Part shown: one piece after another, positions 1-64,000 of the stretch
Numbering within the stretch: the first letter of the stretch is position 1
How the letters are laid out: each line of letters opens with the position of its first letter
Assembly (NCBI RefSeq): GCF_001528665.1
Contig: NZ_BBYJ01000024.1
Span: 62,001 to 126,000, forward strand
DNA: 64,000 nucleotides
DNA from: Microtetraspora malaysiensis
GTDB lineage: Bacteria; Actinomycetota; Actinomycetes; Streptosporangiales; Streptosporangiaceae
Reading direction: 5' to 3'
Notes under the pieces: generated by a model
The model's database searches: none
Told to the model about the DNA's origin: nothing
What the model saw: the letters and a program-made list of their open reading frames with translations, nothing else
Position numbers and translations under genes: made by a program

Positions 1-39
1 TTCTCTCGCTGCACGTCAGTGGTTGGAGCGATTAGGCAG

Positions 40-333
40 TCATGTGTCTGCCTTCCGAAGGACCTCTTCCCGTTGTTCCTTCGCGTTCACCGCGCCGGCC
101 GCGAACAGCGTGGCAACACCGGCCGCGATCAGCACGATTACTGGAATCCGGACGAGGTTCCGCACGTCCTTGCAGCCCGTCAGCCTGATCGAGACGTCAT
201 CGAGTGAGGTGATCCTTGACTCAACGAATGCTGAGCCGCAGTCTCGCCCGCTCGATGTAACGGGGAGCACACCGGCGAGCAGGCCCGAGCCGATCAGCAG
301 GAACGCAACGAACGCGACCGCCTTGGAAGTCAT
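40..333 (-). CDS. small two-span membrane protein, unknown function
   Basis: A 97-residue protein not recognised as a known family. Two hydrophobic segments (about residues 7-25 and 64-84) flank a polar loop carrying Cys32 and Cys54, which could form a disulfide outside the membrane; the C-terminus is short and charged. The start is the ATG at 331-333 because AGAGGA lies a few bases upstream; a longer reading frame reaches 474 but runs through the terminator-proximal region without a ribosome binding site. The neighbours (tRNA-Thr upstream on the same strand) give no functional hint. Confidence 0.6.
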   Translation of the reverse strand: MTSKAVAFVAFLLIGSGLLAGVLPVTSSGRDCGSAFVESRITSLDDVSIRLTGCKDVRNLVRIPVIVLIAAGVATLFAAGAVNAKEQREEVLRKADT

Positions 334-478
334 GCAGTCGTCCTCTTTGTCGACGGGGGTTCCCCATTCACGAAGGATCATGTCATGTCGCCATGAATTG
401 AGGAATCGAGGACCATCGCTGCTGTGGCGCCTGTTAGCACTAGCGTTAGCAAGATCGAGAGATTGTCCTGACAAACAG

Positions 479-515
479 AAGACCCCTGCGCTGGTTTTCC
501 CAGGTCAGGGGTCTT
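479..515 (-). terminator. terminator of the tRNA-Thr gene
   Basis: A perfect 10-bp stem (AAGACCCCTG at 479-488 paired with CAGGGGTCTT at 506-515) with a 17-nt loop. It lies directly downstream of tRNA-Thr on the minus strand and is followed by a T-rich stretch. Confidence 0.75.
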
Positions 516-521
516 ATTTGC

Positions 522-598
522 TGGAGCCGCCTTGGGGAATCGAACCCCAGACCTACGCATTACGAGTGCGTCGCTCTGGCCGACTGAGCTAAGGCGGC
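522..598 (-). tRNA. tRNA-Thr (anticodon CGU)
   Basis: The minus strand gives a full cloverleaf: acceptor GCCGCCT pairs with AGGCGGC, the anticodon stem ACGCA/TGCGT encloses loop CTCGTAA (anticodon CGT, reading ACG), and the T arm carries GGTTCGATTCC. The CCA end is encoded at 522-524. A hairpin terminator follows at 479-515. Confidence 0.95.
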
Positions 599-663
599 GT
601 GCCGTACGGCAGCGTAGAGAAGTCTACAGGCTCATGAGCCCTTCTCGCGCCCCCTCGGCGACG

Positions 664-2208
664 TCACGTGACCTTCGGGCACATCGTGCCCTGCTTGGGT
701 GGCTTGAGGGAGATGAGATAGTCGTCGACCGCTTTGTCGACGCACGTCGAGCCCATCCCGTACGCGGTGTGCCCGTCACCGTCGTAGCCGAGCAGGACAC
801 CAGAGCTGAGCTGGGACGCGAGCCCCTCCGCCCACTCGTACGGCGTGGCCGGGTCACGCGAGGTGCCGACGACGACGATCGGCGGGGCGCCGGCGGCGGT
901 GAGCTTCTTGTCGGCGCCCTTGGGCGCCACCGGCCAGTACGCGCACGGCAACGACCCCCACATCACGAAATTTCCGAAATGGGGGGCGATCTTCACCGCT
1001 TCGGCGGCTCCCTCGGCGTACGCGGACGGCTCCTTGGGATAGGGGTGATCCACGCAGTTGATCGCCATGTTCGCCTCGGTCTGGTTGGAGTACGAGCCAT
1101 CCGGCTTGCGGTCCAACATCAGGTCGGCCATGCGCAGCAGGTCGGTGCCGTCACCGTTGAAGGCGTGCCCCAGCGCCTGGCGCAGCACCGGCCATGCCTG
1201 CCGCTCGTACAGCGGTGTGACGATGCCCAGGACGACCCACGACTCGTTGATCTCCCGGCCGTCGCCGAGGGTGTTCTTCAGGGGATGCGCGTCGGCCTTC
1301 TTCAACAGGTCGGTGAGCTCGTCCATGGCCCCCTCGACCGTACGGCTGGAGAAGGGGCAGGCGCCGTCCTCGAAGCAGTCCTGCAGGAACGCCTTCAGCG
1401 CCACCTCGAAGCCGACGGCCTGGGTCTCGTTGGACTTCAGCGCCGGGACCGACGGATCGACCGCACCGTCGAGAACCAGGGCGCGGACCTTCTTCGGGAA
1501 CAGGTCGGCGTAGACAGCGCCCAGATAGGTGCCGTACGACTTCCCGAGATAGGTCAGCCCGGAGTCGCCGAGGGCGGCGCGCAGCACGTCCATGTCCCTG
1601 GCCGCGTCGGCCGTGCCGACGTGGGGCAGCAGCTGGGCCGCCTTCGCGCCACAGGCGTCGGCGAACGCCTTCGACTCCTTCTCCATCGCGGCGACCTCGG
1701 CCGGCGTGTCCGGGCTGGCGTCCAGCCCTGCATAGGCGTCGAGCTCGCTTCCGGACATGCAGCGGATGGGGCTGGACTCGCCCACGCCCCTCGGGTCGAA
1801 GCCGACGACGTCGAACTGCGACCGGACCTTCGCGCTCAGCACCGAACGCGCCGCCCGGCCGTACTGGATGCCGGAGCCGCCGGGTCCGCCCGGGTTGATG
1901 AGCAGCGAGCCGACGCGCTTCCCGGTGGCGGGCAGCCGGATCAGGCTGATGCCGATCTTCTCGCCGGACGGCGCGGAGTAGTCGAGCGGCACCTCGGCCC
2001 GCGAGCACTGGAAGCCGTCACCGCAGTCTTTCCAGTCGAGGTTCTGGCTGTAGAACGGCTGAAGCGCGGGTGTCGGGGCCTCCGCGCGGGGCTTCGCCTC
2101 CTCCTGCGTGTGCGTGCAGCCCGTGACGGCCAGCGCGAGCGCGAGGAACGCCGCCGCGGCTCCGCGGGCAGGGGTCGGGGGGACACGCCGTGATCGGAAG
2201 ATCTTCAC
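664..2208 (-). CDS. TAP-type alpha/beta-hydrolase lipoprotein (tripeptidyl/prolyl aminopeptidase family)
   Basis: A 514-residue exported serine peptidase of the Streptomyces SlpD/SlpE and tripeptidyl aminopeptidase type, expected to trim N-terminal peptides outside the cell. The signal sequence ends in a lipobox with Cys31, so it is probably membrane-anchored. An oxyanion-type NPGGPGGSG motif lies near 105-113, the nucleophile is Ser224 in GKSYG, and Asp452 and His480 complete the likely triad; the TAP C-terminal domain follows about residue 400. The GTG start overlaps the stop of the upstream ricT-like gene by four bases (GTGA), so the two are probably translationally coupled. Confidence 0.88.
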   Translation of the reverse strand: MKIFRSRRVPPTPARGAAAAFLALALAVTGCTHTQEEAKPRAEAPTPALQPFYSQNLDWKDCGDGFQCSRAEVPLDYSAPSGEKIGISLIRLPATGKRVGSLLINPGGPGGSGIQYGRAARSVLSAKVRSQFDVVGFDPRGVGESSPIRCMSGSELDAYAGLDASPDTPAEVAAMEKESKAFADACGAKAAQLLPHVGTADAARDMDVLRAALGDSGLTYLGKSYGTYLGAVYADLFPKKVRALVLDGAVDPSVPALKSNETQAVGFEVALKAFLQDCFEDGACPFSSRTVEGAMDELTDLLKKADAHPLKNTLGDGREINESWVVLGIVTPLYERQAWPVLRQALGHAFNGDGTDLLRMADLMLDRKPDGSYSNQTEANMAINCVDHPYPKEPSAYAEGAAEAVKIAPHFGNFVMWGSLPCAYWPVAPKGADKKLTAAGAPPIVVVGTSRDPATPYEWAEGLASQLSSGVLLGYDGDGHTAYGMGSTCVDKAVDDYLISLKPPKQGTMCPKVT

Positions 2209-3035
2209 GCTTGCGGCTCATACCTCTCGTCGTGGGCCTTGCGCGGGCCGCAGACCGAGGCGCGCGAGCACTGGCAGCGCCGCCCCCCGTCGTCGAGCCG
2301 CACGGTGACGTAGTCTCCCGGCACGTTCCTGCCGACGACCTGGCCCGGCCCTTCGTCCGTCTCCACCCGGGCTCCCGCCCTCGGGAAGGTCCGCTGCGCC
2401 TCGACGTACAGCGGGTGCTCGAACTTGAGGCAGCACATCAGCCGACCGCACGCTCCGGCGATGCGCAGCGGGTTGACCGGCAGGTCCTGGTCCTTGGCCA
2501 TCCGGACCGAGACGGGTTCGAAGTCCTTCAGGAAGGTCGCGCAGCACAGGTCCCGGCCACACGGGCCGATGCCGCCCTGGAGGCGGGCCTCGTCGCGCGG
2601 CCCTATCTGCCGCAGCTCCACCCGCGCCCGCAGGTTGCGGGCGAGGTCCCGCACCAGCGCCCGGAAGTCGACCCGGTGCGGGGCCGAGAAGTAGACAGTG
2701 AAGACGTTGTCGGCGTCCACATAGTCGACCCCGACGACCTTCATGGGCAGCTCGTGCCGCTTGATCAGGCGCTTGGACACGCTGCGGGCCTCGGCCCTGC
2801 GGCGCCGGTTGGTCTCGTCCCTGGCCAGGTGCTCCTCGGTCGCGATGCCCGCGCAGACCGGCAGGCCGTCGACGTCCTCGCTCACGTACTGCGGCGCCCA
2901 GATGCACTCGGCCACCTCGGGCCCGGAATCAGTCGGTACGAGCACCTTGTCGCCGACTTTGGGGGAATGCCCTCCGGGATCGAGGTAATAAAGCCGCCCG
3001 TACCGGGTGAAACTCACCGCCATCATCATGCCCAA
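2205..3035 (-). CDS. PSP1/RicT (YaaT) family protein
   Basis: A 276-residue homologue of Bacillus RicT/YaaT, part of a small complex that affects RNA maturation and phosphorelay there; its role in actinobacteria is not established. Two cysteine clusters typical of the family are intact (Cys159, 164, 165 in CGRDLCC and Cys196, 201, 202 in CGRLMCC) and in the Bacillus complex bind Fe-S clusters. The start is set at a TTG because AGGAGG (3044-3049) sits eight bases upstream; ATG codons two codons later are alternatives. It lies downstream of holB in the minus-strand run, though interrupted by other genes. Confidence 0.85.
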   Translation of the reverse strand: MGMMMAVSFTRYGRLYYLDPGGHSPKVGDKVLVPTDSGPEVAECIWAPQYVSEDVDGLPVCAGIATEEHLARDETNRRRRAEARSVSKRLIKRHELPMKVVGVDYVDADNVFTVYFSAPHRVDFRALVRDLARNLRARVELRQIGPRDEARLQGGIGPCGRDLCCATFLKDFEPVSVRMAKDQDLPVNPLRIAGACGRLMCCLKFEHPLYVEAQRTFPRAGARVETDEGPGQVVGRNVPGDYVTVRLDDGGRRCQCSRASVCGPRKAHDERYEPQA

Positions 3036-3138
3036 GCGCCCGGCCTCCTCGATCTTGTACGGCTGCCGCCCGCCCTTACCCTACGCGGCATCGGCACCAT
3101 GCCGTCAGGGCCGGCCGTATATCGGGTATCGACGCCAG

Positions 3139-3798
3139 GTGAACGCCGAACCGCCGCTGCTGCTGCTCGCCCTCGACTTGGCGGGCACCTTCGCGTTCGG
3201 ACTCAACGGCGCGTTGACCGCGGTGCGCGCCGCCCGGCTCGACATCGTCGGCGTGGTCACCCTCGGCATGGTGACCGCGCTGGGCGGCGGGATCATCCGC
3301 GACATCCTGATCGACTCCCTGCCGCCCGCCACGTTCGGCGACTGGCGCTATCTGGCGGTCGCGGCCGCGAGCGGTCTGGTCGCGTACGCGCTCGGCCGGC
3401 GGCTGGACCGGCTGGCCGGCCCGATCATCGTGTTCGACGCCCTCGGGTTGAGCCTGTTCGCGGTGACCGGGGCGAGCAAGGCGCTGGACTACCGCCTCGG
3501 CATCGGGCAGGCGGTCATCCTCGGCGCGATCACAGCCGTGGGCGGCGGCACGCTCCGCGACGTGCTGATCCGGCGGATCCCCACAGTGCTGTACAGCGAG
3601 CTGTACGCCATCCCCGCCCTGATCGCGGCCGCGATCACCGCGGTCACCGTCCGCACCGGCGTCTACGGGATCCCCGCCGCCATCGGGGCCGCCGCCATCT
3701 GCTTCGTCGTCCGGCTGGTGGGCGTCCGCTTCGGCCTCAACGCTCCGGGCCCGCCGGGCGCCCGGGGCGACGTCCCCGGTTCCGGGGACCGGCGGTGA
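3139..3798 (+). CDS. TRIC/UPF0126 family membrane protein (putative cation channel)
   Basis: A 219-residue membrane protein with two internal repeats typical of UPF0126/YadS: each carries a GGG(I/T)xRDxLI loop (GGGIIRDILI and GGGTLRDVLI) between hydrophobic helices, giving about seven spans. The family is structurally related to trimeric intracellular cation channels; the ion carried here cannot be read from sequence. The start chosen is the GTG at 3139, just before the first helix; upstream in-frame sequence looks non-coding and no strong ribosome binding site is present, so the start is tentative. It is convergent with the M20 gene with a one-base gap. Confidence 0.8.
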   Translation: MNAEPPLLLLALDLAGTFAFGLNGALTAVRAARLDIVGVVTLGMVTALGGGIIRDILIDSLPPATFGDWRYLAVAAASGLVAYALGRRLDRLAGPIIVFDALGLSLFAVTGASKALDYRLGIGQAVILGAITAVGGGTLRDVLIRRIPTVLYSELYAIPALIAAAITAVTVRTGVYGIPAAIGAAAICFVVRLVGVRFGLNAPGPPGARGDVPGSGDRR

Positions 3799-3799
3799 G

Positions 3800-5062
3800 T
3801 CAGCGGCCGAGCCACGCGAGAGCGGCGACGACCAGGGCCTGGGAACCGGTGTCCAAGGTGGGCTGCGGGATCGGGGCGAACGCGGCGGAATGGTTCACCG
3901 GGATGTCCTGCGCCACCCGGCCGGCGGCCTCGGCCCTGCGGTAGGTCTCGGGGTCGATGCCGCCGATGCCCCAGTAGGTGTACGGGACTCCCAGGGCGTT
4001 CGGGATGTCGCTGAAGTCCTCGCTGGCGGTCTGCCGGCCCATCGGCCCGGCCCGGTCGCCGAAGAACTCACCGAACGCGGCGGCCACCCGGCTGGTGGTC
4101 TCGGGATCGTTGTCGGTCAGCGGGAAGCGGTCGAACAGCTCGATCTCCGGAGCCTTCGGACACCGCGACGCCTGGCACTCGGCGAGGACGATGCGGCGCA
4201 CCGCGTCCAGGATCGCGCTTCTGGTCCGCTCGTCGTAGGTGCGGATGTTGAACTCCAGCACGGCGTGATCGGGGATGATGTTGCTCTTCGTGCCGGCCTG
4301 GACGCTGCCGACCGTGACCACCGCGGTCTCCCCCGGCGAGGTCTCACGGGACACGATGGTCTGCAGCCGGATCACGATCATCGCCGCGAGGACCACAGGG
4401 TCGACGGCCGCCTGCGGCATCGAGCCGTGGGCTCCGCGTCCGTACACCGTGACGCGCCCGCTGTCGGCGGCGGAGAGCACCGGACCGGCATGAGTGCCGA
4501 CGTACCCGGCCGGCGCCGGCAGCACGTGTTGCGCGAGCGCCACGTCCGGGACCGGAATCAGCTCGGCGAGGCCGTCGTCGAGCATGGCCCGCGCGCCGTC
4601 GCCGGTCTCCTCGGCCGGCTGGAACAGCGCCACCAGCGTGCCCCGCCAGCGGTCGGTCCCCTCGGCGAGCAACTGGGCCGCGCCGAGCAGACAGGTGACG
4701 TGTACATCGTGTCCACAGGCGTGCGCGATCGGTATCTCGCGCCCGCCGGGGCCCGTGACCGTGTCGGCGCTGGCGTACGGCAGGCCGGTCGCCTCTCGCA
4801 CCGGCAGCGCGTCCATGTCCGCCCGGAGCAGCACCGTCGGGCCGTCGCCGTTACGCAGCACCCCGACCACACCGGTGCCGCCGACCCCCTGGTGTACCTG
4901 GCAGCCGATCCGGCCGAGGCGCTCGGCGATCTTCGCGGCGGTACGCCGCTCATGGTGCGACAGCTCAGGATGCCGATGCAGGTCCCGGTAGAGATCCTCC
5001 TGCCATCCCCGCACGGACCCCAGACGGGCCGCCACAGATGACGCGGGTGACATGGCAGCCAT
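3800..5062 (-). CDS. M20 family amidohydrolase (N-acyl-amino-acid/hippurate hydrolase type)
   Basis: A 420-residue cytosolic metallohydrolase. Metal-site motifs are present in order: RADMDALPV, HACGHDVH, the EE pair in PAEETGDGA, QHVLP, and a C-terminal PVNHSAAF. The dimerisation-domain HGSMPQ motif indicates the amidohydrolase subgroup that cleaves N-acyl groups from amino acids or auxin-like conjugates; substrate is not predictable. The ATG at 5060-5062 is preceded by GAGGAGGG, making it a much better start than the frame opening at 5089. Confidence 0.85.
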   Translation of the reverse strand: MAAMSPASSVAARLGSVRGWQEDLYRDLHRHPELSHHERRTAAKIAERLGRIGCQVHQGVGGTGVVGVLRNGDGPTVLLRADMDALPVREATGLPYASADTVTGPGGREIPIAHACGHDVHVTCLLGAAQLLAEGTDRWRGTLVALFQPAEETGDGARAMLDDGLAELIPVPDVALAQHVLPAPAGYVGTHAGPVLSAADSGRVTVYGRGAHGSMPQAAVDPVVLAAMIVIRLQTIVSRETSPGETAVVTVGSVQAGTKSNIIPDHAVLEFNIRTYDERTRSAILDAVRRIVLAECQASRCPKAPEIELFDRFPLTDNDPETTSRVAAAFGEFFGDRAGPMGRQTASEDFSDIPNALGVPYTYWGIGGIDPETYRRAEAAGRVAQDIPVNHSAAFAPIPQPTLDTGSQALVVAALAWLGR

Positions 5063-5153
5063 GACGCCCTCCTCACGGCGGCGGCACACGTGCCCTCCTT
5101 CGAGGCTAGGCCCTCCGGTTCGGCCGGGCGGGACCGCGTCCGGCGTCAGGGCC

Positions 5154-5780
5154 TCAGCACTTCGACCGGTCCCGAATGCACGCCGAGTCGACGACGTTCG
5201 AGATTCCGGGCAGGTGCTCGACGCCCCTCACCACCGCCTTGTGATCGGCCCCCTGCTTCAGCTTCGCACGGAAGGACTCCGGAAGATCCGTCGGTTTGAT
5301 CACGTCGAGAAGCTTCTGGGTTACCTCTTCGTTGGGCCGGGGATTGCTCGCCCGGAATCTCTCGTAGGCCTCCATCTGCGACTCGAACTTCACGGACTCG
5401 ACCCCGGGCAGTGACTCCAGCACCTGCCGGATCCGCCGCCGATCGTCCTCGGTCGCCGCACGCTCCTTGCACACCGGGAAGGCATCGTTCTTTCCGCAAA
5501 GGAACACCACGACCTCGTCCTGCCAGGAATCCGCCCCCGCCAGGCTGAGCTGGACCAGGCTGTACGCCACAGGACTGGCCGCCGTCGTCTCCGGAGGCGC
5601 GGGCCGTACCAGCAGAAACACTCCGACGGACATCGCGGCGACGAGCGCGGCGGGGATCACGACGAACCGGGAGATCCGGGCGCGGGAACGCCCGCGCGGC
5701 GCGCTCAGCGGGCGGACGGAACGGAGGTCGGCGGTCGCCGCCGCTTCGGACAGGGCTTCACGCAGACGTTGTTCGATCAT
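5154..5780 (-). CDS. single-span membrane protein with an FtsX-like extracellular domain, sigma-factor partner
   Basis: A 208-residue protein: a short cytoplasmic N-terminus (1-38), one membrane helix (39-58), and an extracellular domain (about 88-198) matching the extracytoplasmic domain of cell-division protein FtsX, with the family's FLC...C pair (Cys95, Cys104), the AT....I..VL..LP.V..V.FES stretch and LPESFRAKL. The four-helix permease core of real FtsX is absent. It overlaps the preceding SigE-type sigma gene by four bases (ATGA), the arrangement of a sigma/anti-sigma pair, but the N-terminus lacks the HxxxCxxC zinc anti-sigma motif. I infer a membrane regulator or sensor for that sigma factor; function is unproven. 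Confidence 0.75.
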   Translation of the reverse strand: MIEQRLREALSEAAATADLRSVRPLSAPRGRSRARISRFVVIPAALVAAMSVGVFLLVRPAPPETTAASPVAYSLVQLSLAGADSWQDEVVVFLCGKNDAFPVCKERAATEDDRRRIRQVLESLPGVESVKFESQMEAYERFRASNPRPNEEVTQKLLDVIKPTDLPESFRAKLKQGADHKAVVRGVEHLPGISNVVDSACIRDRSKC

Positions 5781-6304
5781 GATTCCTCCCCAAGGGTCCG
5801 GCCGAGGGCGGCGAGCCCCCGTGTGATGGTGGAGCGCGCCGTGCTCCCGGCGACGCCCATGGTGTCGGCGATCTCCTCGTACGACAGATCGAGGTAGAAC
5901 CGCAGCACGAGCGCCTCGCGCTGCCGTCGCGGCAGGCCGCTCAGAGCGACCAGGACCTCCCGGCGTTCCTCGCCGATCATCGCGACGCTCTCCGCCGACC
6001 AGACGGGCGGCGCGTACGGCACCGCCCGCCGGAAGGCGAGGCTCCTGCGCCGCAGCACGGATCGGCAGCCGTTCAGCACGGCCGACCGCACGTACGCCAG
6101 GGCGCTGCCCGGCTCACGCAACCGCTGCCGCCCCGCGTGCATGCGCGCGAACGCCTCCTGGACGACGTCCTCGGCCGTGGCGAGGTCACCCACCATGAGC
6201 AGCGCCAGCCGTACCAGGCCGAGATGATGGTCGGCGAACAGCGCCGCGACGTCGACGCGTTCCTGGATCAAGGGCTCTCTCTCCGAGAGCAGTTCGGCTT
6301 TCAC
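5777..6304 (-). CDS. SigE-family ECF RNA polymerase sigma factor
   Basis: A 175-residue two-domain sigma factor: region 2 (ALFADHHLGLVRLALLMVGD and EDVVQEAFARMH), the linker PPVWSAES typical of this group, and region 4 (LPRRQREALVLRFYLDLSYEEIADTMG plus a recognition helix). It overlaps the FtsX-like membrane partner by ATGA. The start is placed at the GTG at 6302-6304, exactly five bases after a CGTCTCT element, as in the paralogous sigma gene at 7952-8500; a GTG at 6317-6319 lies inside that element and a TTG at about 6273 has a GGAGAGAGAG upstream, so both remain possible. Confidence 0.85.
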   Translation of the reverse strand: MKAELLSEREPLIQERVDVAALFADHHLGLVRLALLMVGDLATAEDVVQEAFARMHAGRQRLREPGSALAYVRSAVLNGCRSVLRRRSLAFRRAVPYAPPVWSAESVAMIGEERREVLVALSGLPRRQREALVLRFYLDLSYEEIADTMGVAGSTARSTITRGLAALGRTLGEES

Positions 6305-6337
6305 ACCAAAGAGACGCACTGGTGTGGCTTCTGCTGC
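6305..6337 (-). promoter_or_regulatory. predicted ECF-type promoter, leaderless start
   Basis: Reading the minus strand: GCAGC (6337-6333), 16 nt, CGTCTCT (6316-6310), 5 nt, then the GTG start. The same layout precedes the paralogous sigma gene (8501-8533). The CGTC core is a common ECF -10 element, and the distance places transcription at or near the start codon. Confidence 0.5.
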
Positions 6338-6378
6338 TTCTGTTCCGGAAGAAACACTCCCACGGGGCGGAAACGGGA

Positions 6379-6420
6379 ACGGCCGGCCTGCCCGGGCGGA
6401 TCCCTCGGCAGGCCGGCCGT
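6379..6420 (-). terminator. intrinsic terminator between the two sigma modules
   Basis: A perfect 14-bp stem (ACGGCCGGCCTGCC at 6379-6392 with its complement at 6407-6420) and a 14-nt loop, just downstream of the gene ending at 6435. It separates the two sigma/membrane-protein pairs into distinct transcripts. There is no T-tract, which is usual in actinobacteria. Confidence 0.75.
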
Positions 6421-6434
6421 ACCGGCGGTGACGG

Positions 6435-7955
6435 CTACCAGGCGAACCTGGAGCCGAAGACGCGGGAAGGTTCCTCGGTCTTGGTCAGCGCCCGGTAGCC
6501 CGCCGCGTCGACCGCGCCGATCTCGTCGCCCCGGGAGACGATCACGTGTTCGCCGGTGCCGTCGAGGTCGAGCAGCCGGATCGCCGCCTCGCCCGCGTCG
6601 TGGTAGACGACACCCGCCGCCTTCCCGTCGGCGGTGTCGTACGCGATGAGGTCCGCGGATCCGCCCACCTGCCGGCCCGTTTTACCGTCGATCTCCGTGT
6701 TCTGGAACGCGGCCACGATCCGGCTGCCGTCCGGGCTGATGGCGGCTCCCTGCATGCCGCCTGACGCTTCGCCGCCCCGTGCGGAGAGGGAGATGCTGCT
6801 CGCCTGCTCCAGGCTGTCGCCGGGCGCTCCGGTGTCCAGGAGGCGCAGATCCGACAGGCCGGGACACACCTTGACGACCGCGTGCACCTCGACCGGAGCC
6901 TCACCCGGAGCGACAGCGGGCGACGACCCCTCGCTCGGCTCGTCCAGCATGGTCGCCGAGGGGAAGCCGCACCACTCGGCCTCCACGCTCGGCTCAACCG
7001 GTGACACCTCGGTCATCACGAACGGCGTCTCGACACTCGGCGTCACAGAGGGCTCGGCCGTCGCGGGACTCGGGACGGCGGTCGCCGTCGCCTCGGACGC
7101 CACCGGACTCGCCATGATCGCATCAATCACTGGCGCCGGGGGTTCTCCCACCCGGCTGACCATCGGATACGGGGACGGCGCCTCGGTCGCCGTGGGCGTC
7201 GCCTCATCGGTCACCGGAGCCGATGACCCGAGCTCCATCCGAACGTAACCGGCGAAGAGCACGAAACGGCCATCGGCCGTCATCGACAGTTCGGAGACGT
7301 CGACGCCGGCCTTCGCGGTCCACGTGCGGCTGTCGCCGGTCGCCGTGTCCGTGACCACCAGGCGGCCTTTCTCGCCACCGCGGCACGGCACCACGCCATA
7401 CGCGAGCTTGCCGCCGTCACCGCTGACCGCCAGGGAGGTCGGCCTGGTGCCCTCGGGCGGCGCGAAGGGCAGCGGGCCGAACGACCCGACCTTCCCCTCC
7501 TCGTCCAGCGTGAAGCGGTACAGCCGCGGCCGGCAGTCATCCTGGGCCGACACCGCATAGAAGAGCCGGTTGTCTTGCGCCGCCTGGATCCCGACGAACC
7601 GCTCTGTCCCGGAGGGGTTCGGGACCCGGGAGGTCTCCGCGCCGCCGCTCACGCTCCTGACGGTGATCCCGCCCTCCCCGGCCTCGGCGAAGAACGTGGG
7701 GGCGGCGGCGAGGCCCGCGCTCGTGGCGGCGTCCTGGCCAGGGCCCCCGCCCCCGCCCCGGGCGACCGCCACGCCGCCGGCCACCGCGACCGTCACGGAC
7801 GCCGCCGCGGCGAGCGGGACCAGCCAGGCTCTCCGCGCCCGGCTCGCGCCCCCCGAGCGCGTACGGCCCGCGCTCAGCGAGAAGGCCGGCACCTGGTCGA
7901 TGGTCTCGCCCACCGCCCTGGTGGCGTCGCGCAGGCGATCGGTGATGTCGTTCAT
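6435..7955 (-). CDS. single-span membrane protein with extracellular propeller-like domain, sigma-factor partner
   Basis: A 506-residue protein with a cytoplasmic N-terminus starting MNDITDRLRDATRAVG, a membrane helix about 44-66, and an extracellular part with repeated strand-turn units (GDGGKLAYG, MTADGRFVLFAG, SPDGSRIVAAF) resembling WD40/TolB-like propeller blades. The blades are interrupted by a Ser/Thr/Pro/Glu/Val-rich low-complexity insert at about residues 240-355. The start overlaps the upstream SigE-type sigma gene by four bases, so it likely senses an envelope signal and controls that sigma factor. No zinc anti-sigma motif is visible, so the mechanism is an inference. Confidence 0.72.
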   Translation of the reverse strand: MNDITDRLRDATRAVGETIDQVPAFSLSAGRTRSGGASRARRAWLVPLAAAASVTVAVAGGVAVARGGGGGPGQDAATSAGLAAAPTFFAEAGEGGITVRSVSGGAETSRVPNPSGTERFVGIQAAQDNRLFYAVSAQDDCRPRLYRFTLDEEGKVGSFGPLPFAPPEGTRPTSLAVSGDGGKLAYGVVPCRGGEKGRLVVTDTATGDSRTWTAKAGVDVSELSMTADGRFVLFAGYVRMELGSSAPVTDEATPTATEAPSPYPMVSRVGEPPAPVIDAIMASPVASEATATAVPSPATAEPSVTPSVETPFVMTEVSPVEPSVEAEWCGFPSATMLDEPSEGSSPAVAPGEAPVEVHAVVKVCPGLSDLRLLDTGAPGDSLEQASSISLSARGGEASGGMQGAAISPDGSRIVAAFQNTEIDGKTGRQVGGSADLIAYDTADGKAAGVVYHDAGEAAIRLLDLDGTGEHVIVSRGDEIGAVDAAGYRALTKTEEPSRVFGSRFAW

Positions 7956-8500
7956 CGTGCGTTCCCCAGCAGTCGGCCGAGCGCGTCCAGGGCTCGGGAG
8001 GTGGTCGACTTGACGGTGCCCCGGCTGACGCCCATGACCTGGGCGGTCTCCTCTTCGGAGAGGTCGGCGTAGTAACGCAGCACGAGCGCCTCACGCTGCC
8101 GCCGGGGCAGGCGGTGCAGCGCCTCCATGACCTCGCGCCGTTCGGCCCCCAGGAGGGCGGCGGATTCGGCCGACCACACGGGCGGCTCGTACGTCCCGGC
8201 GAACCAGGACGGCAGGCGCCTCCTGCGCAGCACGGTCCTGGCGTTGTTGAGCACGGCCGACCGCAGGTAGACGAGCGCCTTGCTCCGGTCCCGCAGGCCG
8301 CCGAACCGGCGATGGAGGCCGAGGAACGCCTCCTGGACCACGTCCTCGGCAGCCTCACGGTCGCCGAGCATGATCAGTGCCAGCCTGGCGAGGCCGATCG
8401 CGTGCTCGGCGTACAGAGCCGCGATCGTCTCGTCCGCAGATTCCGGGGCGGTCACCGACGCTCCGGGAGGTTTATGGATATCCAGCGTTTCGGCCTGCAT
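7952..8500 (-). CDS. SigE-family ECF RNA polymerase sigma factor
   Basis: A 182-residue paralogue of the sigma factor at 5777-6304: region 2 (AALYAEHAIGLARLALIMLGD and EDVVQEAFLGLH), linker EPPVWSAESAALLG, and region 4 (LPRRQREALVLRYYADLSEEETAQVMGVSRGTVKS split by the usual helix turn). It overlaps the downstream membrane-protein gene by four bases. The ATG at 8498-8500 lies five bases after a CGTCTCT element, so the transcript is probably leaderless. The pairing of sigma plus single-span partner is the same as in the adjacent module, with unrelated extracellular domains. Confidence 0.9.
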   Translation of the reverse strand: MQAETLDIHKPPGASVTAPESADETIAALYAEHAIGLARLALIMLGDREAAEDVVQEAFLGLHRRFGGLRDRSKALVYLRSAVLNNARTVLRRRRLPSWFAGTYEPPVWSAESAALLGAERREVMEALHRLPRRQREALVLRYYADLSEEETAQVMGVSRGTVKSTTSRALDALGRLLGNAR

Positions 8501-8533
8501 GCACCAGAGACGCCGAATCGCCTCTCAGGTTGC
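8501..8533 (-). promoter_or_regulatory. predicted ECF-type promoter, leaderless start
   Basis: Minus strand: GCAAC (8533-8529), 16 nt, CGTCTCT (8512-8506), GGTGC, then ATG. Spacing of both boxes and of the start codon is identical to the promoter at 6305-6337, which supports a shared, possibly autoregulatory, ECF promoter. Confidence 0.55.
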
Positions 8534-8550
8534 TCCCGTCACCCGGCTCG

Positions 8551-9738
8551 CTATCGCGGGACGCGCGGATCCCGGAGGGCGAGGGTCATGGCCTCCACCG
8601 CGATCTGCGGGTTCACGTTCGCCGCGAGCCGCTCCCGGCAGATCATGATCGCCTCGGTACGGCGCAGCGTGTCCTCGGGGGTCGATCTGGCCGCGAGCGT
8701 CTCCACCTCGCGCCTGCGGTCCTCGTTGGCCAGCCCCACCCCGGCTCCGAGCTGCACGGCGAGGACGTCCCGGTAGTACGCCACCAGATCGAGCAGCGCC
8801 ACGTCGATCGAGTCGCGCTTGATCCGGGTGGCGCGGGACTTCTGCAGCGTCTCCAGCTCCTTCAACGCGCCGGCGCCGCCGCGGACCAGGCCCTTGCCCA
8901 GCCCCTTGCCCGACGATCCCTCGCCGTAGACCCTGCGCAGCTCGGCGGTCTCGACCTCGTTCAGCGTGGCCGTCGCCGCGTCGGCGTCCTCGGCCGAGGT
9001 CTTCACCAGCCGTTCGGCCGCCGCGATGCACTCGCCAACGCCGGTGAGCGACGCGGGGATGGACAGCACCTCCTCACGGCGCCGCCGGACCTCCTCGTCC
9101 AGGGCCAGCCGCCGGGCCCGCCCGACGTCGCCGTGCGCGGCCCGCGCCGCGAACCAGGCCATGTCGTCCGGCACGTTGTCCCGGGTCGCCAGCACGTGCG
9201 CGACCGCCTCGGTGGACGGCGTACGGAGCGTCACGACGCGGCAACGGGACCGGATCGTGATGATCATGTCGTCGGGCGACGGGGCGCAGAGCAGCCAGAC
9301 CGTCCGCGGCGGCGGCTCCTCGATCGCCTTGAGCAACGCGTTGGCGGCGGCCTCGGTGGCGCGGTCGGCGTCCTCGAACAGCACGATCCGCCAGCGGCCG
9401 AGCGTCGGGGCGCCCGCGCCCTTGAGCACGAGGTCGCGGGTCTGCTTGGCGCTGTAGGAGAGCCCCTCGGGCCGCACCCAGGTCAGGTCCGGGTGGGAGC
9501 CGATCTCGACCTGGTGGCAGGAGTCGCAGTGCCCACAGCCCTGGTCGGGGCAGAGCAGCGCCGCCGCGAAGGCGCGGGCCGCGTCGGAACGCCCGGAGCC
9601 GGGAGGGCCGGTGAAAAGCCACGCGTGGGTCATCCCGGCGCCGCGACCGCCCGCGAGGACGTCGGCGGCGGCGGAGGCGGCCTGTCCCAGCACGGCGGCG
9701 GCCCGATCCTGGCCCACCAGATCCTCGAACACACCCAC
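8551..9738 (-). CDS. holB: DNA polymerase III subunit delta-prime
   Basis: A 395-residue clamp-loader subunit. The N-terminal AAA+ domain has the P-loop variant GPPGSGRSDAAR, where the usual Lys is Arg as in many delta-prime subunits, a four-Cys zinc module (C-x8-type cluster in CPDQGCGHCDSCHQ), the VLFEDADRATEAAANALLKAIEEPP Walker B/SRC region and TIRSRCR. It follows tmk in the same orientation, the order known from other actinobacteria (topA, tmk, holB). The start is GTG at 9736-9738. Confidence 0.93.
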   Translation of the reverse strand: MGVFEDLVGQDRAAAVLGQAASAAADVLAGGRGAGMTHAWLFTGPPGSGRSDAARAFAAALLCPDQGCGHCDSCHQVEIGSHPDLTWVRPEGLSYSAKQTRDLVLKGAGAPTLGRWRIVLFEDADRATEAAANALLKAIEEPPPRTVWLLCAPSPDDMIITIRSRCRVVTLRTPSTEAVAHVLATRDNVPDDMAWFAARAAHGDVGRARRLALDEEVRRRREEVLSIPASLTGVGECIAAAERLVKTSAEDADAATATLNEVETAELRRVYGEGSSGKGLGKGLVRGGAGALKELETLQKSRATRIKRDSIDVALLDLVAYYRDVLAVQLGAGVGLANEDRRREVETLAARSTPEDTLRRTEAIMICRERLAANVNPQIAVEAMTLALRDPRVPR

Positions 9739-9779
9739 GCGCCCAACCTACCGTCAGATCGCGAGCGCGCCCGGCCGTC

Positions 9780-11837
9780 TCAGTCGCGGATGGCCGGGAT
9801 GGTGCCGGTGGCGGCCTCGGTCTCCCCCGGCACCGGGTCGGGCAGCACCTCGCGCACCCGGTCCTGGATGATGCGGGAGATCTCGTCCTGGGGCAGCGTG
9901 CCGTCCACGACCAGGTAACGGTCGGGCGCGGCCGCCGCGAGCGCCCGGAACTCGTGCCGGACCCGCTCGTGGAACTCCATCGGCTCGGACTCGATCCGGT
10001 CGGCGGGCGAAGCCATCCGGCGCAGCCCCACGGACGGGGGCACGTCGATCAGCACCGTCAGGTCGGGGAGCAGTCCGCCGGTCGCCCAGGCGTTGACCCG
10101 CGCCACATCGTCCGGGTCGAGCGTCCGGCCGGCGCCCTGGTAGGCCAGGGACGAGTCCACGTACCGGTCGCAGACCACCGTGGAACCCCGTTGCAGCGCC
10201 GGGCGGATCACCTTCTCCACGTGCTCGGCCCGGTCCGCCGCGTACAGCAGGGCCTCCGACCGGGCGGACAGCCCCTGGTGGGCGGCGTCGAGCAGGATGG
10301 CACGCAGCCGCATGCCGATCTTGGTCGAGCCCGGCTCGCGGGTCTGCACCACGTCGAAGCCCTGGTCGCGCAGCCAGATGGCGAGCAGCCGCGACTGGGT
10401 GGTCTTGCCCGAGCCCTCGCCGCCCTCGAAGGTCACGAACAGGCCGGCCCGGGGCTCCTCGTCCTCGACGGTGAAGCGCTCGCCCCGCAGCGCGGCGAAC
10501 AGGTCGGCCCCGATGGGGACACCCGGCCGGTCGTCCATGTGGCGCAGCGCGAGTGCCCCGACCACGACCGCGAGCAGCGCGCCCAGGAGCAGCACCAGGT
10601 TCGTGCCGTCGAAGCGGTACGTCATGTCGCCGATCACGAGGAGGTGCGCGCCGAAGAGCCCGGCGAACGCGGAGACCACCGTGAGGACCAGGAGCAGCGT
10701 CACCCTGGCCAGCGACTGCAGGAAGGAGAACGTACGGCCGCGCAGGCCGTCCTCGACCTCCAGGCCGATCAGCGTGTATCCGATGATCCAGGCGGTCCCG
10801 GCGCAGGCGCCGAGCACCACGGTCAGCACGACCACCAGGGCCAGGTTGTGGATGAGCGCGATGGCCGCGAGCGTCACCCCGGCCAGGACGATGGCCACGC
10901 CGAACATGCGCCGCCGGGACAGCGCCCCGAGCAGCCGGGGGCCGAAGAACATGCCGGCCCCCATGCCCAGGAAGACCGCGCAGAACACCGCGCCGTAGCC
11001 CGCGTCACCGCCGCCAAGCGCGCTCACGTACGCCTTGGCCACGCCGACGACCGCGCCTCCGGCGGCGAAGGCGCCGAGCATGCCGATGACCAGCCCGCGC
11101 ACCACGCGCTCGCCGCCGACGAACCGCCAGCCTTCGATCACCTGCCGCAGCACCGGCGGCGTGGACACCCTGAGCGTGTGGCCCTTCGGGATCTCCCGCA
11201 ACGTGAAGATCAGAGCCGCCGAGACCAGGTACGCCAGGGCGTTGACCGCCAGGGCCACGTCCGTCGGCTGCGCGCCGAACCCGGGGGCGGCGGCGCTGAT
11301 CATGCCCACGACAGCCGACAGCACCGCGAAGAGCGCCGCCGCGACCGGGGCCGTGCCGTACGTGACGAGCAGGTTGAGCCGGTTGGCCTCCTCCAGCCGT
11401 TCCCTGGGCACGAGGTTGGGCACCGTCGCGTCCTTGGCCGGCACCCAGAACAGGTTCGCGCACTCGACCAGGAACGACGCGATGATCACCCACTGGTAGC
11501 TGCCGACCAGCGGGATCGACGCCACGACGGCGAATCTCGCGACGTCGGCGCCCACCATGGTCAACCGGCGGTCGAACCGGTCGGCGACCGCCCCGGCGAG
11601 CGGCCCGAGCAGGATCGCCGGCAGCATCTTGGCGACGAATACGCCGCCGACGGCGAGGGTCTGCGTCTGAAATCCCGATGCCGCGGTGAGGTTCCCGGCG
11701 AGGGCGGTCAGCGCGATGATGTTCAGCCAGTCGCCGAGGCTGCAGACCGACATGGCCGTCCACAGCCTGCGGAAAGGCGCGTTGACCAGCACGTTCGGCG
11801 GCCTGCGTCGCGTGGCTGCCCGGCCATGGGTGCTCAT
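9780..11837 (-). CDS. tmk: dTMP kinase fused to an MFS transporter-like domain
   Basis: A 685-residue fusion. Residues 1 to about 450 form an MFS-type 12-helix membrane domain (opening NAPFRRLWTAMSVCSLGDW); residues 465-685 are a complete thymidylate kinase with P-loop EGGEGSGKTTQ, the DR(Y/H) motif in CDRYVDSSLAYQG and the lid region. The kinase makes dTDP from dTMP for DNA synthesis; the transporter half has no known substrate. The same fusion is known in Streptomyces. The ATG at 11835-11837 is chosen; in-frame upstream sequence to 11966 lacks a ribosome binding site. Confidence 0.92.
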   Translation of the reverse strand: MSTHGRAATRRRPPNVLVNAPFRRLWTAMSVCSLGDWLNIIALTALAGNLTAASGFQTQTLAVGGVFVAKMLPAILLGPLAGAVADRFDRRLTMVGADVARFAVVASIPLVGSYQWVIIASFLVECANLFWVPAKDATVPNLVPRERLEEANRLNLLVTYGTAPVAAALFAVLSAVVGMISAAAPGFGAQPTDVALAVNALAYLVSAALIFTLREIPKGHTLRVSTPPVLRQVIEGWRFVGGERVVRGLVIGMLGAFAAGGAVVGVAKAYVSALGGGDAGYGAVFCAVFLGMGAGMFFGPRLLGALSRRRMFGVAIVLAGVTLAAIALIHNLALVVVLTVVLGACAGTAWIIGYTLIGLEVEDGLRGRTFSFLQSLARVTLLLVLTVVSAFAGLFGAHLLVIGDMTYRFDGTNLVLLLGALLAVVVGALALRHMDDRPGVPIGADLFAALRGERFTVEDEEPRAGLFVTFEGGEGSGKTTQSRLLAIWLRDQGFDVVQTREPGSTKIGMRLRAILLDAAHQGLSARSEALLYAADRAEHVEKVIRPALQRGSTVVCDRYVDSSLAYQGAGRTLDPDDVARVNAWATGGLLPDLTVLIDVPPSVGLRRMASPADRIESEPMEFHERVRHEFRALAAAAPDRYLVVDGTLPQDEISRIIQDRVREVLPDPVPGETEAATGTIPAIRD

Positions 11838-11993
11838 GATGTCAGCGTATCCAGGTGCTCGCTGGGCGGGAGAACGGTGTGAGGGGGCCGGATTTCCGCC
11901 CGCTCGTCGCCTGAGGGTAGTACGTCCCGCCCTGTCCCGCAGGACGGATGCCGGGAACTGCCCCATATTTCCGGTCCGCGCGGGTGCCGACGG

Positions 11994-13292
11994 TCAGGCG
12001 CGAAGCTCGATGAGGGTGATCTCCGGCGGCGCGCCGACCCGGACCGGCGGCCCCCAGTAACCCGCGCCCCGGGTCACGTAGATCTGCGTGCCGTCCACCG
12101 TGTCCAGCCCCGCGACCACCGGCTGCTGCAAAGGAACCGCCAGGTTGAACGGCGCCATCTGCCCGCCGTGGGTGTGCCCGGACAGCTGGAGATCGACGCC
12201 GTACCCGGCGGCCTGCCTGACCTGGACCGGCTGATGCGCGAGCAGCACGACCGGCCGCGCGGCGTCCCGCCCGCCCAGGGCCTTCTCCAGGTCGGGACCG
12301 TCCCCGGACGGCGTTCCGTACAGGTCGTTGACCCCCGCGAGATCGAGTACGGCTCCCGCGTGGGCGATCTCGACCCGCTCGTTGCGCAGCGACCGGACGC
12401 CGAGGGAGTTCAGCTCCTCGATCCACTCCTGGGGGCCCTGGGACGTGTAGTACTCGTGGTTACCAGTCACGAAATATGCCCCGTAGCGGGATTCGAGGTG
12501 GCGCAGCGGGGCGGCCAACTGCCCGAGTTCGGCGACCGTCCCGTCGACCAGGTCGCCGACGATCGTCACCATGTCGGCCTGGAGACCATTGACCATCCGG
12601 ACGATGCGCTCCGTGTGGCCCTTCCCCGTCAGCGGTCCGATGTGGATGTCACTCACCACGGCGATCCGCAGGCCGCTCATCCGCGGATCCAGCTTGGGCA
12701 GGCGGACCGGGATCCGCTCGATCACCGGGTCGCCCATCGCCGTGCGCATGCCGTACCCCACGGTGGCCAGCGCCCCGACGCCCGCGACCGTGGCGGCCGT
12801 ACGCGCGATGAACACCCGCCGGTCGACCCGGGACGTTTCCGGGCCGGCGGATATCGGCGGGGCTGTGGATATCGTCGAGGCGCCGGACGTTCCCGATCCG
12901 GTGGACGGTCCCGGCGCCAGAGGCGATCCGAGCACAGGATCGCCTGAATCCACCGGCTCACGGGATTCCACCGGCCCGGGTGACTTCTCGGAACGCCTGG
13001 CCAGCCACAGGGCGATCGCCCGGGGAATCTCCAGGGCCACCGTGAACACGACGAGATAGAACATGATCGCCAGCCACATGTAGCCGGGCCACGCGATGAC
13101 ACGCTCGAACGACATCCCGAAGACCTGGCCACCGATGGTCCTCAGCGGCAGCAGGAACACGAGCAGGACGAGCCCCCACGTGAGCACGCGACGCGGCACG
13201 CTTCCCGGACGGGTGGCCGGCCTGACCAGCCGCCACCACAGGTAGCAGTGCACGACGACCACGACGGCCAGGATCGTGACCAGGAACCCCAC
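11994..13292 (-). CDS. membrane-anchored metallophosphoesterase
   Basis: A 432-residue protein with N-terminal membrane helices (about 3-20, 37-53, 70-90), a Ser/Pro/Thr-rich linker (105-155), a further hydrophobic segment preceded by RRVFIARTAA (about 157-180), and a calcineurin-like phosphoesterase domain. Metal ligands appear in family order: DIH, GDLVDG, GNHEYY, AHQP, GHTHGGQ. It resembles YkuE/YaeI-type phosphodiesterases, whose substrates include UDP-lipid precursors in some bacteria; the substrate here is unknown. GTG start. Confidence 0.87.
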   Translation of the reverse strand: MGFLVTILAVVVVVHCYLWWRLVRPATRPGSVPRRVLTWGLVLLVFLLPLRTIGGQVFGMSFERVIAWPGYMWLAIMFYLVVFTVALEIPRAIALWLARRSEKSPGPVESREPVDSGDPVLGSPLAPGPSTGSGTSGASTISTAPPISAGPETSRVDRRVFIARTAATVAGVGALATVGYGMRTAMGDPVIERIPVRLPKLDPRMSGLRIAVVSDIHIGPLTGKGHTERIVRMVNGLQADMVTIVGDLVDGTVAELGQLAAPLRHLESRYGAYFVTGNHEYYTSQGPQEWIEELNSLGVRSLRNERVEIAHAGAVLDLAGVNDLYGTPSGDGPDLEKALGGRDAARPVVLLAHQPVQVRQAAGYGVDLQLSGHTHGGQMAPFNLAVPLQQPVVAGLDTVDGTQIYVTRGAGYWGPPVRVGAPPEITLIELRA

Positions 13293-13350
13293 GGCGTACT
13301 CCCTCTCGCTCCGCTGCCGGACGATCTTACGGAGCGATCCCAGAGGAGCG

Positions 13351-13380
13351 CGTCGAGCCCCCGACAGCGGGGGCTCGACG
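13351..13380 (-). terminator. terminator of topA
   Basis: A perfect 13-bp stem (CGTCGAGCCCCCG at 13351-13363 with its complement at 13368-13380), loop ACAG, placed two bases beyond the topA stop. Confidence 0.85.
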
Positions 13381-13382
13381 GG

Positions 13383-16073
13383 CTAGGACTTCGTGGTGGA
13401 CTTGGCCGCGGGCTTCTTCGCGGGCGCCTTCTTGGCCCGGGTGGTCGTCGCCCGCTTGGGCGCCGGCGCCCGCTCGCGGCGCTCCGCCAGCAGCTCGGCG
13501 GCCCGCTCGGTCGTGATGTCTTCGACCGTGTCGCCCTTGCGCAGCGAGGCGTTGGTCTCGCCGTCGGTCACATACGGACCGAACCGGCCCTCCTTCACCA
13601 CGATCGGCTTCTTGGAGTTCGGGTCCTCACCCAGCTCGCGCAGCGGCGGAGCGGCCGCGGCCCGGCCCCTGCCCCGGGCCTTGGGCTGCGCGAACAGCTC
13701 CTTGGCCTGGTCGATCGTGACCGTCAGCAGGTCCTCTTCGGAGGCCAGCGAGCGCGAGTCGGTGCCCTTCTTGATGTAGGGCCCGAACTTGCCGTTCTGC
13801 GCGGTCACCTCCTCGCCCTCGATCTCCCCGACGACCCGGGGGAGCGTCAGCAGCATCAGCGCCTGTTCGAGCGTGATGGTGTCCAGCGACATGGACTTGA
13901 AGAGCGAGCCGGCCCGCGGCTTGGGCACGTCGGCCTTCTTGACCCGCTTCTTCCCCTCGGCGGGCGCCGGCTCCTCCGGCAGGACCTCCGTGACGTACGG
14001 GCCGAAGCGGCCGCTCCTGGCCACGATGACGTTGCCGGTGACCGGGTCCTTGCCCAGCTCGCGGTCGCCACTCGGCCGGGAGAACAGCTCCTCGGCCTTC
14101 TCGGCGGTCAGCTCGTCGGGCGTCATGTCCTCGGGCACGTTGACCCGGGCGCCTTCGCGGTCGAGGTAGGGGCCGTAGCGGCCCACCCGGATCACGATGT
14201 CGCTGCCCCTGATCGGGAAGGAGCTGATCTCCTTGGCGTCGATCTCGCCCAGGTCGGTGACCATCTCCTTGAGGCCCTCGTCGCCGTCGCCGCCGAAGTA
14301 GAACCGGCGCAGCTCCGGCAGCCGCTCCGCACGGTCGTTGGCGATGTCGTCGAGGACCTTCTCCATGTCCGCGGTGAAGTCGTAGTCGACCAGGTTGCCG
14401 AAGTGCTGCTCCAGCAGGTTGACCACGGCGAACGCGAGGAAGGACGGCACCAGCGCGGTGCCCTTCTTGAACACGTATCCCCGGTCCAGGATCGTGCCGA
14501 TGATCGACGCGTACGTCGACGGGCGGCCGATCTCGCGGTCTTCCAGCTCCTTGACCAGCGACGCCTCGGTGTAGCGGGACGGCGGCTTGGTGGAGTGGGC
14601 CAGGGCCTTCAGCTCGGCCGCGGTCAGCCGCTCGCCCTCCGACAGGTTGGGCAGCCGCTTCTCGGCGTCGTCCCGGTCGGTGGATGGGTCGTCCGCGCCC
14701 TCGACGTACGCCTTCAGGAAGCCGTGGAAGGTGATCGTGCGGCCGGTCGCGCCGAACTCGACCCTCTCGCCGGCGCTGGAGGTGCCGCCGACCTTGACGG
14801 ACACCGACTCGCCGACCGCGTCCTTCATCTGGGAGGCGACCGTACGCTGCCAGATCAGCTCGTACAGGCGGAACAGGTCCCCCGACAGGCCGGTCTCGCC
14901 GGGCGTGCGGAACTCCTCGCCCGACGGGCGGATCGCCTCGTGCGCCTCCTGCGCGTTCTTGACCTTGCTCGTGTAAACGCGCGGCTTGTCCGGCACGTAC
15001 GCGGAGCCGTACAGCTTGACGGCCTGGCCACGCGCGGCGGCGACGGCGGTCTCCGACAGCGTGATGCTGTCAGTACGCATGTACGTGATGAAGCCGTTCT
15101 CGTACAGCCGCTGCGCGATCTGCATGGTGTATTTCGCCGAGAAGCCGAGCTTGCGGCTCGCCTCCTGCTGCAGCGTCGTCGTCCGGAACGGCGCGTACGG
15201 CTTTCGCGTGTACGGCTTGCGCTCGACGGACGTGACGGAGAAGGACGCGTTCTCCAGGCGGGCGGCCAGCGCGCCGGCGGCGGCCTCGTCCAGGTGGAGG
15301 ACGTCCGCGCTCTTGAGCGCGCCGGTGGACGCGAAGTCACGGCCCTGCGCGACCCGCCTGCCGTCCACGGAGGCCAGCGTGGCGCCGAACCGGCGCGGGT
15401 CCTCGTCCCTGCCCGTGTCGAAGAGGGCCTGCAGGTCCCAGTAGGCGGCGGCGGTGAAGGCCATCCGCTCGCGCTCGCGCTCGACCACCAGCCGGGTCGC
15501 CACGGACTGGACGCGGCCGGCGGACAGCCGGGGCTTGACCTTCTTCCACAGGACCGGGCTGACCTCGTAGCCGTACAGCCGGTCGAGGATGCGCCTGGTC
15601 TCCTGCGCGTCGACGAGCCGCAGGTTCAGGTCGCGCGGGCTGGCCACGGCCTCCTGGATCGCCTGCGGCGTGATCTCGTGGAAGACCATCCGGTGCACCG
15701 GCACCTTCGGCTTCAGCACCTCGCGCAGATGCCAGGCGATCGCCTCGCCCTCGCGGTCCTCGTCGGTGGCGAGGTAAAGCTCGTCGGCGTCCTTGAGCAG
15801 CTGCTTCAGTTTGGAAACCTGGGACTTCTTGTCCGGGTTGACGACGTAGAGCGGCTCGAACTCATGGTCGACGTTCACCCCCAGACGGGCCCACGCCTCA
15901 CCTTTGTACTTTTCAGGGATGTCGTCGGCTTTCTCCGGAAGATCTCGGATGTGGCCGATGCTGGATTCCACGATGTAGCCGCGCCCGAGGTACCCGGCGA
16001 TGGTCTTCGCCTTGGCAGGCGACTCGACGATCACCAGGCGGGTTGCGCCGGCGTTGCCGTCCTTGGCTGGCAC
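13383..16073 (-). CDS. topA: DNA topoisomerase I
   Basis: An 896-residue type IA topoisomerase that relaxes negative supercoils. The TOPRIM domain carries VESPAKAKTI (Glu17) and TDEDREGE (Asp104, Asp106, Glu108); the nicking tyrosine is Tyr331 in TYMRTDS. As in other actinobacteria there are no C-terminal zinc fingers: instead there are at least four GRFGPY-type Topo_C repeats and a Lys/Ala/Pro-rich tail that in mycobacterial and Streptomyces enzymes increases processivity. GTG start; terminator immediately downstream. Confidence 0.97.
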   Translation of the reverse strand: MPAKDGNAGATRLVIVESPAKAKTIAGYLGRGYIVESSIGHIRDLPEKADDIPEKYKGEAWARLGVNVDHEFEPLYVVNPDKKSQVSKLKQLLKDADELYLATDEDREGEAIAWHLREVLKPKVPVHRMVFHEITPQAIQEAVASPRDLNLRLVDAQETRRILDRLYGYEVSPVLWKKVKPRLSAGRVQSVATRLVVERERERMAFTAAAYWDLQALFDTGRDEDPRRFGATLASVDGRRVAQGRDFASTGALKSADVLHLDEAAAGALAARLENASFSVTSVERKPYTRKPYAPFRTTTLQQEASRKLGFSAKYTMQIAQRLYENGFITYMRTDSITLSETAVAAARGQAVKLYGSAYVPDKPRVYTSKVKNAQEAHEAIRPSGEEFRTPGETGLSGDLFRLYELIWQRTVASQMKDAVGESVSVKVGGTSSAGERVEFGATGRTITFHGFLKAYVEGADDPSTDRDDAEKRLPNLSEGERLTAAELKALAHSTKPPSRYTEASLVKELEDREIGRPSTYASIIGTILDRGYVFKKGTALVPSFLAFAVVNLLEQHFGNLVDYDFTADMEKVLDDIANDRAERLPELRRFYFGGDGDEGLKEMVTDLGEIDAKEISSFPIRGSDIVIRVGRYGPYLDREGARVNVPEDMTPDELTAEKAEELFSRPSGDRELGKDPVTGNVIVARSGRFGPYVTEVLPEEPAPAEGKKRVKKADVPKPRAGSLFKSMSLDTITLEQALMLLTLPRVVGEIEGEEVTAQNGKFGPYIKKGTDSRSLASEEDLLTVTIDQAKELFAQPKARGRGRAAAAPPLRELGEDPNSKKPIVVKEGRFGPYVTDGETNASLRKGDTVEDITTERAAELLAERRERAPAPKRATTTRAKKAPAKKPAAKSTTKS

Positions 16074-16325
16074 GCTGCTTCCTACCTCGCTGTTCCCTGT
16101 CGTTCCCCGTGTCCCCGGTCGGGACGGCCGCCTTCACAGGCTCGGCCGGCCCTTGCCCCGGCTCGGCCACGGGACCGTCTCGACGGTAACCCGTCGCCGG
16201 TTGTCCTTCCCCCTCGGGCTACCCGGTCCGGCCCCTGTGTGTAACTCACCTGGACCTTCTATCCGCAAGGACGCAGAATAGAGCCAGGAGCGTTCCCCTA
16301 ACACACCTCTCGGAGACTAATCGCT

Positions 16326-16511
16326 TTGCTGGACTACTCCTACAAGGACCTGTATCTGCCCTGCGGGACCTCACGCGAGGCCGCCAGGCAGGTTCTCACG
16401 GAGCATGCCGAGTACGGAAGCTGGGAGCTGGACCGGCTGCGACTCTATCCCGACGGAAGCAGGCGCATCCGACTGCGCCGCAAGATCATACGTGTCGTCC
16501 GCACCATGTGA
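16326..16511 (+). CDS. small DUF5703-family protein
   Basis: A 61-residue basic protein matching the small DUF5703 family of actinobacteria: Y-x-D-x-Y-x-P-x-G-x-S motif, then HAEYGSWELDRLRLYPDGSRRIRLRRKI. No catalytic residues are recognisable and function is unknown. The start is a TTG at 16326-16328 with a CGGAGA-like ribosome binding site upstream. It is divergent from topA and convergent with the chaplin-like gene, with a hairpin between. Confidence 0.75.
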   Translation: MLDYSYKDLYLPCGTSREAARQVLTEHAEYGSWELDRLRLYPDGSRRIRLRRKIIRVVRTM

Positions 16512-16591
16512 CCACGCCCCGTGCTGATCCGCGGACGGTTCACATCGGGCGGGGATCACACGGCGATCGAGCACGGCTGTCAGACATGGCA

Positions 16592-16626
16592 TTGCCCGCC
16601 CCGGGCCGCGCCCCCGGAGCGGGCAA
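16592..16626. terminator. hairpin between convergent genes
   Basis: Arms TTGCCCGC (16592-16599) and GCGGGCAA (16619-16626) pair perfectly, and the G/C-rich interior can extend the stem. It lies between the plus-strand gene ending at 16511 and the minus-strand gene ending at 16701, and could serve both. Confidence 0.6.
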
Positions 16627-16700
16627 GCTCTTCATCCTCCGGAGAGGAGAAGCGCTTCTACTCGTTCACGTGTGCACCCGTGACGAGCACGTACGTGTCC

Positions 16701-18413
16701 CTACCGCTGGCCGCGCGGGCGCAGTCGCCGCACGACCGCGAACATGGTGGCCGAGGCGGCGAACAGGGCGCCCAGGGCCAGGGCGATCAGGGAGCCGGGG
16801 TTCATCCCGGTCACGCCGACCGGCTGCTCGGCGCTCATCAGGCCGAGGTTGCCGAGCGGGAGGACGTCGGTGGCCCCGCCGAGGGAGTTCGCGACGGGCA
16901 GCGAGCCGACCAGACCGGTCACCGGGGCGAGCGCCCCGGCGGCGCCGCCCTTGCCCGCGGCCGGCCGGGCCGGCGACGCGGCGGCGGTGGGCAGCAGGCC
17001 GCTGTCCGGAACGCCGGGGACCATCGGCAGCGCGGAGAGCATCCCGCTCGTGTGCACCTTGTGCGCGCCCTTGCGGGCCTTCTTGTTCCAGGTGCCGTGC
17101 CAGTTCGTGCGGCCGTGGTCCTGGCCGCCCACGCTCGCGCCACCGAGGCATCCGGCGGCGGCGTCGCCCAGAACGGCGACGGCGTTGCCGCACAGGTTGA
17201 TGGGCGCGGTGATCGGGGCGACGATCTGGTTGCCGCCCAGGATGCTCTGCGCGCCGCTCGTCACGTTGCGACCGCCCCCGGTGCCGCCGGTGACGGAAGC
17301 TCCGCCCTTGCAGCCGGCCTTGGCGTCGCCGAGCACGGCCACGGCGTTGCCGCAGACATTGATCGGCGCGGTGATCGGCGCCACGATCTGGTTGCCGCCC
17401 AGGATGCTCTGCGCGCCGCTCGTCACGTTGTGGCCGGCGCCGTTGCCCCTGCCGCCGCCGCTCACCGAAGCGCCGCCCTTGCACCCGGAGAAGGCGTCAC
17501 CCAGGACGCCGACCGAGTTGCCGCACAGGTTGATCGGCGCCGTGATCGGAGCCACCACCTGGTTGCCGCCCAGGATCGAGGAACGTCCCGAGGTGATGTT
17601 GCCGCCTACGCCCGAGCCGCCGGAGTTCTTGACGGACGTGCCACCCGCGCACCCGGCTCGGCCGTTGCCGACGGCGTTGCCGCAGACATTGATCGGCGCG
17701 GTGATCGGCGCCACGATCTGGTTCCCGCCGAGGATGCCGTGCTCACCACTCGTGATGTTGCCGCCGGCGCCGCCGCCGCTCCAGTGGCCCCGGCCGCGGC
17801 CGCGGTAGCCCTTGCCACCACCCTTGCCGCCCTTGCCGCCGCCGCTCACCGAAGCGCCGCCCGTGCACCCGGAGAACGCCTCACCGAGGACGCCGACCGA
17901 GTTGCCGCACAGGTTGATCGGCGCCGTGATCGGAGCCACCACCTGGTTGCCGCCCAGGATCGAGGAACGGCCGGAGGTCCGGTTGCCGCCGGCACCCGAG
18001 CCGCCGGAGTTCTTGACGGACGCCCCGCCCTTGCACCCCGCGGTGGCGTCACCGAAGATCGCGATCGCGTTCCCGCAGGCGTTGATCGGCGCGGTGATCG
18101 GGGCGACGATCTGGTTGCCGCCGAGGATGCTGTTCTCGCCGTTCGTGGTGTTGCCGCCGGCGCCTCCGCCGGAGCCGCCCCGGCCGCTGTCGACGACCGC
18201 CGCCCCGCCCCGCGAGGAGGCGGTCGAGTCACCGAGGACGCCGACCGCGTTGCCGCTGATGTCGATCGGAAGCGAGATGGGGAGGTTGAGCTGGTTGCCT
18301 CCGCCGATCGAGCCGCGGCCGTCGGTGTCGGCGAAAGCCGTACCGCCACCGAGGGACAGGACACCGACGGCGAGAAGCGCCACGGGGGTCGAACCCTTCG
18401 CCCACGTTCGCAT
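16701..18413 (-). CDS. chaplin-like multi-repeat secreted protein
   Basis: A 570-residue exported protein: signal peptide (about 1-28, cleaved near AFA-DTD), seven repeats of about 30 residues with core GGNQ(I/V)VAPITAPIN-x-CGN(A/S)V, Gly/Ser-rich spacers, a Pro/Ala-rich region, and a C-terminal hydrophobic helix ending in RRLRPRGQR. Six repeats have two Cys each (CGN and GC-x-GG), the pattern of Streptomyces chaplins, which are amyloid-forming surfactants of aerial hyphae. Known long chaplins have two domains, so seven is unusual. No clear LAxTG sorting signal is seen before the helix. The ATG at 18411-18413 has TAGGAG upstream. Confidence 0.8.
   Translation of the reverse strand: MRTWAKGSTPVALLAVGVLSLGGGTAFADTDGRGSIGGGNQLNLPISLPIDISGNAVGVLGDSTASSRGGAAVVDSGRGGSGGGAGGNTTNGENSILGGNQIVAPITAPINACGNAIAIFGDATAGCKGGASVKNSGGSGAGGNRTSGRSSILGGNQVVAPITAPINLCGNSVGVLGEAFSGCTGGASVSGGGKGGKGGGKGYRGRGRGHWSGGGAGGNITSGEHGILGGNQIVAPITAPINVCGNAVGNGRAGCAGGTSVKNSGGSGVGGNITSGRSSILGGNQVVAPITAPINLCGNSVGVLGDAFSGCKGGASVSGGGRGNGAGHNVTSGAQSILGGNQIVAPITAPINVCGNAVAVLGDAKAGCKGGASVTGGTGGGRNVTSGAQSILGGNQIVAPITAPINLCGNAVAVLGDAAAGCLGGASVGGQDHGRTNWHGTWNKKARKGAHKVHTSGMLSALPMVPGVPDSGLLPTAAASPARPAAGKGGAAGALAPVTGLVGSLPVANSLGGATDVLPLGNLGLMSAEQPVGVTGMNPGSLIALALGALFAASATMFAVVRRLRPRGQR
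17154..18310 (-). repeat. seven chaplin-like repeats within the coding sequence
   Basis: Approximate copies on the minus strand: 18225-18310 (no Cys, diverged), 18050-18130, 17880-17965, 17670-17740 (shortened), 17500-17580, 17330-17416, 17154-17250. Copies near 17520-17590 and 17910-17980 are almost identical at nucleotide level, which suggests recent duplication or gene conversion; two spacer types alternate. Confidence 0.8.
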
Positions 18414-18637
18414 GATGGATGCTCCTAGGTTTTCTGGGGGATTACCTGACGGGCTCATGACGGAGTGCGGCCGGGCACAGCGAGGCCGTGGGCCGTCATG
18501 AGTGATTGGGAAAAGAAACTCGCGTCCACCCGCACGGAGCCGCGCAGACGATACGACTCAGAGGAGTCGAGGCCGTCGCAGGGCGCGCTCCGCCACCGGT
18601 CCGACGTTCGATGAGCAGGACCGGCGCGATGGCGGGA

Positions 18638-19210
18638 TCAGTCCGGCGAGATGGATGGGTCGTCCGCCGCTGTGCGCACGACCGGGGGAAGGACTGCCGC
18701 GCAAGGTGCGGGCAGCGCCACGAGCCGCACGTCGGAGATAGAACGTGCGACGTCCCCGAACAGAATGGATCCACCGCTCCCCTGGGGGACCATGCCCTGG
18801 CTCCCTGGGGTGTGATCGGCGGTGGACGGTGATGGGAAACCGGGCTTCGACTGACTCGTCAGCCCGTCGACATTGCGCCCGGCCATCGCTTCGGCGTTGA
18901 CCGACGCGTCGTCAGTCGTGGGGAAACCGTCGGCCCTCGTGGAGGCACCACCCTCGACGACCGACCCGATGACGCCCGCTGAGGGGACCGCGTCGGCACT
19001 GGCCGGGGCCGCGCCGAAGACGCCGAAGATCACACCGAGCACCCACGCGGCGGCGACGAATCCGCAGACGATCAGAAAGCGGACCACACGCGAACCGGCC
19101 GCGAACCGCGCGACCCGGCTGCGCTCGCCGACCTCGGAAGCAATCGCGGGCACGCACGGGTCGGCGGCGGGCATCTCTGCCCGCGACCGCTCGTCCGGCG
19201 TGCGTGCCAC
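18638..19210 (-). CDS. exported or membrane-anchored protein of unknown function
   Basis: A 190-residue protein with a charged N-terminus (1-42), one hydrophobic segment (about 43-68, ending in APASA, a possible signal-peptidase site) and a Gly/Ser/Pro-rich low-complexity outer part. No family recognised. GGGAGG lies four bases before the GTG start at 19208-19210. It sits just upstream of the chaplin-like gene on the same strand with about 225 bases between, so a shared role at the cell surface is possible but not shown. Confidence 0.6.
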   Translation of the reverse strand: MARTPDERSRAEMPAADPCVPAIASEVGERSRVARFAAGSRVVRFLIVCGFVAAAWVLGVIFGVFGAAPASADAVPSAGVIGSVVEGGASTRADGFPTTDDASVNAEAMAGRNVDGLTSQSKPGFPSPSTADHTPGSQGMVPQGSGGSILFGDVARSISDVRLVALPAPCAAVLPPVVRTAADDPSISPD

Positions 19211-19305
19211 GCGACCTCCCCGAGATCAACCGAGTCCGCCTGATGCGGATCGCCCCTCAACGGAGAGTTACTTTAGCGGTACGCCAAGTGATCGCAACCG
19301 ATTTC

Positions 19306-20643
19306 TCAGCAGTAATCGAGGAAACGGTCAAGAACTCGAACCCCGAATTTGAGCGAATCCACCGGAACCCGCTCATCTACCCCATGGAACATTCCGGAGA
19401 AATCCAGATCCGCCGGAAGACGCAGGGGGGCGAAACCGAATCCGCGGATGCCCAGACGGCTGAACGCCTTGAGGTCCGTGCCCCCGCTCAGCGTGTACGG
19501 CACCGCCTTGGAACCCGGGTCCTCCGCCTGGAGCGCGTCGGACATGGCCTTGACCAGCGACCCCTCGAAGGCCGTCTCCAGGGCCACGTCGTGGTAGACG
19601 AACTCCCTGGTGACGTTGGGGCCGAGGAGCTCGTCCACCGTGCCGAAGAACTCGTCCTCGTACCCGGGCAGGAAGCGGCCGTCCACGTGCGCGGTGGCGG
19701 CCTGCGGGATGACATTGGCCTTGTAGCCGGCGTCCAGCATCGTGGGATTGGCCGTGTTCCGCAGGGTCGCGCCCACCATCCGCGCCAGCGGGCCGAGCTT
19801 GGCCACGGCCTCCTCCGCGTCCTCGGCCTTCAGCTCGATGTCGAACGCCTCGCGGAAGAAGGACCGGACGGTCGGCGTCAGCCGCACCGGCCACTGGTAG
19901 CGGCCCAGGCGGCCGATCGCCTCGGCCAGCTCGGTGACCGCGTTCTCGTCGTTCAGCATGGAGCCGTGACCGGCCCGGCCGGTCGCAGTCAGCTTCATCC
20001 AGGCGATGCCCTTTTCCGCCGCCTCGATGAGGTAGAGACGGCGGCTGTCCGAGATGCTCACACTGAAGCCGCCGACCTCGCCGATCGCCTCGGTGCAGCC
20101 TTCGAGGACCTCCGGGTGCCGATCGACCAGCCACTGCGCGCCGTACGTGCCTCCGGCCTCCTCGTCGGCGGTGAAGGCGAGCACGATGTCGCGCGGGGGC
20201 TTCCTGTTCTGGCTGAGGCGCTGCCGTACGACCGCGAGGATCATGGCGTCCATGTCCTTCATGTCCACGGCTCCGCGGCCCCAGACGCACCCGTCGGCGA
20301 TCTCACCGCTCATCGGGTGGTGCGTCCAGTCGGCCGCGTTGAACGGGACCACGTCCAGGTGCCCGTGGAGCACCAGGGCACCGCGCCCGGAGTCCGCGCC
20401 CTCGATCCGGGCGATGACGTTGGCCCGCCCGGTGTCGGACTCGAGGATGCGCGGTTCGAGGCCCACCTCGGCCAGTTTCTCCGCGACGTACTCGGCGGCC
20501 CGGCGCTCGCCCGGACCGGCGTTGTCGCCTGCGTTCGTGGAGTCGATGCGGATCAGGTCACGGCACAGGCCGACGACCTCTTCCTCACCGTTGAGCGGAG
20601 TCATGCGCCTCTCTCCGGAATCTTCCGTGCTTCGGTCGGTCAC
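19306..20643 (-). CDS. M20 family metallopeptidase (ArgE/DapE/carboxypeptidase type)
   Basis: A 445-residue zinc hydrolase. Metal motifs in order: LHGHLDVVP, GRGAVDMKD (bridging Asp), TADEEAGG (catalytic Glu plus ligand), DGRFLPG and a C-terminal FHGVDE. The lid domain has GRAGHGS. This belongs to the actinobacterial M20/M25/M40 dipeptidase-like group; substrate unknown. Two starts are possible: GTG at 20641-20643 with AGGAGG eight bases upstream (used here) and ATG at 20602-20604 with GGAGAGAGG upstream. Confidence 0.85.
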   Translation of the reverse strand: MTDRSTEDSGERRMTPLNGEEEVVGLCRDLIRIDSTNAGDNAGPGERRAAEYVAEKLAEVGLEPRILESDTGRANVIARIEGADSGRGALVLHGHLDVVPFNAADWTHHPMSGEIADGCVWGRGAVDMKDMDAMILAVVRQRLSQNRKPPRDIVLAFTADEEAGGTYGAQWLVDRHPEVLEGCTEAIGEVGGFSVSISDSRRLYLIEAAEKGIAWMKLTATGRAGHGSMLNDENAVTELAEAIGRLGRYQWPVRLTPTVRSFFREAFDIELKAEDAEEAVAKLGPLARMVGATLRNTANPTMLDAGYKANVIPQAATAHVDGRFLPGYEDEFFGTVDELLGPNVTREFVYHDVALETAFEGSLVKAMSDALQAEDPGSKAVPYTLSGGTDLKAFSRLGIRGFGFAPLRLPADLDFSGMFHGVDERVPVDSLKFGVRVLDRFLDYC

Positions 20644-20725
20644 GGCGTGCTCCTCCTGTTCGGTACGGCCTGCGCCTCCCATCCTGCCGTCCACCCGGCC
20701 AAAGGAGGAGCGCCGATTCTCGGTG

Positions 20726-20753
20726 TGAACCACGCGCCGGAGAGTGCTAATCT
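20726..20753 (+). promoter_or_regulatory. possible promoter of tRNA-Leu
   Basis: TGAACC (20726-20731), 16 nt, TAATCT (20748-20753), about 45 bases before the tRNA. The -10 is reasonable and the -35 weak. Confidence 0.3.
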
Positions 20754-20797
20754 GTGTGAGCCGACGCGGGATGCAGGTCCCGCGGGTCAGGCACCAA

Positions 20798-20886
20798 GTC
20801 CGGGTGGCGGAATAGGCAGACGCGCTAGCTTGAGGTGCTAGTGCCCAGTGATGGGCATGGGGGTTCAAGTCCCCCCTCGGACACCA
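20798..20886 (+). tRNA. tRNA-Leu (anticodon GAG)
   Basis: An 89-nt class II tRNA with encoded CCA. Acceptor GTCCGGG pairs with CTCGGAC (one G-T), anticodon stem CTAGC/GCTAG encloses TTGAGGT (anticodon GAG), a long variable arm TGCCCAGTGATGGGCA follows, and the T loop is GTTCAAGTC. A recombinase remnant lies about 100 bases downstream, which marks this as a former attachment site. Confidence 0.95.
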
Positions 20887-20889
20887 AGG

Positions 20890-20945
20890 AGGCCCCGAGT
20901 TTGTGCAGGTCACAGACTCGGGGCCTTTGCTTTTTCGTCACCAGA
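20890..20945 (+). terminator. terminator of tRNA-Leu
   Basis: An 11-bp perfect stem (AGGCCCCGAGT at 20890-20900 with ACTCGGGGCCT at 20926-20936) followed by TTGCTTTTT. Confidence 0.9.
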
Positions 20946-20984
20946 ACGAGCCGTGATACTGCTCTGACTACTTCCCGGCCTTGA

Positions 20985-21221
20985 TCAGCCGTTGCCGCCC
21001 ATGATCGCGGCGAACCTCTCAACGACTTCACGCTGGATCGTCGGGAGGCAGTGCGAGTAGATGTCGAGCGTGATGCTCACCGTCGAGTGCCCGAGGCGCT
21101 CGCTCACGATCTTCGGGTTCACGCCGGCAATCAGCATGATCGTGGCGTGCGTGTGGCGGAGGTCATGGAGCCGGATGTCGGGCGGCGGCTCGACCCCCTG
21201 CTTGGCGAGTTCCGGTCGCAC
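20985..21221 (-). pseudogene. tyrosine recombinase (phage-type integrase), C-terminal remnant
   Basis: Only about 78 codons remain. They contain the C-terminal catalytic motifs of a tyrosine integrase: LHDLRHTHAT (His-x-x-Arg), LGHSTVSITLDIYSH (His and the nucleophilic Tyr). The N-terminal domains and the first catalytic Arg are missing; upstream the frame runs into the end of the nucleotidyltransferase gene. The position next to tRNA-Leu, pointing toward it, is the classic layout of an integrated actinobacterial element, here deleted. Confidence 0.85.
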
Positions 21222-21256
21222 CGCATTTGTGGGGGAGCCTTTCGCGATATCCCCTA

Positions 21257-21994
21257 TTACGGTCGCATCAGGTCAAGGTCCTCGCCCCACGCGTCCAGCA
21301 CCGCGCCGTGCCCTGCGCGCCGGGCCGCCGCCTCGACATGGGCGAAGACGCGCCGTTGCAGGGGCACGTCGCCCGTTGTTGAGATGCGGTGCGCGGCGTC
21401 CAGCAACATGCCGGTGTCCCAACCAGGCAGCGGGTATCGGGCGAGTTCCCATTCCAGGTACTTGTTGTAGGGCCGGGAGCGATGGTCCATTGCGAAAAGC
21501 AGCTCCAACAGAAACCGGATGCTGTCAGCCGCATCGAGGCGGGCCGCGAGTGAATGTCCGTCACGGTCGTTCTTGACGGAGCGGTAGAGAGAGTTGGCAT
21601 AGGCGTCGAGCCATTCGCCGGAGTCCCGGAATGCTTCATCGGCGTCGAGCCGTGCCTTAGCGGCCAGGATGTGGGCGATGCCTCCGTCGAGCCGGTCGAG
21701 CACGACCCTGGCGCGAGCGAGGGCGTAGCGCTCGAAGCCGGGCATTCCGGCCCTGCGGAAGTCGGCGAGGGAGATGATGACGAGGTCGAGTTCCGGGGTG
21801 CGGTAGCCCACAAACCGCGTGAGATCCGTTGTCGCGCCGTCTGCGAGGACAACGTACAGGTCATAGTCCGAATACTCGGTGATCATGCCGTCGTGGGCGC
21901 GGGAGCCCTTGAGGACGAGACCGACGACGGCGGGGTCGGCTGCGGCGAGTTCAACGAACGCGTGGTACGTGAAGGGCTGCTCAGCGGTCATCAT
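21257..21994 (-). CDS. nucleotidyltransferase-domain protein (aminoglycoside adenylyltransferase-like)
   Basis: A 245-residue protein with an N-terminal DNA polymerase beta-like nucleotidyltransferase fold: KGSRAHDG followed by SDYDLYVV (G-S and D-x-D metal-binding motifs) and a third acidic position in LDLVII. The helical C-terminal half with RPYNKYLEWEL resembles that of small-molecule adenylyltransferases. The substrate is unknown; antibiotic modification or an antitoxin-like role are only possibilities. GGAG lies six bases before the ATG. It sits in the tRNA-Leu scar and is probably acquired. Confidence 0.75.
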   Translation of the reverse strand: MMTAEQPFTYHAFVELAAADPAVVGLVLKGSRAHDGMITEYSDYDLYVVLADGATTDLTRFVGYRTPELDLVIISLADFRRAGMPGFERYALARARVVLDRLDGGIAHILAAKARLDADEAFRDSGEWLDAYANSLYRSVKNDRDGHSLAARLDAADSIRFLLELLFAMDHRSRPYNKYLEWELARYPLPGWDTGMLLDAAHRISTTGDVPLQRRVFAHVEAAARRAGHGAVLDAWGEDLDLMRP

Positions 21995-22087
21995 GTGATC
22001 TCCGTGGGATGGTGACGGCTACGCCTGTCGGGGCGCCGACGAAGCCGGTGCCACCGATACCGCCATCACGATGGGCCTCGACATCGC

Positions 22088-22546
22088 CTGATCCAGCAGT
22101 TCACCACCGCCAACAACCTGAACGACGAGGTGGGCAGGTCCCTGGCCGAGCTGTTCCTGGACTACGGCGAGGGCTACATCGTCTCCGGCCCGCTGGCCTG
22201 GAGCCCAACCGAGGTCATGCTGCTGCTCACCGACTGGCTACCCCGCAAAGCCATCCTCGACGCCGCCCAGCGCACAGCCCTCCCCGACGTCCTGCGCCAG
22301 TGGTTGACCTACGCCCTTGGTGAGCGCGGCGTCGATCCCCGATGGATCACCCCGGTCGTCGACGCCGTCGACGACCACCTGCGCGAGTTCCGCCAGGCGT
22401 TCGATGACCACACCTCCTGGGGTCCCGCCAAACAGATCGCCGCCGCCCTCACCGTCCGCGGCATCGACCTCACCGACCGGCGAGCCGTCGACGACGCCAT
22501 CCGCACTCTCAACGCCGAACAACTCGCCCGTCGCCTGCACCCGTGA
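22088..22546 (+). pseudogene. truncated conserved protein, C-terminal part only
   Basis: About 150 codons with good coding character (TTANNLNDEVGRSLAELFLD..., LSPTEVMLLL-like, WGPAKQIAAALTVRGIDLTD, LNAEQLARRL) but no proper start: the recognisable sequence begins mid-domain and the frame upstream looks like unrelated DNA. A GTG at 22130 could allow a shorter product. The family is not recognised with confidence. It is part of the scar between tRNA-Leu and the metal-export genes. Confidence 0.55.
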
Positions 22547-22583
22547 TCAGTTGGAGGTACCGCGTGGCATCGAGGGCGGGGGG

Positions 22584-22883
22584 TCACCGCCGGCCTTCCC
22601 ACTCCGGCGGGGTGTAGCGAGTGAACATCTCCGCACGCCCCTGGAGAGCATCATCGACGGCCTCCCCGTAGCCGGGGCGGGAGTAAGCGATCGCACGCAG
22701 GCGCCACTGACGCAACAGAGTCTGTACCTGCTTGAAGCGGACCAAGTCGTGCGCGGCATCCAGAGCCTCGTCATACTCTGACCGGAATCGGGCACGATGC
22801 GACGGCGGAAGCGCCTCGAAGATCGCGGCTGGGTCCTCCCCAGGATCACGGGGCGCGACGGGTTCCAGCGGCTGAGCAGTCAT
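22584..22883 (-). CDS. DUF6247-like small protein
   Basis: A 99-residue protein resembling DUF6247 proteins abundant in Streptosporangiales: PAAIFEALPPSHRARFRSEYDEALDAAHDL followed by a helical LLRQWRLRAIAYSRPGY segment. Function unknown; such genes often lie in accessory regions. No toxin-like partner is adjacent. The ATG at 22881-22883 is chosen; upstream in-frame sequence is Arg-rich and looks non-coding. Confidence 0.6.
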   Translation of the reverse strand: MTAQPLEPVAPRDPGEDPAAIFEALPPSHRARFRSEYDEALDAAHDLVRFKQVQTLLRQWRLRAIAYSRPGYGEAVDDALQGRAEMFTRYTPPEWEGRR

Positions 22884-22989
22884 ACCGAACAATCCATCTT
22901 CCCGAACGCGGCGTCTCCGCGAACCTGTAAATCGGCGCCGCCGAGGCTCCAGATCACTATCGCAAGGCCAACGACGTCTTCGCCGGCCA

Positions 22990-23955
22990 TCAGAGCCCGT
23001 CTCCACTCTTGTGCACCGGTCCGTGCGGGTCGGCGCAGTGATCGCTTTCCCCGCCGATGGTCAGCAGCTTGGGTGCGGCGTGGTCGACCTGAAGGGTGGT
23101 GTGCTCGATGCCGTAGCTGTCGTGCAGCATGCGTTCCACGGCCTGCCGTACGGCGTGGCAGTCGGCGCCGGGCTCGACCAGGATGTGCGCGGACAGGGCG
23201 GCATACCCGGAGGTCACCTCCCACACGTGCAGGTCGTGCACCTCCGACACGTTCTCCAGGGCCGCAGCCTTCTGCCCGATGTCCCACGGGTTCATACCGG
23301 CGGGCGCGGCCTCCATGAAGACCCGCCCCGAGTCTCGCACCAGTCCCCAGCCCGCCTTGAGCATCAGACCCGCCACCACCAGCGCCGCAACGGCGTCGGC
23401 GCGCGCCCAACCGGTCCACCACACGATCGCTCCGGCGACCGTAGTGGCGATGAAGGCGAACAGGTCGTTGAGGATGTGCTGGTAGGCGCCCTCGACGTTG
23501 AGACTGGACCGGTTGGCCTTCGACAGCAGCCAGGTCGCGCCCAGGTTCACCACGATCCCCGCGAGTCCGGTGGCGACCACGAAGGCTCCCTCGACCTCCG
23601 GCGGCGTGATCAGGCGCGCGATGCCCTGGTAGATGAAGTAGACGGCGAGCAGCAGCAGCGTGATGCCGTTGATCTGGGCGGAGATGATCTCGGCGCGCTT
23701 GAGCCCGTAGGTGAAGCCACCCTGTGGCGGCTTGGCCGCGATCCGCATCGCGACCAGCGCGAACACGATGGCCATCGCGTCGGTGAGCATGTGGCCGGCG
23801 TCGGAGATCAGCGCCAGCGACTGCGCGATGAAGCCGATGACCACCTCGATGGCCATGAAGCCGACGATCAGGGCCAGCGCGCCGCTCAGGTAGCGGCGGT
23901 CCGCCCCGGCGTCGACCCCGTGACCATGCCCGTGGCCATGCCCATGCCCAGCCAT
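22990..23955 (-). CDS. cation diffusion facilitator family metal exporter
   Basis: A 321-residue CDF (CzcD/ZitB-type) proton-coupled metal exporter. It opens with a His/Gly run (GHGHGHGHGHG), has six membrane helices with the metal-site pairs H-x3-D in DAGHMLTDAM (helix 2) and YQHILNDLF (helix 5), and a cytosolic C-terminal domain with VHDLHVWEV. Zn(II) or Co/Ni are likely substrates. GGAG precedes the ATG at 23953-23955. An ArsR-type operator lies just upstream and an ArsR-family sensor gene is next upstream on the same strand. Confidence 0.9.
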   Translation of the reverse strand: MAGHGHGHGHGHGVDAGADRRYLSGALALIVGFMAIEVVIGFIAQSLALISDAGHMLTDAMAIVFALVAMRIAAKPPQGGFTYGLKRAEIISAQINGITLLLLAVYFIYQGIARLITPPEVEGAFVVATGLAGIVVNLGATWLLSKANRSSLNVEGAYQHILNDLFAFIATTVAGAIVWWTGWARADAVAALVVAGLMLKAGWGLVRDSGRVFMEAAPAGMNPWDIGQKAAALENVSEVHDLHVWEVTSGYAALSAHILVEPGADCHAVRQAVERMLHDSYGIEHTTLQVDHAAPKLLTIGGESDHCADPHGPVHKSGDGL

Positions 23956-23970
23956 CACATCTCCAATACT

Positions 23971-23990
23971 TGAACACATATTCAGATATA
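23971..23990. promoter_or_regulatory. ArsR/SmtB-type operator upstream of the metal exporter
   Basis: TGAACACATATTCAGATATA. The core TGAACA-CA-TATTCA is a near-perfect inverted repeat (5 of 6 paired) close to the SmtB/CzrA family consensus TGAACA-N2-TGTTCA. It ends 16 bases before the exporter's ATG, so binding would block its expression. Confidence 0.65.
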
Positions 23991-24150
23991 GAGTCTGCGG
24001 GCACGATCGCGCTTCTGTCAATCGTCGAGTTACGTGCCGATCTCCGGACGGACGACGTCATCCTGGCGCAGGTCTTCGCTCGCACCGATCCGCCGGCCAA
24101 GCGGGATCAAGGCCCGGTTCCGCCCCGGCAGCCTGACCCCGCGCGAGCGG

Positions 24151-24531
24151 TTAGGCCTCCCGCTCGGGGTGGATGGCCTCGGTGTGCTCGGTGTGGGCGA
24201 CCGCCAGGTCGAGGAGCATCCTGACATGGGCGTCGTCGAGCCGATAGTAGGCCATGCGGCCCGCACGCCGGACCGACACGACCCGGTGGGCGCGCAGCAG
24301 GCGGAGGGCGTGCGAGGTCGCGGACTCGCTCAGCCCGCTCACCGCCGCGAGATCGCAGACGCAGAGTTCGCCTTCGAGCAGGGCCAGCAGCAGGCGAAGC
24401 CGCCCCGGATCGGCGAGCAGCCCGAAGACGTCGGCCGTGTCGGTCAGGTCGCGGTCCGTGGGCATGCGGACGTTGACCGCCGCGACCCGATCGGCGTCCA
24501 CCACACGGGTGCCGCAGCTCTCGATCGCCAT
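24151..24531 (-). CDS. ArsR/SmtB family metal-sensing repressor
   Basis: A 126-residue winged-helix repressor. The recognition helix region is ELCVCDLAAVSGLSESATSHALRLL. Helix alpha-5 carries D-x-H-x10-H-x2-H (DDAHVRMLLDLAVAHTEH), the Zn/Co/Ni site of SmtB/CzrA-type sensors; two Cys in ELCVC might add a second site. It is expected to repress the adjacent CDF exporter through the site at 23971-23990. The ATG at 24529-24531 is tentative; the frame is open further upstream but unlike the family. Confidence 0.85.
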   Translation of the reverse strand: MAIESCGTRVVDADRVAAVNVRMPTDRDLTDTADVFGLLADPGRLRLLLALLEGELCVCDLAAVSGLSESATSHALRLLRAHRVVSVRRAGRMAYYRLDDAHVRMLLDLAVAHTEHTEAIHPEREA

Positions 24532-24923
24532 GACTTCACCATCTGAAGAACCCTTCACATGAAAACCATAACCCATACCAAAGTTGGTGAAGCTCATACG
24601 AAACGCGGCGGGCACCCAGCGCGAAGCTCCTGACCAGGACCTCCGCGCGTTCATGAGAAAGAACGGCGCCGCCACCTGCTCACCGCCCGCGCACCATGCC
24701 GTCGCCGACGACGAGAGTGCCCGCACTCCTGGGTCAGGCGTTCATGGCGCGGGAGTTGTTACCTCCGTCCACCCTCTTGACGGGCACCACGGTTCGGCGC
24801 ACCCTTCGCATAGTCAGTCATATGAACAGATATGACGATATTGGCCGTGAGGTGCTTTGACGAGCGCCGGGGGGCAGGGCCGACCGGCGAGTCGTGCGTG
24901 AGCACGAGAAGGAGGCACCGGCG
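24532..24923. other. 392-bp intergenic region between arsR-like gene and ABC operon
   Basis: No convincing gene. It is less GC-rich than its surroundings near both ends. The left part should hold the arsR-like promoter; the right part holds an 18-bp palindrome (24818-24835) and the leader of the amino-acid transporter operon, whose ribosome binding site GAAGGAGG is at about 24908-24915. Confidence 0.6.
24818..24835. promoter_or_regulatory. palindrome upstream of the amino-acid ABC operon
   Basis: TCATATGAACAGATATGA: arms TCATAT and ATATGA are perfect inverted repeats around GAACAG. It contains TGAACAnATAT, also found in the operator at 23971-23990, so it may be a second target of the ArsR-type protein or of a related regulator. 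Confidence 0.45.
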
Positions 24924-25733
24924 GTGGCGAGCTGTTGCAGGTCGATGGTTCGGTTGATGGTGGTGGTGGCCGCGGCGACAGCCTTGACCGCCTGTGGCGG
25001 TCAGGCCAAGGGAGATCTCCTCCAGCAGATCAAGGACGCGGGTGTCATCCGCGTCGCGCAGACCCAGGCGAACCCTCCATGGAACTTCCTGGAGAACGGC
25101 AAGCCCGCCGGCTACGACGTCGACGTCGCCAACGAGCTGGCCAAGCGGCTCGGCATCAAGAAGGTGGAGTTCGTCGCGTCGAACTTCCAGAGCTTCATCG
25201 CCGGAGTCCAGGCGGGCAGGTTCGACGCAGTGATCGCGGGTCAGACCATCACCGACGAACGCGAGAAGCAGGTCGACTTCTCCAGGCCGTACCAGGTCAA
25301 CGGCATCTCGATCTTCGTCGGCAGCAACTCGTCGATCGTCGGGGCGGCCGACCTGGAAGGCAAGAAGGTGGCGGTGACGGCGGGCACCACACAGGCCGCC
25401 TTCGCCGAGAAGTCGATCCCGGGCGCTGAGATCAAGACCTACGAGAACGCCACGCTCGGGCTGACCGAGGTCGGCAGGGGACGCGCCGACGCGGCCCTGG
25501 TGTCCCGCTTCCAGGGCGCCTTCCTGGCGCAGAAGAACGGCTTGGCGGTCAAGCCGGCCGGACCCCTGCTGGGGTCGGAGGTCAACGGCATCTCCTTCGC
25601 CAAGGGGTCGACCGCGTTCAAGGCGGCGGTGGACAAGGCGCTCGGTGACATGATCGCCGACGGAACGCTGACCGCGATCTCCAAGAAGTGGCTCGGCGGC
25701 CTGGACATGGCCGAGCAGCTCAAGGGGGTCTGA
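24924..25733 (+). CDS. amino-acid ABC transporter substrate-binding lipoprotein
   Basis: A 269-residue family-3 solute-binding protein. The signal ends in a lipobox (ATALTAC, Cys about residue 24), followed by IRVAQTQANPPWNFLENGKPAGYDVDVANELAKRLG, the standard opening of polar amino-acid receptors (FliY/ArtJ type). A GTG start with GAAGGAGG eight bases upstream is preferred over one at 24894. First gene of a four-gene operon with 1-4 nt overlaps. The ligand is not predictable; the aminotransferase in the same operon hints that the imported compound is metabolised. Confidence 0.9.
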   Translation: MASCCRSMVRLMVVVAAATALTACGGQAKGDLLQQIKDAGVIRVAQTQANPPWNFLENGKPAGYDVDVANELAKRLGIKKVEFVASNFQSFIAGVQAGRFDAVIAGQTITDEREKQVDFSRPYQVNGISIFVGSNSSIVGAADLEGKKVAVTAGTTQAAFAEKSIPGAEIKTYENATLGLTEVGRGRADAALVSRFQGAFLAQKNGLAVKPAGPLLGSEVNGISFAKGSTAFKAAVDKALGDMIADGTLTAISKKWLGGLDMAEQLKGV

Positions 25734-26380
25734 TGGACCTCCTGGTCGACTTCCTGCCCGACCTGCTCACCGGCCTCTGCGTGACGATCACGCTGGGCGT
25801 GGTGTCGTTCGTCCTCGGCAGCGTCGTCGGAGCGCTCGTCACCGTGGCGCGGATCTCGGGCAGCCGGGTGCTGCGGGCATCGGCCGCCGCCTATGTGTCG
25901 GTTTTCCGCGGAACGCCGCTGCTCATCCAGATCATGATTGTCTATTTCGGGCTGCCGCAGCTGGGAGTGGAGATCCCGCCCATCCCGTCGGCGATCGTGG
26001 CGTTCACGCTGTTCTCCGCGGCCTACCTGAGCGAGAACTTCCGCGCGGGGATCCTCGGGGTGGACAAGGGGCAGTGGGAGGCGGCGGCCTCGATGGCGAT
26101 GCCGTACTGGCGAACCCTGCGCCGGATCGTCTTCCCGCAGGCGATCAGGATCGCCACCCCCGCCGTGGGCAGCAGGTTCGTCGCGTTGATGAAGGACACC
26201 TCCCTGGCCTCGGCGGTCACGGTCGTCGAACTGACGCGGGTGGCCGAGGGGATCGGCACCTCGACCTTCCGCTACATGGAGGCGCTGCTGCTGGTAGGCC
26301 TCCTGTACTGGGGGATCAACACGTTGCTACAGGTCGGCCAGCAGGTGCTGGAGCGCAGGATGAGGAGGGCCTACGCGTGA
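25733..26380 (+). CDS. amino-acid ABC transporter permease
   Basis: A 215-residue HisMQ-type inner-membrane permease with five predicted helices and the EAA loop EAAASMAMPYWRTLRRIVFPQAIRIATPAVGS that contacts the ATPase. The ATG overlaps the TGA of the receptor gene by one base, and its own stop overlaps the next GTG. Confidence 0.92.
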   Translation: MDLLVDFLPDLLTGLCVTITLGVVSFVLGSVVGALVTVARISGSRVLRASAAAYVSVFRGTPLLIQIMIVYFGLPQLGVEIPPIPSAIVAFTLFSAAYLSENFRAGILGVDKGQWEAAASMAMPYWRTLRRIVFPQAIRIATPAVGSRFVALMKDTSLASAVTVVELTRVAEGIGTSTFRYMEALLLVGLLYWGINTLLQVGQQVLERRMRRAYA

Positions 26381-27099
26381 TCGTCAGCGTGCGTGACCTG
26401 CACAAACGCTTCGGCGACCTGGAGGTGCTCAAGGGCGTCGACCTGGACGTGGAGCGGGGCGAGGTGGTCGTGGTCATGGGCCCTTCCGGTTCGGGCAAGA
26501 CCACCTTGATCCGCTGCCTCAACCTGCTGGAGGTTCCCGATGCGGGGACCGTGCGCATCTGCGGCCACGAGCTGACCAAACGGTCCGCTCGGGAGGTGCG
26601 CCGCCGTACCGCCATGGTCTTCCAGCAGTTCAACCTCTTCCCGCACATGACGGCCCTGCAGAACGTCATGGAGGGCCCGCTGTCGGTACGGCGCGTGCCA
26701 CGAGCGCAGGCCGAGCCCCAGGCGCGCGAACTGCTGGCCCGGGTCGGGCTGGCCGACAAGTGCGACTGCTATCCGGCCAAGCTGTCGGGCGGGCAGAAGC
26801 AGCGGGTCGCGATCGCCCGGGCGCTGGCCATGAAGCCCGAGGTGATCCTCTTCGACGAACCGACTTCCGCACTCGATCCCGAGCTACACGCGGAGGTGCT
26901 CCAGGTGATGCGCGAGCTCGCGCGGGAGGGCATGACGATGGTGGTGGTCACGCACGAGACGGCGTTCGCGCGGGAGGTGGCGGACCGGGTCGTGTTCATG
27001 GACGGCGGCACGGTGATCTCCCAGGGGCCGCCGTCGAGCTTCTTCACCGATCCCGACCATCCCCGCGTCCGGGCGTTCCTGCGGCTGGTGGCCTCGTGA
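26377..27099 (+). CDS. amino-acid ABC transporter ATP-binding protein
   Basis: A 240-residue ATPase of the GlnQ/HisP group: Walker A GPSGSGKTT, Q-loop VFQQFNLFPHMT, signature LSGGQKQR, Walker B VILFDEPTSALD, and switch His in VTHET. It starts with a GTG overlapping the permease stop (GTGA) and ends overlapping the aminotransferase start the same way. Confidence 0.95.
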   Translation: MIVSVRDLHKRFGDLEVLKGVDLDVERGEVVVVMGPSGSGKTTLIRCLNLLEVPDAGTVRICGHELTKRSAREVRRRTAMVFQQFNLFPHMTALQNVMEGPLSVRRVPRAQAEPQARELLARVGLADKCDCYPAKLSGGQKQRVAIARALAMKPEVILFDEPTSALDPELHAEVLQVMRELAREGMTMVVVTHETAFAREVADRVVFMDGGTVISQGPPSSFFTDPDHPRVRAFLRLVAS

Positions 27100-28265
27100 T
27101 CGACGTCGCCCGCGCACGGGAGCTCACCCCCGGTGTCGGTAAGGTCGCCCACTTCAACAACGCCGGGGCCGCGCTGCCCTCGCGCGGGGTGCTCGACACC
27201 GTGATCGATCATCTCCACCGCGAAGCGGACACAGGCGGATATGAGGCGGCCAACCGCGCAGCCGCACGGCTTGAGGCGGTCTACCACTCGGCCGCTCGCC
27301 TGCTGAACTGCGCACCCGACGAGATCGCGCTCGTCGACAGCGCCACCCGGGCCTGGGATCTGGCCTTCTACGCCATTCCCTGGAAGCCCGGCGACCGCAT
27401 CCTCACCAGCAAAGCCGAGTACGCCAGCAACTTCATCGCCTACCTCCAGATCGCCGACCGCCACGGCGTCCAGGTGGACGTGGTACCCAACGACGGCCTC
27501 GGCCAGATCTCCGTCGAGGCACTGCGTGAGATGGCCGACGAGCGGGTCAAACTCGTCTCGCTCACCCACATCCCCACGAACGGCGGCCTGGTCAATCCGG
27601 CGGCCGAGGTCGGCAAGGTGGCCGCGGAGGTCGGCGCGCTGTACCTGCTGGACGCCTGCCAGTCCGTCGGGCAACTCCCCGTGGACGTCTCCGTCATCGG
27701 CTGCGACCTGCTGTCGACGACCGGGCGCAAGTACCTGCGCGCCCCGCGCGGCACGGGCCTGCTCTACGTCCGGCGCACCGCCCTCCACCGGCTCGACCCG
27801 CCCTTCCTCGATCTGCACGGCGCCCGCTGGGTCTCGCCCGGCAGCTACGAGCAGCAGCCGGGCGCGCGCCGTTTCGAGACGTGGGAGTACGGCGTGGCCG
27901 CCCGCCTGGGGTTGGGCACGGCCATCGACGAGGCGTTGGCGTGGGGCCTGGACGACATCCGGGACCGCGTCTACTCGCTCGCCGAGCTGCTACGTGAACG
28001 GCTCGGCGAGCTCCCTGGCTGCCGGGTTCATGACCGAGGCGCCGAACGCTGCGGCCTCGTCACCTTCACCCTCGACGGCGTTCCCGCCGACGAGATCAAG
28101 ACTCGCCTGAGTGCCCGATCCATCAACGTGAACGTCTCCCGCGCCCCGTCGACCCTGCTCGACATGACCGACCGCGGGCTGGGCGAGCTCGTTCGCGCCT
28201 CCGTCCACTACTACAACACCGCCGAGGAGATAGATCATCTCGTGCGGGAGCTCGCCACCGTTTAG
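27096..28265 (+). CDS. class-V aminotransferase (PLP-dependent, NifS/isopenicillin-epimerase-like fold)
   Basis: A 389-residue PLP enzyme. The PLP lysine is expected in STTGRKYLRAPRGTG; the Asp in LYLLDACQSVGQ binds the pyridine nitrogen, and THIPTNGG matches the family's phosphate and substrate region. Cysteine desulfurases, isopenicillin-N epimerases and kynureninase-like enzymes share this fold; no desulfurase active-site Cys loop is obvious, so a lyase or aminotransferase role is more likely. Four-base overlap with the ABC ATPase gene puts it in the uptake operon, so its substrate is probably the imported amino acid or derivative. Confidence 0.8.
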   Translation: MIDVARARELTPGVGKVAHFNNAGAALPSRGVLDTVIDHLHREADTGGYEAANRAAARLEAVYHSAARLLNCAPDEIALVDSATRAWDLAFYAIPWKPGDRILTSKAEYASNFIAYLQIADRHGVQVDVVPNDGLGQISVEALREMADERVKLVSLTHIPTNGGLVNPAAEVGKVAAEVGALYLLDACQSVGQLPVDVSVIGCDLLSTTGRKYLRAPRGTGLLYVRRTALHRLDPPFLDLHGARWVSPGSYEQQPGARRFETWEYGVAARLGLGTAIDEALAWGLDDIRDRVYSLAELLRERLGELPGCRVHDRGAERCGLVTFTLDGVPADEIKTRLSARSINVNVSRAPSTLLDMTDRGLGELVRASVHYYNTAEEIDHLVRELATV

Positions 28266-28268
28266 ACG

Positions 28269-28856
28269 CTAGATCAGGCTGCTCCAGTACGACCAGAACC
28301 GGATGAGGATCAACGTGATCACGGCGAGGAACCAGAGAGCCACGATCACGCTGTGGTACCGGGTCAGCCGCCTGGCCGGGAAGTTCCGCAGTGTGACGTA
28401 GACGAAGGTCGGGATGGTGACTGCCCAGACGATCATGCAGTAGGGGCACAGCGCGCCGATGACGAAGAGGCTCTGGTAGATCAGCCAGTGCACGAAGACG
28501 ACCCCGAGCGTGGCTCCGAGCTGCAGGCCGTACCAGAACCAGCGGTGGAAGCGCGCGCCGGCCAGCAGCGCCGCGCCGACGGTGACCAGGACGGCGAAGG
28601 AGGCGACGCCCAGCAACGGGTTGGGGAAGCCGAACAGCTCGGCCTGCGGGGTCTTCATGATGGAGCCGCACGACAGCACCGGGTTGATGCTGCAGCTGGG
28701 CACGTAGTCCGGGTCCTTCAGCAGGGCGATCTTCTCGACGGTGAGGGCGAACGCCGCCGCGAGCCCGATCAGGCCGCCGACCAGCAGAAGAACGGGCAGC
28801 AGGCGCGGGAAACCCGCCCGGTCCTGCTGTGCGGTGTCAGCCGGCGAGAGCAGCAT
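28269..28856 (-). CDS. vitamin K epoxide reductase family protein (VKOR)
   Basis: A 195-residue quinone-linked membrane oxidoreductase with four to five helices. It has the loop cysteines SC-x8-C (PSCSINPVLSC) and the active-site CPYC pair. Bacterial VKORs re-oxidise DsbA-like proteins and pass electrons to quinone. Its start lies 20 bases inside the end of the DsbA-like gene, so the two are co-translated and probably partners in extracytoplasmic disulfide formation. Convergent with the aminotransferase, three-base gap. Confidence 0.92.
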   Translation of the reverse strand: MLLSPADTAQQDRAGFPRLLPVLLLVGGLIGLAAAFALTVEKIALLKDPDYVPSCSINPVLSCGSIMKTPQAELFGFPNPLLGVASFAVLVTVGAALLAGARFHRWFWYGLQLGATLGVVFVHWLIYQSLFVIGALCPYCMIVWAVTIPTFVYVTLRNFPARRLTRYHSVIVALWFLAVITLILIRFWSYWSSLI

Positions 28857-29559
28857 CGATGGCCGCCTTGATGTCGTCGGTGGACGTGGGCTGGAGCTTC
28901 TGGCCGTTGAGGAAGAACGTCGGGGTGCCTTCGACGCCGAGCGCCTTGCCGTCGGCGACGTCCTGTTCGACGCGGGCCAGCGTGGTGGGATCGTTGTAGG
29001 CCTTCTCCCAGGCCGCCATGTCCAGGCCGAGCCCGCGGGCGAAGGAGCGGAACAGCTCGTCGGCGGGCACCTTCTTCTCCGCCCACTGCTTCTGCACCTG
29101 GTACATCTGCTGGTACATGGCCTCGAACTTGCCCTGCTTGGCGGCGGCCTCGACCGCGCGGGCGGCGCGTTCGGCGTTGAAGTGGCTGGCTATGGGGAAG
29201 TAGCGGGCCACGAAGGTCACCTTGCCTGAGTACTGCTTGCGCAGCTGCTCGATGACGGGGAAGGCGGCGCCGCAGGCCTCGCACTCGAAGTCGAGGAACT
29301 CCACCAACGTCACCTTGTCACCGGGCGCGCTCTGCAGCCTGTGGCTGTCGGACCGCACCAACTGGACGTTCTGTGGCTCGCCGCCTCCCGAGGTGGCCTT
29401 GGTGACGGCGAACACACCGGCCACGATCACGAGGAAAGCACCGACCACGGCGAACGTGACGGTGGTGTTGCGCCTGCGGGCCGTGGATCTCTCCTGCTCG
29501 GCTTGGACGGCCTGGAGCTTGGCGCGCCGCGCCTCGCCCCGGTCCTGCTGCTGGGACAT
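28837..29559 (-). CDS. membrane-anchored DsbA-like thiol oxidoreductase
   Basis: A 240-residue protein: charged N-terminus (1-31), one membrane helix (32-52), and an extracytoplasmic thioredoxin-fold domain with DFECEACGAAF (CxxC active site CEAC) and the cis-proline VEGTPTFF. It introduces disulfides into exported proteins and is predicted to be recycled by the overlapping VKOR. GGGAG lies just before the ATG at 29557-29559. A palindrome resembling the site upstream of blaI lies about 20 bases upstream. Confidence 0.9.
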   Translation of the reverse strand: MSQQQDRGEARRAKLQAVQAEQERSTARRRNTTVTFAVVGAFLVIVAGVFAVTKATSGGGEPQNVQLVRSDSHRLQSAPGDKVTLVEFLDFECEACGAAFPVIEQLRKQYSGKVTFVARYFPIASHFNAERAARAVEAAAKQGKFEAMYQQMYQVQKQWAEKKVPADELFRSFARGLGLDMAAWEKAYNDPTTLARVEQDVADGKALGVEGTPTFFLNGQKLQPTSTDDIKAAIDAALAG

Positions 29560-29579
29560 CCGGATCTCCCTTCCAGTAA

Positions 29580-29598
29580 CTTCTACATAGCGTAGAAG
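29580..29598. promoter_or_regulatory. candidate BlaI operator upstream of the dsbA-like/VKOR operon
   Basis: CTTCTACATAGCGTAGAAG, a perfect 7-5-7 inverted repeat, 20 bases before the DsbA-like start. It matches 15 of 19 bases with 30954-30972 upstream of the blaI-like gene; BlaI/MecI proteins bind such TAC-rich palindromes. Confidence 0.6.
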
Positions 29599-29652
29599 AT
29601 GACGGCGGGGTCGATGTGCCAGATGACAGCGGTGGCTCGCCCAGAGGGGTGG

Positions 29653-30582
29653 TCACCCTGGCCAGATGACGACGCAGGCGATGGGGGCTGCCAGAACGAC
29701 CACGGGACCCATCATGAGAGCTATCGCCGTGCCGTAGGCGGCCGCTCCGGCCCATCTGGTCGTCGTGGTTCGAGCGTGCAGCAGGCGCTCCACCCGCTGG
29801 ACGACAGCGGCGTCGGCCAGTCCCGGTGCGGCGGCCACCGGGGACGATCCGGGTGTGATCATGTGCACGATGGCGCGGGCGAGGTCCAGGCGATCACGCC
29901 CGCGGCAGGCCCGATCGTCGGCGATCATCTCCAGCAGGACGGGAACGGCCGAGCGTGCTGTCCGTACGGCAGGCAGCCACGGAAACGCGCCGGCCAGCGC
30001 GATGAACGGGAGCAGGACGCGGTCGTGGCGCCCGCGGGCGTGGGCGCGTTCGTGGGCGAGTACGGCGGCCAGTTCCCGCTCGCTCAGCAGCTGGAGCGCC
30101 CCGCGACTCAGGACGACCCGCGCGGTGGACCCCGGCACGCAGTAAGCGACCGGGCTGCTGCCGGGCAGTACGTAGATATCGTGCTCGGCCCGGTGCTCGG
30201 CCGCCACGTCCACCAGGAGGCGCTGGCGCCGCTGCTCGGCCACCGTTCGCACTGTCGCCCTGACGGTGTGGAGCAGCAGCCAGGCCGGTACCACCACGGC
30301 CCAGGCCAACGCGGCGACGCGCACCGGCCCCAGGCCGGCCAGCCCGCGGCCATCGACGACCTGGTGCCCAAGCTGGTGCAGGCCGTGCGGGAAGACCGTC
30401 ACCGCTGCCACCAGGCCGGCCCCGATCGCACCGAGGCCGCCGGCCAGCCCGATCGCCTGCCACAGCACGAGCGCGGCGCGCGGATGCCTGCTCGCCCATG
30501 CGGCGGTCGCCAGGCGTTCCGCCATCCGCCCACCCAGCAGGATCGGCGTCATGGCGATGGCGGTGGCGATCAGCCAGCCCAT
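29653..30582 (-). CDS. M56 family membrane metallopeptidase (BlaR1-like, no sensor domain)
   Basis: A 309-residue protease with about four membrane helices and the zinc motif in LAHERAHARGRHD (HExxH form HERAH), plus a downstream Glu/Asp-rich EMIADDRACR segment. BlaR1-type proteins cleave the partner BlaI repressor, but the extracellular penicillin-binding sensor domain is absent here, so the inducing signal is unknown. Its ATG overlaps the blaI-like stop by one base. Confidence 0.88.
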   Translation of the reverse strand: MGWLIATAIAMTPILLGGRMAERLATAAWASRHPRAALVLWQAIGLAGGLGAIGAGLVAAVTVFPHGLHQLGHQVVDGRGLAGLGPVRVAALAWAVVVPAWLLLHTVRATVRTVAEQRRQRLLVDVAAEHRAEHDIYVLPGSSPVAYCVPGSTARVVLSRGALQLLSERELAAVLAHERAHARGRHDRVLLPFIALAGAFPWLPAVRTARSAVPVLLEMIADDRACRGRDRLDLARAIVHMITPGSSPVAAAPGLADAAVVQRVERLLHARTTTTRWAGAAAYGTAIALMMGPVVVLAAPIACVVIWPG

Positions 30583-30932
30583 CACGAGGATTCCCGATCC
30601 GCCAGCGCCGCCCGCAGCGCTTCGGCCACCTCGGGCGGGACCGTGCCCACGAACCGGTTGACCGCGGCCTCCAGATCTCCCGCGTCGGCCAGCGCGGCCC
30701 GCATGGCCTCGGCCGCGAGAGCGTCCTTGCTCATGCTGGCCGTGTACAGATGCGCCCTGCCCTGGCGCTCGCGCGAGACCAGGCCCTTGTCGACCAGCCG
30801 TACCAGCACCGTCAGGACGGTGGTGACCGCGGGGCGAGGCGTGAGCGCGGCAGCCACGTCCTGTGCCAGCACCCCCTCGGGGTGCTCCCACAGCGCTTCC
30901 ATGATCGAGCGTTCCAGACTGCCGAGCCGCAC
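30582..30932 (-). CDS. BlaI/MecI/CopY family repressor
   Basis: A 116-residue winged-helix repressor: LGSLERSIMEALWEHPEGVLAQDVAAALTPRPAVTTVLTVLVRLVDKGLV is the DNA-binding domain, followed by the dimerisation helices. The GTG at 30930-30932 is chosen with GGAGAGGGG seven bases upstream. It forms an overlapping operon with the M56 protease that should inactivate it, and likely regulates itself through 30954-30972. Confidence 0.9.
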   Translation of the reverse strand: MRLGSLERSIMEALWEHPEGVLAQDVAAALTPRPAVTTVLTVLVRLVDKGLVSRERQGRAHLYTASMSKDALAAEAMRAALADAGDLEAAVNRFVGTVPPEVAEALRAALADRESS

Positions 30933-30953
30933 CCGCGCACCCCTCTCCACCGG

Positions 30954-30972
30954 TTTGTCCACAGCGTAGAAG
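30954..30972. promoter_or_regulatory. candidate BlaI autoregulatory operator
   Basis: TTTGTCCACAGCGTAGAAG, 22 bases before the blaI-like start. It shares 15 of 19 bases with the perfect palindrome at 29580-29598, including the entire half AGCGTAGAAG. Confidence 0.55.
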
Positions 30973-31043
30973 GTCACGGCAGCCCAATGCGGGCCCGCCG
31001 CCACGAGCGGCGAGCGGCGCCCTTACCCGCGTTTGCCGGGCCC

Positions 31044-31568
31044 TCACCAGGTGAGCGCGTCCTGCAGCGTCGACTGCCAGTAGGTGACCTTGAGCGAGCC
31101 GTCGACGTAGACGCCACGCGCGGGCAGGGCGGGAGTCGCGGGGCGGCCGACGCCGCCGGTCAGGCTGCGGTTGAGGAAATAGACCTTGAGACGCTTGACG
31201 GTACGGCCGCGCGAGCCGCTGCCGTCCGCCGCGGACAGGATGACGGACGCGTAGCCGGACTTGCCCGGCCGCAGCGTGACTACCGACTGGGGCCGGGAGT
31301 CCTCGACAGCGGGGGCGAGCGCCTGCGCCCCGCTGAACCGCAGTCCGGGGTAGCCGTACAGATCACAGGCGGTGCCGCCGACGTTCTTGACCGTGATCAC
31401 CAGGTGGTTGATGGGCCGGCTGACGGTCCGCGCCGTGACCTTGGTGTGGGCGGCGGTGCACGCCACGGGGCGCCCTTGTGCCTGGGCGCTCGCAGCTCCG
31501 GCGTTGAGGGAGAGCGCCGCGAGGGCGACACCGGAAGCGGCGATCGTACGGAAAGCGTGTGCGAGCAT
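31044..31568 (-). CDS. secreted DUF4232-like protein
   Basis: A 174-residue exported protein: signal peptide (1 to about 29, ASA-Q) and a single beta-rich domain with C-x(n)-NVGGTACDLYGYPGL, the DUF4232 pattern found in many actinobacterial secreted proteins of unknown function. AAAGGA precedes the ATG at 31566-31568. It is divergent from the membrane-tethered HTH protein; no link is demonstrated. Confidence 0.78.
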   Translation of the reverse strand: MLAHAFRTIAASGVALAALSLNAGAASAQAQGRPVACTAAHTKVTARTVSRPINHLVITVKNVGGTACDLYGYPGLRFSGAQALAPAVEDSRPQSVVTLRPGKSGYASVILSAADGSGSRGRTVKRLKVYFLNRSLTGGVGRPATPALPARGVYVDGSLKVTYWQSTLQDALTW

Positions 31569-31729
31569 TATTGGTCCTTTGATCACATGTGGAGCTCTGT
31601 CTGGGCTCCACCTTGCTGTGCGATTCGTCCCAGCAGCCACATCCGGCGGACGGGACGGGACGGCGGGACGTCCCGGTTCGCTTGACCAGCAGAAACGACT
31701 GCCCGATGGGACGTAGAGGGGGACGGCGC

Positions 31730-32773
31730 ATGACGGGTCTCGCCGAGTTGATGCTCGAACTGAAGGAACGGTCGGGCATGAGCTACGGGGCGCTGGCCAA
31801 GCGGCTGCACGTCAGCACGTCCACGCTGCACAGGTACTGCAGCGGTGAGGCGACACCGGCGGAGTTCGCCGTGGTGGAGCGGTTCGGGAAGGTGTGCAGG
31901 GCGACCCCGGAGGAGCAGGCCGATTTGCACCGCCGATGGCTGGTCGTCGACGCACTGCGGCAGCAGGCCGCCCAGCGCCATGAGCCCCACCCCCACCCCC
32001 CGGAGGCCCCGCCCCGGGAAGCCGCGGCCACCCCGCGCCCGCGCCTGCGCCCACGCCCGGGGTGGATACTCGCCGCGACAACCGCCGCGCTGCTCCTGGC
32101 CAGCGCCGTGCTCGCCGCCGATCTCCGCCAGGAGGCTCCGTCCGCGCACGTCTCGGCAGCGGAGACCACCCCGCTGGCCGTCACCGTCAACCCATACGCA
32201 TGGCCGGACCCGTGCACGCCGCGCTATCTCGTCAACCGGCCTCCATCCCAGGTGCAGGCCCCGCCCGCAGGGCAGGAGGCGCCCACCTGGGTTGCCGCGC
32301 ACGGTGCCGTCACCTCCGGCGACCAGCTCATCGAAATCGCCGTCCAGGGAACCGGCGCCGAGGCGGTCGTGCTCCACTCGATCCGCGTCCGCGTGGCGGC
32401 TAGCGACCCGGCACTGCCGTGGAACGACTACCTCATGGGGTTCCGAGACGTGGGCTGCGGCGGCCCGCTGACTCCGAGAGGATTCGAAGTGGATCTGGAC
32501 GCGGCCCGGCCGATCGCCACCCCTGGCGGCAAGCAGCGCGGCTTCCCTCTGAAGGTGGACGTGTCCGATCCCGAGGTGCTCATGGTGACCGCGCGCTCGA
32601 CCATGCGGGATGTGCGCTGGTTCCTGGAACTTGAGTGGTCCAGCGGAGCCCGTCGCGGCCTGCTGCGCATCGACGACGCCGGCGCGCCGTTCCACGTCAG
32701 CGGGGCACGTGGGCGGCCGTCTTACGACTACTCACTCGACGCCCATAAATGGATGAACCGCACAGATCGGTAA
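31730..32773 (+). CDS. membrane-tethered helix-turn-helix protein
   Basis: A 347-residue protein: an N-terminal XRE-type HTH (residues 5-60, with YGALAKRLHVSTSTLHRYCSGEATP), a Pro/Arg-rich linker, one membrane helix (111-131) and an extracellular domain of about 210 residues with Cys pairs but no recognised family. The layout suggests a one-component transmembrane regulator that reads an external signal, or a structural membrane protein with a degenerate HTH. GAGGGGGAC precedes the ATG at 31730. Confidence 0.75.
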   Translation: MTGLAELMLELKERSGMSYGALAKRLHVSTSTLHRYCSGEATPAEFAVVERFGKVCRATPEEQADLHRRWLVVDALRQQAAQRHEPHPHPPEAPPREAAATPRPRLRPRPGWILAATTAALLLASAVLAADLRQEAPSAHVSAAETTPLAVTVNPYAWPDPCTPRYLVNRPPSQVQAPPAGQEAPTWVAAHGAVTSGDQLIEIAVQGTGAEAVVLHSIRVRVAASDPALPWNDYLMGFRDVGCGGPLTPRGFEVDLDAARPIATPGGKQRGFPLKVDVSDPEVLMVTARSTMRDVRWFLELEWSSGARRGLLRIDDAGAPFHVSGARGRPSYDYSLDAHKWMNRTDR

Positions 32774-33053
32774 ACGACTACCCGATCGAGGGATGTGCCG
32801 ATCCGGCTGGGCCGGAACTCTGCGGTTGCGTGCCGGGATGTCCAGCCTGTTCCCGATGGACATCGGCTGGCGGCTCGCGGACGGTCTGCATTCCAACGTG
32901 CGGCGCCCGGCCTTCGGACCGGAGTCGGAATTCCTCGACTACATCGCGAAGGGAGAGCCGACGTGGCGCTCCACAGCCGACGAGGGCGCCCTTCGGAGGG
33001 GCGGGGCGTTCTGCCTAGGATCGGAAGTCGATCACCGATCCAGGAGGCCGAGG

Positions 33054-33926
33054 GTGGAGCTGACCGGCCCGTTGGCGGAGGCCGACTGGGAGTCGCATCG
33101 CCCCGCGGTCTTCGGTGCCGCCTACCGGATCCTCGGCACCGTGGCCGAGGCCGAGGACGTGACGCAGGAGGTCTGGTTGCGCGCCGCCGCCGCCGACCTG
33201 TCCGAGGTACGGGATCTGCGGGCCTGGCTGGTGACCCTGGCCGCCCGGGCGTCGTACAACGTGTTGAAGTCGGCGCGGGTCCGGCGCGAGTCCTATGTCG
33301 GCTCCTGGCTGCCCGAACCGCTGCTGACCGGGCCCGACGCCGCCGCCCGGGTGCTCATGGACGAGTCGGTGAGCACCGCGATGCTGGTGGTCATGGAGAC
33401 GCTCACCCCCGCCGAGCGCGTCGCGCTGGTGCTGCACGACGTCTTCGACTTCCCGTTCGGCCGGATCGCCGAGGTGCTCGGCGGCACTCCCGCCGCCGGC
33501 CGCAAGCTCGCCTCCCGGGCGCGGGCGCGGGTCGCCGCGGTCAAGGAGCGGCCCCGGGCGTCCAGAGCCGAGGCCGAACGCGTGCTCAAGGCGTTCAAGG
33601 CGGCCGCCGACGCGGGGGACATCGCCGGGCTCGTCGAGCTGCTGGACCCTGGAGCCGTCTATGTCGCCGACGGCGGCGGCAAGGTGACCGCCGCGCGCAG
33701 GCCGGTCCGGGGCGCCGAGCGGATCGCCCTGCTGGCGGCCAGGCAGATCGAGCTCAGACGCCCCGACGCGTTCCAGATCATCGAGGTGAACGGGCACCCG
33801 GCCCTGGCGACCTACCACGGCGGCGAGCTGGTCTGGCTCGACACCGTGGAGATCGCCGACGGGCGGATCACGGTGTTCAGGAGGCTGGCCAATCCCGAGA
33901 AATTCCGGCACATCGGTCACATCTGA
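33054..33926 (+). CDS. SigJ-type ECF sigma factor with C-terminal SnoaL-like domain
   Basis: A 290-residue sigma factor. Region 2 is HRPAVFGAAYRILGTVAEAEDVTQEVWLR; region 4 is LTPAERVALVLHDVFDFPFGRIAEVLGGTPAAGRKLASRAR; the C-terminal half (about 175-285) is a SnoaL/NTF2-like domain typical of the SigJ/ECF41 type, where it regulates the sigma factor in cis, so no anti-sigma gene is expected. The start is the GTG at 33054 with AGGAGG six bases upstream; in-frame sequence upstream is rejected. The next gene encodes an NDH-2-like flavoprotein, a frequent SigJ neighbour. Confidence 0.9.
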   Translation: MELTGPLAEADWESHRPAVFGAAYRILGTVAEAEDVTQEVWLRAAAADLSEVRDLRAWLVTLAARASYNVLKSARVRRESYVGSWLPEPLLTGPDAAARVLMDESVSTAMLVVMETLTPAERVALVLHDVFDFPFGRIAEVLGGTPAAGRKLASRARARVAAVKERPRASRAEAERVLKAFKAAADAGDIAGLVELLDPGAVYVADGGGKVTAARRPVRGAERIALLAARQIELRRPDAFQIIEVNGHPALATYHGGELVWLDTVEIADGRITVFRRLANPEKFRHIGHI

Positions 33927-33991
33927 ACCCGCCGTCTTGTCTCCCTGCCGAACCCCGATCTTCCGGGGCGAGGCTGAGAGAGGACAAGACG

Positions 33992-35146
33992 ATGGCGCAC
34001 GTTGTGATCATCGGAGGCGGTTTCGCGGGCGTGTGGAGCGCGGCGGGAGCGGCGCTGGCGCGCGGAGAGGGAGACCTGCGCATCACGCTCGTCGCACCGA
34101 ACGAGCACCTGGTGCTGCGGCCGCGCCTGTACGAGCCGGAGCCGGACCTGGCCAAGGTGGAGCTCAGCAGGATCCTCGAACCGATCGGCGTCGAGCACCT
34201 GCGGGCCTCGGTGAGCACGATCGACACCGACCGCCGCGTGGTGGTGGCCGACGGCGAGGAGATCGGCTATGACCGCCTGGTGCTGGCGGCGGGCAGCGAG
34301 CTCGTTCCGCCTCAGGGCCTGCCGGGCGCCGAACGGCTCTTCGACATCGACACCCTGGACGGGGCTCGCCGGCTCACCGACCATCTGCGCGGCCGGGAGG
34401 ACTATTCGGCCGTGGTCGTCGGCGCCGGGTTCGTCGGCCTGGAGGCCGCGACCGCGCTGGCGGCCGGGGGCCGGGTGCTGCTGGTGGACCGGTCGGAGGC
34501 GGTCGGAGACCAGCTCGGCCCGGGCCCGCGCGAGGAGATCGAGGCGGCGCTGGACGGGCTGGGCGTCGAACGCCGCCTCGGGACGACGGTGACGGAGGTC
34601 GGCGACGGATACGCCGTCCTCTCCGACGGCACCAAGGTCGAGGCGGACGCGGTGGTCTGGTCCGTGGGGATCAGGGCCAGCGAGCTCACCCGGCAGATCT
34701 CCGGCGAGCTCGACCACCTCGGCCGGGTTCCGGTGGACCGGCGGCTGCGCGCCCTTCCCGAGGTGTTCGTCGCGGGAGACACGGCCGCGGCGGCGTTCGA
34801 CGCCGAGCACACGGTCATGCAGGCCTGCCAGCACGCCACCCCGCTCGGCAAGGTCGCCGGGTACAACGCGGCGGCCGACCTGCTCGGCGTGCCGCTGCGC
34901 GATTTCACTCCCGGCCCGTACGTCACCTGCCTGGACCTGGGCGGCGCCGGTGCGGTCTTCACCAGGGGCTGGGACCGCAGGGTGATGGCCTCGGGCGCCG
35001 ACGGCGCGGCGGTCAAGAAGCGGATCAACCAGCTCATCCATCCGCCGGTCGACGACGCCGCGAAGATTCTCGCCGCCGCCGACCGCGTCTACATCGAGCT
35101 CCCCTTCTTCCCCCGTGACGAGGAGAAGACCACCCCCGCCGGCTGA
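33992..35146 (+). CDS. NDH-2-like FAD-dependent pyridine nucleotide-disulfide oxidoreductase
   Basis: A 384-residue two-dinucleotide-fold flavoprotein: FAD site VVIIGGGFAGVWSA at the N-terminus, NAD(P) site VVVGAGFVGLEAA about residue 140, and the second FAD contact VFVAGDTAA. No redox-active CxxC. It resembles type II NADH dehydrogenases and probably reduces quinone or another small acceptor. A 65-base gap after the sigma gene suggests co-transcription; a strong terminator follows. Confidence 0.87.
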   Translation: MAHVVIIGGGFAGVWSAAGAALARGEGDLRITLVAPNEHLVLRPRLYEPEPDLAKVELSRILEPIGVEHLRASVSTIDTDRRVVVADGEEIGYDRLVLAAGSELVPPQGLPGAERLFDIDTLDGARRLTDHLRGREDYSAVVVGAGFVGLEAATALAAGGRVLLVDRSEAVGDQLGPGPREEIEAALDGLGVERRLGTTVTEVGDGYAVLSDGTKVEADAVVWSVGIRASELTRQISGELDHLGRVPVDRRLRALPEVFVAGDTAAAAFDAEHTVMQACQHATPLGKVAGYNAAADLLGVPLRDFTPGPYVTCLDLGGAGAVFTRGWDRRVMASGADGAAVKKRINQLIHPPVDDAAKILAAADRVYIELPFFPRDEEKTTPAG

Positions 35147-35161
35147 GCCCGGCCCCCCTCA

Positions 35162-35192
35162 GAACGCGGCGGCCCGCCGGGCCGCCGCGTTC
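35162..35192 (+). terminator. terminator of the sigma/NDH-2-like operon
   Basis: A perfect 14-bp stem (GAACGCGGCGGCCC at 35162-35175 with its complement at 35179-35192) and loop GCC. Confidence 0.88.
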
Positions 35193-35333
35193 CCCTTCAG
35201 AAGCTGATCATCCGCGAGGGGCGCCGGTGACCCAGTTCCAGCTGGTGATCGTGGCGCGCATCAGGCGGGCGGCGGTTGAGAGACGGCTGCCGGCGCCCCA
35301 GAGCACGCCCCGGCACCGTCATGCCTCCCAGGA

Positions 35334-35386
35334 CATAACGACATAGCGATATTTATCTTGGACAGGACAACTTGATGATCATAACG
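35334..35386 (+). promoter_or_regulatory. AT-rich promoter region before the multicopper oxidase operon
   Basis: An unusually AT-rich stretch in a GC-rich context, bounded by two copies of CATAACG (35334-35340 and 35380-35386) and including GATATTTATCTTGG. It lies about 50 bases before the membrane-protein start. Which regulator or sigma factor uses it is not evident. Confidence 0.35.
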
Positions 35387-35432
35387 TCGTGGGGCGCTCG
35401 GGAACCGAGAGCAGAAGTGAGGAGGACGCCCC

Positions 35433-35888
35433 ATGGCTACCGCGGCCAAAAGCGTGGCCACGCCGGCCCGAACCGAAGCCGCGCATCGGACGAGCCTCAC
35501 CGGGTGGATACTGCGAGCCCTCGTCAGCGCGCACGTGGTCGCGATCTTGGGCCAGCCGGTGTTCGCCGGCGTATATCTGAGCGGTGACTATGACGGCCTG
35601 GGCTGGCATGCGGCCGGCGCCAACGCCGTCACCTCCATCGGCTACCTGCAGGTGATCGCAGCCATCATGGTCTGGATTCGGCTGCGTCAGGTCGGGCCGT
35701 TCCTGGCCACGACGGCGGTGGTGGCGGCCGAGACGGTGCAGTACTTCGCCGGCATGTCCGGCGCACTGTGGCTGCACATCCCGCTGGGGGTGATGACCGT
35801 CGTCGCGGTCGTCGTGCAGTTCATCGCCGTATGGCGCCGGCCACTCCAGCGGCGACCGGCGGAGCAGAAGGACACCGAAGATGCGTGA
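35433..35888 (+). CDS. four-span membrane protein preceding a multicopper oxidase
   Basis: A 151-residue membrane protein with four predicted helices (about 25-45, 65-83, 90-108, 112-131) and polar ends. No family recognised; His34, His58 and His115 lie near the helices and could bind heme or metal, but this is speculative. AGGAGG sits seven bases before the ATG. Its end overlaps the start of the multicopper oxidase by eight bases, so the two are likely co-translated. Confidence 0.7.
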   Translation: MATAAKSVATPARTEAAHRTSLTGWILRALVSAHVVAILGQPVFAGVYLSGDYDGLGWHAAGANAVTSIGYLQVIAAIMVWIRLRQVGPFLATTAVVAAETVQYFAGMSGALWLHIPLGVMTVVAVVVQFIAVWRRPLQRRPAEQKDTEDA

Positions 35889-37500
35889 GCAGTACGACGA
35901 CCGATCCGGCCGTACCGGTGGAATGACCAGGCGCCGAGTGCTGGGCATCGGCGGGGCGCTCGGGGTGATGGCGGCCACCGGACTGTCGGCCTCGGCCGCG
36001 CTGGCCCGCCGGCCGTCGATCACCGGTGCCGAACTGCGCAGCGCCGTACCGCTGCCGCCGCCGTTCCAGGTGCCGTTGCCGCTCCCCTCCGTGCTAAAGC
36101 CGGTCAGCACCTCGGGCGGTGTCGACCGTTACGAGATCACCCAGCGCGAAGCGAGCGCGGAGATCCTGCCCGGTGTCAGAACGCCGCTGTGGACGTACGA
36201 GGGCACCTTCCCCGGGCCGACGATCGAGTCGCGCCGCGGCCGGCCGGTCACCGTGTCCCACCGCAACGAACTGCCCGTGCCGACCGCCGTGCACCTGCAC
36301 GGTGGCCGGACTCCGGCGGATTCCGATGGGTACCCGACCGACCTCGTCCTGCCCGAAGGCTGGCAGGAGCACTCCATGCACATGGGGCACGGCTCCGGGC
36401 ATGGGATGCGTGATCCGCGGGCCGTGGTGACCGAGCTGACGAGGGACTACACCTTCCCGCTGGACCAGCGGCCGACGCTGCTGTGGTACCACGACCACCG
36501 GATGGACTTCACCGCCCCCGCGATCTGGCGGGGCCTGGCCGGGCTGCACATCATCCGCGACGACGCCGAGGACTCGCTCGGCCTGCCCGCGGGACGGCGC
36601 GAACTGCCCCTCGCGATCGCGGACCGCGCGTTCGCCGCCGACGGCAGCCTCGACTACCCCGCCCTCGACCCCACCCTGCGCGAGCGGCCGGGCGTTCGCG
36701 GGTCCTATCTCGCCGGAGTCCTCGGTGACGTGATCTTGGTCAACGGCGCCCCGTGGCCCGTGCACGAGGTCGACGCCGCCCGTTACCGGCTGCGCATTCT
36801 GAACGCCTCGAACGCCCGGCATTACGAGCTCGAAGCGGTCACCGACGACGGGCGCCGGCTCGATCTCGTCCAGATCGGCGCCGACCAGGGACTGCTCGCG
36901 GCGCCGGTCACCCACCGGCTCCTGCCGATGGCACCGGCCGAACGCTACGACGTGGTCATCGACTTCTCGCGCGTCCCCGTCGGCAGCCGCGTCAGGCTCC
37001 TCAACCGGCTGGGTGCCGGCCGTACCGGCGAGGTGATGGCCTTCCGGGTCGCGCGCACCGCCGCCGACGACAGCCGCATCCCACGCACCCTCTCGAACGA
37101 TCTGCCGACCTGGCGCCGCGCGGATGCCGTCAGGGTGCGTGACTTCTCCTTCCGCGCCGGGCAAATGGGCGGCGGTCATGGCTGGCTGATCGGCGGGCTG
37201 CCGTTCGACCCCGCCCGCTCCGATGTCACCGTCCGTCTCGGCGATGTCGAAGTGTGGCGGCTGGTCGCCGACGTGCACCATCCCGTCCACCTGCATCTGG
37301 TCGGCTTCCGGGTACTCTCGCGCGGCGGCCGGCCACCACTGCCCCACGACGCGGGTCTCAAGGACACCATCTCGCTACGACCGGGCGAATCGGCGGAGAT
37401 CATCACCCGTTTCGACGGCTATCGCGGCCGCTATCTCTTCCACTGCCACAACGCCGAACACGAAGACATGGGAATGATGGCCAACCTCGAAGTCATCTGA
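35881..37500 (+). CDS. Tat-exported multicopper oxidase (CotA/bilirubin-oxidase-like)
   Basis: A 539-residue laccase-type enzyme. The Tat signal is TRRRVLGIGGALG (about 16-28). All copper motifs are present: HLHGG, WYHDHRMD, HPVHLHLVGF and the C-terminal HCHNAEHEDMGMM, giving the type 1 and trinuclear centres, with Met as axial ligand. A His/Met/Gly insert (HSMHMGHGSGHGM, about residues 164-176) follows the first motif and may bind copper. Likely oxidises phenols or metal ions outside the membrane. Confidence 0.93.
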   Translation: MREQYDDRSGRTGGMTRRRVLGIGGALGVMAATGLSASAALARRPSITGAELRSAVPLPPPFQVPLPLPSVLKPVSTSGGVDRYEITQREASAEILPGVRTPLWTYEGTFPGPTIESRRGRPVTVSHRNELPVPTAVHLHGGRTPADSDGYPTDLVLPEGWQEHSMHMGHGSGHGMRDPRAVVTELTRDYTFPLDQRPTLLWYHDHRMDFTAPAIWRGLAGLHIIRDDAEDSLGLPAGRRELPLAIADRAFAADGSLDYPALDPTLRERPGVRGSYLAGVLGDVILVNGAPWPVHEVDAARYRLRILNASNARHYELEAVTDDGRRLDLVQIGADQGLLAAPVTHRLLPMAPAERYDVVIDFSRVPVGSRVRLLNRLGAGRTGEVMAFRVARTAADDSRIPRTLSNDLPTWRRADAVRVRDFSFRAGQMGGGHGWLIGGLPFDPARSDVTVRLGDVEVWRLVADVHHPVHLHLVGFRVLSRGGRPPLPHDAGLKDTISLRPGESAEIITRFDGYRGRYLFHCHNAEHEDMGMMANLEVI

Positions 37501-37560
37501 CGTCCCCACAGAAGGCAACAGATGACCATCGGATCGCAGTCGCCGCCCGGACCGGTGGAA

Positions 37561-37593
37561 AGCCCTGCCGCGGTGCAGGACAGCGGCAGGGCT
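37561..37593. terminator. bidirectional hairpin terminator
   Basis: A perfect 11-bp stem (AGCCCTGCCGC at 37561-37571 with its complement at 37583-37593) between the convergent oxidase and flavoprotein genes. Confidence 0.8.
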
Positions 37594-37630
37594 GACTCAA
37601 GCGGCATTCATCGACTTCTCGGGCGTCCGG

Positions 37631-38818
37631 TCACGGGGATGTGACCGGCCGTGCAGCGGAGGCCGGCTGCTCGGGACGCGGGCCGCCCTTGACCCAGAAG
37701 ACGGAGCCCGGCTTGCGAGCCTCGCGGCGGATCCTCGACACCGCGAACTTGCAGGTCGCCTCCTTTATCACCGCGCCCATGCGGCCGCCGACGTAGGCGT
37801 TCACCGCGGTGTCGTCCTTGCGGGCGAGCTGTCGTATGCCGGCGTGCCGGCCGAGGCTGACACACGCACCCGAGAAGGCCAGGGTGATCACCGCCGGATC
37901 GGTCCCCGCGATGCGGCTCAGCACGGTGTCGGCGGCCTGCGCCCCGAGCGGCCCGGCGGCGTAGCAGCTCATCCGCAGCGGCTGGTCCGACGGTGCGGCG
38001 GCGTCCCCGGCCGCGACGACGCGGTCGTCGTCGACGCTGGTCAACGTCTCGTCGGTGAGCAGCCGGCCGAGCGCGTCGGTGCGCAGCCCGCTCGCGGCCG
38101 CCAACTCCGGCACACCGAAACCGCCCGCCCAGATGGTCAGCGCGCTCGGGCGCACCGCGCCGTCGGCGAAGACGACCTCGTCCGGCCGGACCTCGCTCAC
38201 CACGGCGGCCTCGAGCACCGCGACGCCGTGCCGGGACAGCCACTTGGCGATGGATCGGCGACCCGACGCGCTGAATGACGGCGCCAGGGCCCGGCCACAC
38301 ACCAGCGTGACCCTGCGTCCCCGTTCAGCGAGCTCGGCGGCCGTCTCGATGCCGGTCAACCCACCGCCGACCACGGTGACCGGAGCATCGCGGGGCACCT
38401 CCTCCAGCCTGGTACGCAGCCGCTGCGCGGGCTCGAATTCAGCCATGTCGAACGCGAATTCGGCCGCGCCGGGCACCGACGCCGGTACCGCTCCGGTGCT
38501 GCCGACCGCGTAAATGACGTAGTCGTAATCCAGCGCGCGGCCTGAGGCCAGCCGCACGGCGCGGGCGGCGGTGTCGATGCGCGTGGCGCTGTCGACAACC
38601 AGCTGAATGCCCTCACCGAGCAGCGTGCCGTAGTCGACCGTGGCCTCGCCGGTTCCGGCCACGAACTGGTGCAGGCGGACTCGTTCGACGAACTCCGGGC
38701 GGGGATTGACCAGAGTGATGTCGACGTCGGCGCGCATCCGCAGGTGGTTGGCCGCGAGCGTGCCGGCGTAACCGCCACCGATGACGACGACCTTGGAGGA
38801 TGGGTGGTGTCGGGACAT
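37631..38818 (-). CDS. NDH-2-like FAD-dependent oxidoreductase
   Basis: A 395-residue flavoprotein with FAD motif VVVIGGGYAGTLAANHL, NAD(P) motif VTVVGGGLTGIETAAEL and VVAAGDAAAPS. It is related to type II NADH dehydrogenases and to the protein at 33992-35146 but clearly distinct. The ATG at 38816-38818 has GAGGGAG eight bases upstream. Role likely in redox balance; acceptor unknown. Confidence 0.87.
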   Translation of the reverse strand: MSRHHPSSKVVVIGGGYAGTLAANHLRMRADVDITLVNPRPEFVERVRLHQFVAGTGEATVDYGTLLGEGIQLVVDSATRIDTAARAVRLASGRALDYDYVIYAVGSTGAVPASVPGAAEFAFDMAEFEPAQRLRTRLEEVPRDAPVTVVGGGLTGIETAAELAERGRRVTLVCGRALAPSFSASGRRSIAKWLSRHGVAVLEAAVVSEVRPDEVVFADGAVRPSALTIWAGGFGVPELAAASGLRTDALGRLLTDETLTSVDDDRVVAAGDAAAPSDQPLRMSCYAAGPLGAQAADTVLSRIAGTDPAVITLAFSGACVSLGRHAGIRQLARKDDTAVNAYVGGRMGAVIKEATCKFAVSRIRREARKPGSVFWVKGGPRPEQPASAARPVTSP

Positions 38819-38966
38819 GGTGAGGACTCCCTCGACGGCGATCCGCATACCCCGGGGGGCAGCTACCTTGCGTGGTGGATGGTGTCTCACTGATACGACG
38901 ACACAACGCCCCGGAATGTGAGGCGACAGGTGAGGCGGCGCGAAGCTCCGGGAAGGCCGTCGCGAC

Positions 38967-38987
38967 GGCCCCGTGGACGACGGGGCT
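38967..38987 (-). terminator. weak hairpin after the exported-protein gene
   Basis: CCCCGT (38969-38974) pairs with ACGGGG (38980-38985), directly after the stop at 38988. The stem is short, so confidence is limited. Confidence 0.4.
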
Positions 38988-39791
38988 CTAGTCCATGACC
39001 TCGTCGGCGGGCGGAGCGGCGATGACAAGACGGAATCCCCAGCCGGTGTAGCGCGTGTCGACCCGCATGATCGCCGGATCCTTCCCCGCCCCCAGAGCAT
39101 CGGTGGTGTACAGGCGCTTGAGCAGACCGCCGCGGTCGGCCCAGAGCCGCCAGGAGATCGTCCCCTTGCTTTTCTTGTTGACGGGCATGCCCGTGAAGCG
39201 GTTGATGTAGCCGCCCGTGGAGATCTTGTTCAGTTCCTTGTAACTGATGGTGCCCCGGTACAGGAAGCCGCCGGAGACGGGCGTGGTCGTCGAGCGCGTC
39301 AGCACGGCCTTCAGCATGGACGGGTCGTACACGTTGAACGGCTGCAGGCTGGCGGTCGGCGCGATGTATCGGGTCAGGCCGACCGACAGGCTTCTCCGGG
39401 TCCATGTCTTCCCGTCGGGAATCGCCTCGGAATCCTGACCGCTGTCGTAGTACACGTCCTTGCCGACGCGGATCACACGATGGGAGGCCGCCTTCTCGGC
39501 TCCCGGCTTGGGAATGTCACGCCAGGTGAAATCGGTGGCCACCGCTCCCGATGGACCGAGCTGCACGCTTCCCTTGATCCGGAACCCGCCTTCGGACTTC
39601 TTGCTGAAGATCACGCGCGCGGTCTCGGACGTCCGAACGCCGTGCTCGTTCTTGAGCTGCCGCTTGAGCGCACGTGCCGGATCGGGACGGTCCGCCTGCG
39701 CGGCGGCGGGACCCGCGGCGACCGGTACGGCCGCGATCAGCACAGCGGCCGTGAGAACAACCCGTCGTTTCGTAGGGGGATTTATCGTCAT
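38988..39791 (-). CDS. secreted protein, possibly LppX/LprG-like
   Basis: A 267-residue exported protein with a signal peptide (about 1-31, AAA-Q, no lipobox Cys) and a beta-rich domain. The segments RVGKDVYYDSG, PDGKTWTRRS and ISWRLWADRGGLLKRL resemble the LppX/LolA-like lipid-carrier fold common in actinobacteria, but the match is weak. Located upstream of the flavoprotein on the same strand. GGAAG lies about nine bases before the ATG. Confidence 0.6.
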   Translation of the reverse strand: MTINPPTKRRVVLTAAVLIAAVPVAAGPAAAQADRPDPARALKRQLKNEHGVRTSETARVIFSKKSEGGFRIKGSVQLGPSGAVATDFTWRDIPKPGAEKAASHRVIRVGKDVYYDSGQDSEAIPDGKTWTRRSLSVGLTRYIAPTASLQPFNVYDPSMLKAVLTRSTTTPVSGGFLYRGTISYKELNKISTGGYINRFTGMPVNKKSKGTISWRLWADRGGLLKRLYTTDALGAGKDPAIMRVDTRYTGWGFRLVIAAPPADEVMD

Positions 39792-39878
39792 TTGCGGATT
39801 CTTCCAGCAATCACCGCACGACGGCGCCACACCGTCCGGACCGCCGCTCGGCGGGGTCTCCCCGGCGGGCCCGCCAGG

Positions 39879-41396
39879 TCAGGCGAGGAACTCGGCGAGC
39901 GGGAAGGAACGGTGGGAGCGCGGGGGAATCAGGAAATTCTGCCGGTGCGTCGTGTGCACAACAGAATTCAATCCGGCGCCCGAGGAGCGCGGAGAGAAAG
40001 AGGCGCGCTTGCCGCCGGGGAACTCACCGTCCATCGCGAGCCGCACGCGATTGAAGGTCTCGGTGGTCGGAGCGAAGAGCAGGAAATGCAGCCCGGCCGC
40101 CTTCTGAATGCTGTAATGGTCGCCGGCGGGATCCGAAGTGTAGTGAAATGGATTGTCCAGTGTGGCGAAGTCCCCACGATTCGTGATCGCCGTGTTAACG
40201 GGATAGACGTGACCGTAGTTGCTGGTCGTTTGCGCCTGCAGGCGGTTCACCGGCTGCATGCTTCCGTTATGCCCGTACGCGTGATATTTCTGCGCGTCAC
40301 TCAGGACGTCGGCCTCCTTTTGCTCGGGCGGGTCCGCCGTCACGGTTCCCGACGCGAAGGAGACTCCCGGACGGAACATCGCGTGAATACGAGCATCAAA
40401 GGTCGGAAATGCTTTCGAGTACCACGCGACGAGGTCCTGGAACAGATGCGAGAGGGGCATGATCGTCCCGTGTTTGAAGTATCCGTTGGGCCATTGGTCG
40501 GTCCAGCCGGGCAGCGCCTCAAAGTTGGAGAGCGGGACGGAGCTCTCCGCGTCCCGGAGCGTGGTGGTGAACCCGAGGAAGACCGGCGACCGCTTGGGGA
40601 TCAAATCCGCGCCGGGAATGCCGGCCGCGAGCGCCAGCTTGCTCGCCAGCCCCTGACCCCCGGTGTGGGCGCCACCGGTGAAACCGCGGCGGATGCTCGT
40701 CACCTTGAACAGGCCACCCGCCTGGTTGTTCCCTGTTCCGAAAATGGCGTTCGTGGCGGCCATGATGTTGTCGAGCGAGTCGCCGCGCAGCAGCACGGCC
40801 ACATCATTCTGTTCCAGGCGGACCGCCCCGAAGCCGGGAGGCGGCTCATCGCTCGGAAATGTTCTGGCCTCCTGCAGCGCATAGACGGTGTGGCCACGCT
40901 CCTTGGAAGTGATCAAGTCAACCGGCAAATAGGCCGGGTACGACGTTCCGGCGTGGAAATAGCTCGAACTCTTTTCGAGCCTGGGGATGTAATGCTGGAA
41001 ATAAGGGAGTCCCCAGGCGACCACGACACCCACCCCGCTCGGCGGAGGCGGGAACTGCTTTTCCAGGTGCTGGAGCGCGCTTTCCAGCTGCCGCTGCGCC
41101 TCCTGCAGAGCCTTTGCGTTCGCCGGCACATTCAGCTTCGCCGTGACGATATGGTTGTGGAACGGCGGGATCAGGACGGGGATCTTACCTTTACCGCTGG
41201 CGACTCCGAATCCGTTGTCCATAATGTGCCGCGGATGCGGGATGGCATATTGCTCCGGAAGCAAGGGCTGTTCAGCCGTCGCGATCAGCGGTCGCTCAAG
41301 CGGCCCGACCAGTGCGTCGACCAACTCGTAGATTCCCGCGGAAGCCAGGGCCGCAGCGAACGTCCCTCCCCTGAGCACGCTCCGCCTGCTCAGCAT
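39879..41396 (-). CDS. Tat-exported protein, possibly related to Dyp-type peroxidases (DUF7405-like)
   Basis: A 505-residue protein with a twin-arginine signal (SRRSVLRGGTFAAAL). The mature part is about 460 residues with segments such as LGFTTTLRDAESS and QNFLIPPRSHRSFPLAEFLA. I associate this with the DUF7405 group, thought to be structurally related to Dyp-type heme peroxidases, but the canonical GxxDG motif is not visible, so enzymatic activity is unproven. The ATG at 41394-41396 is used; in-frame ATGs at about 41443 and 41464 would lengthen the region before the twin arginines. No strong ribosome binding site helps decide. Confidence 0.5.
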   Translation of the reverse strand: MLSRRSVLRGGTFAAALASAGIYELVDALVGPLERPLIATAEQPLLPEQYAIPHPRHIMDNGFGVASGKGKIPVLIPPFHNHIVTAKLNVPANAKALQEAQRQLESALQHLEKQFPPPPSGVGVVVAWGLPYFQHYIPRLEKSSSYFHAGTSYPAYLPVDLITSKERGHTVYALQEARTFPSDEPPPGFGAVRLEQNDVAVLLRGDSLDNIMAATNAIFGTGNNQAGGLFKVTSIRRGFTGGAHTGGQGLASKLALAAGIPGADLIPKRSPVFLGFTTTLRDAESSVPLSNFEALPGWTDQWPNGYFKHGTIMPLSHLFQDLVAWYSKAFPTFDARIHAMFRPGVSFASGTVTADPPEQKEADVLSDAQKYHAYGHNGSMQPVNRLQAQTTSNYGHVYPVNTAITNRGDFATLDNPFHYTSDPAGDHYSIQKAAGLHFLLFAPTTETFNRVRLAMDGEFPGGKRASFSPRSSGAGLNSVVHTTHRQNFLIPPRSHRSFPLAEFLA

Positions 41397-41612
41397 TCTG
41401 TGATTCTCTACCCCATATGGGGGCGTTCCATCGCCGTCTGCCATATCGGCGTTGTACCACGTCATCGGCCCATCAAACGCCTAGTTCTGTCATCATTTGC
41501 CATAAACGTCCGCCATATCCGAATTAGCGAAAATGATGGCTGATGAGAGCCAGCGGATTCCGTGCTCACTTTTCGCGACCGGCGTCCGGGACGGTGCGGG
41601 CATCATGGAGTG

Positions 41613-42422
41613 ATGGGAGACCTCTCCTCCGTGTTGTGGATCGGCGGCCCGCCCGGGGCGGGCAAGACGACCGTCGCGCGGCTGATCGCGCGACGGCGCG
41701 GCCTGCGCTGGTACAACGCCGACGTCCACACCTGGGAGCACCGCGACCGGGCCATCGCGGCCGGACATCCGGCCGCGATCCGCTGGGAGGCCATGACGCC
41801 CGCGGAGCGCTGGTCGGCATCACCCGAGGACATGATCGCGATGTCCCTGCACGAGGAGCGCGGGCCGATGATCGTCGACGACCTGCGCGCGCTCCCGGCG
41901 GCTCCGCTGACCATCGCCGAGGGCACACCGATCACGCCGTCGGCGGCCGGGGCGGAGGCGCGGGCGGTGTGGCTGCTGCCGTCGCCCGAGGTGCGGGAAG
42001 CCCGGCTCGCCACGCGGGAGCTGACCCCGGGGGTGGTGGACCTGTATCGGTCGCTGGCCCAGGTGATCGAGAAAGAGGTGGTGGAGTACGGCGCCACGAC
42101 GCTGGTCGTCGACGGCCGACGCGGCATCGAGGAAACCGTGGCCGACGTCGAACGGATCTTCGCGGACGCTCTCGACACCGGTCCGGTGGCCACGACACCG
42201 CAGGAGAGGCGGCGCCTGCTGCGGTACGCCAACAGGGCCGTCGTCACGCAGCATCTGACCTTCTTCGCCCGCCCCTGGGCGTCCGGGGACGCGCGGAGCG
42301 CCGTTCGCGCCTTCGACTGCGAGTGCGGGCAGGACGGCTGCGACGAACAGGTCCGACTCGCCATCGCCGACTTCCCCGCGCTCCCCGTGGACGCCGAACC
42401 GGTGCTGGCCCCCGGGCACTAA
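41613..42422 (+). CDS. P-loop kinase-like protein with C-terminal Cys cluster
   Basis: A 269-residue protein. The P-loop is WIGGPPGAGKTTVARLIA (about residues 9-26), followed by a lid-like LPSPEVREARLATRE segment, so it resembles small-molecule kinases such as shikimate or adenylylsulfate kinase and zeta-toxin-like enzymes. The C-terminal part has FDCECGQDGCDEQVRLA, a compact Cys cluster that might bind zinc. Substrate unknown. It ends overlapping the convergent HxlR gene by four bases. Confidence 0.65.
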   Translation: MGDLSSVLWIGGPPGAGKTTVARLIARRRGLRWYNADVHTWEHRDRAIAAGHPAAIRWEAMTPAERWSASPEDMIAMSLHEERGPMIVDDLRALPAAPLTIAEGTPITPSAAGAEARAVWLLPSPEVREARLATRELTPGVVDLYRSLAQVIEKEVVEYGATTLVVDGRRGIEETVADVERIFADALDTGPVATTPQERRRLLRYANRAVVTQHLTFFARPWASGDARSAVRAFDCECGQDGCDEQVRLAIADFPALPVDAEPVLAPGH

Positions 42423-42763
42423 CCGGAGGCGTGGGCGACGCCGGGGACGTTCTCGCGCCCCCACGCGCCCAGGGGCCGCAACGCCTCGTTGAGCGAGACG
42501 CCGAGCGGGGTCAGCGAGTATTCGACGTGGGGTGGCACCTCGTCGTACACCTCCCGGTGCACGATGCCGTCCGCCTCCAGCTCCCGCAGGTGCGAGGCGA
42601 GCACCTTCTCGGTCACGCCCGGCAGCAGCCGGCGCAGCTCACCGAAACGGCAGGGCCGCTCGTTGAGCGCCCACAGGATGAGCACCTTCCACTTGCCGCC
42701 GATCACGTCCATCGCCGCGTCGATCCCGCAGACATACGCCCCCGGCCTCCGGCCGATCGCCAT
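42419..42763 (-). CDS. HxlR family transcriptional regulator
   Basis: A 114-residue winged-helix protein with the family opening CGIDAAMDVIGGKWKVLILWALNERPCRFGELRRLLPGVTEKVLASHLREL. One Cys in the N-terminal YVCGID is at the position used for redox or electrophile sensing in some HxlR proteins. It is divergent from an imine-reductase-like gene across an intergenic region containing an 8-2-8 palindrome, its likely operator. ATG at 42761-42763. Confidence 0.9.
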   Translation of the reverse strand: MAIGRRPGAYVCGIDAAMDVIGGKWKVLILWALNERPCRFGELRRLLPGVTEKVLASHLRELEADGIVHREVYDEVPPHVEYSLTPLGVSLNEALRPLGAWGRENVPGVAHASG

Positions 42764-42802
42764 GTCCCGCCCCCCTGCCTGCTCGCTCACCCCCGGGTAA
42801 CC

Positions 42803-42820
42803 ACGCACTTCAAAGTGCGT
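42803..42820. promoter_or_regulatory. HxlR operator
   Basis: ACGCACTTCAAAGTGCGT: arms ACGCACTT and AAGTGCGT are perfect inverted repeats with a 2-bp centre. It sits between the divergent regulator and dehydrogenase starts and can control both. Confidence 0.7.
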
Positions 42821-42859
42821 ACTTGAGCGCCCGGGGGGCCGGCGGCAAGCCTAATCGGC

Positions 42860-43741
42860 ATGACTGACATCGGTATCGACAAGCCTCACCTCACCCTTCT
42901 CGGGCTCGGCGCCATGGGGACGGCGCTCGCCCGCGCCTGGCTCGCCGCCGGGCACCCGCTGACCGTGTGGAACCGTACGCCGGGCCGGGCGGAGCCGCTC
43001 GCCGCCGAGGGCGCGAGAGTCGCCGGTACGGCCGCCGAGGCGGTGGCCGCGAGCGACCTCGTGGTGGTCTGCCTGCTCGACGACGCCTCGGTCGGCGAGA
43101 CGCTGGACGGCGCCGACCTCACCGGCAAGAACGTGGTCAACCTGACCACCGGCACGCCCGCCGAGGCCCGCGCCCGCGCCGAGTGGGCGGAGCAGCGCGG
43201 CGCCCACTACCTGGACGGCGGCATCATGGCGGTCCCTCCGATGATCGGCTCCCCGGAGTCGGGCGGCTTCGTCTTCTACAGCGGCTCGCAGGCCGTCTTC
43301 GGCGACCATCAGCGGACGCTGGCCGTACCGGCCGGCACCAGGTACGTCGGCGAGGACCCCGGCTTCGCGGCTCTCCACGATGTGGCGCTGCTGAGCGCGA
43401 TGACCGGGATGTTCGCCGGTGTCACGCACGCCTTCGCCCTGGTCCGCAAGGAGGACGTCGCGCCGGGGGACCTCGCGCCCCTGCTGGCCGAATGGCTCAC
43501 GGCCATGACCGGGTACGCGTACGGCCTGGCCGGACACCTGGAGAGCGGCGACTACGCCAAGGGGGTGACCTCGAACCTGGCCATGATGGTCCAGGGCAAC
43601 TCCACCCTGCTGGAAACGGCCGCAGCGCAGGGGGTCAGCGCCGAGCTGCTGGCCCCGTTCACCACGCTGATGGAACGCCGCCTCGCCGACGGCCACGGCG
43701 ACGAGGGGCTGGCCGGACTGGTCGACATGCTCACCCGCTGA
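42860..43741 (+). CDS. NAD(P)-dependent dehydrogenase, imine-reductase/beta-hydroxyacid dehydrogenase type
   Basis: A 293-residue Rossmann dehydrogenase: nucleotide motif LGLGAMGTALA, then LDGGIMAVPPMIGSPE with FYSGS, a combination characteristic of imine reductases and related enzymes. The C-terminal helical domain forms the dimer active site. The Asp or Tyr acid of typical imine reductases cannot be assigned with certainty. Divergent from HxlR, which probably induces it in response to a reactive compound. Confidence 0.85.
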   Translation: MTDIGIDKPHLTLLGLGAMGTALARAWLAAGHPLTVWNRTPGRAEPLAAEGARVAGTAAEAVAASDLVVVCLLDDASVGETLDGADLTGKNVVNLTTGTPAEARARAEWAEQRGAHYLDGGIMAVPPMIGSPESGGFVFYSGSQAVFGDHQRTLAVPAGTRYVGEDPGFAALHDVALLSAMTGMFAGVTHAFALVRKEDVAPGDLAPLLAEWLTAMTGYAYGLAGHLESGDYAKGVTSNLAMMVQGNSTLLETAAAQGVSAELLAPFTTLMERRLADGHGDEGLAGLVDMLTR

Positions 43742-43763
43742 CGCCGGACCGATCCGGCGTCAG
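43738..43763. terminator. bidirectional hairpin terminator
   Basis: A perfect 11-bp stem (CTGACGCCGGA at 43738-43748 with TCCGGCGTCAG at 43753-43763), loop CCGA, overlapping the dehydrogenase stop and placed before the convergent gene ending at 43775. Confidence 0.85.
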
Positions 43764-43774
43764 CGGGGCGCGGA

Positions 43775-44440
43775 TCAGAGCGCGCCGCTCTCGATCGCCT
43801 GCTTGAGAGCCGTCTGCAACTGCTGGTGGGCGGCGACGCCGTTCGTGGCGGCGAAGTCGATCATGTCATCGTCCGCCTCGAAGGTGAGATTCTCGGTGAC
43901 CTTGGTCTTGCCGCCCTTCAGCTGGTTGAAAACGATCTTCTGATGCGTGACGACACCAGGGAAGGACCAGCTGTCCGTCTCGTAGTAGAGCTCCTTCTCG
44001 TGGAGGCGCTGCTGTGCGTGGGTCTCGCTGACGACCACCGTGCCCTCGTACGGGATCTCCTCGATGGCGGTGAGGTTGATGGTGCGGGTGCTCGCGCTAC
44101 ACCAGTCCTTGTGGGTGATGACCCGGCGCAGGAACGGGTTCATGCCGATGTGGTGGTTGAAGTCGGAGTACGCCGGGAAGACACGCGCGGCGGGCGCGTT
44201 GATCTCGACGGAGATGCTGCTCGTGACCCGGCGGCGCCCGGAGCCCTCGGCCGGCGGCGTGGTGTCGGAGAAGTGGTAGGTGTCCCACGCGGTCTGCCAC
44301 TCCTGGGCGATCGCGGCGTCGGCGTCCTGCGCGTTGGCGTGGGCAGAGCCGGTGAAGGCGGTGAGAAGGAAGGCGGCGGCGAGCGTCTGCGCCGCGGCAC
44401 GTCGTGCGAGCTTCTTCACGAATACCCCAAGAAGAGACAT
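43775..44440 (-). CDS. exported SRPBCC-like protein
   Basis: A 221-residue protein with a signal peptide (KKLARRAAAQ then a hydrophobic core, SAHA-N) and a domain resembling SRPBCC/START lipid-binding proteins: VTSSISVEINAPAARVFPAYSDFNHH, a typical first strand and helix, and a final long helix. Secreted SRPBCC proteins are uncommon; ligand unknown. The start is tentative (ATG 44438-44440, or a GTG at about 44419). Confidence 0.65.
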   Translation of the reverse strand: MSLLGVFVKKLARRAAAQTLAAAFLLTAFTGSAHANAQDADAAIAQEWQTAWDTYHFSDTTPPAEGSGRRRVTSSISVEINAPAARVFPAYSDFNHHIGMNPFLRRVITHKDWCSASTRTINLTAIEEIPYEGTVVVSETHAQQRLHEKELYYETDSWSFPGVVTHQKIVFNQLKGGKTKVTENLTFEADDDMIDFAATNGVAAHQQLQTALKQAIESGAL

Positions 44441-44491
44441 CAGATGTGCGTGCTCTTCTATCACGAAATGATCTATAAAGGATCCCCCTGC

Positions 44492-46768
44492 CTACGGGTC
44501 CACAAGGCGGACGGTCACGGTGATGGAGCCACCGTCCAGGTCGGCCAGCCGCCCGAAGCGGAGGGTCAGCCGGGCCCCGGTCGCGGCGCCGTCCAGGAGC
44601 GGCTGGCGGTCGAGCACCCCGGCCACCGGCCGGTCCCAGGTCAGGGTCAGCTCGTCCAGATCGCAGCGGGGGTCGGAGACGGTCAGCGCGGCGGTGCCGT
44701 CACCACGCTCCCTGACGAGGACCGCGCACGGAGCGGAGGCGGTCAGGCCGCCGGCGGTCCCGCCGGTCCAGAAGTTGACCGCCGTGATCCCGAGCGACGG
44801 CACCCGGACGGCCTGCGTCCGGGCGGTGTTGGCGAGCACCGCGACCCACGCCGGGTCGGCGGCGCGGGCCCGGGTGCGTTCCCGGCTCGCCCCCGGCAGG
44901 AGCAGGTACGCGTATCCGTCCGCGACCGGGTCCACGCCGTGGTCGAGCCACAGGGTCACGTACGTCCGGGGGACCCCGCCGCGGCGCTCCTCGCGGAGCC
45001 GGCGCAGGCGCGCGCCGCCGTACACGACGTAGCCCGCGTGCCCTTCCAGGTGCGCCCAGCCCGCCCGGGCGTCCACGACGAGCGGGGCGTCGGTCCTGCG
45101 GTTGTCCACCACGGTCTCGACCGGGACGCCGTCCTCGGCGGTGATCCCGGCGCCCAGGCAGACCACCCCGTCGTCGAGGAAGAACCACGACTTGAACGCC
45201 TCAAGGGTGCTCTCCACGCCGTTCAGGTGCTGGCCGACCGACGCGTACACGCCGTCGGTGGCGCCGCCGACCCAGCGGCCCGGCGGGCGGGTGGCGCCCC
45301 ACGCCTCCCCGGCGCCGTCCGGGAGCCGCCGGGTGGACACGGTCGTCCCGGGCAGCCGGTACGGGTCCACGGTCGGCCAGAAGTGGTCGGAGTACTGGTC
45401 GCCGTGGCCCTCGGCCCACCAGTAGAGCATCCCGGAGCCGGTGTGCCAGCCGCGCGGGTTCTCGCCGTTGCCGTGTTCGTAGTGGCCGACGCGGTGGGAG
45501 GCCATGCTCAGCGCCGTGCACCAGCCGGGACGGCGGTGGACGGCGCGGGCGCTCGCCGGGAACAGCCGGTGTCCGGAGGGCTCGTCGGCCGCCGGGATCG
45601 CGTCGTCGGCCATGATCGCGGCCAGCCGGGCGTGGAACCCCAGGTCGGCGCGCTCGGCCGCCCTGAGCATGGAGACCGAGGTGTCCCGCAGCGCCCACCC
45701 CTTGACCATGGCCTGCCACCGCGCGCGTTCGGCGGCGGAGGCCGTCTCCCCCAGCAGCAGGATCGCCGCGGCGATCTCGCGCCCCTTCACGTGGTCGCCG
45801 TACGGCTGCCGGCCGACGCCCCGGCCGCGGACGAGGTCCATGCAGAACCCGTCGTGGACGAACGGCGCGAACGACCTCTCGACCGTGTCGAGCACGATCT
45901 GCCGGTGCGGGGCGGCGATGTCCCAGGGCGAGCCGCGCAGCACCGCGAACAGCGTCGCGAGGCCGGAGAGCAGCACCACGCCGTATCCGCCCTGGTAGGG
46001 GACGTACGTGTGCTGGATGAACGAGCCGTCCCGGTGGAAGCCGTCGCCTTCCCGCACGTACGGGAAGACCGGCGCGAGGGCGGCGACGGCGAGCGCGGCC
46101 CGGTCCGGGTCGGATCCGAGCACGGCGCGCAGCAGCGTCACCACGCACAGGTCCACCCGGTTGGCCCCGGTGCTGGTGCCGTCGTAGTCGTCCAGCAGGC
46201 GCTCGGGGACGAAGTGGTCCACCGCGTCCCCCAGGGCGGCGCTCTGCCGTGCGGTGAGGTGCGGGCCGATCAGGAGGGCGGCGTCCAGCAGCGCCTTCGG
46301 GACGCCGATCTGCCAGGTCCACCAGTTCCCGGCCGGGTCGGCGCCGTCGGCGTACACGTGCCGCCGGTAGTGGTCGATCCCGGTGGCGACGGCCGCGCCG
46401 AGCCCCGGGTCGCCGGTCAGCCCCGTCCCCGGCAGCGCGTACGCGCGGGCCATGGCGCGCAGCCGCGCCGGGGTGGTGGCGAAGGAGGGGAAGGCGAGGT
46501 CGGGCCAGAGTGACGAGGCGGTCGGCGCCATGGTGTCGCGGTGGCCGGCCGCCACCGTCCCGAGCGTCGCCAGCCGGTTCTGGTACGGCGCCGCCGCCGC
46601 GTCGAACCCCGACCCGGCGGTGGCCTCCCGCCACCTGCGGCGCAGGAGGGCGAAGGCGTCCGCGTACCCGCGCTCGGTTCCCGTGTGGCCGGTGCACCCC
46701 GAGACCAGCGCTCCCGCCGCAGCGATACCACTGAGCTGCAGAAATAATCGCCGCGGATATCCGTTCAC
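44492..46768 (-). CDS. polysaccharide lyase family 8 (hyaluronate/chondroitin/xanthan lyase type), lipoprotein
   Basis: A 758-residue exported lyase. The N-terminus has both a twin-arginine pattern (YPRRLFLQLSG) and a lipobox (LVSGC, Cys25), so it is probably a Tat-exported lipoprotein. In the alpha/alpha-toroid, NWW at 148-150 matches the aromatic patch and Asn203, His253 and Tyr262 match the catalytic triad; their spacing (50 and 9) equals that of pneumococcal hyaluronate lyase (Asn349, His399, Tyr408). Beta-sandwich domains follow. Substrate unproven. GTG start. Confidence 0.92.
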   Translation of the reverse strand: MNGYPRRLFLQLSGIAAAGALVSGCTGHTGTERGYADAFALLRRRWREATAGSGFDAAAAPYQNRLATLGTVAAGHRDTMAPTASSLWPDLAFPSFATTPARLRAMARAYALPGTGLTGDPGLGAAVATGIDHYRRHVYADGADPAGNWWTWQIGVPKALLDAALLIGPHLTARQSAALGDAVDHFVPERLLDDYDGTSTGANRVDLCVVTLLRAVLGSDPDRAALAVAALAPVFPYVREGDGFHRDGSFIQHTYVPYQGGYGVVLLSGLATLFAVLRGSPWDIAAPHRQIVLDTVERSFAPFVHDGFCMDLVRGRGVGRQPYGDHVKGREIAAAILLLGETASAAERARWQAMVKGWALRDTSVSMLRAAERADLGFHARLAAIMADDAIPAADEPSGHRLFPASARAVHRRPGWCTALSMASHRVGHYEHGNGENPRGWHTGSGMLYWWAEGHGDQYSDHFWPTVDPYRLPGTTVSTRRLPDGAGEAWGATRPPGRWVGGATDGVYASVGQHLNGVESTLEAFKSWFFLDDGVVCLGAGITAEDGVPVETVVDNRRTDAPLVVDARAGWAHLEGHAGYVVYGGARLRRLREERRGGVPRTYVTLWLDHGVDPVADGYAYLLLPGASRERTRARAADPAWVAVLANTARTQAVRVPSLGITAVNFWTGGTAGGLTASAPCAVLVRERGDGTAALTVSDPRCDLDELTLTWDRPVAGVLDRQPLLDGAATGARLTLRFGRLADLDGGSITVTVRLVDP

Positions 46769-46901
46769 GCGTAGATTGTCACGCGAAAATCACTCCCACG
46801 CCGTCACAGGCGCTGGTCACATGTCCGATACCGGGCCGACAGCCGCTTCCGTAGCGTTCCGATCACGGGGAACATCTTGACCTGAACGGAAGCGAATCAC
46901 C

Positions 46902-47642
46902 GTGAAACTCATGGAACGCCTGCACACCACTGTGGAACTGGCGTCAGTCACCAAGCACTACAGCCACGGGGTCACGGCGCTCGACAACGTGACGATCGGA
47001 TTCCATCACGGCACCTTCACCGCCGTGATGGGACCTTCCGGATCGGGCAAGTCGACCTTGCTGCAGTGCGCCGCGGGCCTGGAAAAACCCACGTCGGGGC
47101 ACGTCGTGGTGGACGGCAGGGATCTGACCCGGCTGAGCGAGCGGAAGCTGACGCTGCTACGGCGTGACCGGATCGGGTTCGTGTTCCAATCCTTCAATTT
47201 GCTGCCGTCGCTGACCGCGGCGCAGAACGTCGCCCTGCCGTTACGCCTGGCGGGTCGCCGCCCGGATCCCGAACTCGTCGAGCAGAGCCTGGCCTCCGTC
47301 GGACTCGCCGACCGGGCGGCGCACCGTCCGGCCGAGCTGTCCGGAGGGCAGCAGCAACGGGTGGCCATCGCGCGGGCGCTGGTCACCCGGCCCGCCGTAC
47401 TCTTCGGTGACGAGCCGACCGGCGCCTTGGACACCAACACCAGCCGGGATGTGCTGCGCCTGCTGCGCTCCCTGGTCGACAAACAGGCGCAGACCGTCGT
47501 GATGGTCACCCACGACCCCGCCGCGGCCGCCTACGCCGACCGGGTGCTGTTCCTGGCCGACGGCCGGGTCTGCGGCGAGCTGCCCGATCCCACACCCGAG
47601 GCCGTCGCCTCCCGGATGTTGACGCTGGAGGAGTCGTGCTGA
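46902..47642 (+). CDS. ABC exporter ATP-binding protein (MacB/LolD type)
   Basis: A 246-residue ATPase: Walker A GPSGSGKSTLLQC, Q-loop FVFQSFNLLPSLTA, signature LSGGQQQR, Walker B AVLFGDEPTGALD, switch VTHDP. It belongs to the MacB-type mechanotransmission group. GTG start at 46902; its stop overlaps the permease start by seven bases. Divergent from the PL8 lyase gene. Confidence 0.94.
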   Translation: MKLMERLHTTVELASVTKHYSHGVTALDNVTIGFHHGTFTAVMGPSGSGKSTLLQCAAGLEKPTSGHVVVDGRDLTRLSERKLTLLRRDRIGFVFQSFNLLPSLTAAQNVALPLRLAGRRPDPELVEQSLASVGLADRAAHRPAELSGGQQQRVAIARALVTRPAVLFGDEPTGALDTNTSRDVLRLLRSLVDKQAQTVVMVTHDPAAAAYADRVLFLADGRVCGELPDPTPEAVASRMLTLEESC

Positions 47643-50020
47643 GCATCGCCCTGAGCACTCTGCGTACCCGACTGACCTCCTTCATCGGCACCTTCGTCGC
47701 GCTCGCCCTCGGCGCGGCGCTGATCGCCGCGATGGGCCAGGTACTGGACACGACGGTCGGCTCACCCGACCGGGCCCCGCAGCGGTACGCCTCCGCCCCG
47801 GTCGTGGTGGTGCCGGACAACCGGCTGACCGTCGGCACCTGGCAGGGCGAACAGAGTGCTCCGCTCGCCGAGCCGCGCGGACTGCCCGACGAGCTCGTCG
47901 CCCGCTTCCCCGACGCGGTCGTGGACCGCGCCTTCCCCGCCCGGCTCGTCGACGGCCCGGACTCCACGGGACGGCCCTGGTCCGCTTCCCGTACGGCACC
48001 GCAGAAGCTCATTCAGGGGAGGGCCCCGAAGACCGACAAAGAGGTCGTGGTGAGTGCGGGCGCCCAGGTCGGCCTGAAAGTCCGGGTCGTCACGGCCGGC
48101 GGCGTCCGGCCGTACACCGTGGTGGGTGTGACGACCGCGCCGTCCACGGTGTTCTTCACCGACGCGGAGGCGGCGACGCTGTCTCCGCGGATCGACGCGC
48201 TCGCCCTGTGGCATCCGGTGCCCAGCGTGGGAGGCGGTGCCAGGGTGCTCACCGGACATGACCGCGCGCTGGTCGATCCCACACGTGTGAGCGACGAGCG
48301 GGCCCGCGACAACGCCAACACGATCGTCGGCATCGCGGCCGGCTTCGCCGTCTTCATCGCCGTCTTCGTGGTCTCGTCGACGTTCGCCTTCGCGGTGGCG
48401 CAGCGGCGGCGGGAATTCGCGCTGCTGCGCACGGTGGGCGCGACCCGCCGCCAGGTGCGGTGGATGCTGTACAGCGAGGCCGGGATCGTCGCGGTCATCG
48501 CCTCCGCGGTCGGCGCGGTGGCCGGGCCGTTCGCCGCGGGGCCGATCCTGGACTGGCTGGTCGGCCTGGGAATGGCGCCTGCGTGGCTGGTACCGAGCAC
48601 CGCTGCCTGGCCCTCCGTCGTCGCCTTCTGTACCGGTGTGGCGGTTGCGGTGTCCGGTGTGGCGGCCGCCGCCAGGAGAGCGGGTCGGGTGCATCCGGCC
48701 GAGGCGATGCGCGAAGCCGCGATCGAAGACCGGGGGATGGGCTGGGGCCGCTGGGCGGCGGGTGGTGTCCTGTTCTGTGCCGCGCTGATCAGCATGGGCG
48801 TGACCGCCGTCACCGACCCCACCGGGGCCACGAACAACAAGTCCTTCATGCCGATCGTGATGCTGCTGATCGTCGCCGCCGGACTGCTCACCCCCGCGGT
48901 CGTACGGCCGGTCACGCGGCTGCTCGCGGCGCCTCTGGGGCGGTTGCGTGGAGCGGGTGGCACCGTGGTGCCTGCGGCCGCCGCCGCCTCCACCAGGCAG
49001 ACCGCCGCCACCGTGGCCCCTGTCCTGATCGCCGTGGGCCTGTCCGCCGCGCTGCTCGGGGCGGCCGCGATGACCGACACCGCCAAGGCCGCGATGCAGA
49101 CCCGCCCAGTGCGCGCCGATTATCTGGTGGTGCCCACCGGTACGGCGGGCCTGGACCGGCAGCTCGTCGAACGGCTGCGCGCCGTCCCCGGCGTGGATGT
49201 CGCCACCACCGCTCCGACCAGCGTCTACACCCTGGAGGGAGCCACCGCGCTCATCCAGAGGCCGGCGGAGGCCGTCGATCCGGCCAGGCTCCCCGCCATG
49301 CTGGACCTGCCGTTGATCGCGGGCTCGCTCTCCGATCTCGATGACCACGGCATCGTGGTCTCGGAAACCTGGGAGCTGAGCCTTGGCGACACCGCCGAAC
49401 TGTGGCGCGCGGACGGCAGTGAAGTCTCGCTGAAGGTGGTCGGACTGCTCGGGGCCGACGCCCCGGCCGACTCCTACATCTCCCCGGCCCACGCCTTCTC
49501 CGCTCCGGTGACGACGGCCTACGTCAAGCTGCGTCCGGGCACCTCTCGGGAGACGGCCGAAACCCTGCTGGAGAAGGCCACGGCGGGGCACAACGCGCGG
49601 GCTGTCACCACACGCGAGTGGGCGGCCGACGCCGCCGACCGCCGCGGCTCAGCCAGCCGTCTCGGGCTGCTCGTGGTCCTCGGCATCATCCTCGCCTACA
49701 CCGCGATCGCGCTGGTCAACACCCTGCTGATGGCGGCCTCCGACCGCACGGCCGAACGCGGGGCGCTGCGGCTCCTCGGCGCGACCCGGGGCCAGCTCCT
49801 GCGGTATGTGGCCGGGGAGGCGCTGCTGATCGTCGCGATCGGGGTGATCGTCGCGAGTGGCGTGGCCGTTGCCGCCCTGGCCGGGCTGTGGGCCTCGCTG
49901 GTCCAGATCGCCGGGCCGATCGCGATCACCTTGCCGTGGCCCGCCGTCGGCGCGGTGGTGGGAGGCTGCGTCGCCCTGGCGACGTTCGCCTCGCTGGCGG
50001 GCACGCTACGACGCGCCTAG
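47636..50020 (+). CDS. FtsX/MacB-like ABC permease
   Basis: A 794-residue membrane protein: an N-terminal helix and external domain, a three-helix FtsX core (about 235-350 with VVSSTFAFAVAQRRREFALLRTVGATRRQVRWMLYSE), further helices around 375-425, a second external domain, and a second FtsX core at the C-terminus with TAERGALRLLGATRGQLLRYVAGEALLI. Expected to export or release lipids, peptides or drugs with the upstream ATPase. Its 3' end overlaps the convergent LuxR gene by 15 bases. Confidence 0.92.
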   Translation: MLSIALSTLRTRLTSFIGTFVALALGAALIAAMGQVLDTTVGSPDRAPQRYASAPVVVVPDNRLTVGTWQGEQSAPLAEPRGLPDELVARFPDAVVDRAFPARLVDGPDSTGRPWSASRTAPQKLIQGRAPKTDKEVVVSAGAQVGLKVRVVTAGGVRPYTVVGVTTAPSTVFFTDAEAATLSPRIDALALWHPVPSVGGGARVLTGHDRALVDPTRVSDERARDNANTIVGIAAGFAVFIAVFVVSSTFAFAVAQRRREFALLRTVGATRRQVRWMLYSEAGIVAVIASAVGAVAGPFAAGPILDWLVGLGMAPAWLVPSTAAWPSVVAFCTGVAVAVSGVAAAARRAGRVHPAEAMREAAIEDRGMGWGRWAAGGVLFCAALISMGVTAVTDPTGATNNKSFMPIVMLLIVAAGLLTPAVVRPVTRLLAAPLGRLRGAGGTVVPAAAAASTRQTAATVAPVLIAVGLSAALLGAAAMTDTAKAAMQTRPVRADYLVVPTGTAGLDRQLVERLRAVPGVDVATTAPTSVYTLEGATALIQRPAEAVDPARLPAMLDLPLIAGSLSDLDDHGIVVSETWELSLGDTAELWRADGSEVSLKVVGLLGADAPADSYISPAHAFSAPVTTAYVKLRPGTSRETAETLLEKATAGHNARAVTTREWAADAADRRGSASRLGLLVVLGIILAYTAIALVNTLLMAASDRTAERGALRLLGATRGQLLRYVAGEALLIVAIGVIVASGVAVAALAGLWASLVQIAGPIAITLPWPAVGAVVGGCVALATFASLAGTLRRA

Positions 50021-52675
50021 TTCCAGCCTGGCCAGCTCGACCCTGGAGGAGACGCCAAGCTTGGGGAAGGCGCGGTAGAGGTGGTAGCTCACGGTCTTGG
50101 CGCTGATGAAGAGTCTGGCGCCGATCTCCCTGTTCGTCAGACCCGTGACCGCCAGCCGTACGATCTGCAACTCCTGCGGCGACAGGTCGGCCTGCTTGTC
50201 GGCGTCCGCGGAGGCGACCACCGCCTCTCCGGCCGCTCGCAACTCGGCGCTCGCCCTGTCACCCCAGGGTCGGGCGCCGAGACGGTGGAAGGTCTCCATC
50301 GCGGCCCGCAGGTAGGTACGCGCCTCGCGCTTGCGGCGCTCGCGGCGCAGCCACTCGCCGTAGAGCAGCTCGGTCCTGGCTCGTTCGAAGGGGCGCGCGT
50401 GCGACCTCAGGGCGGCCAGATAGTGCTCCTCTCTCGACTCCAGCAGGGCCAGGCAGCGGTGCAGCACGGCGTCCGACCAGTCAAGGCGGGCCGCGGCCGC
50501 CCACTCCTCGAACCGTGCCATCGGCTTCTTCGCCCGTTCGGGCTCCCCGGCCCGCACCGCGGCTTCCACCTGGTCGGCGGCGAAATGAACCGCCTGGATC
50601 TGGTGGCGTACCGGACCTGCCATCGCCCCCTCCAGGCGGTCGAGCGCCCGCGTGTGACGGCCACGGCTCAGGTCGAGCAGCGCCAGCGCCCACTCGCCCC
50701 AGGCCGTTCCGTTGGCGATCCCGGTGATGCTGAAGTGGTCGGCGCAGGACGCGGCCAGCTCGGCGCAGCGAGCGTCGTCACCCTGGACGGCGGCGAGCCA
50801 GGCGAGGATGCCCGTCAGGTAGCCGGCCCGGTGGGGCTGGCCGACGTCCGAGGCGATCCGCAGCCCTTCGGTGGCGTCGGCGAGCGCGCCGCGGAACCGG
50901 TTCAGGTAGAGCTCGGCGGAGGCGAGCGTCACGTAGCTGATCGGGAGCCATCCGGTCATGCCCAGGGTCCGGCACTCCTCCACGAGCGCAGAGGAGATCT
51001 CCCGCTGCGCCTCGAAGTCGCCGACCAGGCCGGCCACGAACGCGCCGTTGATCCGCAGCTGGTAGCCCTCCCGGTCGATCCGCCTGGCATCGTCCACCAG
51101 GGGGCGCATGGCGGGCAGGCCCTCGGTGGGTCCGCGGTTGAGGGATTCTGCCGCGGCGGCGACGGCGTCGACCGCGCTTTCCAGGCCGTCTTCCGGACGC
51201 AGTCGCAGCGCGCGCAGTCCTGCGGCCACGTCCCGGAGGCGTTCCGGATCACTGAGCTGCCAGGCGTTGCGACCCGCGTCGACGAGCATCAGCCCGGCCG
51301 CCACCGGATCGAGTTCGGCGACGCGTTCTGCGCCCGAGACCAGGAGGTCGTGAGCAATGTGGACTGAGCCGCGTTCGAAGGCCACCCTGGCACGCAGATC
51401 GGCCAGCCGGGCCATGGCGCGCGGGTCGTCGACGAGGCGGGACGCCCGCTCGGCCAGCCCCTGTGCCCGCTCGGGCCGACCGGCGTCGGCCGCCGCCACG
51501 GCGGCCTCGGTCAGGCGCGTGGCCAGCTTTTCCCGATCGGTGGTGAGCTCGGCGGCCCGCTCGAGCGCCGCCGCGGCGGCCGCGTGGCCGTGCCGTTCCC
51601 TGGCTCGTGCCGCGGTGCGCTCCAGCGCGGACGCGGCCCGCTCATCGGGGCCGAGCGCCGCCGCGGCCAGGTGCCAGGCCTGCCGGTCCTCATGGTCGTG
51701 GAGGACGTCCACGAGAACCCGATGTACGGCGAGACGCTGGTCGAACGGCGCGGCGTGGAGGGCGGCCGCGCGCATCAGCGGATGCGCGAATGTGACCGTT
51801 CCACCGTCCGGCGAGAGGATGCCTTCCGCGGCGCCGAGTGCCTCCGCTCCGATGCCCAGCCGCTCTGCCGCGCGCAGCACGACGCCCAGATCTCCGGTGC
51901 CCTCGACCGCGGCGAGCAAGAGCATCGTCCGGGCATTCGGTGGCAGCGCTGCGATGCGGGCCTCATACGCCTCCTGGATCCGGCGTGGCAGGGGCAGCGG
52001 CTTGAGCGGATCTCCCGTACGGGGTAGTTCGATCAGCGCAAGTGGGTTGCCCCGGCTCTCCCCGAGCACCCGGGCCCTGGTCGCGTCCGCCAGTCCCGGA
52101 TCCCGGTCGTCCAGCAGCGCCGCCGCGGCCTCGGCGTCCAGCGGATCGAGCCTGCGCTCCGGCAGACCGGGTGCGCTGAACCCCTCACGCGTGGCGAAGA
52201 CGAGCACGATCCCCTCGGCGTCAAGGCGTCTGGCGGCGAACAGCAGCGCGTCGGCGGACGCCTGATCCAGCCAGTGGGCGTCGTCCACCAGGCAGAGGAC
52301 CGGCCCCTCTTCCGCGGCCTCCGCCAGTAGGGAGAGCGTGGCGAGGCTGATGAGGAAACGATCCTGGCCCGCTCCCCCGCCGAGACCCAGCGCACCCTTG
52401 AGCGCGTCGGACTGCGGTTCGGGCAGTGTCGCCACGCGGGCCAGCTCCGGCCGCAGCAGCTGGTGCAGGGCCGCGAACGGCAGCTCGGCCTCGGTCTCCA
52501 CGCCGGTGCTGCGCAGGACCCGGAACCCCTCGGCCCTCTCCACGGCGTGGCCGAGGAGGGCCGTCTTGCCGATGCCCGGGTCGCCCCAGATGACCACGGC
52601 CCCGCTGCGCCCGGCCCGCGCGCCGTCCAGGAGATCCTCGATGGCGCGCTGGTCGTGTTCTCTGCCCCTAAGCAT
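50006..52675 (-). CDS. large LuxR-family (LAL) transcriptional regulator
   Basis: An 889-residue STAND ATPase regulator: N-terminal P-loop WGDPGIGKTALL (about 30-41), Walker B VLCLVDDAHWLD, a long TPR-like helical middle, and a C-terminal LuxR HTH (LSPQELQIVRLAVTGLTNREIGARLFISAKTVSYHLYRAFPKLGV). Such regulators integrate ATP and small-ligand signals, often controlling secondary metabolism or sugar use. Target unknown; the overlapping ABC exporter is a candidate. The ATG at 52673-52675 (MLRGREHD) fits the family start. Confidence 0.92.
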   Translation of the reverse strand: MLRGREHDQRAIEDLLDGARAGRSGAVVIWGDPGIGKTALLGHAVERAEGFRVLRSTGVETEAELPFAALHQLLRPELARVATLPEPQSDALKGALGLGGGAGQDRFLISLATLSLLAEAAEEGPVLCLVDDAHWLDQASADALLFAARRLDAEGIVLVFATREGFSAPGLPERRLDPLDAEAAAALLDDRDPGLADATRARVLGESRGNPLALIELPRTGDPLKPLPLPRRIQEAYEARIAALPPNARTMLLLAAVEGTGDLGVVLRAAERLGIGAEALGAAEGILSPDGGTVTFAHPLMRAAALHAAPFDQRLAVHRVLVDVLHDHEDRQAWHLAAAALGPDERAASALERTAARARERHGHAAAAAALERAAELTTDREKLATRLTEAAVAAADAGRPERAQGLAERASRLVDDPRAMARLADLRARVAFERGSVHIAHDLLVSGAERVAELDPVAAGLMLVDAGRNAWQLSDPERLRDVAAGLRALRLRPEDGLESAVDAVAAAAESLNRGPTEGLPAMRPLVDDARRIDREGYQLRINGAFVAGLVGDFEAQREISSALVEECRTLGMTGWLPISYVTLASAELYLNRFRGALADATEGLRIASDVGQPHRAGYLTGILAWLAAVQGDDARCAELAASCADHFSITGIANGTAWGEWALALLDLSRGRHTRALDRLEGAMAGPVRHQIQAVHFAADQVEAAVRAGEPERAKKPMARFEEWAAAARLDWSDAVLHRCLALLESREEHYLAALRSHARPFERARTELLYGEWLRRERRKREARTYLRAAMETFHRLGARPWGDRASAELRAAGEAVVASADADKQADLSPQELQIVRLAVTGLTNREIGARLFISAKTVSYHLYRAFPKLGVSSRVELARLELGAS

Positions 52676-52758
52676 GATCCGCAATGTAGCGAGACAGGAC
52701 ACGGCAGTAAGGGCGGGGGCCGGGGGCGTCAACGCGGTTCCGGGCGAGCGCTTCCGGA

Positions 52759-53328
52759 TCAGCGGGCGAAGCCCGCGGCGACGGCTCTGATGGCCGCGGC
52801 GAGGTCGCGGCCGGTGGGCGCGTGCTCGGGGTCGATCAGCCACTGCGACAGCAGGCCGCTGAGCAGCGTCTGGTAGAGCCGGCCGGTCACGCGGAGCGTC
52901 TCGGGGTCGGCGTCCGGGTCGAAGATCTCGGCGAGGCCGTACCGCGCCTCCTCCAGGCCGGTGCCGAACGCCTCGCGCATCTCCGGCAGGTGGTCGAGCT
53001 GGGTGATCACCTCGAACTGGGTGGCCCACAGCGGCCTCCGCTCGGTGAACGAGCCGACCACCCGCTCCCAGATCGCCTCGAACCGCTCCTGTGAGCCGGG
53101 ACGCATGCCGGTGTCCGTGCCGAGCGCCCGCTCCAACTCGTCGCCCCACTCACGCATGGTGTCGACGAGCGCCTCGTTGAGCAGGGCCTTCGTGGACCGG
53201 AAGTGGTAGCCGATGGAGGCCAGGCTGGTGCCGGAGGCCGCCGCGATGTCGCGCGCGGTGGTGCGCGTGTACCCCTTCTCATAGAGGCAGCGCTTGGCTC
53301 CGGCGAGCAGGTCTTCGCGATTTCCCAT
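52759..53328 (-). CDS. TetR family transcriptional regulator
   Basis: A 189-residue TetR repressor with HTH KGYTRTTARDIAAASGTSLASIGYHFRSTKALL and a ligand-binding helical C-terminal domain. It is divergent from an FAD monooxygenase across 119 bases containing four tandem 13-bp units, its likely operator. The ligand may be the substrate of the monooxygenase. ATG at 53326-53328 without a strong ribosome binding site. Confidence 0.9.
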   Translation of the reverse strand: MGNREDLLAGAKRCLYEKGYTRTTARDIAAASGTSLASIGYHFRSTKALLNEALVDTMREWGDELERALGTDTGMRPGSQERFEAIWERVVGSFTERRPLWATQFEVITQLDHLPEMREAFGTGLEEARYGLAEIFDPDADPETLRVTGRLYQTLLSGLLSQWLIDPEHAPTGRDLAAAIRAVAAGFAR

Positions 53329-53349
53329 GGCGATCAGACTACCCCAACG

Positions 53350-53401
53350 TCTGAGACATTGTTCTGAGACATCTGTACTAGACATCTCTCTGAGACACTT
53401 G
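53350..53401. promoter_or_regulatory. array of four tandem 13-bp units (putative TetR operator)
   Basis: Consecutive 13-mers at 53350, 53363, 53376 and 53389 read TCTGAGACATTGT, TCTGAGACATCTG, TACTAGACATCTC and TCTGAGACACTTG. Units 1, 2 and 4 share TCTGAGACA exactly; unit 3 is diverged. The array fills the regulator/monooxygenase intergenic region. Confidence 0.7.
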
Positions 53402-53447
53402 TACAGTCGATCACATCGGCCCTACCGAATCCCCCCGAGGAGTCCCC

Positions 53448-54641
53448 ATGAAGACGGTCCTGATCTCCGGCGCGAGCATCGCCGGCCCGACGCTCGCGTA
53501 CTGGCTCAGCGAGTACGGCTTCGCGCCGACGGTGGTCGAGCGTGCCCCCGCGCTGCGGGACGGCGGCTACAAGGTCGACATCCGGGGTGCCGCCCTCGAC
53601 GTGGTGGAGCGGATGGGCCTGCTGCCGCGGATCGAGGCGCTCAGCACGGACATGAAGGTCGCCCACTTCGTGGACGCCGATGGCAAGCGGGTCGCCAGCA
53701 TGGACGCCGCGCTGTTCGGCGGCCGTGAGAACACCGACGTCGAGATCATGCGCGGCGACCTCGGCAGCCTCCTCCACGAGGCGACCGCCGACCGCGTGGA
53801 GTACGTCTTCGACGACTCGATCACCTCGCTGGCCGAGACCGAGGACGGCGTGCTCGTCACCTTCGAGCGCGGCCCGTCACGCGTGTTCGACCTGGTCGTC
53901 GGCGCCGACGGGCTGCACTCGAACGTGCGCCGGCTGGCCTTCGGCGAGGAGGGCCGGTTCACCCGCGACCTCGGCCACCACATCTCGATCTTCACGGTGC
54001 CCAACCACCTGAACCTGGACCGTGTCGAGATGGGCCGCGCCGAGCCCGGGGCGTCCGCCCTCATGTACGCCACGGCCCGCGCCGCCGACGCCCGCGCGAT
54101 GTTCCTCTTCGCCTCGGACGGCCTCACCGCCGACCGGCACGACATCGAGGGCCAGAAGAAGGTGGTCGCCGAGCGGTTCGCTGACCACGGCTGGGAGGTG
54201 CCGCGACTGCTCGGCGCCATGGCGGACGCGCCCGACTTCTACTTCGACTCGCTCAGCCAGGTCCACATGGACACCTGGTCCAGGGGGCGGGTCGTCCTGG
54301 TGGGCGACGCCGCATACTGCGCGTCCCCGGCCTCGGGGCAGGGCACCAGCCTCTCCCTCGTCGGCGCGTACGTGCTGGCCGGGGAGCTGGCCGCCGCGTC
54401 CGGCGACCATGTCGCCGGCTTCGCCGCGTACGAGCGCGAGCTGCGGCCCTTCGTCGCGGCCAACCAGGCCCTGGCCGAGAGCAACCTCAAGGGGATGGTC
54501 ATGAAGTCGGCGTTCCAGATGCGGTTCCAGATGTTCATGCTGCGCCTGCTGCCCCACCTGCCCGGCTCCGCCGGCATGGCCGAGCGCGTGACGGCCAAGA
54601 TCCACGAGGCCGCGACCTCGATCTCCCTGAAGTCCTACTGA
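53448..54641 (+). CDS. FAD-dependent aromatic monooxygenase (rifampicin/tetracycline hydroxylase-like)
   Basis: A 397-residue class A flavin monooxygenase: VLISGASIAGPTLAYWL (FAD Rossmann variant), VGADGLHSNVR (DG motif), and VLVGDAAYCASPASGQGTSLS (GD motif). The closest-looking group includes antibiotic-inactivating and polyketide hydroxylases; substrate unknown. GAGGAG lies six bases before the ATG. Divergent TetR gene suggests induction by the substrate. Confidence 0.9.
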   Translation: MKTVLISGASIAGPTLAYWLSEYGFAPTVVERAPALRDGGYKVDIRGAALDVVERMGLLPRIEALSTDMKVAHFVDADGKRVASMDAALFGGRENTDVEIMRGDLGSLLHEATADRVEYVFDDSITSLAETEDGVLVTFERGPSRVFDLVVGADGLHSNVRRLAFGEEGRFTRDLGHHISIFTVPNHLNLDRVEMGRAEPGASALMYATARAADARAMFLFASDGLTADRHDIEGQKKVVAERFADHGWEVPRLLGAMADAPDFYFDSLSQVHMDTWSRGRVVLVGDAAYCASPASGQGTSLSLVGAYVLAGELAAASGDHVAGFAAYERELRPFVAANQALAESNLKGMVMKSAFQMRFQMFMLRLLPHLPGSAGMAERVTAKIHEAATSISLKSY

Positions 54642-54709
54642 GCCCGGCACGCGCGTGGCCCGGATCTGTGCGGGTAGTGGCGCTGCATGAGGTCCGAGGA
54701 GGGGTGGCC

Positions 54710-54952
54710 ATGGCTGAGCGTGCCGCGCTTGAGGAGATGCGGAAGGTCCTGGACGAGGTCTTCCACGACCGCGAGCGGGCCACCCGCCGCGAGGTCTACG
54801 CCTCGGCGTCCGCCCGGGTGAGCCTACCGGCCGACATGCTGGCGCATCTGAACGAGATGCCCGACCGCAGCTACAGCCGCCAGGAGATGGTGGACGCCAT
54901 CAACAAGGTCATCGAGAGCCGCGGCGAACAGGACGTGCTCGGACTGCTCTGA
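54710..54952 (+). CDS. small helical protein of unknown function
   Basis: An 80-residue, mostly helical and highly charged protein (AALEEMRKVLDEVFHDRERATRREVY, then LPADMLAHLNEMPDRSYSRQEMVDAINKVIESRG). It recalls small actinobacterial DUF2795-like proteins, but the match is uncertain. GAGGAGGGG precedes the ATG at 54710. Downstream of the monooxygenase by 68 bases and convergent with the channel gene. Confidence 0.65.
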   Translation: MAERAALEEMRKVLDEVFHDRERATRREVYASASARVSLPADMLAHLNEMPDRSYSRQEMVDAINKVIESRGEQDVLGLL

Positions 54953-54984
54953 CCGGCCTCATCCCGCGGCGCACCGTTCACGGT

Positions 54985-56856
54985 TCAGTCCTCGGCGACG
55001 ACGATGACGTGGTCGCCCTCGCCCAGGACCAGCGGCACACCCTTGGGCGGGTTGAGCGTCACGCCGTAGGCGGGCGGCTCGTCACTGAGCCGGCCCCGGC
55101 GGTACCCGATCGCGACCTCTCCCCTGCGCCGCGCCGACTCGATGACGGTCGCGAAGTTCGCCTCCGCACCCGGCCGCACGTAGTCCACGGCGGGTTTGAG
55201 ATAGACCTCCGACCCCGCCGGGTCGAACAGGTCGGCGAAGACGGCGTACAGGTCGCGGTTCTCGGCGAGCTGGGTCAGCAGCAGGCAGATCAGCTTGCTG
55301 CTGACGATGAAGTCGTCCGCCTTGGTGACCTGGGCGATCTCGCGGTTGTTGTCGTCGTTCATCTCCGTGACGATCGAATACGGATCGCCCAGCCGCACCT
55401 CGATGTCGCGCAGGTGGAGCAGCGTGACCAGCGTGCGGTCGTCGGCCCGGTCCGGATCGACGCCGTCGTTCGAGAGCACCACGATGTGTTGGTACGACCC
55501 CAGGTCGAGCGCCTCCAGCGACCGCCTGCTGGTCGGCTCGCACATCTTGTAGCCGACCACCAGGTTCTGCCGCTCGCTCTCCACCGCGTGCGCGGGGCGG
55601 TGGGGCGCGGCGACGTCCACCACCGAGCCGGGCGGGGCGAGCCGGTCCAGCAAATCGATGATCTTGGTGGCGCGGGCGTTCCATCCGATCAGCAGCGTGC
55701 GGTCCGGCACCGGCTCCCGCTCCGGCGCGGTGGTGATCACGTCCTCGATGATGGGGTACGGCCGGCCGGCCAGGCGGATGAGCAGGTCGTCCTCGGCGAC
55801 CACGATCATGCTGTCGCCGACCTCGATCGGGGTGTCGGGCGGTGGGTTGACCATCACCGGCCCGCCGGCCTTGTGCACCCCGATCGGCACCCCCAGCTCG
55901 TACGCATTGAGCACCTCGCCGTACTTGCTGCCCACCAGCGCGGGCTCGGGCCGGAAGTAGATCTCGTTTCCGGCGAAGTTCAGCAGGTCGGTGCAGACCG
56001 TGGACAGGCCGGCCTGGCGGTGCGACTGGACGACCATGCGGATCGTGATGTCGTCGGCGTCGATCACGAGCGCCGACTCCCCGGCGGCGAGCCGGGCCGC
56101 CGCGAGGTTCTCGGAGTCCTGGACGGCGGCCACGATGTGCGGGTGGGCGCCGCGCCACGGCCGGTTGTTCAGCAACAGAAGGACCTTGATGACGTCGATG
56201 TCGGCGTCCTCGACCTGCGGTGGCATCACCATGATCGATTTCGCCGTGTCCGGGCTGACGAGTTCGAGGTCCGCCTTCTTGAGCGGGTTGCCGGAGCGGC
56301 AGATGACCCGGGTCTGGCCGGTGTCGGGCACCCGCATCCGGATCTGGTCCTCCATGGCAACCTTGTCACGGTCGGCGAGGACCACCACGCACGAGCGGCG
56401 GGCGCTCTGGTTGGCCGTCACCAGCTCGCCGATCACCGTGAAGACCTGCTCCGACCAGCCCAGGATGATCGTGTGCCCGTGCTCGACGAGCTGGGAGCGG
56501 CCCTTGCGCAGCTCGGCGATCCGCGCGTCCAGGCCGGTGGTGAGCACACCGATGAGGGCGCTGACGATGAAGATGCCGCCGACCGTGACAGCGAGCATCA
56601 GGCCCAGGAAGACCGGGCTACCGGTGTCGCCGCCCATCGTGCCCGGGTCGAGCGTGCGCAGCAGGCTCATCCACGCCACGCCGATCCAGCCGTTGTTGTC
56701 CTCGGCGTCCTCGTCGGTGAAGACCACGATCAGGACCGTGACCACCGCGATCAGCGCGACCGAGGCGAGCCCCAGCCAGCCGATCAGCGCGGGGGTGCCC
56801 CGGTCCATCGTGCCGTCGAACCAGTACCGCACGCGGGCCCGCAAACTCGCCAGCAC
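54985..56856 (-). CDS. CASTOR/POLLUX-like ion channel protein
   Basis: A 623-residue protein: two membrane helices (about 24-46 and 80-108) enclosing a pore-like loop with WMSLLRTLDPGTM, then two RCK-type Rossmann domains (TIILGWSEQVFTVIGEL and TLLIGWNARATKIIDLL) each followed by a TrkA-C-like module (ending PLVLGEGDHVIVVAED). This is the architecture of plant CASTOR/POLLUX channels and their bacterial homologues; ion selectivity is unproven. GTG start with GGGAGCG upstream. Confidence 0.85.
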   Translation of the reverse strand: MLASLRARVRYWFDGTMDRGTPALIGWLGLASVALIAVVTVLIVVFTDEDAEDNNGWIGVAWMSLLRTLDPGTMGGDTGSPVFLGLMLAVTVGGIFIVSALIGVLTTGLDARIAELRKGRSQLVEHGHTIILGWSEQVFTVIGELVTANQSARRSCVVVLADRDKVAMEDQIRMRVPDTGQTRVICRSGNPLKKADLELVSPDTAKSIMVMPPQVEDADIDVIKVLLLLNNRPWRGAHPHIVAAVQDSENLAAARLAAGESALVIDADDITIRMVVQSHRQAGLSTVCTDLLNFAGNEIYFRPEPALVGSKYGEVLNAYELGVPIGVHKAGGPVMVNPPPDTPIEVGDSMIVVAEDDLLIRLAGRPYPIIEDVITTAPEREPVPDRTLLIGWNARATKIIDLLDRLAPPGSVVDVAAPHRPAHAVESERQNLVVGYKMCEPTSRRSLEALDLGSYQHIVVLSNDGVDPDRADDRTLVTLLHLRDIEVRLGDPYSIVTEMNDDNNREIAQVTKADDFIVSSKLICLLLTQLAENRDLYAVFADLFDPAGSEVYLKPAVDYVRPGAEANFATVIESARRRGEVAIGYRRGRLSDEPPAYGVTLNPPKGVPLVLGEGDHVIVVAED

Positions 56857-56944
56857 CCGTCACGCTCCCCGCCGTCCGCCCATCCCCTCCACCCGAACCA
56901 CACTAAACGCCGCGGATCAGATCAGAAGGAACATAGCAATGGGC

Positions 56945-57853
56945 TCAATCGTGCTCGGGCGCCCCCTGCCGCCAGTAACCCATGAAGGCGACGCACGAGC
57001 GGTCCACGCCCAGCTCCCGCACCAGGTGGCGGCGCAGCTCGCGGACCACACCCATCTCACCGGCCAGCCAGGCGTAGAAGCCGCCGGACGCCCGCTCGGG
57101 CACGTCCCAGAGGCGCTCAGGGGACTCGTCGCCGGGGCCGTCGCCGGACTCCTCGCCCCGCTCCGGCCCGCCCGCCGCGACCCCGAGTTCCCGTACGGCG
57201 TCGCGCACGGCGGGGATCAGCAGCTCACCGTGCGGCGCCGTACCGCGGGGCAGCCAGGTGACCTCGACGTTCGGCGTGACACGCAGGTCGAGGACATCGC
57301 CGGGGCCGGGCACCTCCAGGAGCACCCGGACGGCGGCGGAGTCGCCGAGGGTCTCGGCGATCGCGGAGACGGCGGGGACGGCGGTCTCGTCCCCCACCAG
57401 CAGCAGCCGGGTCGCGCCGGCCGGAGGCGCCCACTCGACCCCGACCGGCGGGCCGGAATACCGCGCGTCGGGGCCGACGATGACCACGGGGCTGCCCGGA
57501 CGCGCCTGCGCCGCCCACCGGGAGGCGACCCCCACGGGTCCGTGCAACGCGAAGTCGACGTCCAGCTCGCGGTGCCGGCCCGGAGCCTCGCGCAGGGCAC
57601 GCACGGTGTAGGTGCGGATCGGGTTCTTCCTGTCTTCCGGGAGATCGCGCCAGATGGGGAACCAGTCCGGCCCGGTGGGGAAGGCGTCCAGCCCGGCGTC
57701 CGGCAGCGGCACCACGACCTTGACCCGCTGGTCGTACCCGTCGTGCCCGAACCCGGACAGCTCCTCACCCGCGAACGTGACCCGTACGAAGGTCGGGCTG
57801 AGCCGCTCGGTACGGGCGACGTGCAGGCGGAACGGCCGATAGGCGACGGTCAT
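56945..57853 (-). CDS. siderophore-interacting FAD-dependent reductase
   Basis: A 302-residue ViuB/SIP-family ferric-siderophore reductase: N-terminal FAD-binding barrel with RTYTVRALRE, a DFALHGPVGVASRWA segment, and a C-terminal NAD(P)-binding SIP domain ending FMGYWRQGAPEHD. It releases iron from imported siderophores. GGAGG is just before the ATG at 57853. Two iron boxes lie directly upstream, so it should be repressed when iron is plentiful. Confidence 0.93.
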   Translation of the reverse strand: MTVAYRPFRLHVARTERLSPTFVRVTFAGEELSGFGHDGYDQRVKVVVPLPDAGLDAFPTGPDWFPIWRDLPEDRKNPIRTYTVRALREAPGRHRELDVDFALHGPVGVASRWAAQARPGSPVVIVGPDARYSGPPVGVEWAPPAGATRLLLVGDETAVPAVSAIAETLGDSAAVRVLLEVPGPGDVLDLRVTPNVEVTWLPRGTAPHGELLIPAVRDAVRELGVAAGGPERGEESGDGPGDESPERLWDVPERASGGFYAWLAGEMGVVRELRRHLVRELGVDRSCVAFMGYWRQGAPEHD

Positions 57854-57868
57854 GGAGCCTCCATCAAC

Positions 57869-57882
57869 TTAGGCATGCCTAA
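57869..57882. promoter_or_regulatory. iron box 1 (IdeR/DmdR site)
   Basis: TTAGGCATGCCTAA, a perfect palindrome matching the core of the DtxR/IdeR consensus TTAGGTTAGGCTAACCTAA, 16 bases before the reductase start. Confidence 0.8.
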
Positions 57883-57888
57883 CTTTGC

Positions 57889-57902
57889 TTAGGCTAACCT
57901 AG
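57889..57902. promoter_or_regulatory. iron box 2 (IdeR/DmdR site)
   Basis: TTAGGCTAACCTAG matches the right part of the IdeR consensus with one difference. It is spaced 20 bases from box 1 (about two helical turns), favouring cooperative binding. Confidence 0.8.
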
Positions 57903-58067
57903 CCTGCCACGATCAGGCCAGCGGAAGATCGGCCAAGCGGCAGGCAAGGCCGGGTCGCGGCCGCACCCTGACCGGCGTGGAACCCTTGCGCGGGGTCCGG
58001 GTTCCCCGATGCTCGGCCCTATGACCACCATCGACGGACAGCGCGCCCCCCTGAAGGCCGGGCGCCG

Positions 58068-58931
58068 GTGATCGCGGTGCTCCTGGCCGTACTCGCGGCG
58101 GCCTGCAACGCCCTCTCGTCGGTGTTGCAGCGCCGGGCGGCGCGCACCGCGCCCCAGAGCGACGCCTTCAAGCTGGTGCTGCTGTGGGACATGATGCGCA
58201 AACCGGTCTGGCTGAGCGGCATCGTCGCCTTGATCGGCGGCTTCCTCCTCCAGGCGAGCGCCCTCAATTTCGGGACGCTCGCGCTGGTGCAACCGCTGCT
58301 CATCACGGAGCTGCCGTTCACCATGCTGATCATCTGGTTGATGTACCGGATCAAGCTGAACTGGAGCCTGTGGCGGGCCATCATCGCCCTCACCGTCGGG
58401 CTGGGGGTCCTACTCGCCTCCGCGAGCCCCGGGCACGGAACCCGGGCTCCGGACGCCGCCGACTGGATCATCGTCACGGTGGTGTGCGGCGCCATCCTGG
58501 CGTACCTCATCGCGACGGCGAAGATCACCCGTGGTTCGCAGCGGGCTGCCCTGCTCGGGACCGCCTCCGGCCTCGGCTTCGCCTTCACCGCGGCGCTGAT
58601 GAAGGAGAGCACCCGCCTCTTCGACTCCGAGGGATCCCATCTGCTGACCACATGGCCGGTGTACGCCATGGTGGCGGCCGGCGTGTTCAGCGTCTACCTG
58701 CTGCAGAACGCCCTGCAGAGCGGCACCCTCGTCGTCGTCCAGCCGACGCTCAACATCTCCGACCCCGTGGCGAGCATCGGCCTCGGCGTCGCGCTCTTCG
58801 GCGAGACCATCCGGCTGGGCGGCTGGATCGCGGCCGAGCTGATCGGCGTCGGCCTGATCTTCTACGGCAGCGTCAAGCTGGCCCAGTCGCCGCAGATCCG
58901 CCAGGGAGACCTGATGGCACTACCGGAGTGA
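58068..58931 (+). CDS. DMT-type membrane protein (EamA/NIPA-like)
   Basis: A 287-residue membrane protein with about nine or ten helices in two repeats (LAAACNALSSVLQRRAAR...FGTLALVQPLLITELPF and GTLVVVQPTLNISDPVASIGLGVALFGE). It resembles DMT-superfamily exporters and the magnesium-transporter-like NIPA group; substrate unknown. GTG start at 58068. Its last 59 bases overlap the convergent glycosyltransferase gene. Confidence 0.82.
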   Translation: MIAVLLAVLAAACNALSSVLQRRAARTAPQSDAFKLVLLWDMMRKPVWLSGIVALIGGFLLQASALNFGTLALVQPLLITELPFTMLIIWLMYRIKLNWSLWRAIIALTVGLGVLLASASPGHGTRAPDAADWIIVTVVCGAILAYLIATAKITRGSQRAALLGTASGLGFAFTAALMKESTRLFDSEGSHLLTTWPVYAMVAAGVFSVYLLQNALQSGTLVVVQPTLNISDPVASIGLGVALFGETIRLGGWIAAELIGVGLIFYGSVKLAQSPQIRQGDLMALPE

Positions 58932-59991
58932 AGAACGACTCGGCGGGCGCGGCGGCGAACAGCTCCGCGGCGGCGGCCGCGTGCCGCTCCCTCCCGCCCG
59001 GCGTCCCGATCCGGTCGAGCGCGGCAAGCAGCTCCCCGGCGTCCCGGGCGTACACGCTCAGCCCGGCCCGCGCCATCGCCAGCGCGCCGTCCCGCCCATG
59101 CCCCGGGATCGGCAGGAAGGAGACCACCGGCACCCCCGACGCCATCGCCTCCCGGCAGGTCAGCCCGGCCGCGTTGTCCACCAGCGCGTACGCCCCGGCC
59201 AGCAGGCCGGGCATGTCGGCGCACCAGCCGAGCGCGGTCGCCGACCGTCCCAGACGGCGGGCGAGGCGGCGGCGCAGTTCGTCGTTGCGCCCGCACAGGA
59301 CGACGGGCGCGTAACGGCCGGAGCGGGCCAGGATCCGGGCCGTCCGCTCGACACCGCCCACCCCCCAGGCCCCCGCGGACACCAGCACCGTGCGCGTGAC
59401 GCCGTCCCCCGGAGCCGCCGCCGGGTGCTCCAGGAACTCCGGCCGGACGAGCGGGGCGTGCTCGTGGGCGGGCCGCCCGGTCGCCGCCCGCACCGCACGC
59501 GCGCTCGCCGGGTCGGGGCAGAGATATCGGTCGTTCCCCGGGTGCAGCCAGAGCCGGTGCGCCGCGAAGTCGGTGAGCAGCACGGTGCTCGGCACCGGCA
59601 GCAGGCCGCGGGCCCGCAGGTGCCCGGCCGCCTGCGCGGCGAGATGGAACGCCGACACGACCTCGTCCGGCCTCCGGCGCCGCAGCAGCCGCAGCAGCCG
59701 GACCGCGACCAGCGCGGTCATGGGAGACACACCCCCCGGCCCGCCGCGCGGCACGAAGAAGGCCCGGTAGATCAGCTCGTACGCCCACGGGGCCGAGCGC
59801 ATCATCCAGCCGTACCCGCCGCGTAGCGCCGCCCCCAGTCGCAGCGGCAGCAGGTCGAGCACGTCGGCCACCTCGGCGTCCACGCCCCGCGCGCCGAGCC
59901 GCCGGGCCAGCTCGGCCGCGGCGGCGTCGTGCCCCGCGCCCATGCTCGCGCTGAGGATCAGGACCGCACGCCGGGCGGCGTGACCTGGCAA
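58873..59991 (-). CDS. glycosyltransferase of the MGDG-synthase/MurG-like (GT28) type
   Basis: About 372 residues: N-terminal VLILSASMGAGHDAAAAELARRL (acceptor loop typical of MGDG synthases), LLTDFAAHRLWLHPGNDRYLC, and a C-terminal donor domain with VLVSAGAWGVGG, CGRN and DNAAGLTCREAMASGVPVVSF. It likely adds sugar to a lipid. The start is uncertain: a TTG at 59989-59991 keeps the first strand intact, while the next ATG (about 59943) would cut it. Divergent from the deacetylase and beside hopanoid genes, so a glycolipid role is possible. Confidence 0.78.
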   Translation of the reverse strand: MPGHAARRAVLILSASMGAGHDAAAAELARRLGARGVDAEVADVLDLLPLRLGAALRGGYGWMMRSAPWAYELIYRAFFVPRGGPGGVSPMTALVAVRLLRLLRRRRPDEVVSAFHLAAQAAGHLRARGLLPVPSTVLLTDFAAHRLWLHPGNDRYLCPDPASARAVRAATGRPAHEHAPLVRPEFLEHPAAAPGDGVTRTVLVSAGAWGVGGVERTARILARSGRYAPVVLCGRNDELRRRLARRLGRSATALGWCADMPGLLAGAYALVDNAAGLTCREAMASGVPVVSFLPIPGHGRDGALAMARAGLSVYARDAGELLAALDRIGTPGGRERHAAAAAELFAAAPAESFFTPVVPSGLPGGSAATGPA

Positions 59992-60012
59992 AACGCGGGA
60001 ACCAGGAGAAGG

Positions 60013-60792
60013 GTGAGGATTGGCACCCGCGGAGTGGCCACCCTGGCCGGGCTGGCCCTGCTGCACGTCGGCCCCGCCGCCACCTGGCTGCCCGCCGTAC
60101 GACGGCTGACGCCCCGCCTGGCCGGCGTCGGCGCGGACGGTCACGTGGCGCTGACCTTCGACGACGGCCCCGACCCGCGCTCCACGCCGCGCTTCCTGGA
60201 CGAGCTGGAGCGGCTCGGCTGCCGGGCGACGTTCTTCGTGCTCGGCGAGATGCTCGACCGCCATCCCGGGCTCGGCCGCCGCATCGCCGAGCACGGCCAC
60301 GAGGTCGCCGTCCACGGGTGGCGCCACGACAACGCGCTGCTCGCCCGGCCGGGCCGCATGACAATCGAGCTGGCCCGGGCCGCCGAACTGGTCGCGGCCG
60401 TCACGGGGAGGCCTCCCGCCTGGTACCGGCCGCCCTACGGCGCGCTCAGCGCCGAGACGCTGGTCGCGGCCCGGCTCCTGGGGCTGCGGCCGGTGCTGTG
60501 GACCGCGTGGGGCCGGGACTGGACGCCCACGGCGAGCCCGGACTCCGTGGTGGCCGCCCTGGCCCCCGGGCTGCGCGGCGGCGCCACCCTCCTGCTGCAC
60601 GACACCGACCACACCGCGGCGCCGGGCTGCTGGCGGTCGGCGCTGGGCGCGCTGCCCCGGCTGGTCGCGGCCTGCCGGGCAGCCGGCCTGCGGGTCGGGC
60701 CCCTGCGGGACCACGGCATCTCGCACGGCGAATTCCCCTCCCAGCATTCCGGCAATTTGAAACAACGGGCCGGGCAAACAAATAGCCGGTGA
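60013..60792 (+). CDS. polysaccharide deacetylase (NodB-like) family protein
   Basis: A 259-residue carbohydrate-esterase family 4 enzyme: LTFDDGPDPRSTPRFLDEL (catalytic Asp and metal Asp), HGWRHDNALL (metal His pair), RPPYGALS and LLLHDTDHTA (C-terminal His). A hydrophobic N-terminus (ATLAGLALLHVGPA) may be a membrane anchor. CCAGGAG precedes the GTG at 60013. It removes N- or O-acetyl groups from cell-wall or other glycans; the target is unknown. Confidence 0.87.
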   Translation: MRIGTRGVATLAGLALLHVGPAATWLPAVRRLTPRLAGVGADGHVALTFDDGPDPRSTPRFLDELERLGCRATFFVLGEMLDRHPGLGRRIAEHGHEVAVHGWRHDNALLARPGRMTIELARAAELVAAVTGRPPAWYRPPYGALSAETLVAARLLGLRPVLWTAWGRDWTPTASPDSVVAALAPGLRGGATLLLHDTDHTAAPGCWRSALGALPRLVAACRAAGLRVGPLRDHGISHGEFPSQHSGNLKQRAGQTNSR

Positions 60793-60859
60793 ATTGTCAG
60801 AAAAACCGCCGCGCGTCCGGACAACAAATATTCGCCCAGCTTATGCACGGCAAACCCCA

Positions 60860-61771
60860 ATGACCCGAGAGTCCGCGTTTATGGCTGCCCACGACGGACA
60901 GCCTCAATTTATGTCATCGGGGGGAGACGACGCACGAGACGTCGCACTCAAAGCGCGCCGGGAAAACTTCCCGGTCGCTTCCCGGCTGCTGCCGCGCGGC
61001 CATCGCCGTCACCTCCTCGCGGTGTACGGCTTCGCGCGCTTCGTCGACGACATCGGTGACGAGCCCGGGAACGGCGATCCGCTGCGCCTGCTCGACACCG
61101 TGGAGTCCGACCTGCACCGCCTCTACACCGGGCACACCCCCTACCTGCCCGCCGTACGGGAACTGGAGGAGACGGTCGCGGCCTGCTCCGTCCCCGCGGC
61201 GCCGTTCCACCGGCTCGTCGAGGCGAACCGGCGCGACCAGACCGTCACCCGGTACGCCACGTTCGAGGAGCTGCTCGACTACTGCGAGCTGTCCGCGAAC
61301 CCGGTCGGCCACATCGTGCTGCACGTGTTCGGCCTGGCCGCCCCCGACCGGCTCGACCTCTCCGACCGGGTCTGCACGGCGCTGCAGATCATCGAGCACT
61401 GCCAGGACGTCGGCGAGGACTACACGCGAGGCCGGATCTACCTGCCCAAGGAGGACCTCCAGCGGTTCGGCTGCACGGAGGCCGACCTCGCCCGGGCGAG
61501 CACGCCCGGGCGGCTGCGCAACGTGGTGGCGTTGCAGGCCGACCGGGCCGAGCGGCTGCTCCACGAGGGTGACCCCCTGGTCGCCTCGGTGGGCGGGATG
61601 GCCCGCCTCGCCATCTCGGGCTACATCGCCGGGGGCCACGCCACGATCGCCGCGCTGCGCCAGGCCGGCTACGACGTCCTCGGCCGCGCCGTACGGCCCC
61701 GTGGTATCCGCCTCGCCGCGGGGTGGCTGCGCATCCTGGCGAGAAGGGGGTTGGGCCGTGGGCGTCCCTGA
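60860..61771 (+). CDS. hpnC: presqualene diphosphate/hydroxysqualene pathway synthase HpnC
   Basis: A 303-residue squalene/phytoene-synthase fold protein with the two Asp-rich motifs FVDDIGDE and CQDVGEDYTRGRIYLP. In the HpnCDE route, HpnD makes presqualene diphosphate and HpnC converts it to hydroxysqualene. First of three overlapping hopanoid genes. The ATG at 60860 is tentative; ATGs at 60881 and about 60911 are alternatives. Confidence 0.9.
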   Translation: MTRESAFMAAHDGQPQFMSSGGDDARDVALKARRENFPVASRLLPRGHRRHLLAVYGFARFVDDIGDEPGNGDPLRLLDTVESDLHRLYTGHTPYLPAVRELEETVAACSVPAAPFHRLVEANRRDQTVTRYATFEELLDYCELSANPVGHIVLHVFGLAAPDRLDLSDRVCTALQIIEHCQDVGEDYTRGRIYLPKEDLQRFGCTEADLARASTPGRLRNVVALQADRAERLLHEGDPLVASVGGMARLAISGYIAGGHATIAALRQAGYDVLGRAVRPRGIRLAAGWLRILARRGLGRGRP

Positions 61772-62627
61772 GGCGTACCAGCACTGCGAACAGATCATGC
61801 GAAGGAACGCGCGCAACTTCTCCTACGGCCTCCGGCTGCTGCCGGCGCCCAAGCGCCGCGCGCTGAGCGCGGTCTACGCGTTCGCCCGCCGCATCGACGA
61901 CATCGCCGACGGCCACGGCCCGGCGGGCGCGCGACTGGCCCGGCTGAACGCGGCCAGGGAGGCGCTGGACGGCCCGCCGGGCCCGCGCGCGGACGGGAAC
62001 GAGGACCTCGTACTGGTCGCGCTGCACGACGCCGCGCGGCGCTACCCGCTGCCGCTCGCCGCGTTCGGCGAGCTGATCGACGGGTGCGCCGCCGACGTGC
62101 GCGGCACGACGTACGCGCGCTTCGACGAGCTGCTCGCCTACTGCCGGTGCGTCGCCGGGTCGATCGGGCGGCTCTCGCTCGGCGTCTTCGGCGCCGACGA
62201 CCCGGAGGCGGCGACGCCGCTCGCCGACGCGCTCGGCGTCGCCCTCCAGATCACCAACATCCTCAGGGACGTGCGCGAGGACCGGCTGGCCGGGCGCATC
62301 TACCTGCCGATCGAGGACCTGGAACGGTTCGGCTGCACGCTGGAGCTCGACGGCGCCGGCCGGTTCACCGACCCGCCGCACCGGCTGGTCACGCTCATCC
62401 GGTACGAGGCCGTACGCGCCCGCGAGTGGTTCGCGGACGGGATGCGCCTGCTGCCCGTGCTGGACGCCCGCAGCGCGGCCTGCACGGCGGCCATGGCCGG
62501 GATCTACCGGTGCCTGCTCGACCGCATCGCGGCCGACCCGACCATGGCGCTGACCGCGCGGCTATCGCTGCCGCCCTGGGCGAAGGCCATGGTGGCGGCG
62601 CGCGCGCTCGCGGGGGCGGGCCGATGA
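61758..62627 (+). CDS. hpnD: presqualene diphosphate synthase HpnD
   Basis: A 289-residue paralogue of HpnC with FARRIDDIADG and NILRDVREDRLAGRIYLP, the intact Asp-rich diphosphate/Mg sites; SYGLRLLP lies near the N-terminus. It condenses two farnesyl diphosphates to presqualene diphosphate. The GTG start lies 14 bases inside hpnC; the stop overlaps hpnE (ATGA). Confidence 0.93.
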   Translation: MGVPEAYQHCEQIMRRNARNFSYGLRLLPAPKRRALSAVYAFARRIDDIADGHGPAGARLARLNAAREALDGPPGPRADGNEDLVLVALHDAARRYPLPLAAFGELIDGCAADVRGTTYARFDELLAYCRCVAGSIGRLSLGVFGADDPEAATPLADALGVALQITNILRDVREDRLAGRIYLPIEDLERFGCTLELDGAGRFTDPPHRLVTLIRYEAVRAREWFADGMRLLPVLDARSAACTAAMAGIYRCLLDRIAADPTMALTARLSLPPWAKAMVAARALAGAGR

Positions 62628-63967
62628 CGCGGGACCCGGTCGTGATCGTCGGGGGTGGCCTGGCCGGCATCGCCGCCGCCGTCGCGCTCGGCGAGGCCGG
62701 CCTCCCGGTGACGCTGTACGAGGCCCGGCCGAGGCTCGGCGGCGCGACACACTCGTTCACCCGCAACGGCCTCGCGGTGGACAACGGGCAGCACGTGTTC
62801 CTGCGCTGCTGCACCGCCTACCGGGGGCTGCTCGACCGGCTCGGCGGCACGTCCCAGGTGGACGTGCAGGCCCGGTTCGACGTGCGGGTGCTCACCCCGG
62901 ACGGGCGGTCGGCGCGGCTGCGGCGCTCCGCCCTGCCGGGGCCGTTCCACCTCATGCCGGCGCTGGCGCGGTACCCGCTGCTCGATCCGGCCGACCGGCT
63001 GCGCGCCATGCGGGGCTCGCTCGCCCTGCGGCGGCTCGACCCGGCCGACCCCGCGCTCGACGAGGTGGACCTCGCGACGTGGCTGGCCGCGCACGGGCAG
63101 AGCGACGCGGCGCGCCGCGCGCTGTGGGAGCTGTTCGCGGTGGCCGCGCTGAACGTGGGCGCCGGGGACGCCGCGCTCGGGCCGGCGGCGATGGTGTTCC
63201 GCACCGCACTGTTCGGCCGGTCGGACGCCGCCGACATCGGCGTGCCGGCCGTGCCGCTCGGCGAGCTGCACGGCACGGCCGCGCGGGCCGCCATCACCCG
63301 GCTCGGCGGCGCCGTACTGACCTCGTCGAAGGTCACCGCGATCGAGCCGGGGCCGGTCGTCGTGGTGAACGATGCCCGGGTGCGGGCGTCGGCGGTCGTC
63401 GTCGCCACGCCGCACGAGCAGGCCGCCGGGCTCGTCCCGCCGGACGCGGCGCCGGACCGGGCCCGCTGGAGCGGACTGTCGGCCAGTCCGATCGTCAACG
63501 TCCACGTCGTGTACGACCGCCGGGTGACCGGCCTGCCGTTCGCGGCGGTGGTGGACTCGCCGGTGCAGTGGGTGTTCGACAAGACGCGGGTCGCCGGGCT
63601 GCGCGACGGCCAGTACCTCGCGGTCTCCGTCTCGGCCGCGGACCGCTGGATCGACACGCCGACCGCGCGGGCGCGCGCGGTGTTCGTCCCCGCGCTGGAA
63701 CGGCTCTTCCCCGGCGCGCGGCGAGCCCGGATCACGGACTTCTTCGTCACCAGAGAGCGTCGCGCCACCTTCCGCCAGGGGCCCGGCAGCGGCGCGCTCC
63801 GCCCCCAGGCCGCCACCCGGTGGCCCGGGCTGTTCCTCGCCGGCGCGTGGACCGACACGGGCTGGCCCGACACGATGGAGGCGGCCGTGCGCAGCGGACT
63901 CAACGCGGCCAGATTGGCCAGACGTCATCTGGACGCGGGGACTCTCACCACGGGGGCGGCCCGGTGA
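62624..63967 (+). CDS. hpnE: hydroxysqualene dehydroxylase HpnE
   Basis: A 447-residue FAD-dependent amine-oxidase-fold enzyme with VVIVGGGLAGIAAAVALGEAGLPVTLYEARPRLGG, NGQHVFLRCC and the C-terminal LFLAGAWTDTGWPDTMEAAVRSG FAD site. It reduces hydroxysqualene to squalene, completing squalene supply for hopanoids. Four-base overlap with hpnD and a GTGA overlap with the next gene. Confidence 0.93.
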   Translation: MTRDPVVIVGGGLAGIAAAVALGEAGLPVTLYEARPRLGGATHSFTRNGLAVDNGQHVFLRCCTAYRGLLDRLGGTSQVDVQARFDVRVLTPDGRSARLRRSALPGPFHLMPALARYPLLDPADRLRAMRGSLALRRLDPADPALDEVDLATWLAAHGQSDAARRALWELFAVAALNVGAGDAALGPAAMVFRTALFGRSDAADIGVPAVPLGELHGTAARAAITRLGGAVLTSSKVTAIEPGPVVVVNDARVRASAVVVATPHEQAAGLVPPDAAPDRARWSGLSASPIVNVHVVYDRRVTGLPFAAVVDSPVQWVFDKTRVAGLRDGQYLAVSVSAADRWIDTPTARARAVFVPALERLFPGARRARITDFFVTRERRATFRQGPGSGALRPQAATRWPGLFLAGAWTDTGWPDTMEAAVRSGLNAARLARRHLDAGTLTTGAAR

Positions 63968-64000
63968 GCGCGGTCATCCCGCCGACGGTCGCGGCCGCCC
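63964..64000 (+). CDS. start of the next hopanoid-operon gene (partial)
   Basis: A GTG overlapping the hpnE stop (GTGA) opens a frame that runs off the window after 12 codons. By position it is probably a polyprenyl synthase or squalene-hopene cyclase, the usual next members, but nothing in the sequence seen decides this. Confidence 0.55.
   Translation, partial: MSAVIPPTVAAA

Follow-up and report, generated by a model that had tools for sequence, protein, structure and literature searches.

Two copies of one small device lie side by side on the reverse strand of this Microtetraspora malaysiensis DNA, each consisting of an extracytoplasmic-function (ECF) sigma gene, a membrane partner that overlaps it and a promoter that appears to end where the protein begins. 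We think it likely that these are tandem-duplicated modules, each self-activated and leaderless, with its sigma factor held by the membrane partner and with the two loops kept separate by a matched change of one promoter base and one amino acid residue. Here, we set out what speaks for this reading in the window (the whole stretch analyzed, 64,000 nucleotides) and in relatives of its genes.

Two modules behind holB

8551-9738, reverse strand: holB-like DNA polymerase III delta' gene, directly upstream of module 2; a syntenic anchor outside the module
8506-8533, reverse strand: promoter 2 (-35 GCAAC 8533-8529, 16-nt spacer, -10 CGTCTCT 8512-8506; then GGTGC and ATG at 8500)
7952-8500, reverse strand: sigma2, ECF sigma factor of 182 aa, recognition helix SRGTVKSTTSRAL with K164; TIGR02983, PF04542, PF08281
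6435-7955, reverse strand: partner 2, 506 aa, with an RLRDA segment, one span at about 43-65 and an outer beta-propeller
6379-6420, reverse strand: hairpin with a 14-bp stem (fold -46.7 kcal/mol, z -2.5), lying between promoter 1 and module 2
6310-6337, reverse strand: promoter 1 (-35 GCAGC 6337-6333, 16-nt spacer, -10 CGTCTCT 6316-6310; then TTGGT and GTG at 6304)
5777-6304, reverse strand: sigma1, ECF sigma factor of 175 aa with a GTG start, recognition helix AGSTARSTITRGL with R157; PF04542, PF08281
5154-5780, reverse strand: partner 1, 208 aa, with an RLREAL segment, one span at about 38-60 and an outer FtsX_ECD at residues 89-196

The overlap of each sigma gene with a one-span membrane partner, which an earlier note on this DNA had pointed out, is exactly 4 bp in both modules (5777-5780 and 7952-7955), and a partner overlap of -4 was counted in 105 of 108 cases. 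The hairpin between the operons is terminator-like, without a T-run, and no Rfam family was found in 4900-8800. Both sigma factors carry PF04542 and PF08281 only, the domain content of ECF (group IV) factors; they are paralogues, about 60% identical, in a genome crowded with ECF sigma genes (region 4 gave 150 scored matches). The same note had called both of them SigE family. TIGR02983 (SigE-fam_strep) is indeed the best curated match of each, but only sigma2, at 153.2 bits, passes its cutoff of 141.55, and sigma1 falls just below it at 137.8. The Streptomyces coelicolor SigE motif, with a -35 like GGAACTT and a spacer that is mostly 18 bp long, is unlike the 16-nt spacer modules described here (PMC10771440).

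The pair arose in tandem, because sigma2 follows holB (within 1.5 kb) in 24 of 24 orthologues and sigma1 lies behind holB too in some genomes that lack sigma2; five sigma1 loci have holB within 1.5 kb upstream, directly before the sigma gene in four of them. The two modules adjoin in Microtetraspora and in a few more genera.

The promoter and its conservation

The series GCARC, 16 nt, CGTCTCT, 5 nt, start codon stands before both sigma genes exactly as first noticed, each time in frame. Across the 8.8-Mb genome, GCARC-N15-17-CGTCTCT matches four times against seven in the control, which is about chance overall, and promoters 1 and 2 are two of the four; they are also two of the four matches to the leaderless form (three in the control). 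Of 60 homologous loci, 58 have the motif together with an in-frame start codon at a distance of exactly 5 nt, against a background frequency of 5.7% for an in-frame start codon at that place, so this architecture is not the work of chance. Loss of the motif before orthologous sigma genes, the outcome that the earlier note had named as fatal to its reading, was looked for at these loci, with a result that does not refute it: the own-type promoter is kept (58 of 60 loci; 59 aligned).

Might the likeness of the two promoters be nothing more than common descent of recently duplicated DNA, free of any functional constraint? The sigma factors are paralogous and both lines occur behind holB, as such a history would have it, but sequence identity inside each set of orthologues is 87-99% for the boxes (97-99% for the -10 box), while the spacer has diverged to 39-43%, the flank from -60 to -34 to 32-33% and codons 2-20 to 46-49%. 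This contrast between the boxes and their surroundings already refutes descent alone, to which we give next to no credence.

An ECF-type promoter with a zero-length leader had been proposed, and the predicted geometry and the invariant spacing in relatives both agree with it. With CGTC at -12 to -9, position +1 falls on the start codon, and the -10 register of the Mycobacterium tuberculosis (Mtb) SigH-RPo structure (G-11 T-10 T-9; PMC6411747), laid over CGTC-N8, places it there as well. Judged from sequence, the transcripts of both modules are probably leaderless.

The pattern with its start codon is present in 144 of 343 genomes of the family (a reversed control gave 3 hits), and when sites were sampled by promoter first, a sigma gene started at 51 of the 63. 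A regulon search with the strict motif, start codon omitted, returned 159 matches against 145 in the control over 151 genomes, so no conserved further targets stand out there; the remaining strict matches in the own genome (C9 and C14) are no obvious leaderless targets. One could go further and picture fully closed loops, in which the strict leaderless promoter stands almost only before its own sigma gene, each sigma factor mainly drives its own operon, the membrane partner is the output and single matched base and residue changes separate the tandem copies. We offer this picture tentatively and would not bet on it.

One base, one residue

The two promoters differ at base 4 of the -35 box, and the difference is fixed by paralogue: GCAAC in 30 of 30 sigma2 relatives (N5-ATG following the -10 box, which is CGTCTCT in 27 and TGTCTCT in 3) and GCAGC in 29 of 29 sigma1 relatives. 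The recognition helix splits in the same way, with K in all 30 of the former and R in all 29 of the latter. Over 109 sequences, position 164 is the alignment column most informative on this base (0.89 of 1.00 bit), the pairs being K/A in 55, R/G in 52 and R/A in 2. The position (K164 or R157) is homologous to M181 of Mtb SigH, which contacts -31 and -30 in RPo and whose change to alanine relaxes specificity there (PMC6411747); the SigH contact residues S182 and R186 align with S165 and R169 here. Base and residue thus co-vary, and the residue is the expected reader of that base.

Outside both clades of the window, the rule has exceptions (6 sequences pair R with GCAAC and 4 pair S with GCAGC), and a simple "R means G" was rejected, since Actinomadura-type GTVR sigma factors keep GCAAC. 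On the sigma tree, the co-variation amounts to seven independent contrasts, five or six concordant and none opposite; a strong phylogenetic claim was also rejected, because well-supported branches carry only one. A scan of -10 bases against sigma2 residues was confounded by clade.

Who, then, transcribes what? The earlier note supposed that one sigma factor, or each, serves both modules. That each transcribes its own module is the part that survives, as a prediction supported by sequence; the sharing is not borne out. In favor of a shared regulon are the identical -10 box, spacer length and start position, with only one -35 base different, and the fact that the modules are neighbors in this and a few further genera. 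Against it, the differing base is paralogue-specific and matches the recognition-helix residue, a hairpin stands between the operons and each promoter type persists without the other module: the counts are about 12 genomes for sigma2 alone, 16 for sigma1 alone and 12 for the pair, and wherever one module stands alone, its promoter retains its own -35 type. We hold sharing to be unlikely, even if the identical -10 boxes make some cross-recognition plausible. A third, unrelated sigma factor could instead be master of both modules, with the start codons lying behind a leader; the genome is rich in ECF sigma genes, and an identical -10 could serve an outsider. Such a sigma factor, however, would not track the K or R of its neighbor, and across many genomes the -35 base follows the sigma factor encoded right behind it, while the in-frame start at exactly +5 in those 58 loci argues against a leader; we consider an outsider more improbable still. 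Because the -35 split matches one amino acid difference, the two copies of the switch seem to have separate wiring, not common wiring.

The recognition code of Todor et al. 2020, as far as it is relayed in PMC8103513 and PMC11588781, likewise concerns co-variation of residues with bases at promoters of autoregulated ECF factors, and it may already cover the exact K/R-A/G pair; set against what is relayed of it, the co-variation here separates tandem paralogues within one locus. Autoregulated ECF sigma/anti-sigma operons also join a sigma gene to a membrane partner, with an AAC-type -35, a CGT-type -10 and inferred positive autoregulation (PMC8103513). Unlike such operons in general, the modules here have a predicted leaderless start fixed across the clade and a partner whose cytoplasmic segment is very short and whose outer domain is an FtsX-ECD or a propeller. 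A literature search, in a collection short of the principal papers on ECF classification and the recognition code, turned up nothing on ECF genes of this group that are leaderless and autoregulated.

The membrane partners and their putative signal

The FtsX permease has four membrane spans and is the partner of FtsE. The outer domain of partner 1 is a clear homologue of the FtsX_ECD of divisome FtsEX (PF18075, E 1e-14, 55.3 bits against a gathering score of 23.5); its AlphaFold model matches 6hfx and the M. tuberculosis FtsX ECD 4n8n in Foldseek, and 27 of 29 sigma1 relatives have the domain in their partner. Unlike divisome FtsX, partner 1 (208 aa) has a single predicted span, has no permease part (NF038346 at 64.8 against a cutoff of 250) and sits beside a sigma gene instead of ftsE. 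Partner 2 is modeled as a beta-propeller that a disordered insert rich in P, T and S (about residues 242-357) splits; a difference between the two outer domains had been noticed before. The accompanying idea of one chassis fitted with different sensors also fares well: the partners have the cytoplasmic RLRxAL segment in common, and both promoter classes are found with FtsX-ECD or propeller, which supports swappable sensors on a common short segment.

The cytoplasmic part of the partners, about 37-45 aa, is shorter than the at least 50 aa set as the curation limit for class I anti-sigma domains (ASDI; PMC7406223), and NCBIfam gives a weak anti-sigma match (20.8 bits where the cutoff is 100, E 3e-4). 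Class II anti-sigma factors of the CnrY type likewise have a short cytoplasmic sigma-binding part on a membrane span, a likeness of layout to partners whose anti-sigma role is putative; the model of partner 1 has only one confident helix (residues 2-15), confidence being low beyond. No paper joining FtsX domains and anti-sigma factors came up in a literature search whose coverage excluded the main ECF classification papers.

We imagine the device working as follows. A consensus ECF promoter, its +1 at the first base of the start codon, would let each sigma factor transcribe the operon that encodes it, and the 4-bp overlap would couple partner to sigma factor in translation. The partner would hold the sigma factor by its short N-terminal cytoplasmic helix (RLRxAL) until the outer domain, FtsX-ECD-like in module 1 and a beta-propeller in module 2, reported an envelope signal; the freed sigma factor would then amplify its own operon. 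After the duplication, -35 base 4 (A or G) and the sigma4 helix residue facing it (K164 or R157) would have parted the two loops.

The extracellular domain of FtsX belongs to the division machinery and regulates cell-wall hydrolases, and its presence on a likely signal receptor suggests an envelope or division signal. The rule that the promoter ends at the start codon finds such sigma genes straight from DNA. The modules also form a large natural series, in more than 100 genomes, of a duplicated signaling module separated at one base-residue contact with the rest of the promoter fixed, and such a series is a clean test of insulation between paralogous sigma factors.

Two sigma modules behind a holB-like gene

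The window (G000:C24:62001-126000) comes from an actinobacterial draft genome of 8.8 Mb. In it, two modules lie directly behind a holB-like gene, and each pairs a sigma gene, whose only domains are ECF domains, with a membrane partner:

8551-9738, minus strand: holB-like gene
7952-8500, minus strand: sigma2
6435-7955, minus strand: partner 2, membrane partner of sigma2
6379-6420, minus strand: hairpin with a 14-bp stem, between partner 2 and sigma1
5777-6304, minus strand: sigma1
5154-5780, minus strand: partner 1, membrane partner of sigma1

Within the collection searched, the module's closest named relatives are Microtetraspora, Planotetraspora and Microbispora (Streptosporangiaceae). A holB gene precedes sigma2 in 24 of 24 true orthologues and also stands before sigma1 in several genomes that lack sigma2 (directly in four, across a gap of ~1 kb in one), so the modules are of tandem origin: duplication at the holB locus, then differential loss and relocation, explains the positions of both sigma genes.

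A conserved promoter at the start codon

Both sigma starts are preceded, exactly as an earlier note stated, by GCARC, 16 nt, CGTCTCT and 5 nt; GCARC-N15-17-CGTCTCT occurs four times in the whole genome, and two of these are the sigma promoters. The motif is also present, as that note's proposal requires, before orthologous sigma genes in relatives: among orthologues and close homologues gathered from 151 family genomes, a scan that left the start position free found 58 of 60 loci to have it followed, after exactly 5 nt, by a start codon in frame, against the 5.7% of arbitrary in-frame codons at that place that could serve as a start. Mean pairwise identity (sigma2 set, then sigma1 set) is 0.96 and 0.87 in the -35 box, the latter depressed by two loci whose spacer is 17 nt; 0.97 and 0.99 in the -10 box; 0.43 and 0.39 in the spacer; 0.32 and 0.33 in the upstream flank; and 0.49 and 0.46 in codons 2-20, so the boxes are more constrained than the N-terminal coding sequence. 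The promoter-start spacing stays constant despite predicted sigma lengths of 168 to 222 aa.

Where would transcription begin? In the Mycobacterium tuberculosis (Mtb) SigH open complex, the -10 element is G-11 T-10 T-9 (PMC6411747); that register places CGTC at -12 to -9 and TCT-N5 at -8 to -1, so +1 is the start codon's first base. This geometry and the invariant spacing suggest leaderless transcripts, plausible in the phylum since ~20% of Streptomyces lividans genes are leaderless (PMC6742748).

Two further SigE-family genes of this genome, L011 (G000:C6:65556-66023, minus) and L017 (G000:C7:472719-473183, minus), have GCAAC-N17-CGTA and then an 8-codon mini-ORF (ATGGAACTGGACGAACCGGCGTGA and ATGACACTGGACAGAGCCGAGTGA, respectively), its stop codon overlapping the GTG with which the sigma gene begins; the mini-ORF may encode a leaderless leader peptide to which the sigma gene is coupled.

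When the start codon is not required, the strict motif shows no excess over a reversed control (159 versus 145 in 151 genomes); when it is, 144 of 343 genomes have the motif, against 3 control matches in total, and a sigma gene begins at 51 of 63 sampled leaderless-motif sites. The strict form is thus a signature of the module's own promoter, and any additional target must depart from it.

Three other sites deserve mention. At L271 (G002:C121:26877-26912), a full leaderless promoter, with no sigma gene between, directly abuts an ORF whose start (VENRVRAAARALGDAVDELPPL) resembles the N-terminus of an anti-sigma partner. At L276 (G437:C19:125272-125307), a 291-aa ORF whose start looks like a signal peptide follows a full leaderless promoter of the GCAGC type; it is a candidate non-sigma target or a chance match. 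In the own genome, GCAAC-N17-CGTCTCT at L039 (G000:C9:19024-19052) lies ~60 nt upstream of a gene that has its own RBS-like sequence and encodes a putative secreted protein.

A -35 split that follows the recognition helix

The R of GCARC conceals a class difference that the earlier note overlooked: the box is GCAAC in 30 of 30 sigma2 relatives and GCAGC in 29 of 29 sigma1 relatives. The recognition helices differ likewise (GTVKSTTSRA in sigma2 versus STARSTI.RG in sigma1), with K164 in all 30 of the former and R157 in all 29 of the latter. Across 109 homologous sigma genes, this K/R residue is the column most informative on the fourth -35 base (0.89 of 1.00 bit; next, a nearby helix-start position, 0.74 bit), the pairs being K/A 55, R/G 52 and R/A 2, with one additional S/G outside the K/R count. 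By register (S165/R169 align with S182/R186), its homologue in Mtb SigH is M181, a residue in contact with bases 4 and 5 of the -35; changing M181 to alanine relaxes specificity at those two bases (PMC6411747).

On the best tree, built with the helix columns excluded, the base shifts concordantly in 5-6 of 7 independent K/R contrasts and oppositely in none; statistical independence is modest because strongly supported branches carry just one contrast. A promoter-first test in mostly new genomes gave K/A 20, R/G 16, R/A 4 and S/G 3. K is thus paired with A in every one of its 75 occurrences (the two samples possibly have a few genomes in common) and R mostly with G; some Actinomadura-type GTVR sigmas retain A. 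The rule is strict inside the two window clades and context-dependent outside them.

Does one sigma factor, then, serve both modules, as the earlier note allowed? Both modules occur in ~12 genomes, sigma2 alone in ~12 and sigma1 alone in ~16. In the genomes with a single module, the promoter is always of that module's own type; one would expect this if each sigma factor reads the promoter in front of its gene, but not if one sigma factor served both modules. The hairpin between the operons fits separate transcription; with identical -10 boxes, some cross-talk is plausible.

A third close paralogue outside the window (L023/L122, G000:C24:49012-49515, minus) has a GTVKS helix, a GCAAC -35 and a CATG-type -10 instead of CGTC, and 12 nt again lead from the beginning of this -10 to the start codon; it is possibly insulated via the -10 rather than the -35.

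Exchangeable sensors on a common partner plan

Nearly all partners start inside the sigma stop codon (ATGA/GTGA), with a 4-bp overlap in 105 of 108. In both types, ~25-30 N-terminal aa form a common RLRxAL...P(L) stretch, which is followed by a single membrane span (the RLRxA count of 95 is not independent, the partner finder having favoured such starts). Operon structure, topology and this shared segment suggest that the partners are anti-sigma factors, although the segment falls short of the length of class I.

The outer domains had been described as FtsX-like and propeller-like, and AlphaFold models back an FtsX-ECD for partner 1 and a propeller for partner 2; the model of partner 1 (pLDDT 93-98 across most of the domain core) has Foldseek matches to 4n8n and 6hfx. 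Pfam finds FtsX_ECD in 27 of 29 sigma1 partners, as well as in all 6 from a sigma2-like clade (L067-L072). Some sigma1 partners (L082, L086, L093, L097) are ~345 aa, apparently with two tandem FtsX-ECD-like domains.

Beside GCAGC/R sigmas, 40 outer domains are FtsX-ECD-like and 10 propeller-like; beside GCAAC/K sigmas, 35 are propeller-like and 13 FtsX-ECD-like. Sensors have therefore been exchanged between promoter/sigma classes. Each module would transcribe itself, insulated from the other, and would answer to an envelope signal.

Follow-up and report, generated by a model that had tools for sequence, protein, structure and literature searches.

A seven-domain chaplin, the sole detected chaplin gene of Microtetraspora malaysiensis, with a conserved membrane-type tail and a structured leader

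Analysis of a 64,000-nucleotide stretch of the Microtetraspora malaysiensis genome (the window; positions 62,001 to 126,000 of contig NZ_BBYJ01000024.1) revealed a gene, here named polychaplin, whose product carries seven chaplin domains in one chain and which is the sole chaplin gene detected in this genome. Chaplins are water-repellent coat proteins known mainly from Streptomyces, and Microtetraspora is a genus of soil actinomycetes. We read polychaplin as a surface chaplin whose domains would assemble into a hydrophobic, amyloid-like coat and whose tail would hold the chain to the cell, and we give this reading a probability of roughly 0.7. Comparison with related genomes shows that polychaplin is a real feature and that a multi-domain chaplin chain is the norm among its relatives in Streptosporangiaceae. 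Sequence features support an exported protein with chaplin domains and a membrane-type tail; disulphide loops, fibres, the coat and its developmental timing are proposed by analogy with Streptomyces. Features of the locus are listed in Table 1.

Table 1. Features of the polychaplin locus (positions in the window; residues counted on the polychaplin chain)
Feature	Position	Strand	Basis or remark
DUF5703 small protein, 60 aa	16329-16511	+	PF18963, E 1.2e-24; convergent with the polychaplin gene
Polychaplin coding sequence	16701..18413	-	Open frame, 570 aa and stop; PF03777 in seven stretches
C-terminal membrane helix, residues 539-563, then Arg-rich tail	16725..16799	-	Model helix; conserved RR.R
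VGVTG, candidate degenerate sorting pentapeptide, residues 532-536	16806..16820	-	Aligns with LPVTG/LPLTG of other genera
Chaplin domain 7, two Cys, residues ~389-427	17133..17249	-	Profile match, Cys count
Chaplin domain 6, two Cys, residues ~335-373	17295..17411	-	Profile match, Cys count
Chaplin domain 5, two Cys, residues ~278-316	17466..17582	-	Profile match, Cys count
Chaplin domain 4, two Cys, short Cys-Cys loop, residues ~225-259	17637..17741	-	Profile match, Cys count
Chaplin domain 3, two Cys, residues ~150-188	17850..17966	-	Profile match, Cys count
Chaplin domain 2, two Cys, residues ~94-132	18018..18134	-	Profile match, Cys count
Chaplin domain 1, no Cys, residues ~34-72	18198..18314	-	PF03777; Cys-free in relatives with the N-terminus present
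Putative signal peptide MRTWAKGSTPVALLAVGVLSLGGGTAFA, residues 1-28	18330..18413	-	By eye, MRTWAKG...AFA then D; model helix 10-20
Conserved structured leader, probable 5' UTR	18414..18502	-	Pair counts, alignment-free helix test, covariance model
Leader helix P1, 3' strand GTCATGAG	18454..18461	-	Pair counts, helix test
Leader helix P1, 5' strand CTCATGAC	18495..18502	-	Pair counts, helix test
Upstream gene, 190 aa, predicted exported or membrane protein	18638..19210	-	Syntenic in 75/80 loci

The polychaplin coding sequence opens with an ATG that has AGGAG ahead of it, giving the N-terminus MRTWAKG. A further in-frame ATG upstream, at 18458, was not taken for the start codon because it lies inside helix P1 of the leader and is missing from most relatives. 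PF03777 (ChpA-C, chaplin) was the single Pfam-A family found on the product, with E = 2.6e-36 and 123.7 bits for the whole protein against a curated cut-off of 21 bits. Each of the seven domains alone also exceeded the cut-off in a genome-wide search with PF03777 (E of 4e-6 to 8e-4), and these values show that the seven chaplin domains are real and far beyond chance. The profile search thus confirmed the chaplin-like identity proposed in a preliminary description of this DNA made from its letters. NCBIfam profiles gave no match to polychaplin. Exactly seven PF03777 matches above the cut-off were found in the source genome (8.8 Mb, 99.7% complete, 53 contigs), all inside the polychaplin gene, and no second chaplin gene, short chaplins included, was detected with this one Pfam model.

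Analysis of the domains revealed a Cys-free first unit, GGNQLNLPISLPIDISGN, with zero cysteines, in which the GN motifs are kept and serine replaces both cysteines (ISGN, ASSR). Domains 2 to 7 each contain GN motifs and exactly two cysteines, in agreement with the earlier count of seven repeats, six of them with two cysteines. Domains 3 and 5, and likewise 6 and 7, are near-identical (97% over 30 residues), and at the DNA level the array consists of tandem repeats of 162 and 384 bases. These pairs bear out one part of the earlier proposal of two alternating repeat types, but domains 1, 2 and 4 are position-specific and do not fit it. The unit with the short Cys-Cys loop, domain 4 of polychaplin, was also found mid-array in the other genera looked at. 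The domain array is followed by a linker and then the tail GLMSAEQPVGVTGMNPGSLIALALGALFAASATMFAVVRRLRPRGQR. In the putative signal peptide, residues M1, R2, T3, W4 and K6 are invariant among 24 aligned sequences. An AlphaFold2 model built from the 24-sequence alignment predicts short beta strands in each domain, disordered linkers and a terminal helix; it is of low confidence overall (mean pLDDT 49) and silent on fibres. The signal peptide recognised by eye and the predicted helix fit the exported chain with a C-terminal membrane-like helix described earlier. No solved structure with a sequence relation to polychaplin was found.

A scan of named genomes yielded 80 loci, making 81 sequences with polychaplin itself. 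The nearest relatives are those of Microtetraspora fusca, Microtetraspora glauca, Microtetraspora niveoalba and Microtetraspora sp. NBRC 16547, with 76-87% identity in the best segment. Counted with a profile built from the repeats of polychaplin itself, the 81 sequences carry 4 to 10 domains per chain; eight is the most frequent number (48 of 81), and the ten domains of the Nonomuraea indica chain form the largest array seen. A Cys-free domain first and two-Cys domains after it is a nearly universal plan in this set, the exceptions being one fragment without a start, one incomplete chain with two Cys-free units and one domain with a third cysteine. The gene adjoins topA in 79 of the 80 named Streptosporangiaceae relatives, with topA and the small DUF5703 gene lying downstream of it in 79 of the 80 loci. 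The 190-residue protein encoded upstream has one N-terminal hydrophobic segment, a nearly invariant C-terminus (..VVRTAAD(D/E)PS(F/I)SPD, or ..PPVVRTAADDPS(F/I)SPD) and no Pfam or NCBIfam family; it is possibly a partner of polychaplin. The common plan and the fixed topA-linked locus among relatives show that polychaplin is not a one-strain oddity, and the gene is apparently old, vertically inherited and confined to a single locus. Chaplin domains were present in 159 of 200 sampled genomes of the GTDB family.

All chaplin domains detected in the source genome sit in one gene, and its inter-domain linkers are Gly-rich and predicted to be disordered, as would suit a polyprotein that is cut in the linkers after export to release single-domain chaplins. 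Such cleavage would account for the lack of detected short chaplin genes. We nevertheless consider it very unlikely: no conserved motif for cleavage was seen among the linkers, the strong conservation of the tail and of the first domain points to a chain used whole, and some relatives possess short chaplin-sized frames in addition to a polychaplin-type gene.

Comparison of the C-termini revealed a common tail in 77 of the 81 sequences, made up of LMSAxxP, xGxTG (or DSITG), M (MN), a membrane helix and RR.R, with threonine at the scissile position of xGxTG in nearly all tails. This tail is missing from three Actinoallomurus relatives, and none of its type was found on other proteins of the source genome. 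The Streptomyces-type LAXTG or LPXTG does not occur before the helix of polychaplin; VGVTG stands there instead, with Thr-Gly kept and P4 and P3 different. Four-domain chaplins from other genera of the GTDB family carry LPVTG, LPLTG or LAVTG with a helix and a basic tail at the equivalent place, and for this reason VGVTG was read as a sorting signal with its first two residues changed. We conclude that the xGxTG tail would anchor the chain in the membrane and that it contains a sorting signal which has degenerated. The earlier statement that the chain ends without a recognisable sorting motif holds for LPXTG and LAXTG, but the conserved xGxTG does occupy the sorting-signal position. Another candidate, LAPVTG some 40 residues before the helix, was set aside because it does not adjoin the membrane segment. 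The tails of Bailinhaonella and of locus L134 are one residue shorter, and read PGLTGM where others have PxGxTGM; in the genome of L134 no class E sortase scored above the cut-off.

The class E sortases that anchor Streptomyces long chaplins prefer LAXTG, and acceptance of both Ala and Pro at P3 by SrtE1 indicates that its S3 site tolerates some variation (PMC5148588). Class E anchoring, as in the Streptomyces long chaplins, has no counterpart among the sortases of the source genome: all five scored above the class F model cut-off (the N-terminal letters of the fifth query were partly arbitrary and lay outside the matched region), and no class E score exceeded 24.7 bits, where the cut-off is 160. 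A class E sortase is present in four other Microtetraspora genomes, and its absence from the source genome could be a recent loss or a gap in this assembly of 53 contigs and 99.7% completeness. Because no class E sortase was found there, retention of polychaplin in the membrane is its likelier, and probable, state in the source genome; this adds an argument to the membrane-held chain of the preliminary description, which is plausible. Where relatives encode a class E sortase, this enzyme may join their xGxTG tail to the wall.

A rather unlikely alternative is that VGVTG works as it stands and that polychaplin is covalently linked to peptidoglycan, by class E sortases in the relatives and by class F here. 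In its position, its Thr-Gly pair and the helix and Arg tail behind it, VGVTG resembles sorting signals, among them the LPVTG/LPLTG with which it aligns, and the latitude of SrtE1 at P3 points the same way, but Gly at P3 and Ala or Val at P4 lie outside the described LPXTG/LAXTG signals. Class E sortases scored above the cut-off in 148 of 200 family genomes, and a strong xGxTG-type tail (E <= about 1e-11) was found in 85 of the 200, 21 of these without class E. The scissile threonine was lost from 7 of 21 tails without class E and from 5 of 60 with it, which by genome (p = 0.011) favours anchoring by a sortase; however, the association is gone when genera are counted once (6/16 vs 3/11, p = 0.69) and is not claimed, and threonine is kept in 14 of the 21 genomes without class E. 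Against a class F link speaks the finding that in Actinoplanes the class E, not the class F, sortase matters, and that Actinoplanes missouriensis without all four class F sortases has no phenotype (PMC13251363). Next to three of the five class F sortases of the source genome are encoded secreted proteins with the tails GAQTGE, APETGG and GAATGG before a membrane helix, and these are candidate class F substrates.

With membrane retention as the likelier state, the coat may be pictured as follows. Outside the cell, each two-Cys domain would close a disulphide loop and form short beta strands, and hyphae or spores would become covered by a hydrophobic, amyloid-like sheath built from the domains of neighbouring chains. 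Flexible spacing would be provided by the Gly-rich linkers, and attachment of the sheath to the envelope by the C-terminal tail. A single anchored chain with many domains may in this way do the job that Streptomyces splits between anchored long and free short chaplins. Alternatively, polychaplin might be an adhesive or spacer surface protein without amyloid, whose repeats bind surfaces or neighbours and build no water-repellent coat. Some chaplins also aid surface attachment (PMC4255298), but every two-Cys domain of polychaplin retains the cysteines and GN motifs that mark the chaplin family, and we regard this alternative as improbable.

Among the closest known systems are ChpA, ChpB and ChpC of Streptomyces, with which polychaplin shares export, GN motifs, two cysteines, a C-terminal membrane helix and a basic tail. 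Those proteins have two domains and a class E signal, whereas polychaplin has seven (its relatives 4-10), the first of them without cysteine, and carries xGxTG, and its gene has a conserved leader and a topA-linked locus; unlike their setting, the source genome showed no class E sortase and no short chaplins. The four-domain chaplins of other family genera (for example at L014, L015, L021 and L027) likewise combine several domains with a membrane tail, but all four domains are of the two-Cys type, with no Cys-free first unit, and the tail is LPVTG/LPLTG/LAVTG. Their 1.5-kb flanks gave no match to topA, M20 or the upstream gene used as queries, and a class E sortase was present in 11 of the 11 host genomes checked. 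The earlier remark that polychaplin exceeds the Streptomyces long chaplins in domain number is borne out, with seven against two per chain (PMC13251363). CwpA and CwpB of Actinoplanes missouriensis are hydrophobic, SrtE-dependent surface proteins that have been compared with long chaplins, but they have no chaplin domains (PMC13251363). Chaplin-like genes have been listed by reciprocal BLAST in Streptosporangium roseum, Thermobifida fusca and Nocardiopsis dassonvillei, and the available excerpt of that source gives no domain number, tail, locus or leader for them (PMC4255298). A search of the open-access literature on chaplins in Streptosporangiaceae, Nonomuraea, Actinomadura and Streptosporangium, with subscription journals outside this coverage, found neither the architecture nor the leader described.

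Streptomyces coelicolor has eight partly redundant chaplin genes, so single-gene tests of chaplins are hard in that species. A genome seemingly reliant on one multi-domain chaplin gene would make the role of the coat testable with one deletion, and the absence of class E sortase from some genomes that carry the gene amounts to a natural experiment on the need for wall anchoring. The polychaplin protein is typical of its family; interest is added by a chaplin system of one gene, by the lack of a detected class E sortase and by a leader that is not yet catalogued.

The leader consists of the 89 bases directly before the start codon. Reading of 79 upstream regions revealed inverted repeats that differ in sequence with their pairing kept. 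The helices were named by eye, and pair counts, covariance searches and controls by shuffling, sliding and swapping then served to test them, which leaves a little circularity. In the alignment of 24 leaders of the same type as that of polychaplin (A4), P1 is 100% paired across 23 distinct sequences, and seven of its eight pairs vary. The whole structure of 17 pairs shows 8 double-change cells against 1.4 after shuffling, and pairing falls from 91% to 23-38% when the partner is slid by 1-3 columns. Analysis of 21 Nonomuraea-type leaders (A5) gave 93-99% pairing for P1, 90-92% for the inner helices and 17 double-change cells against 4.9 when shuffled. With the conserved TCAGG as anchor, an alignment-free test gave scores of 7 or more for an 8-base helix in 62% of 69 leaders, compared with 5% for shuffled and 35% for swapped upstream regions. 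A covariance model of A4 placed the leader at the equivalent place in other genera and found one copy in the source genome (68.7 bits; next match E = 0.8). Among 61 genomes, 18 contained the leader exactly once; in 16 of these 18 genomes, the source genome among them, the leader precedes the tail by about 1-2.3 kb, with both on one contig and strand, and of the remaining two leaders, one is on a short contig and one in a genome without a tail match. The leader thus shows covarying helices at a constant position ahead of a single gene, as a cis-regulatory RNA would.

The inverted repeat just ahead of the gene might instead be a DNA-level operator for a transcription factor. RNAalifold alone gave weak consensus structures and single-sequence folding energies were mostly no better than those of shuffles, as an operator would allow. 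Yet P1 pairing persists while the sequence changes completely between groups (CTCATGAC, CTCGTGAC, GGTTCGCG, GATCCGCG, GAACCGCG), a pair-preserving double change separates the related Nonomuraea rhodomycinica and Nonomuraea roseoviolacea, and in the Nonomuraea type P1 encloses further helices, all of which makes an operator unlikely. The leader probably sets the timing or the amount of polychaplin made, and the covariation suggests that it would act as RNA, in which case a surface coat would be under the control of a new regulatory element. A bolder version can be put forward tentatively, at less than even odds: that the leader represents a cis-regulatory RNA of a new class, devoted to a single coat gene in Streptosporangiaceae, which senses a signal (a metabolite, a protein or a physical cue), switches polychaplin on and so couples aerial growth or sporulation to that signal, with polychaplin alone replacing the multi-gene chaplins of Streptomyces.

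Rfam gave no match to positions 18300-18800 of the window up to E = 1, and tRNA alone in nine loci of relatives. The ydaO (c-di-AMP) riboswitch before wall-hydrolase genes of Streptomyces is likewise a structured leader of cell-surface genes in a filamentous actinomycete (PMC10117811), but the polychaplin leader matches no Rfam family, ydaO included, and occurs as one copy per genome and not as a regulon. Pairing of the Shine-Dalgarno region with bases 5' of P1, which would mask the ribosome-binding site, scored 4.69 and was not clearly better than in shuffles (4.28) and swaps (4.51). A sigma-BldN-like promoter (CGTAAC..CGTTGA) was sought with a loose pattern upstream of 79 sequences and set aside after one chance-like match. 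Positions 18414-18640 (minus strand) and the corresponding regions of most relatives contain a conserved GCGGGTGA block some 15-25 bases before P1, and Nonomuraea upstream regions have an extra GGCGGAG..CTCCGCC hairpin further upstream; the GCGGGTGA block and the hairpin are possible promoter or operator elements.
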